Program-made: the position numbers and the translations under genes
Part shown: in pieces, positions 1 to 26,414 of the stretch
Layout: each line of letters opens with the position of its first letter
Position numbering within the stretch: the stretch's first letter is position 1
Origin: Solicoccozyma terricola
Taxonomy: Eukaryota > Basidiomycota > Tremellomycetes > Filobasidiales > Piskurozymaceae
Direction: 5' to 3'
Length of the DNA: 26,414 bases
Assembly: GCA_001600875.1 (NCBI GenBank)
Contig: BCLD01000002.1
Location: forward strand, 546,344 to 572,757
Notes under the pieces: model-generated
Told to the model about the DNA's origin: nothing
Database searches by the model: none
Seen by the model: only the letters and a program-made list of their open reading frames with translations

Positions 1-290
1 ACACCCAGGTTGTAGCAAGATTGTGCCTTGCCCTGCGGGTCGCCGACCTCATCGTAGAGCCGCAGCGCCGCCTCGAACCTCGCCCTCGCCTCGTCGTGCT
101 TGTATTGTTCAAGAGCGATCACACCCAGGGTGTACAAAGACTCTGCCTTGCGCCGCCTGTCGCCGACCTCATCGTAGAGGGCGAGCGCCTCCTCGAACCT
201 CGCCCTCGCCTCGTCATGCTTTGATTGCTCAAGATCGACCACGCCCAGGTTGTATAGAGACTCTGCCTTGTCCCGCCGGTCGCTGACCTC
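1..290 (-). repeat. 120-bp tandem repeats encoding TPR units
   Basis: Units begin near 1, 121 and 241 (plus-strand motif acacccaggttgtag or a close variant). Nucleotide identity between units is high, including third positions. That indicates recent unit duplication or homogenisation, as seen in repeat domains of fungal NLR sensors. The array continues past the window edge. Confidence 0.75.
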
Positions 291-716
291 GTTGTGAGCA
301 ACGTCTCTCTTTTGCCCAACGATGTTAAACTTGACCTGGTGAGAGATCGGTTCTGCTGATAAGTTGACTGTCTGAGAACGATCTTCGCAATCGCCTAGTT
401 GCCCTATACCCACCAAGCCCACCGTATACCAGTTGGGCTCCGGCGCGATATTCAGTTCTGGAGACGGCCAGATATCCTGCGCAACGTCTGTTTTCTGCCC
501 AACGATGTTCAACTTGACCTGATCAGAGGTCGGTTCCGACAGGAGGTTAACGGTCTGAGACGGCCGCCATGATACCTTCCCCAGACGTTCCTCAGGAGCC
601 ACACTGGAGTCATCCACCACGCTCCCAACGCAAATATACTGCGCTGCATAAGAGAGAGGTTCGGGAGGCATGTTCAGTGATTTAGGATCCTCTAGCCTGT
701 GATCGGGATTAGACAT
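1..716 (-). CDS. TPR-repeat protein, N-terminal part (runs off the left edge)
   Basis: Reading the minus strand from the ATG at 716, the frame stays open to base 1, giving about 238 codons without a stop. An in-frame TGA lies upstream, near 747-749, so 716 is the best start unless an upstream exon exists. Residues from about 140 onward are tandem 40-residue TPR units (120-bp DNA period) with the pattern LG-V-LEQ-KHDEARARFEEAL-LYDEVGD-RKAESLY, typical of the TPR_12/kinesin-light-chain-like sensors of fungal NLR (NB-ARC-TPR) proteins. The N-terminal ~130 residues hold two copies of a ~27-residue segment (SQTVNL-SEP...QVK-NIVGQK-DVA) that I do not recognise. No NB-ARC or NACHT motif lies inside the window. 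TPR arrays act as protein-interaction scaffolds; partner and effector cannot be read here. Confident as a TPR protein, not as an NLR. Confidence 0.72.
   Translation of the reverse strand, partial: MSNPDHRLEDPKSLNMPPEPLSYAAQYICVGSVVDDSSVAPEERLGKVSWRPSQTVNLLSEPTSDQVKLNIVGQKTDVAQDIWPSPELNIAPEPNWYTVGLVGIGQLGDCEDRSQTVNLSAEPISHQVKFNIVGQKRDVAHNEVSDRRDKAESLYNLGVVDLEQSKHDEARARFEEALALYDEVGDRRRKAESLYTLGVIALEQYKHDEARARFEAALRLYDEVGDPQGKAQSCYNLG
298..560 (-). repeat. Imperfect ~80-bp tandem duplication inside the TPR-protein gene
   Basis: The segments at about 298-377 and 481-560 are roughly 80% identical and lie about 183 bp apart, a multiple of three. The frame is kept, so the protein contains the unit twice, each time with the motif NIVGQK. 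This is an internal domain duplication rather than a mobile repeat. Confidence 0.7.
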
Positions 717-1203
717 GTAGAGGTCACATGAAGCTGAATGGGGACCTTTCGAACGAGATCAGGCTCTATCAGTCAGCTAATCGGTTCGACAACAGGACAA
801 TTCAGCGGAGGAGCCTCACCTCGACGGGCCTCGTCGCTGTCGTTGCTCTCCTCACATACATTAAGCAGCTGACAATCCATGTTTTTGACGTGGCGGATCA
901 CCAAATATCGAGACGGTGATCTCGCATTTGACGATGTTGGAGGACAAAATGACACAAGCAGAACCGCCTTTGTGATCTCGTTCCGGCTGCATGGAACTTG
1001 AGCTGTTCGACGTATCCACCCCTGGCGCAAGGGGATGAGCTTAAATCGCCCAGCTTTTTGAGCTGATTCAGCTGGACTTGAATCCAGCCTGGCGCGCTTT
1101 CATAAGCTTGTCGGAAGCAGATCGAATTCGAACTGTTTGAAGTAACATTGTCGAATTATTGCACGTCCCTACTTTACTCGCCTCACCACCAAATGGGTTC
1201 TCT
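717..1203. other. Intergenic, upstream of the TPR-protein gene
   Basis: About 490 bases with only short open frames on either strand and no family I recognise. Because the TPR gene is transcribed leftward, this stretch should hold its promoter, but I see no clear TATA box. Confidence 0.4.
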
Positions 1204-1305
1204 ACTCTTCAACATCACTATAGTTGCTGAGGCAGAGATCCCAGGTAGGCTCTCTTGTAATTACAACTCTTCAACATCACTATAGTTGCTGAGGCAGAGA
1301 TCCCA
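1204..1305. repeat. Direct repeat of a 40-bp sequence, LTR-end-like
   Basis: The same 40 bases occur at 1204-1243 and again at 1266-1305, 62 bp apart, without mismatch. The plus strand starts actcttcaacatcacta and ends ggcagagatccca. On the minus strand the second copy reads TGTTGAAGAGT just inside its end, a TG start of the kind common in LTRs. The 3' 28-bp core recurs at 3689-3716. These are probably leftovers of one LTR or other dispersed element; no open frame accompanies them. Confidence 0.6.
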
Positions 1306-1994
1306 CTCCATTCCTCTTAACAGTATGAGCTCCACCGCTCACCAAAGTCGATGACGAGAGTCGTCGGCAGCACCTCGGGAGAGTTGATGACGAGCTGACT
1401 CTTGGAGAGGTCGAGTTGTTGTCGTAGGATCGGCACCCAGGGGCGACCTCCTGAACAGAGATCTGGCTGAGCCGTGCCAACAGCTTCCTCCTCGACGACA
1501 GCTCCCAGGAGAGACGTGTCAAACACTAGACGCAGCGAACCGGCCTTCAACGAGCGCACCTCTTCCCATCCTTACCTTCAGACACGGCCGCCACTGCTGT
1601 CGTGGAGGACCCAATGGTGAACTGCGAGGAGCTGGCGCAGCTGGGCGCCCCGAAGAGGTCCTTGTGGTAGTGGACGTCTTCGTATCGATGTATGAGCGGC
1701 CAGGAGGGACAGACATCAATGGGAGGATATGGGCTGAGGGAACAGAACGACGTGGGCTTGATGTCGATGAATGTTCGACCTTGATTTGGGCACTTGTGGG
1801 AGAAGGTGTGGGTCCCTCGTGCTGTTGTTCTTGCCCAGAGCTGGTCCGATGGCGAGGAGATCGGGGAGAGTCTGTTGGTTCAGGATTTCAACCTGCGACG
1901 GAAAAGAGAGACGCGGGTCGACGAAAATCAAAGCCCAGTGACAACCAGGCCACCATTTTGTTCCACAATGAATCAGGTGGCATTGATTCGGGAC
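1306..1994. other. No recognised gene; possible decayed minus-strand coding piece at 1317-1578
   Basis: A minus-strand frame at about 1317-1578 gives roughly 85 residues of fairly protein-like composition (for example LVFDTSLLGAVVEEEAVG and QLVINSPEVLPTTLVIDFGE), closed upstream by a TAA. I do not recognise the family and see no start codon with support. The rest of the stretch, including the plus-strand frame that reads through the telomere-like tract, looks non-coding. Confidence 0.25.
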
Positions 1995-2014
1995 AACCCC
2001 TAACCCCTAACCCC
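1995..2014. repeat. Short interstitial telomere-like tract (CCCCTAA)n
   Basis: Nearly three units of the 7-mer CCCCTAA (TTAGGGG on the minus strand). The orientation is opposite to the TTAGGG tract at 13297-13322. It fits an internal scar of telomeric DNA, for example from break repair, but is short enough to be chance. Confidence 0.5.
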
Positions 2015-3684
2015 TGGCCTCTCGAATTTGGGTTCGTCCACAAGCGTCAGGAGGAGAGGACGACGACAGGTCGACCGAGGAAGATGGGAAGGGAGGCCAC
2101 CCGCTCACGGCAACACCCCCAGATCCTCAAGTCAGCCTCATGGCGAAAACCGTGCCCTTACGGCTGGAGACACGGCCAGTGCCAAACACTTGACCGAAGA
2201 GAATGACGTTTGCCGTCGAGCAGTGGGATCTTCTCTAGAATATGATGGTGACAACGTCCATGTTAGATCTCGCAATCGAACCGTGCTATCACACTATATC
2301 GTCGTTGCAATCCACTTGCGAGGCCATTGGTGGATGTGCTGCCCATGGTCCTGTCGTGTTGCCCAGTTCCTGGATTCACCTGCATTTGTCACTGCCGCTG
2401 ATCGCTATGTTCGTTTCCTTTTTCCATGATCGTCTCACGATCCTCTCCCGTATGACTGTGTCACTCTTAATATGTGTTGGAACAACTTCGGAGTTCTCCA
2501 TGGAATTATGTATGCCCGCCGCGTTGCCATCGTCTTCCTCAACCCATCCGTCATTTTGTCTTTCTGAACCCAAGCCTTCCGCAACTTCCACTATCTCAGT
2601 TACCTCCACCTCAAGTCACTGTCGGCCTTCGCTCACAACCTCGCATACTTGCCTTTCGACCTCCTTGTTTGCCTATGTTTTATGTTGCAGACTATCCATC
2701 GCTCACCCACCTTTTCCAATCGTGCACCGAAGGCATTTCGGTTCCTGGAGATCTGTTTCTGACCTCAAGTGAATCTGGTCTGCCATGGCGACGAGGAGGC
2801 GTTGCGAATCTGTCCCCTGTTCAAACATGCCCCCTTCCGTCAATTCGTACCGCTTCACCGTTTGTCTGCAATCTTCCCTCCCAGCATTGCGTCGCTGTCA
2901 TTTTCGTCCAACGCTACAATGCTTAAACCTCCTCGTTCAAGCTCCCAATGCTGTGTTTTTGAATTGGCTCGTATATGGCCTCATATATAGGCTCATAGAG
3001 GAGATATATATGGTTGAATGGACCCGCATAGTTATTCAAACTAGTTTGGCATTTGTGATCAGCAGACCAACGCGTGTCCGTCAGCCACCAAACTGAGCAA
3101 CTTGCATCCTGTTGCTGCCGCGACCTCGGCTGCAGAGGCGATAAGCTTCACGGGTGCCGTTTGGCGCTTCATTGTGGATCTTCCAGTAATCCGCTTGCCG
3201 ATTTGTCAAACATGGATTCATGACCTCTCCCACCTTCAGCTTACTCCACCGACACGCACGTACAGCTATGCCCCACTGATGTATACCATTTAACCGACCC
3301 GGATGGCGCAGATAAACCACCCGGGTTGAGGATGCCGAAGGGATAATGATAGAAGCGCAGCTTGTTATCTCGCGATGTGATCGTCTGCCTATTTCGCTTC
3401 CAGGTTACCTTATGTGTTCACCGCACCAATCAAATCAACCTTATTGTTTGCCACTCAGGTTGTAACTGTAATCACTGGTTCAGAGTAGGTACGAGCAAGT
3501 ACAAACTCGTCCAACAGGCGGCGATCACACTGAAACAGCGCAACCATTGCGGGTTGGATCAAGCGCATTAGAATATTTGTACTCGAGGAGCATCAAGCAC
3601 ATGAGTAGATACGACTGCATGAGAAGGTATCCGCAAGACATGGGATACATGCAAAAGAGGACACGTTCAGTGGTCGAGAGTGTG
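2015..3684. other. 1.7-kb stretch without a recognisable gene
   Basis: Several overlapping frames of 100-176 codons exist on the plus strand (for example 2242-2772 and 2474-2926), but they overlap each other, have unremarkable composition and match no family I know. AT-rich TATA-like clusters occur around 2975-3015. The stretch may be a decayed element. Confidence 0.35.
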
Positions 3685-3716
3685 TCTTCACTATAGTTGC
3701 TGAGGCAGAGATCCCA
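3685..3716. repeat. Third copy of the LTR-end-like repeat (28-bp core)
   Basis: Bases 3689-3716 match the 3' 28 bases of the repeats at 1204-1243 and 1266-1305 exactly (the core ends ggcagagatccca). The preceding tcttc is also shared, with a 4-base gap between. The copies are about 2.4 kb apart and in the same orientation, consistent with fragments of one transposable element. Confidence 0.6.
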
Positions 3717-4039
3717 GTGGGTGTGAAGTGAAGAAGCTGTACGGAGCATTGATTGGTCCGGTGTTGCACTCGCCAGGAAGGCTTCTGCGGGGACGGTGAG
3801 ATCGTGTCACTGGGGTGTGGACAGAACAGTAACACGGTGAAAATGCGTCTCTTAGGCAGGGGAGACATCAACAATACATCGAGAGCGTCTGTACTCTATC
3901 GTTCAGCGCAGAAGATACTCCTCCTCGAAGGAAGCAGGACTTTGAAGGTTTTGACATAGAATACCCTGCCTAGTCGAGGTGTTGGTGTCCCTTCCTTTAT
4001 CGACCGGTCACACCGAAAAGGTCTCTATATCCCGCCCGG
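3717..4039. other. Intergenic, nothing recognised
   Basis: Only short frames without family resemblance, and no structural RNA or repeat that I can see. Confidence 0.35.
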
Positions 4040-4189
4040 AATGAACTCTCCCAACCGTGGAAGTATGCAGAGGTCGAGATCAAAAGCTCGTGACGTCGCG
4101 CCGTCCCCATTCCCAACACCTACGACACCGGAACGAGCTACAGCACCATCTAGTTCTCCTACAATACGATCGCCCTTCTCACGTACCTG
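4040..4189 (+). CDS. Short unrecognised frame, Pro/Ser/Thr-rich; possibly the start of a lost gene
   Basis: ATG at 4040 opens 49 codons rich in Ser, Pro, Arg and Thr (motifs such as SPFPTPTTPERA), the kind of disordered N-terminus common in fungal proteins. A second, differently phased frame at 4246-4512 is also charged and proline-rich. The two could be exons of one decayed gene, but I find no convincing AG acceptor between them. The function is unknown and both pieces may be chance open frames. Confidence 0.22.
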
Positions 4190-4735
4190 AGGTCAACATT
4201 CAAATGACCAGGTACATCGTTGGCCTTGTTTCCCTCGCCATGTGATTGGCCTTGAATTCCGCTGATCCTTTCCCGCGTGGCGTGCGACCGAATTATAGAC
4301 CATCTGATTATCCCGGAAGCCCCCGAACCCACACTTTCTCCGGCGAAGTCGAGATCCGAAAAAGGCCCCGCGGGCCTTTGCGCGCGATGGAAACTAAAAA
4401 TTACCCTGATCAACGTGAGAACTGGCCTCATCCTTTCATGGTCAGCTGCCCAGGCGATCCGTTTCGTTCGGAGGCCGTCTGTTCTTGCTGCAGCTTCAAA
4501 TGGACCTTATAGGTGTGTCAGGTCCCTGAATCTCTCATCCATTCGTTATTCCTTGCAGCCCTTCCCTATTTTCAAGGCTTTCAGACATCTCCCTCCGACT
4601 GACATAACAATCCAAAGATCTCTGCAGAAAGCATCGCTGGCGGCAATCGTGGGCAGGACCGATATTCCGACCTCTTCAGCCGTTTCTAAGCCAATCGAGA
4701 CCTGCGACCGCCTCTCTCTGCTCAAGCGGTCCGTC
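4190..4735. other. 5' flank of TPR-CHAT copy A
   Basis: Open frames continue upstream of the chosen start of copy A, but that extension has no counterpart in copy C, so I treat it as untranslated. A block at 4599-4649 is shared with the flank of copy C and is listed separately. Confidence 0.45.
4599..4649 (+). promoter_or_regulatory. Leader block shared by TPR-CHAT copies A and C (copy A)
   Basis: The block starts ctgacataacaatcc and ends gctggcggcaatc. Copy C has the matching block at 15130-15175. The distances to the start codons are similar: 137 bp for A and 132 bp for C. The rest of the two flanks is much less alike, so this part either arose with the duplication or is kept as promoter or 5' UTR. 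Its function is inferred only. Confidence 0.45.
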
Positions 4736-7700
4736 ATGAATCCGGACGAATCACCTGCCAACGGCGGGGGAAACATGAGTCCCGCAGCCCAAGCAATGGA
4801 CGCTAGAATTAGAGCTCTGGAATCGGATCCTGAGAACCTGGTCAGCAGGTATATCCGAGAGATCGACAAGTCCATACGAAAAACCCTGCATCAACCGGCT
4901 CGAAGTATTCTGCAGGACATTCATCAACAGTCTGAAAAGATGGAGGGCGAATCCCGACCGAATTACCTCTACTACCTCTACGTTGCGGACGCCCTGATTT
5001 CGCTACAACACCAGCAAGACCTCGACGACCAGGACCCGTTCAAGGAGGCCTTGCGTATGGCCGAGATCGCGGTCACAAAAGCTTCGCCTGGTCAGCGACG
5101 CCTGGTCTACAAGGATCTCGTGACTCCGCTCTGGAGGGCATTTCTAGCTAGGCAACCTTCCATCGACACCATTCGCCGCTTACAAACTTTCATTCGGGAC
5201 GCCGTAGCTTTCTACTTAAATGTCCCGGAAAGGGCCAGCACGAGGAGTGCCTTGTGTCACTTCTTAGGCCAGATGGGTGTCCGCATTTGGGCCAGCAATC
5301 GAAATGTGGACGAGCTAGACTCAGCAGTAGATGACTTCGCCCTGTCGGACGACCTGGCGGCTCCAACTACCGAGGAGGCGAAGGCAAAGACTATCCGGCT
5401 TTACGATTACCAGCACGCTCTCTATGTCGCCGGGATTGAGAACAAGGACCGGGGAAGGTTGGAGAGGGCTTTGAAAATCGGGAAAAGATCTCCCGGTGTC
5501 TCTTTCTCCATAGACGACGAGTTGGAAGGAGGTCCTCTCAGGCAACACTTGGACTTGATCGAAGATCTCGAGCTCCTCTACAACGTCACATCTGATCACG
5601 AGGAAGTTTTGCGAATAATGGACAAAGGTCTACTTCGAACCGGTCCTCAAGATGCCGACAGGGAGCAAATAGCCAAAATCGGAAGCCGTCTTCTGACGAA
5701 CACTTTCGACAGGCTGCCAGACATCTCCAGCAGATACGCATTGCTGAACTGGGTAGATACCTCGATTACTCATGCAGACTCAAATGACGGCGCCTGCCCG
5801 GTGCTTCTGTCGCTGAGCGCCGCTCTTCACTTCAAAGCTTGGCTTAAAGACCATGATTCCCGACATTTGGACGCCAGCCTTCGTCAGTGGACTCAAGGTT
5901 CCTGTGGTGTCTTTTTGAAGGAGCTCTCCGAGATATTCCTGCGAATGCAGCCAACCAATAATGGCAGCCTACAACAAGAGACCGGAGACGTTCAAGCCGT
6001 GATGGAATGTCTTGAGAAATGGCGATTGGCCCATGACGCTCCCATGCCCCTCCGTCTTTTCGATAAATATGTCGGGCAGCTCGACCAGTGTGTCGTCAGC
6101 CAATACATCTTTATGCTCTTGTCCTACTCTTCTGGGGGTCCTCTCAATTTGTTCCACGTCGAGAAAGGCATCAAGTTCGTACGTGGTCTCATCGCCGCCG
6201 CCGAGGGTAACTCGTCCGAACAGGGAGCGAAAGTCGCACTCGAACTTCAGATCCAACTTGGAAGACTTTTCATCGTCTTGGAAGATGAACCCAGCTTTCG
6301 GGATCGGAGCGCAAGAGCCGCAGACGAGGTGCTTAAGAGTGTCAGGACCGTCTTGATCTCAGTCAAGAGGCATGGTTTTTTCTCGGCCTTCAGCTCGAAC
6401 ACCGGAAGAAAGCTCTGCTACAGGCCGCAGCCGCTTATCAGAAGAGCTTGGTCGCTCCAGTGACGGTTTTCTCGTCAGTTTACCCAGTTCGACACTGGTC
6501 GATGACTCAACTTGTGGAGGTCTACCTGAGGTTGCCTGACCCTGACCCGGAATCAGCCCTGAAGACTTGCGTGGAAGGAATTGAGGAGCTCGAAACCCTT
6601 GTCGACCTCTCCATCCCGTTGTCAGACATGGAGATGCTATCAAAAAACCCCTCGATCTTGACCCTCGGCAGCACTGCCTTTGCCCTCGTTATGGATTATC
6701 ACGCGATAATGTTGCAACCATCCTTCATCTATCGAGCTTTGGAGCTCTTAGACGATAGTCGCGGCGTCATCATCGTAAGCCTCATGGGAACACGTCGGAA
6801 CTTCGAGGAATTGAAGGACGACGGCATGCAAGAAGTCGTCGATCGAGCTCAAGAACTCAGAGCAAAGATGTCGGTAGATGGATTGCCTCAGGATGGATTA
6901 TTTGTGATGACGACTGAGCAATTATCGCGAATTCAGCAGTCTCGAGAGACCGCCACCAAGTTCCGACGGCTCGTCAACGATGTGAGGAAGATGAAAGGGC
7001 ACGATCGCTTTTTACGAATGCCAGCGGAGGAAGACCTGATGCGCGCCGCTGCGCATGGGCCCATCGTGCTGGTCAACGTTCATCTATTTCGGAGCGACGC
7101 CATAGTGATCACGCAGAAGACCATCAGTCACCTCCCGCTTTCCAACTTCAGCGCAGACGATGTCAATGTCAAGTTCAACCCTACCTTGTATACATGCGAG
7201 GCGAACCAAAGATTGAACGTCAACGGCGAGCTTCTCAACACGTCTTTACCATGGCTCTACACGTCGGCCGTGCTTCCGGTCTTGCAAAGTCTTGGATTCG
7301 AACAGCCCAGCGGTCGAAGATCGCGCCCGGAAGATCTCCCCAGAATTTGGTGGATTGGATGTGGCGCTGCCAGCCATCTGCCTTTCCATGCTGCCGGCAT
7401 ATACAACGCCAAAAGCCCAGACAGGACCATGGACCATGTCATCTCCTCCTATGCTCCCACCCTCAAAGCGTTGTTCCATTCAAAGTATCACTCCGCCGAG
7501 CTTTCGAGCCTCAAAGACCGGTTCACCGTGTTCGGGACGACTATGCCAACCACGCCTGGCATGAACAGTCTTCCTAACGCAGGAGCAGAGCTGGCGGCAG
7601 TTCGGAAGGCCTTCAAGGAGAAGTCGAAAGCCGACTTCATCGAACCCGAATCCCCGTACGCCTCCGATGCCCTCGACCTACTGCGTAAATGCCGCCTGTA

Positions 7701-8008
7701 TTGCATTCCTGTCGGCATGCTCGACCGCCCAAAATCGCGTGAAAGAACTTGAAGACGAAGTGCTGCATCTAGCCTCGGGATTCCTTGTCGCGGGATTCCG
7801 TCATGTTATCGCTTCNATGTGGCCCGTCTCTGACTTGTTCTCCCCCGATTTTGCGGACATGTTCTGGAAGACGGTGCTTGACATACCGGTGGAGGTATGG
7901 GACGATAGGTTGGTGGCGCTAGCCGTGCACAAAGCGACGCTTCACGTCCGAGAAGACGTTTCGGATAACCCGTTGGCATGGGGGCCGTACGTGCATTGGG
8001 GTGCTTGA
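4736..8008 (+). pseudogene. TPR-CHAT protease, copy A (broken)
   Basis: Paralog of the intact gene at 15262-18762. The start is set at 4736 because both proteins begin MNPDE and stay alignable from there. The frame is open to about 6336, where ~10 bp present in copies B and C are missing. Coding then continues in another frame to about 7690. There a ~155-bp deletion removes the segment carrying the catalytic-His motif HLVCHG and shifts the frame again. The catalytic-Cys motif FLSACSTAQNR survives at about 7706-7738, and the end (VHWGA, stop) matches the family. The N-terminal two thirds are TPR-like helical repeats, followed by the usual linker (LLDDSRGVIIVSLMGTRR) and the CHAT fold (WWIGCGAASHLPFHAAG). 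An ambiguous base sits at 7816 but falls in a TCN serine codon. Even if the frames were rejoined by splicing or error, the product would lack the His. Confident as a pseudogene, barring assembly error. Confidence 0.88.
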
Positions 8009-8988
8009 GGACCGGCGCGAGGTGAGCGAGACCTGTCCTTGCATCTCGTTGACCTGATCCCGGTCTTACCGCGTTCGAACTCGATCTTAATCGCAAGTTC
8101 GGTTCCCGACATCGCTCGTCATCCGCCTTTAAAGTTGGTCTCTAGTCTCAACCTTCCGATTATTCCTCCATCTTGACAAACACTCAACCTGTCTACTTGC
8201 AATACCATATCACATTCGCCGGCTTAGTGGATAAAGCTGCATCTTGATTCGCGCTGCCATCTCTCAACAACGTTGCTGGACATCGGACAGTTCTCCAAGC
8301 ACGGGCTTCTCTGTGAGCCGTTTGAACCTCGTGGCGTCTCCTGTCTCGACGGGACCTGTGAGCGGGTTTACAGGAATGTTGATAAGGAATGCCGGTCGAG
8401 AGGGGCTGTTGGAAATAACATAGCGCCCGGAATTCCTAATCAGGAGTTCGGACTGCTTTTTAGTGAAGTAGTTACATTCGTAACAAAGATTCCCTATCAT
8501 TCGAACATGTTCGGGACCGAAGCTTCACAAAGGCTGATCACAGCCGGCATTTCCTGTCATGTACATTGTACAGTGATCGTTGTTATCTGAGTGGCCGTCT
8601 TTCTAATATTCGATCAGTTGGCGAAAGGATCCACAAAAAAATCGGTTTCAGGAATCACTTCATCGGCGGCCTTCGGTTCGGCGTTCAAGCTCGCCACCGA
8701 TTCCGTCTGAATTGAATACCGAGAGGACATTTTATTAGGTGCGATGATTGGTCCCAGAAACTGGGGGTCGTGTACAATGGTCGTGTGTGCTCCACCGGCA
8801 CCTCTGAGATGACCAGTCTTCCTGCGGCCATCAAGCCGTTGTTCTACGAGTTGCCGGTAGGCCGACGAAGCAACTCTGGCTTCTGTTGGTCATGAGCGTC
8901 AGTGAAGGATCGATGTTGGACCAGGGAGGTGAGATCTGGTATCAGCTCCGCAGAATTGAAGGACAGATCGCTCACCAGAAGCTGACCC
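8009..8988. other. Spacer between convergent CHAT copies A and B
   Basis: About 980 bases with no family I recognise. A plus-strand frame at 8273-8590 (105 codons) has no known features. Just past each stop codon, A and B share a short 3' sequence (GGTGAGCGA...CTGTCCTT), and C has a related one (gaggtaagcgaggcctgt), so the duplicated unit extends a little beyond the coding region. Confidence 0.45.
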
Positions 8989-11850
8989 TTAAGCACCCCA
9001 ATGCACATATGGCGCCCAAGCCAAAGGTTGCATGCCTGTATCCATATCCTCATTGTCCCTCACGAAAATGGTTGCCCTGTGGACAGCCAGTGCAACGTCC
9101 CTGTCTTGCCATTCCGCTACCAGCTTCTGCATCATCGTCTCCCAGAACATGGCTGCAAATTCGGGCGAGATCATGTCGAAAACGGGCCACATAGAGGCAA
9201 TAACATGACGGAACCCCGCGACAAGGAATCCCGAGGCCAGATGCAGAACTTCATCTTCAAGGTGTTCAACGCGATTTTGAGCGGTCGAACAGGCCGACAG
9301 GAAGACAATGCAGGCCCGACGGAGATCCATCTGAGTAAGTTGGGCAAGAGTAAGCTCCTCGAGCATTGGCATAGTACTGGATCCGACCTCGGGTTTGTGC
9401 AGAAGAGCAAGGTAACTTTGAGATGGCGTTCGCGGGTCGGATTGGCCGTGACAGACGAGATGAGCGGGCTTATCGCAGTCGGTGGAGGGCATCGGAGGCC
9501 AACCGGGATTCGAAGATGTCGACTTTCGGCGTCTTTCCCTTTGCATTAAGCAGCTTCTCCTTGAAGGCCTCCTTGACTGCTGCCAGCTCGTCTTCCGCTT
9601 TAGAGAGACGGTTCATGCCAGGCGTGGTCGGCATTGCTGTCCCGAACACGGTGAACCCGCCCTTGAGGCTCGAAAGCTTCGCAGAGTGATACTTTGAATG
9701 GAACAACGCTTTGAGTGTCGGAGCGTAGGAGGAGATGACATGGTCCATGGTTCTGTCTGGGTACTTAGGGTCGTGGGTACCCGCAGCGTGGAACGGCAGA
9801 TGGCTCGCAGCGCCACAGCCGATCCACCAGATTCTGGGGAGATCTTCCGGGCCCACGCGCGATCGTCGACTGCTGGCCTTCACGTACTGGAGACTTTGCA
9901 GGACCGGAAGGACGGCTGACGCGTAGAGCCAAGGTAAAGACGACTTGAGAAGCTTGCGGTTGATGGTCGCCCTCTCGTTCGCCTCGCATGCATACTTGGT
10001 AGGGTCGAATTTGGTTTGGATTTCGCGCTCTCCGAAGTCTCTAAGAGGGAGATGAGTGATGTTTCTCTCTGTGACCACTATGGCGTCGCTGCGAAATGGA
10101 TGGACGATGACCAACACGATGGCTCCATCCCTAGCGGCGCGCATCAGGTCTTCTTCCGCCGGCGTTCGTAAGAGGCCGTCGTACCCGTTCATCTTCCTTA
10201 CATCGTCGACGAGCCGTCGGAACTCCCCGGCGGCCTCTCGAGACTGCTGAATTCGTGATAATTGCTCCGGAGGCATTCCAAATGATCCATCTTGAGCCGA
10301 TTCACCCGGCGACATTCTTGCTCTGAGCTCTTGAGCTCGATCGACGATTCCTTGCATGCCTTCCCCCTTCAACTCCGCGAAGTTCCGACGGGTTCCTGTG
10401 AGACATCCAATGATGATGCCGCGACCATCGTCTAAGAGCTCCGTAGCTCGGTAAACGGACGACGGTCGCAAAGTTATAGCAAGGGCAAAGGCTGTGTTGC
10501 TGATGGCCGAGAATTGTGCCAACTCACCCTCCATGTCGGATAACGAGAGGGAGATATCGAGCAGGCTTGCTTGCTCCTCGATTCGTTGCGTGCAAGTGTG
10601 CAGGGCAGATTCCCGGTCATCCAATGCCAGGTAGACCTCCACAAGTCGATTCATCGCGATGCCTCGATAAGGGAAATGAAACGTGAAAGCCCTCACTGGA
10701 GCGACCATGCACTTCTGATAAGCGACTACTGCCTGTGGCAGAGTTTGAGACCGATGTTGGAGCTGATAGCCGACGGCATACCATGCCTCGTCACTGAGAT
10801 CAAGACGGTCCTGACAAGCGAAAAAGATCTCGAGCGCGTCGTCTGCCGCTGTAGCGCACCGGTCCCGAAAGCTGGGCTCATTTTCCAAGGCCAAGAAAAG
10901 AGTTCCTAGTCGGATCCGAAGTTCGAGTGCGATTTTTGCTCCCATTTCGGATGAGTTATCCTCGGCGGCCGCGATCACACGAAAGATGGACTTGATCCCT
11001 TTCTCGACGTGGAGCACACTGAGACCCTGTTTGTATCAGCGCTGGAGAATTCCTACGTAGTTTATTACGAAAAGCTGGTCTTCTTGCCCTCGATATTCAT
11101 CGAAAAGACGGATGGGAATGGGAGCGTCATCGGCCAATCGAAGGTAATGCATCTGCTCTACCAAGGCCTCAACGTCGCGGGTCTGAGGTCCGCTTTGTCC
11201 AAGGCAGTCAAAATCGGGTCGTCCCAGTCGAAGCATCCTGTCGCATATCTCGGAGATCTCTGGGTGCGTCCCAATGGCACCCCAATTTCCTCATGTCGAG
11301 AATCGTGATCTTTTAAATAGAGCTGCATGTGAAGAAAGGTGCTCAGCCACAGAAGCGCCGGGGGAGCGACGTCGTTTGCGTCTGCACGAGGAATCGAGTT
11401 GTCGACCCAGCTCAGCAAATCGTATCTGGTGGAGCGGTCTGGCAGCCTGTCGAAGTTGCTCCACAGCAGACTGCTTCCTATTTCGGCTATTGCCTCTCTG
11501 TCCGCATCTTGAGGATTAGTTCGAAGCAGGCCTTTTCTCATTACCCACAGAACTTCCTCATGGTCTGATGGGACGTCGCAAAAGAGCTCCATATCTTCTA
11601 TCATCGCCAAGTGCTGCTTTAGGGAGCGTCCTTCCAATTCGTTGTCGTCAGAAGAATAGACACCAGGAGATCGCCGGCCAATCTTCAAAGCCTTCTCCAA
11701 CCGTCCTCGGTCCTTGCGCAAACTCCTCTTCCATACTACATACTCATCTGCCCCTTTTAGTTCCACCGTTCCTTTTACCACCTTAATTTCTCCTTCAGAT
11801 TCGGACATGTTGTTACGAGGTTTGCGTGCCGTACGTCGTACGTCGTTCAT
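8989..11850 (-). pseudogene. TPR-CHAT protease, copy B (broken, 5'-replaced)
   Basis: The minus-strand paralog of A and C begins its homology at about 11715 (DRGRLEKALKIG), so the N-terminal ~220-240 residues of the family are missing. The ~45 codons before that point are unrelated to A and C (see separate entry). Damage seen: a frameshift near 11270-11290 after DHDSRH; an in-frame TGA at 11036-11038; and a ~5-bp deletion near 9468, just before the catalytic His. Unlike copy A it keeps both catalytic motifs: HLVCHGQ with the His codon at 9448-9450, and FLSACSTAQNR with the Cys codon at 9289-9291. The end (WAPYVHWGA, stop at 8989) matches the family. Residues encoded between 11017 and 9470 form one uninterrupted 515-codon stretch. 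That might still be expressed as a fragment, but it ends before the His. Best read as a pseudogene. Confidence 0.87.
11716..11850 (-). other. Foreign 5' segment fused to CHAT copy B, possibly a gag start
   Basis: About 45 codons precede the CHAT homology in the same frame. From the Met at 11808 the reading is MSESEGEIKVVKGTVELKG followed by ADEYVVWKRSLR. The pattern (LKG, then D/N-x-Y, then W and a basic stretch) resembles the N-terminus of copia-type Gag (UBN2/DUF4219-like), where LKG-NY--W is characteristic. This suggests that a retrotransposon 5' piece replaced the CHAT N-terminus. The resemblance is short and remains inference. Confidence 0.35.
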
Positions 11851-11917
11851 TCGTTTGTGTTGGAAGGGTGTGTGGTAAGAGGAGAAGTGTGTGATAGGGG
11901 TGAGAGAGGGAGAGAGA

Positions 11918-12003
11918 ATGTGTGTGTGTGTAGTGTGTTAGATAGTGTGTGTGTGTGTGTAGTGTGTTAGATAGTGTGTGTGTGTGTGTTAGTGTGTGTG
12001 TGT
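11918..12003. repeat. (GT)n microsatellite with a higher-order ~30-bp period
   Basis: Runs of GT are interrupted by tagtgtgttagatag at regular spacing, giving about three longer units. The tract lies directly upstream of the fused 5' end of CHAT copy B, near the rearrangement point. Confidence 0.85.
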
Positions 12004-12211
12004 TCCGTGCACGAGTAGAGTAGTGGGACGAGTGTAGGATGTAGCTTTACACGGGTACAAGCTATGGGCCCATAACCTGTTGAATGTATATGATATAGGT
12101 ATAGAACTATCCTTCTCTATTCCAGTACAATGCACTCTATGATGCAGGGATTAGAAAGGAGAGGATTGGCCGTGACTGTGTTTCCGACATAGAGACCCAA
12201 CCCTTCAGCCT
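12004..12211. other. Between microsatellite and HPP fragment
   Basis: No gene recognised. The HPP reading frame stays open a little upstream of 12212, but I cannot align it to the family there and no convincing start codon is visible. Confidence 0.35.
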
Positions 12212-12573
12212 CCATATGATCCACTCCCGTTTCCTCCTTTCTCCTGGCTAAATCTCCTGTCCTTCAAGTACGAAACATGGATTCTTTCGACAATCGGATC
12301 TTTCGTCAGCATCGCCCTCATAGAAGTAGTCCTGTCCGCAGCCTTTCCGGATCACGACACACTCCTCATCGTGGCATCATTTGGCCCGAGTGCTGTACTG
12401 AGCTTCTCCACCACAGAGTCTCACCTTGCGCAGCCGAGGCATCTACTGGACGGGCAAATACTCAGCGTAGTGCTTGGAGTTGGGCTGAATCGCCTATTCA
12501 GAATGGCCCCGTATTATTTTCTGGACGACGTGATCTGGACGGGAGAGCTTAGCCATCTCGTGTTGGTTCTCTG
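12212..12573 (+). pseudogene. HPP-family integral membrane protein, N-terminal fragment
   Basis: The plus-strand frame at positions congruent with 12212 reads PFPPFSWLNLLSFKYETW, then a hydrophobic helix (IGSFVSIALIEVVLSAAF), then LLIVASFGPSAVLSFS, TESHLAQPRHLLDGQ and ILSVVLGVGLNRLF. ASFG-SAVL and S-LAQPR are hallmark segments of the HPP family (four-helix membrane proteins, related members of which are linked to nitrite transport in plastids and cyanobacteria; fungal role unknown). The family-naming His-Pro-Pro motif should follow within ~40 residues, but similarity fades after about 12545 and the motif is absent. There is no supported start codon. It is a truncated relic sitting between a microsatellite and a minisatellite; ~110 codons remain of a protein usually twice that length. 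Confidence 0.7.
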
Positions 12574-12855
12574 CCACACATGTGCACGCAAGTCCAAAGA
12601 CGTCCAACCCTCTCTACAGCAGGAAAATTTGTCGAAGATCGGAAGAAGCAGATATATCAAAGGTTTGAATGTGGCTGCAGGTGGAAGAATGGGTGGGGCC
12701 TGTAAAATGGCTGAATGTAGACAAATCATAAATCAATGCAGCCAAGCGGATATGCAGGCGAATTTGTCTAGCGATGAACGATATATTTCCATCGTCACTA
12801 CGCTTCCAGATCTTTGCACATCAATCTTTGTCTTCTCGGTACCGGAAGTAACACA
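12574..12855. other. Non-coding flank of HPP fragment
   Basis: The HPP frame stays open to 12865, but its sequence no longer resembles the family. Nothing else is recognised. Confidence 0.4.
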
Positions 12856-12961
12856 GTGCAGATAAATCGTGCAGATAAACCGCGCAGATAAACCGTGCAG
12901 AGAAATCGCGCGATAAATCATATCGTGCAGACAAATCGCGCAGGTAGACCGTCCAGGTAAA
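12856..12961. repeat. 13-bp minisatellite (GTGCAGATAAATC)
   Basis: About eight diverged units follow in tandem: four close copies at 12856-12907 (G[T/C]GCAGATAAA[T/C]C), then shorter or mutated ones to 12961. Frames reading through the array on the minus strand are repeat artefacts. Confidence 0.85.
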
Positions 12962-13296
12962 TGATTGAATGGATACCTGACACTGAGATGGAACTTTGGT
13001 CACGAACCAGCAAATGGCTTCTTTTGGTGTAGGGTTTTGGCCCTGCCTCTTTCTGTTTCCAGTAACCCGCCCCAACCGCTCGTTACAACTTCGGCTGGGC
13101 CGGTCTACTCAAGGAATGGCAGTGCAATTTTAGTTTCTGCTACCTGGGAAAAACGGGGTTGTGTTTGTCTTAAGAAGTGTAGCGTCGTGCTCTTTGGAAC
13201 AGTGGGAGTTGTATCGGCAGGTGGCGATGGTTTTTCTATGCCAGGAGAACATTCACTCCCTCAGCTAACGGTCTCAGTATTGATTTTGAGCTTGTG
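12962..13296. other. Between minisatellite and telomeric tract
   Basis: A plus-strand frame of 111 codons (12965-13300) ends at the telomeric tract and has no recognisable features. I see nothing else. Confidence 0.3.
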
Positions 13297-13322
13297 TTAG
13301 GGTTAGGGTTAGGGTTAGGGTT
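13297..13322. repeat. Interstitial telomeric repeat (TTAGGG)4
   Basis: Four perfect TTAGGG units followed by TTAA. TTAGGG is the telomere unit of many filamentous fungi and basidiomycetes. Its orientation is opposite to the CCCCTAA tract at 1995-2014. Likely a scar of telomere addition, fusion or break repair, in line with a subtelomeric-type accessory region. Confidence 0.9.
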
Positions 13323-13686
13323 AACACGCACCCGGAAAGGGACTGTAGCAAATATTATAATACCAGCACTGGTCGCTTATCTTACTGCTCGTCAATCCTA
13401 CCTTTTCACATTTCCACTATTTCTTGAGCCCACTTACCACCCGCTGAATCCTTTTAAAATTCGACTGATAGTGAGCATTGAGCTGTTGGCAATCCTTTCA
13501 GCTTGTTGAACGGTATCGACCATGGGTACCAAAGTACTACTTCCGGGAGTCGTCAAAATCTTTCAACTCGGCATCAATGTTTCTGCACTGTTCTAATGGT
13601 AGTTGGCTGCGGCCTTTTATTTGTACCACGACTGGTTCGACGCAAATTTTGGACTCAGCTCGCGTGGACCTCAGAGCTAGAGGTCG
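13323..13686. other. Nothing recognised
   Basis: Short frames on the plus strand only, with no family resemblance or structured element seen. Confidence 0.35.
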
Positions 13687-14076
13687 CTAGATGAGGCACC
13701 CAAAGGGATTTCCCGAGTTCTCGAGCCCAACTTCTGGGATTTTCGGGGTCAAGCCCCCGTCTACAGTTCTTTCTGACTCTTCAGTCTCCTCCAACTGGCT
13801 ATCATTGCCTAAGAATCTAGAATAATCGTCCCACTTCAATACAGAACTCTCTGGTGCTGGTTGAGCAATTGTTGCACAGGTCAAAGCCCATGGGATTTCA
13901 GCTTCCACGGCCATGGCTTCACCTTCCTGTGTATTTTCATGCTGATCCGGTTTCTTGCCTTTGTAGGGCGCGCTCGGGTTTTTGGCTTTGCAATTCCGGA
14001 TGTCTCCTCCATGGAAGGTCTTCGTTGATGATCGGCACTCCTTTGTGTAATGACCAAATTTGCCTGACATGGACAT
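13687..14076 (-). pseudogene. LTR-retrotransposon Gag fragment with damaged zinc knuckle
   Basis: 129 codons on the minus strand. The start reads SGKFGHYTKECR, the second half of a retroviral-type CCHC knuckle (C-x2-C-x4-H-x4-C). The His and last Cys are present, but the first two Cys positions have been lost. It continues through a basic, Lys/Asn/Pro-rich region and an acidic tail, as in the region after the knuckle in copia-type Gag-Pol. No protease or integrase follows. It is inserted just downstream of the WD40 fragment on the same strand and is probably an unrelated relic. Confidence 0.5.
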
Positions 14077-14104
14077 CGACCACCACCTCGATCTCTAGAG
14101 ATGA

Positions 14105-14745
14105 TTACATGGTTGAATAGCCCTTGGTAAGGAAGGGCACAACACCTGTTTTTTTGGAGAAATCGCGGCCCAATGTGATGGCCGATACTCCGGTGGCAGC
14201 CACACTATATTCTTTTGAATTCCAGAAAATCCATTTACTGTTGGAGGTTCCTCCATACCCTTGGCGCTTTGCTATTGTATAAACAGTACGGGTTGTAACG
14301 GTTGGCTCTGGGTCCGAGGGCGACAATGACATAATGAGAATACCATCCCTGGTATGGAGGTATGAAGTGAATATGTCAAATGTGGTGTTGGAAGGGATAC
14401 TCCACCAGTGTAAAGAGTTTGTAGGCATTGCCCGCTGCCGATGTCCCAGATCTTGACGGTCTGATCCTCCGATGCCAAAGCGAGATACTTTGAGTCATCC
14501 AAGAAGGCGACCGAGCGGACCATGCTGCAATGGCCTGCAAGGGTCTGTAGGCATTGGCCGCTGGCGGTTTCCCAGATCTTGACAGTCCCATTGTATGATG
14601 CCGACGCAAGATACTTCGAGTCGTGCGCGAGGGCGACAATATTGCTATGAATTCAAGCGTCTTCAGGCATTAACCGCTGCCACTGTCCCAGATTTTGACG
14701 GACCCGGTCCTATCGCGCGATGTGTAACGATTTAACGACAATTGT
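14105..14745 (-). pseudogene. C-terminal WD40 part of an NLR-like (NACHT/NB-ARC-WD40) gene
   Basis: Minus-strand WD40 units of ~42 residues: one near 14650-14705 (SVKIWDSGSG, then an in-frame TAA); one near 14545-14638 (DSKYLASAS, TVKIWETASGQCLQTL); and one near 14410-14530 (DSKYLALASEDQ, TVKIWDIGSGQCLQTL). The near-identical repeats are typical of the HET-E/HNWD class of fungal NLR sensors. Past a frameshift near 14370-14400 the tail reads SNTTFD, SYLHT, then GYGGTSNSKWIFWNS and GVSAITLG. That order matches the conserved post-propeller tail of fungal NACHT-WD40 proteins (FD-TGSYLHT ... GYG-S-D--WI-W). Frameshifts also separate the first two repeats. The nucleotide-binding domain is absent. 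It is a relic of an NLR sensor lying 500 bp upstream of the intact CHAT gene. Confidence 0.78.
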
Positions 14746-15261
14746 CACGCTCGAGAATAGACTAAGTCACTCACTTGACTCTCTATCCGAATATCGATCA
14801 GAACGCAAGCTGTGCTCGCCCACAGGCCGGTGTGTGCTTCCGAGGACTGTAATTTAGTGCGGGCGATCATGTATTCGCTTTTTCCCAAGTGACGTGGTCG
14901 GCCCTGAATTCGATTATTCCAGCGGTACCTCAACAGCTCTGGGTGAGCAATCGTCGGTTCCAGTGCCCCGGCTCAGTGTGCTGGTCTAGAAGACTGAACA
15001 GGATCCGCTTTAGGGATACATCCCTGAGGATTGGCTTCATCCGTTCTCCTAACAGGTTCCACAAATCCCAGAGTGTCGAAGATGATTCCTTCCCAACGCT
15101 CCCCCCCAGGCCTTTTGGCACGGCTCTTACTGACATAACAATCCGAAAAGATAGCAGTAAACGTGCTGGCGGCAATCACCTGTGGCATATGTTCCGGCCG
15201 CTTAAGCTCTTGCCTTCCCTTTCGATTTGCGACCACCCGTCACCCGAACAGCCAAGAAACC
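14746..15261. other. 5' flank of the intact TPR-CHAT gene
   Basis: No gene recognised. A C-rich tract occurs near 15106-15112. The leader block shared with copy A is inside this stretch. Confidence 0.4.
15130..15175 (+). promoter_or_regulatory. Leader block shared by TPR-CHAT copies A and C (copy C)
   Basis: The block reads ctgacataacaatccgaaa at its start and gctggcggcaatc at its end, matching 4599-4649. It ends about 87 bp before the start codon. Probably promoter or 5' UTR carried along in the duplication. Confidence 0.45.
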
Positions 15262-18200
15262 ATGAACCCAGATGAACTACCCGCGGTCAGACTCGCAGTT
15301 CGAGCATTGGACGCGAAAATATTGGCCCTAACCGATCCGGAGAACCCGGTCTGCAGGTATATGCAAGAGAGCAGCAAGTCCTTTCGAAAAGCTCTGTACC
15401 GACCGGCTCAAAATGTACTGCAGGAGATCCATCAACAGTCTCAAGGCCTGGAGGGCAGAGTTCGACCTGATTGCCTCTACCGGCTTTACGTTGCGAAAGC
15501 AAAGTTTTCGCTACAACACCAGCAAGACCTCGACGAACAGGACCCGTTCGGAGAAGCACTAAACATGGCAGAGATGGCTCTCAGGGAAGCTCGGACTGTT
15601 GTCCCTGGTGGTTATACTTATATGGTCGACCATGATCTCTATGTCCACCTGCAAGCAGCATTCAACTCTAGCGAACCTGCCATCGAAACCATCCGGCACC
15701 TACAAACTTTCGTCCGGGACTCCGCAGTAGACTCCTTGTCTGCCTCCGAACGAGACTGGGCCAGCTATATGTATCACTTCTCAGGACGAATGAGCTTCCG
15801 CGTGTTTTCCCGCACTAATGATTTTGACGAGCTAGACGAAGCAATAGGTGACTTCGGCCGAGCGGACGACTGTGCTACACTTAACGAAGAGCGGTGGATC
15901 AGGACTACTCGGCTCTTGCAATACCAGAATGCTCTCATTCAACTGGGCGCTCACCGCAAGGACCAAGTAACGCTAGAGAGGGCTTTGGTAATCGGCCAGC
16001 GGTGTCCCGGTGTCTCGTCTCCTGTCGACGACGAACTGAACGGAACAGCACTCAGTTTTCAATTGATGACGATGTACCACCTCGAGCAGCTCTTCAACGT
16101 CACGCCCGACCCCGAGGAAGTTATGCGGATAATGACGAAAGGCCTGCTTCGGATCGATGCTAAGGAGGAAGATAGAAAGAACATAGGCGGGTGTGGAGTT
16201 CGTCTGTTGCTGGCCATTTTCCCCAGGCTGCCGGACGTCTCCCGCATGGACTCACTGCTCAAATGGGTTCATAGCTCGCTCTCCGAGGCAGGCGCAAACG
16301 AAGCCACCCGCCAGGTGTTTCTAATGCTGAGCTTGAATCTTCACATCCAAATGCGGAATATAACAGGCGATTCTCGGCATTCCCTAGCTGCCATGGACCA
16401 AATTATGGCGGGCGCTTTAAGCCAATACCCGGAGGTCTTCAAGGAGTTCGAGGAAATGCTCCGTATGAGCTGCCGTGTGCTGCCTCTACTGGGGACAGGC
16501 GATGCTCTCACATCGACACGCTTACCTCTCCCGCTTGAAACAAGCGGTCCGCGAATTCCCGCGCCGGAGACCGGCGAGCTGGATGCCTTCATGGAGCAAC
16601 AACGCAAATTTGACATAGGAATGGATGCGGTCTGCCCGCCCTCTCTTTTCAGTCCGCTTTTGGGACCGAGGGATAGGGAGGGGGTCAGACGTTACCTCGA
16701 TATGCTCCGCCGTTACTACTCAACGGGTTTACTCAGCGTGCACCCTGTCATAAACGGCATCGAGTCCGTACGGAGTCTCATTCAAGCCGCAAAAGGTGAC
16801 TCAAGCCAAGTGGCGGCGAAAGTTGAAATAGAACTCCGGATCCACCTTGGATCACTCCTCATGGAGTTGAAAGAGGATCCCAGCTTCCGGGACCAGAGTT
16901 TAATAGCCAACTACGAGCCACTCAAGCTTTTCGATACCTGTCGGGATATGCGAAATCTCGGTGAAGATGCTTGGCATGTTCTCGGCCTTCAGCTTGAACG
17001 TCGAACCCAAGCTTTACAACAGGCTAAAGTCGCGTATCAGAATAGCTTGGCCACTCGAGTGGACGCTGTGTCGTCAAGTTTCGATCTTCGATACGCCACA
17101 ATGGGTCGACTTGTGAAGATCTACCTGAACTGTGATGAGAGTCAAGAAGCCTTGGAGACTTGCACAGAAGCAATAGAGGAGCTGGGATCCCTTCTCGACA
17201 TCTCCCTCCCGTTGAGGGACATGCAGCGCCAATTATCAAACATATGGACCTTAGGCAGCACCGCCTTTGCCCTCGCTTTAACCTTGCAAGCGCCCCTCCA
17301 TCGAGCAGTGGAGCTCTTGGATGAGGGACGCGGCATCATCATCGGAAGTCTTACAGGTACCCGTCGGGACTTCGAGGAGTTGAAGGGGGAAGACGCACTT
17401 CGAATCGTGAATCAAGCTCAAGAGCTCAGACTAATGTTGTCGCGAAAAGCACCGGGTCAAGGTGCTCCTGCTCCTTTCATGATGTCGATCGAGCAATTAT
17501 CGCAAATGCAGCAGTCTCGAGAGGCCGCCACGAAGTTCCGACGGCTCGTTCACGATGTGAGGAAGTTGAACGGACATGATCGCTTTTTAAAAACGCCAGC
17601 GAAGGAGGACCTTAGGCGAGCCGCTGTTGATGGGCCTATCGTGCTGGTCAACGTGCACCAACTTCGAAGCGACGCCATAGTGATCACTGACAATGAGGAA
17701 TGCTTCAGTCATATCCCGCTTCCCAATTTGAGCGAGGCCGATATCAAAGACAAGTTCGACCCTACCATGTACACGTGCGAGCCGAACGAGAGGGTGACCG
17801 TCAACTGCAAACTTATAGAGACTTCTTTACCCTGGCTCTACTCGTCGATTGTGCTTCCCGTCTTGCAGAGCCTCGGATATCATCAGCCCAGCGGTAGAAG
17901 AACGGGCCCGGAAGGTCTCCCCAGAATCTGGTGGATCGGCTGTGGTGCTGCCAGCCATCTGCCGTTCCACGCTGCGGGCCGACACAATGCCAGGAAGCCA
18001 GACAGGACAATGGACCATGTCATCTCTTCGTACGCGCCGACCCTCAAAGCTCTGTTCCACTCGAAGTATCACTCCGCCAAGCTTTCCATCCTCCAAGACG
18101 CGTTCACGGTCTTCGGCACGGCAATGCCGACTACACCCGACATGAACGCTCTGCCCAACGCACGAGCAGAGCTGGCAACGGTTCAGAAGGCCTTCAAGGA

Positions 18201-18762
18201 GAAGCTGCATTATGCCGGGGGAAAGAAGCCGAAAGCCGACATTGCGGAATCCCAGTATGCCTCCGTTGCACTCGACCGCCTTCGTGATTCCCGAATCGCT
18301 CACCTCGTCTGTCACGGCCAATCCGACCTTAAATGGCCGTCTGAAAGCTACCTTGCTCTTCTGCGCAAACCCGACCTGGGCTCTGTTACCCCACCAATGC
18401 TAGAGAAGCTTACTCTCACCCGTCTTACTGAGACGGATCTTCGTTTCGCCTGTATCGTCTTCCTGTCGGCTTGCTCGACCGCTCAAAATCGTGTGCAAGT
18501 ACTGGAAGACGAAGTGCTGCATCTGGCCTCGGGTTTCCTTGTCGCGGGATTCCGTCATGTTATCGCCTCCCTGTGGCCCGTCTACGACACGTTCTCACCG
18601 GATGTTGCTGATTCGTTCTGGAAGAATCTGCTCGACAAGGAGGTGGACGAATGGAACGACGGGTTGGTGGCACTAGCGGTTCACAAAGCAGTCCTTGACG
18701 TCCAAGAAGATGCTCCCGACAATCCGTTGGGCTGGGGACCTTTCGTGCATTTGGGGGCATGA
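15262..18762 (+). CDS. TPR-CHAT protein, intact copy C (caspase/separase-like protease)
   Basis: 1166 residues in one uninterrupted frame. The ATG at 15262 (MNPDELPAV) is chosen over the 33-codon upstream extension because copy A aligns from the same MNPDE. Residues ~40-680 are TPR-like helical repeats. A linker near 684 (LLDEGRGIIIGSLTGTRR) is typical of TPR-CHAT proteins. The CHAT domain covers about 790-1166 (GPIVLVNVHQLRSDAIVIT, IWWIGCGAASHLPFHAAG). The catalytic dyad is visible: His1018 in HLVCHG and Cys1071 in FLSACST. CHAT is a clan-CD cysteine protease fold; bacterial relatives cleave partner proteins, including gasdermins, and fungal ones are proposed cell-death effectors. No signal peptide or membrane helix is seen, so it is probably cytosolic. 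Substrate and trigger are unknown. No introns are needed, which is notable for a 3.5-kb basidiomycete gene. It is the only one of three copies without a disabling change. Confidence 0.93.
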   Translation: MNPDELPAVRLAVRALDAKILALTDPENPVCRYMQESSKSFRKALYRPAQNVLQEIHQQSQGLEGRVRPDCLYRLYVAKAKFSLQHQQDLDEQDPFGEALNMAEMALREARTVVPGGYTYMVDHDLYVHLQAAFNSSEPAIETIRHLQTFVRDSAVDSLSASERDWASYMYHFSGRMSFRVFSRTNDFDELDEAIGDFGRADDCATLNEERWIRTTRLLQYQNALIQLGAHRKDQVTLERALVIGQRCPGVSSPVDDELNGTALSFQLMTMYHLEQLFNVTPDPEEVMRIMTKGLLRIDAKEEDRKNIGGCGVRLLLAIFPRLPDVSRMDSLLKWVHSSLSEAGANEATRQVFLMLSLNLHIQMRNITGDSRHSLAAMDQIMAGALSQYPEVFKEFEEMLRMSCRVLPLLGTGDALTSTRLPLPLETSGPRIPAPETGELDAFMEQQRKFDIGMDAVCPPSLFSPLLGPRDREGVRRYLDMLRRYYSTGLLSVHPVINGIESVRSLIQAAKGDSSQVAAKVEIELRIHLGSLLMELKEDPSFRDQSLIANYEPLKLFDTCRDMRNLGEDAWHVLGLQLERRTQALQQAKVAYQNSLATRVDAVSSSFDLRYATMGRLVKIYLNCDESQEALETCTEAIEELGSLLDISLPLRDMQRQLSNIWTLGSTAFALALTLQAPLHRAVELLDEGRGIIIGSLTGTRRDFEELKGEDALRIVNQAQELRLMLSRKAPGQGAPAPFMMSIEQLSQMQQSREAATKFRRLVHDVRKLNGHDRFLKTPAKEDLRRAAVDGPIVLVNVHQLRSDAIVITDNEECFSHIPLPNLSEADIKDKFDPTMYTCEPNERVTVNCKLIETSLPWLYSSIVLPVLQSLGYHQPSGRRTGPEGLPRIWWIGCGAASHLPFHAAGRHNARKPDRTMDHVISSYAPTLKALFHSKYHSAKLSILQDAFTVFGTAMPTTPDMNALPNARAELATVQKAFKEKLHYAGGKKPKADIAESQYASVALDRLRDSRIAHLVCHGQSDLKWPSESYLALLRKPDLGSVTPPMLEKLTLTRLTETDLRFACIVFLSACSTAQNRVQVLEDEVLHLASGFLVAGFRHVIASLWPVYDTFSPDVADSFWKNLLDKEVDEWNDGLVALAVHKAVLDVQEDAPDNPLGWGPFVHLGA

Positions 18763-19118
18763 GGTAAGCGAGGCCTGTGAAGCCAGGATCTTCAGTTTCA
18801 TCACTCATTAATCCTGTCTGCGCTCGATATCGATGTCAGTCTGGTGCGATGCAGACTGTTGTTCGATCTTGTTGGAAGTGGGTGAATACTGTTATGGTTG
18901 ATGCTGAAGAATCGCATTGCAATGCATGGCAGGATGCAGGGGGCAAAGAGCTTTGTTTCCATGTTGTAAGAGTACTATATAGTCGGCCACTTCTGGTCAA
19001 GCTCGATGTACAACAGAATGAGAAAAAACCATAGAAACAAAACCCAATCATTCCTAACAGATTAAGAGTCGCACTTGCGCTATCAACATACCTACTACTT
19101 CAACATGTCCACTTCAAT
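18763..19118. other. 3' flank of copy C
   Basis: Only a short 3' similarity to copies A and B just after the stop; otherwise nothing recognised. Confidence 0.4.
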
Positions 19119-20533
19119 ATGTCAGACAACAAGTCGATTATTTCCAACTTTGCGGCATGGAAGCAAGCGGTACAGAATCAGCTTTCCTTGCCCGCTGCAT
19201 CGGAATTGTTGATGGGAGCGATATGGAACCATTCAGGACTGCCACAGCGATGGCTTCACGCTCAGTCTGTGCTGCTGCAGCTCTGCCAACAGCAACAGAA
19301 AAGATTCCAGCCACTAATTTGACAGTGGAACAGTTGGATGAGTGGAGGAGGTGGCCGATGCGAGAAGAGAAAGTCTAAGGAGTGATCCGGACAACAGTCT
19401 CTGATGGGATTGTTTTCAACATTCTGGACATGAACTTGGCCAACCAAATGTGGGACTACATACTGGCAACACACTAACTCGACAGTCCTGAGGAGCAAGC
19501 ATAAGTCAGTGATACCTTGACAACCATCAGGCTCAAGGGCGATCCTTTGGCAGAGGAGATGGAGATACATCTTGAACAATTCCCACTTTGTTTTACTGCG
19601 CGCACGGACCAAAAGCCTCAAGATCAATGAGGCGGCACGGACTGAATGCCTCTTGGTAACGTTGCCAAAGGCTCTTGCCGCGCTGCGACATCAATTCCGA
19701 TTGGCGGATCCGATCAAGAAGACATGAAGACATGAAGACATGGCTTGAAGTCACTAAGCAATACAACCTTGAAGCCGATAGAAAGAGTCCATCAGGAACA
19801 GGAAACAGGTTTGCTCTCTTGTCAGAGACAAAGAAGGAAGGCCAAACACGTTCCTACTCTGCCATGATTTCGCCACTTACCCGACTACTTTGCAAGGATG
19901 TACCTTTCAAACTGGGACGACATATGTGACACAGCCTTCAACAAGCTCAGAACGGCATTCACAACTGCACCAATCCTTACACATTTCTCACCCAATCAAC
20001 CTATCTTCATTGAAACGGATGCTTCGGATTTTATTATTTGCGCAATCTTCTCACATCCGGACAAGGCCAACCCAAAGCTACTTCATCCCATCGCATACCC
20101 CTCAAGAAAGCTAGCACCAGCAGAACACAACTACGAAATCTACGACAAAGAAATGCTGGCAATCGTGGAAGCTTTCACGGTATGGCGGGCTTGCACAGAA
20201 GGATGCGAATACCAAATCACCATCTACACTGACCACAAGAACCCCGTCTACTCCATCACATCGAAAACCTTCAACAAACGGCAAACTCAATGGTGGTTAA
20301 ACATGTCTGCTCTCAACTTCAAGATTATCTATCTACCAGGAACAACAGTGGGCAAGCCTGATGCCTTGTCGAGACGACAAGATTATTTGGAGGAGAGTAG
20401 GGCATCAGAAGCAGCACCAAAAGTTTTCCTCAAACCGAATCAATATGACTTTTCGGCAATGGAAGGACAACAAGACACAAAAGGAAACACAGCAAATGAA
20501 CAAAACAAGGAACAATACCATAAGAACAAGTAG
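19119..20533 (+). mobile_element. Internally deleted LTR retrotransposon (gag joined to Ty3/gypsy RNase H)
   Basis: 19119-19860 encodes a decayed Gag of UBN2 type, read across several frames: NFAAWKQAVQNQL, then LTVEQLDEWRRW, then VFNILDMNLANQMWDYILAT, then TIRLKGDPLAEEMEIHLEQF and LVTLPKALAALRHQF. Stops and frameshifts interrupt it, and a 9-bp unit (gaagacat plus one base) is tandemly repeated near 19720-19742. From about 19860 the reading jumps to the end of a Ty3/gypsy reverse transcriptase (ISPLTRLLCKDVPFK). After a 1-nt shift it continues as WDDICDTAFNKLRTAF, ETDASDFI, then RNase H (YPSRKLAPAEHNYEIYDKEM, YTDHKNP) and PDALSR. Protease and most of the reverse transcriptase are missing between the two halves, and no integrase follows. 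Non-functional relic; no LTRs identified. Confidence 0.85.
19898..20533 (+). pseudogene. Ty3/gypsy RT-connection/RNase H fragment
   Basis: 211 codons open in one frame, the best-preserved part of the element above. Visible are the RNase H core (TDASDFIICAIFSH), the connection motif YDKEMLAIVEAF, the YTDHKNPVYS segment and the terminal PDALSRR. The frame has no start codon of its own, because its natural upstream part is in another frame. The tail after DALSR is Lys/Asn/Gln-rich and ends before any integrase zinc finger. Confidence 0.85.
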
Positions 20534-21245
20534 CAGAAAACAAAAAAGCAACAAAAACACAAAAACATCTCTCACTTTGGCACCAGTCGATTTACATCAA
20601 CGACCTTCAGAAATATGAACGGTTATACCCTTCAGGATTTGTCAACTTCAGCCTTAGGAGTTAAAAGTGCTTGCATGCCGAGCTGAACTCGATTAGGGTT
20701 TTGATCCCATGATCGATGACGATGACTTGGGTGATTGCATGGCAAATATCATGGTTGAAGATTTCTTCCCCGAGTTATTCGCTAGCTCCGTTTGTCATCC
20801 GCGAAGAGCGAGTTACGCAGCAAGGTTCTCCTCCGTCTTCCATACACTGCCGTTCTGGATCATTCGCCGCGATCGTATAGGCCTTCGAAGCCTTAGAGAA
20901 AGAGGCAGTATGGGTGGGAACGGCGTGATCGTGCGCGCATTCTAAAACGGCGGGTCCCGGCAAAGTTGAGATTGGAGTGGGAACGTTGAAGACACGTGCC
21001 ACGAGGCGTGAGGGCGTCGGCATTCGGAGTCTGGTAGGGGTCCCCCCCAGTGCCTATTTACGTCAGAGAACCTAAAGAACCTGTACTGAAACAGTACTCG
21101 TATGACTGTTGGGACGGCAACTTGTTCTTTGACCCATACTTTAGTCACCCATTGATATACATGCCCGAGAAGCTGCAGAGAGGGGATCGACGCTTAGTCC
21201 GAGAGTGACTTGGTCACCCTTAAACCCTTAACATTGAAGGAAGAG
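20534..21245. other. Intergenic between retrotransposon relic and the 272-residue gene
   Basis: A-rich just after the relic (20535-20570). Short frames only. No LTR, terminator or RNA gene recognised. Confidence 0.4.
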
Positions 21246-22064
21246 TCACTCGTCTCCGTCTGCCTCCAACGCGATCTCTTCCTCTTCGCCTTCTTCCAGT
21301 TCCAACCTGTAAGTCCACTCGTGACCTTTTTTGATCTCCGCCTCTCTGGTCACTGACGGCATCAACACAGGAACATCGTCGGCTAAGTCTGCCTTCAGTC
21401 GGTTGATCAATCGCATCCTCCAGTCGAATTTGACCTTCTGATAGTGGACCAGGAAAATACGTTCTCCTGGATAGGACCCAGAGCCGGCGATCTCGACACC
21501 TTTCTTGGCCTCGGCAGAGAAGGCAGGATCGAGGCCAGGGACGGACACTCCAGTCGCGGCTAAAATGATCTGGGACACGGGGATGGATCCTTCGAAATTG
21601 ATTGCCTTGAAGCTGACGGTGTATTCCTTGACGTCGGCGTCCTTGACCGAGGTAATACCGGTGACCAGATAGAGCTCTTGAGCGTTGTCAATGAAGTAGT
21701 ACAAGGTGCCTTTGCCGGTCTTGCCCTCGCCCTGCTCTGTGACAGCGCGAGCAAGTATCCGATCGAGGAGGTCGGAAGGTCGAAAGAGCTTCTTGACGTT
21801 CTCTTGAGGAGTGACGAGATAGACAACGCTGGTATCGGCTCGATCTCGACTAACTTCCACGAGTTGGTTCAGCTTGAGGCCTCCGTGACCATTGCGGAGG
21901 CAAGCGTAATATCTCGAGACGTTGTTCTGCGAATTCGGGCCGTCGATCTCTTTCTCGCCGAGATCATGGCAATCGAAAATCTTCGCGGTCGGATTTGACC
22001 TATTTCTGACGAGACTTCCGAGCTGAATCAATCCCATATTTTCGAAGCTGATCCTGGTTGGCAT
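21246..22064 (-). CDS. Intact 272-residue protein, candidate fungal gasdermin-like pore-forming protein
   Basis: Single-exon frame from the ATG at 22064 to the stop at 21246. Seen directly: a mixed alpha/beta pattern with a long hairpin-like segment at residues ~119-154 (GTLYYFIDNAQELYLVTG, then a charged turn and KEYTVSFKA), a hydrophobic stretch at ~158-178 (EGSIPVSQIILAATGVSVPG), a strand pair at ~199-215 (PGERIFLVHYQKVKFDW), and a strongly acidic tail at 255-272. There is no signal peptide. The size is close to fungal gasdermins (RCD-1, HET-Q1; about 250-280 residues, short C-terminal inhibitory tail removed by a protease). The order ELYLVTG ... PGERIFLVHYQKVKFDW resembles the gasdermin N-domain pattern ELxVVTE ... 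IPxGSxLAFRVxQL. Its position 2.5 kb from an intact CHAT gene fits fungal gasdermin-protease pairing. The family assignment is inference; the gene itself looks real. Confidence 0.42.
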   Translation of the reverse strand: MPTRISFENMGLIQLGSLVRNRSNPTAKIFDCHDLGEKEIDGPNSQNNVSRYYACLRNGHGGLKLNQLVEVSRDRADTSVVYLVTPQENVKKLFRPSDLLDRILARAVTEQGEGKTGKGTLYYFIDNAQELYLVTGITSVKDADVKEYTVSFKAINFEGSIPVSQIILAATGVSVPGLDPAFSAEAKKGVEIAGSGSYPGERIFLVHYQKVKFDWRMRLINRLKADLADDVPVLMPSVTREAEIKKGHEWTYRLELEEGEEEEIALEADGDE

Positions 22065-24789
22065 GTCGGTGGATGGGATGGCCGTTTCAGCGAAGAGGTG
22101 TTGGTGTAGTGGGAGAATACCTTCTGATCATCCGGTCGGGGCGTGGTCAAGGAACTTTATGTGGTCTTGCGTAACCTTTCTCAACTCGGGGAAGCAGAAT
22201 GGAAATCTGTGCGAGGCAAAGGCAGTCCATGCGGCAGTCCGTGCATGCTTGCTTCCGAAGACGGTAGTGTATGTGCTGATCCTGCATGCGTGTTTTCCCG
22301 TTCGATCAGCTGCCCCGAGGACAACCCTACTCCCTTCAAGGCTATGCTGTTGGTTTTGAGTCGGTGCAACGTGGATTTTCTCGTTCTGTTGCGAGCCGGA
22401 GGCAAGGCACCCATTTCTTTCCGTCCGTTCCGCTTGCACTGTAGCGAAGATGGATCCTGCATCCGTCCAGCTCCTGATTTGTATATTCGAAATCAAGGCA
22501 GATGATGTCCATGACCCGCATGATATTAAGGCCAAGACCAATCTGACCTATTCTAGAAGGTCCTCTCGACCTTCCAATGCTGATAGGATCCGCTTGGTTC
22601 GTTCCTTTGTTCATGTGTTTCGACGCCACATAGTCTTGCGACCGCTGGCCTGATAAGGTGCGTATGCATCCTGGTCATAGTCTATCGGAACCTAGGGTAC
22701 CGTCAGATGGTCTGCAGTCTTTCTGAAGGTATAGTTGTGGAGTCTGGTTTGTCATGACGGAATCAAGTGCTCTGCGGGTGGAAGCAGAACTTCTTTCAAA
22801 TTCACCGAAGCCTCTGTCTCGGAAAAGAATGAGAACATAGAAGTCGTGCCTGGCGCAATCTGTGCCTGTTTGCCACAGTGACGGAGTTGGTAAGTTTTAC
22901 AGACCATCAGCTGATTATGGGTAGCCTTACGCAACAGTGTTGCCTGTGCCAATACAACGTGACAGGGACGTGAATATGGACTTTTGAATCATTTTCGCGT
23001 TTCCAAATTCATCTTCTAGGAAATTTATTGACCGTGGGCACGTCCGAAGCGCAGAAATGTACTGGCACCTGATGATGCACGCTCGGTCAGTCTAGCGAGA
23101 GGATGGCCTGGGTCTTGAAGTATCAACCTTTCCCCTCATACGCCGATTATCACACCATCCTCCTTCAAGTCGAACTTATACCCTTGCACATCCCTTGAGT
23201 TTCATGTGAAATGCTTCCTATACAGGCTGGCAGAAAGCAAGAGATTCATCATGTGCTTTATATCACGAATGATGAGCAGAGTCTCAAAGCATGATTGGGG
23301 ACGTGAGGGAGGGGCAGTCACATTGAAAACTTCATCAAACTCCATCATGCTGACCCTATTGCTCCTTTATAGCCACCAACGGAGGCGCTAACGTGACTCC
23401 ATGAATTTCTGATGGTGCCTTCTCAGGTCTGATTTGGTTATAACATGGATAGAGGGGACCAAGGCTAATTGCCCCCTTGAATTTGCCTTAAAGCTTGAAC
23501 ATGAGCGACTACCTGAACACCTTCTACCCACTCACCGCGATCCTCCACGAACGAAATGTAAAAGCATCAGATGCACGTCCTACATCCTCCTACCTTGCTA
23601 TCTAATCTCACAAGCTGATCAAGTACCGACTCGAGACAAAGGCTACCAACGATGTCCGCCACTGGATGTAACTATGGTGGCGGGGAAGGACGTTGCATCC
23701 TACACACCCGCAAACCGAGTACAGACATGCAATTCAAGCCCGGAAAGTCATTCCCTTTTTTAGTTTCGCTTGTATCCTACTGACGTGAGACCATGGAGGT
23801 TTCTGCATTACGCTCTCTTACTGACGTTGAAGAGGATGAATACTTGCCATAATGATTTGATTATCCGGAAATCCGGAAGCACAGGAGACAATCTTAAGTC
23901 CGACTGGAAAAGACAGGTGTCTATTCGAGGTCCCGTGTTGGTTGCATCGCTGTCACTTACAGAGTCTGCGACACCCTGTCCGACCTCAGCTTCGCTCTGG
24001 TAGATAATGATGGTGGTGTTGCCAAATGGCAACGCTCATGTCGGACGAGAGGGAGATTTTGTGCCAGAGGAAGACCTTGCCATCCGCGTGAACAAGCTGC
24101 ACCCGATGCAGGTCGAGGGAACGTTGAGTTGGAGGAGCGATGTACTCCATCATCCGGGACCGCCACGCTCAGAAACCTGCTTCACCTTCCAGGTCTTCCA
24201 CAACTGGAACACTGTCCGCTACACTTAAGGAAATCTCTGGAAAGAATCTCGGGAAAGAATCTCGGGAAAGACTGCGGCTAGATGAATTAGCTGCAGCTTC
24301 TGAGGGTTCTACCACACATCTCTGACTCGACCTTCGTGTATGTATATGAACCATCTGTATGAAACTTGTGTGGGGACCAGGAATGGTGTAGCGACGCCCA
24401 GCCGGACAGAAAGGATACAAAGCACACTCACCTTGTCTTCCAGCATAATAGCAATTACACTTCGAACAACGGGATGGTATGGAAAATCTCGCTGATTTCA
24501 CATGGAGATCAAGGGGCTGGGCAGTCATGTTCGCACATCAAGCCTATGCGACAAAGTAAAACAACGGGGAAATGTTCGGAGAGAGACCAACGTACATCCT
24601 GTCTCTAGTGGCGGGTAAAACCCTTCACCTAGGGATTTGACAGAATAGCCATTGTCGGAAGGCAGAACAACAGTCGGCATGAGCTTAGAGGGAACCGCGT
24701 GCAAGCCAAGATTGCGTACAGTCCGCTCTGCAGTTTTTGGGAATCGCACTTTGTCTGGCCGTCAACGCGTCCGCTCGCCGGTTTTCCCT
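22065..24789. other. 2.7-kb stretch without a recognised gene
   Basis: The first few hundred bases should hold the promoter of the 272-residue gene. Frames of 90-137 codons overlap on both strands at 22128-22541, and others of 109 and 119 codons occur at 23434-23763 and 24169-24528; none resembles a known family. A short tandem repeat (aaagaatctcgg, about three units) lies at 24238-24272. No tRNA or rRNA seen. Confidence 0.35.
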
Positions 24790-25135
24790 CTCAATTTAGA
24801 GAGTAATATTCCAGGAGATATTCTTTCTCGGCTGTGGTAACCGGGTCAGTAGTGGTCTCGACCACCGGGGCCCACTCACTCTCTCATCGATATTCGCGCC
24901 TTGATCCGAGTTGAGGATCTTTCGACGTTTGTAGACATTTGGCCAATGTATGCTCACTCTGTGCTGCTTTTCAAATCGAGCTTCGTACCGAGGGCATGGC
25001 TGGCCGCCTCTGCAAGCTTGGAACCAGCTACCATTTGCAATTCAGTGAGAGTGATCAGGTTGCCTTGCACGTCATCACCTAGACCATGAGGTCCTGGTAG
25101 ACCTACGTTAAAACCTTTGTAGTCGGCATCAGCCT
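24790..25135 (-). pseudogene. NmrA-like NAD(P)-binding protein, C-terminal fragments
   Basis: Minus strand, 25130 down to 24957: ADYKGFNVGLPGPHGLGDD, then LITLTELQMVAGSKLAEAAS, then HALGTKLDLKSSTE and a stop. A second piece at about 24795-24838 reads EKEYLLEYYSL, followed shortly by a TGA and EGKT. Together these resemble the C-terminal part of fungal NmrA-type Rossmann proteins (GLPGPHG-GD-QG ... TL-ELE-VAG--LAE-AS-ALG ... YLLEYYSL-REGKTN). The ~120 bases between the pieces could be an intron (GTGAGC donor at the SSTE junction) or degraded sequence. An acceptor-like ATCAG precedes the first piece. The NAD(P)-binding N-terminus is not visible upstream, where another relic lies on the opposite strand. 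Function: redox-sensing or oxidoreductase-like by family; here probably dead. Confidence 0.5.
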
Positions 25136-25356
25136 CTGATCCCTCACTTCAGGAAACACGTGAGAGTTAATACCAATTCTTCCTTATCAACATGCAGCAA
25201 TCATACAACAAGGTCTGAAACCATCCAGCAAGGATCCCACAAATCCGTCACTGCTAGGTCTCCACCTTAGTCTTATATACCGACTCTAAGGGAAATGACC
25301 CAGCACCTGACACACACTTCCGTGCCAGTCGGTAAGGATCAGCAAAATGATGATGA
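25136..25356. other. Short gap between opposed gene relics
   Basis: A TATA-like TATATAAG reads on the minus strand near 25272-25279. It is upstream of the NmrA-like fragment, but too little of that gene remains to link them. Confidence 0.3.
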
Positions 25357-26099
25357 AAGGACGCGAAGGCTGTCTTCCCGACGCAAGAAGATCCCGCCTT
25401 GCTGGATTACCAAACACCCGACTTTCGTGAGACGCCCAATCGGTGGCTCGTGCTTCGACGCTTGGAGTTGGACACGGTGAAGCGAGATGCTGCGGATTCC
25501 ACCTACCAGCCACGGATTGACGAATTCAAGGCGTGGATCATAGAGAGCAACATTCGGCAAGATTTTAGGTCCCCAGACTACAAGACAGATCTGGAGATGG
25601 ATATGTCACCATTTATCCGAGGTAATGCTGCTAATATTGATTCCCAGGCTGAGGTGTTCATCGGGCAAAACTCGGATGCTGCAGGTTGGTCTCCCAGTGG
25701 GAAAACTGGGATACCAGCATCGATCATGAATTCGTCGAATCCTCTTTTTGTCGATTATGTGCCTCATAACTGCAATGTTTTCTCCATGGTCGACGACTTC
25801 ACCTATGGACTAGACAACAAATTCAAGATGTTGTCGGCTGTTGCTTCGTATCAAGTCTTTGGGTGGCATGTCCAAAAGGTCAAGGATCCCTTTAATATCA
25901 CGATCCTTGATAACGGCTACCTCGGCAACACACAGCTGGATCATGGACGGTCACTTCCAACAGCAAGCCCGCCACCATCAAGGCGGACGATCTGGGTAAA
26001 AGCTTCCTCAACACGGCTCCTGTAGCGATCGGTACTACACAGAACGTAATGATCTCGTCATCCGTGGGGACAGACCAATACATCCTCGTAGTCGGTTGA
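25357..26099 (+). pseudogene. Fragment of a large uncharacterised fungal protein
   Basis: Frame 1 is open from 25357 (just after a TGA) to 26025 without a supported ATG. It reads LLDYQTPDFRETPNRWLVLR, then SPFIRGNAANIDSQAEVFIG, SSNPLFVDYVPHNC and FSMVDDFTYGLDN, then ASYQVFGWHVQKVKDPFNIT. From about 25938 a different frame carries on: NSKPATIKADDLGKSF, then PVAIGTT. The order of these motifs (VSPF near the start, FS-VDDFSY, SYHVFGW----DPFN, SKPAT--AD, AIGTT) is one I associate with very large fungal proteins of unknown function. The assignment is from memory and uncertain. It shows truncation at the 5' end, a frameshift or deletion near 25930, and a 3' end running into a copia fragment. No function is known. 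Confidence 0.45.
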
Positions 26100-26414
26100 A
26101 TGTGTCCCTGGGTAGGGGTTTGGTGAGCAGGTCCGCGAGGTTGTCGACTGATGGGACGTGAGCTAAGTCGACCATGCCTTCAGTCACTTGCTCGCGTAGG
26201 AAGTGATGGCGAAGGGCGATATGCTTTGATCGATTGTGATGGACTGGGTTCTTAGAAAGAGCGATGGCGCCTGCATTGTCATTGAGTATGGAGACCGCCT
26301 CGCCGTCCTTGAGTCCCATTTGTAGGTCATCGAGCAGTTGCCTGAGCCAGATAGCTTGTCGAGTTGCATCAGCTGATGCCATGTATTCTGCCTCAGTGGT
26401 TGACAGCGCTACCG
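26035..26414 (-). mobile_element. Ty1/copia retrotransposon, RNase H end (runs off the right edge)
   Basis: The minus-strand frame is open from the window edge to the stop at 26035-26037. It starts VALSTTEAEYMASADATRQA, then WLRQLLDDLQMGL, LNDNAGAIALSKNPVHHNRS, KHIALRHHFLREQV, then DNLADLLTKPLPRDTFNRLR. This is the classic copia RNase H signature (STAEAEYMA, DN-GAI-L--NP--H-RSKHI, AD-LTK-L). About 126 codons are visible. The final ~15 codons overlap the neighbouring relic, and no polypurine tract or LTR follows. The element is therefore truncated at or just before its natural end and the stop may belong to the flanking sequence. Confidence 0.9.

Follow-up and report, generated by a model that had tools for sequence, protein, structure and literature searches.

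In a stretch of 26,414 nucleotides from Solicoccozyma terricola (hereafter the window; contig 2, 546,344-572,757, in a genome of 23.9 Mb in 33 contigs), a gene for a TPR-CHAT protease lies close to one for a short, divergent gasdermin-like protein of 272 residues, and the two very probably form a two-gene unit of regulated cell death. Such a unit had been proposed in a first-pass annotation made from the letters of the window, and the proposal is now supported by a structure model that resembles gasdermins and by the co-occurrence of relatives of both genes in Naganishia cerealis.

The gene pair and its surroundings

The two genes are convergent, with 2,490 bases between their matches (Table 1), and this spacing of about 2.5 kb falls inside the 10 kb given in PMC10197012. 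Both are open and complete, and the start methionine of the 272-residue protein is common to its relatives. Between them lie retroelement remains, an RNase H relic with Pfam matches. On intactness and on the relic the first-pass annotation was right; its further claim, that these are the only two intact complete long frames, holds only for complete frames inside the window, since a TPR frame with similar repeats at 3-758 (-) runs past the left edge (Pfam TPR_12 3.4e-14). Two further CHAT paralogues, upstream in the window, are broken; the first is split into pieces that lie in different frames and share a few bases at their ends, and these are thus not exons. GC content in the window is 46-56%. 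Elsewhere, 12176-12865 (+) is an incomplete gene of the HPP transmembrane family (Pfam TM_HPP 2.4e-18, about half of the profile), and 25357-26025 (+) is an open stretch of 222 residues whose sole Pfam match, to Clostridium P-47 at 0.069, is below the cut-off.

Table 1. Features of the gene pair and of the neighbouring broken copies, in window coordinates
Feature	Position	Strand	Basis or remark
TPR-CHAT protease gene, 1166 aa, one open frame with stop	15262..18762	+	Pfam CHAT 6.3e-31
N-terminal helical-repeat (TPR-like) part, residues 42-405	15385..16476	+	
CHAT domain, residues 856-1165	17827..18756	+	Pfam PF12770
His1018 codon, presumed catalytic	18313..18315	+	invariant in 16/16 aligned proteins
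Cys1071 codon, presumed catalytic	18472..18474	+	invariant in 16/16 aligned proteins
Retroelement RNase H relic between both genes, outside the system	19868..20533	+	Pfam RT_RNaseH_2 2.2e-29, RT_RNaseH 1.9e-27
Gasdermin-like gene, 272 aa, with stop	21246..22064	-	structure model; relatives P0003, P0004
Predicted pore-forming body, residues 1-216	21417..22064	-	AlphaFold2 strands and helices 40-219; net charge +1
Low-confidence linker, residues 217-247	21324..21416	-	pLDDT <50 at 217-248
Acidic C-terminal tail, residues 248-272	21249..21323	-	net charge -11
Frame-broken CHAT paralogue	4736..8005 (G000:C2:551079-554348)	+	three overlapping frames
Broken CHAT paralogue	8992..11727 (G000:C2:555335-558070)	-	internal stops

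The 1166-residue protein is, by its sequence, a predicted TPR-CHAT protease of the caspase-like kind: TPR repeats precede a CHAT domain that scores 108.3 bits against a curated Pfam cut-off of 24. His1018 and Cys1071 are presumably its catalytic residues, a role that we assume from the caspase/CHAT family.

A gasdermin-like fold with an acidic tail

The structure model of the 272-residue protein best matches RCD-1 (PDB 8jyy, 8jyz, 8jyx) and then other gasdermins, at 9-13% identity, rather than an unrelated family; bacterial gasdermins rank below the best RCD-1 chains. The gasdermin-like strand pattern noted at first pass is thereby borne out at the level of a model, which supports a divergent gasdermin-like protein with a predicted pore-forming body. 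In sequence searches, the protein has no family match in Pfam, PADLOC or NCBIfam, four of its relatives have no Pfam match above cut-off, and no PDB gasdermin was found by phmmer or by a seven-sequence profile; P0008 alone likewise found nothing in the PDB. The PDB rows that phmmer did return, 11 in all, start with de novo beta-trefoils at 5.4e-4 and include HigB-2 toxins with weaker values; they were judged composition-driven or chance.

The short acidic tail, also anticipated, is real: net charge amounts to -11 over the last 25 residues, against +2 for the remainder of the protein. All five proteins of the same type that were examined, the window's included, possess it (P0001, P0003, P0004, P0005, P0006; -8 to -11, the last four at -8 to -9), and it is missing in all three proteins predicted for a distant second type (P0007, P0008, P0009), with the caveat that their ends follow from gene models. 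With 272 residues, a linker and a 25-residue tail, the protein is of the short form with a short extension by which fungal gasdermins are recognised. HET-Q1 of Podospora anserina is a fungal gasdermin that becomes active once some 5 kDa are removed from its C-terminus (PMC12881547), and by analogy residues 217-247 would be the most likely place for a proteolytic cut.

From these features we infer a probable course of events. The TPR-CHAT protein would act as a sensor protease, its long helical-repeat front recognising a trigger and thereby releasing the separase/caspase-like CHAT domain with His1018 and Cys1071; the protease would then cut the neighbouring gasdermin in the flexible linker, removing the short acidic tail that may restrain the pore-forming body, and the freed body would assemble into membrane pores, leading to cell death.

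Conservation of the tail in five of five proteins, together with the adjacency of the two genes in Naganishia (below) and the clustering of about 80% of fungal gasdermin genes with protease genes (PMC10197012), makes it unlikely that the protein is instead a pore former that needs no cut and, like RCD-1, is activated on encountering a different variant, with the nearby CHAT protein acting on another target. That alternative does draw on the closest fold being that of RCD-1, which is cleavage-independent according to PMC12881547, on the presence of several divergent copies in one genome at dS 0.4-0.5 to the window's copy, and on the alignment of model residues up to 261 with the end of RCD-1, such that there may be little true tail.

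Naganishia neighbours and an island of copies

The strongest evidence that the pair is kept comes from Naganishia cerealis, albeit from one species, known from locus tags rather than from DNA. Here, QFC19_003415 (CHAT) and QFC19_003416 (a relative of the 272-residue protein) have consecutive locus tags and the same longest contig of 211,576 bases, so they are neighbours, in a Tremellomycete; the co-occurrence in a related genome that the first-pass annotation called for is therefore found. QFC19_003416, at 40% identity, is the only relative of the 272-residue protein with a named organism, and QFC19_003415, at 41%, is the closest organism-named CHAT relative, with P0010 alone being closer; overall, protein identity to the Naganishia pair is 40-42%. 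For P0003 and P0010 (JGI) the longest contigs measure 4,265 and 5,656 bases respectively; these two are therefore not on one contig and are uninformative on pairing. In trees of 14 CHAT and 10 gasdermin rows, with broken copies left out except for one N-terminal part, the Naganishia CHAT protein groups with the S. terricola copies and P0010 (100/100), the order among the S. terricola copies being unsettled by the tree.

Both families have multiplied in S. terricola. The 272-residue protein has 13 genome matches, which merge to nine places, eight of them on contig 2 and the ninth, a distant one, on contig 5. On contig 2 the window's copy and that at 478393-479271 are plainly intact; as for the other six, one contains N and is without the shared start, one lacks the linker region, two are frameshifted or carry stops, and two are fragments. 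The CHAT protein has 34 genome matches, 28 of them on contig 2, where they merge to 15 loci, all within 165-630 kb, and weaker or partial relatives occur on contigs 3, 5 and 26. A frame check that covered nine of the 15 loci completely and a tenth partly found five contig-2 CHAT copies open over their full length (208174, 219715, 391219, 492486, 561482); the remaining five loci are partial matches.

Pfam CHAT domains number at least 25 matches genome-wide, at least 15 of them on contig 2. The island at G000:C2:165000-630000 holds eight of the nine gasdermin-like places and at least 15 of at least 25 CHAT matches, amid decayed copies and retroelement remains, and no introns interrupt its full-length open frames. 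Genome-wide, the top Pfam CHAT match (1.7e-64) lies at G000:C2:340159-341091 (+), within an open frame of 1265 residues whose resemblance to the window's CHAT protein is distant (8.1e-9).

A pairing test was made on the eight gasdermin-like and 15 CHAT-family loci of contig 2, with pieces merged by the analyst; outside it stood the gasdermin-like gene of contig 5, all CHAT loci beyond contig 2, and 331824, 340159 and 456252 among the CHAT loci of contig 2. Three of the eight gasdermin-like places lie within 3 kb of a CHAT copy and four within 10 kb. Random placement over the whole contig expects 0.39 and 0.97 (P 0.0055 and 0.010), and random placement inside 165-630 kb expects 1.4 and 3.4 (P 0.15 and 0.47). 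The placement statistics hence show that both families share an island, and not a side-by-side order within it. The earlier argument that the genes are kept together because both are intact is accordingly a weak one by itself, even though the intactness stands.

Proximity within the island that is no better than random, and several gasdermin-like copies with no CHAT copy nearby, are what we might expect were the two genes unrelated members of a repeat-rich, decaying stretch and neighbours by chance. We nevertheless consider this very unlikely, given that the locus tags are consecutive in Naganishia although the proteins have diverged so far, and that eight of nine gasdermin-like places and 28 of 34 CHAT-protein matches fall within the same 2% of the genome. 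We also think it very unlikely that the 272-residue protein has an unrelated fold or belongs to another class of beta-rich pore formers (MACPF/CDC-like), with the gasdermin match a by-product of a modest model.

Purifying selection between paralogues is consistent with the retention of these genes. In pairwise comparisons of five gasdermin-like and two CHAT copies, which average over both branches, the window's gasdermin-like gene has a dN/dS of 0.35 at dS 0.41 against the intact paralogue (L002), 0.34-0.36 at dS 0.41-0.47 against three close paralogues (one of them frameshifted and compared up to the break) and 0.50 against the linker-less copy, and the CHAT frame pair has 0.48. These values indicate that over much of their past the genes were maintained as protein-coding, which does not imply a present function of each copy. 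Meanwhile, the best-scoring CHAT copy in a comparison with the Naganishia protein (208597-211707, 49%) has a dead gasdermin-like copy 1.4 kb away, in keeping with the birth-and-death turnover of fungal gasdermins reported in PMC10197012.

Known systems and a possible second gasdermin type

The pair looks like a divergent form of a CHAT/gasdermin type already described in fungi. In Podospora anserina, a TPR-CHAT cysteine protease likewise stands beside a short gasdermin (Clave et al. 2022, PNAS; as related in PMC12881547 and PMC10197012), and cutting and activation of a gasdermin by the protease have been shown there (PMC12881547), whereas the window pair is known from sequence and model. The pair in the window differs further in that its nearest named relative is a basidiomycete, its gasdermin is too divergent for a PDB or Pfam sequence match, its genes are convergent with a retroelement relic between them, and its families have expanded, and for the most part decayed, within a single stretch of chromosome. 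RCD-1 of Neurospora crassa is of similar length (244 and 257 aa in PMC12881547) and acts without a protease by the meeting of two allelic variants, whilst the copies here are paralogues in one genome. The partner of HET-Q1, HET-Q2, is a subtilisin-like serine protease rather than a CHAT protease. Subtilisin (S8) was considered as a partner here and rejected, since its genome matches, at least four in number and spread over contigs 5, 11 and 21, come no closer than 100 kb to a gasdermin-like gene among those listed. Bacterial systems also place gasdermins next to proteases, some of them CHAT proteases (PMC10197012), but the window genes are eukaryotic single genes. The TPR-CHAT protein Csx29 of Craspase (type III-E CRISPR) partners an RNA-guided CRISPR effector and cuts Csx30.

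Among the literature matches listed, which cover neither subscription papers nor supplements, none describes a gasdermin in Naganishia, Tremellomycetes, Basidiomycota or basidiomycete yeasts, though basidiomycetes may be represented in the published set of 1900; nor do the accessible parts of PMC12881547, PMC10197012, PMC8229728, PMC9815663, PMC12871775 and PMC9119436 describe one for the basidiomycete-yeast lineage, and no paper in the literature searched combines gasdermin with Tremellomycetes. A divergent gasdermin-like family that is invisible to Pfam, and CHAT-paired both here and in N. cerealis, raises the question of pyroptosis-like death in basidiomycete yeasts, and suggests that counts of fungal gasdermins based on sequence models may miss members. 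The two single-frame genes make a direct test of the pair feasible.

The contig-5 gene (G000:C5:629982-630818; L031:3980-4819, -) encodes a distant relative (25-27%) of the 272-residue protein, with P0008 and P0009 as its relatives, and has no acidic tail; it is possibly a second, cleavage-independent gasdermin type. We tentatively suggest, with somewhat less than even confidence, that Tremellomycetes, including the yeast genus Naganishia, carry an unrecognised gasdermin lineage comprising two branches or more: one whose tailed members are cut by a TPR-CHAT sensor protease, and a branch lacking the acidic tail (contig 5, P0007-P0009) that has no protease neighbour and works uncut. Were this so, pyroptosis-like death would exist in yeasts that are independent of hyphal fusion, and its job would be defence, not incompatibility. 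Among the matches listed, no CHAT lies within 160 kb of the contig-5 gene and no S8 nearby, one side being only partly visible as 5,161 of the 10,000 bases at C5:635000-644999 are N. Frames near the gene match catalase and DUF3533.
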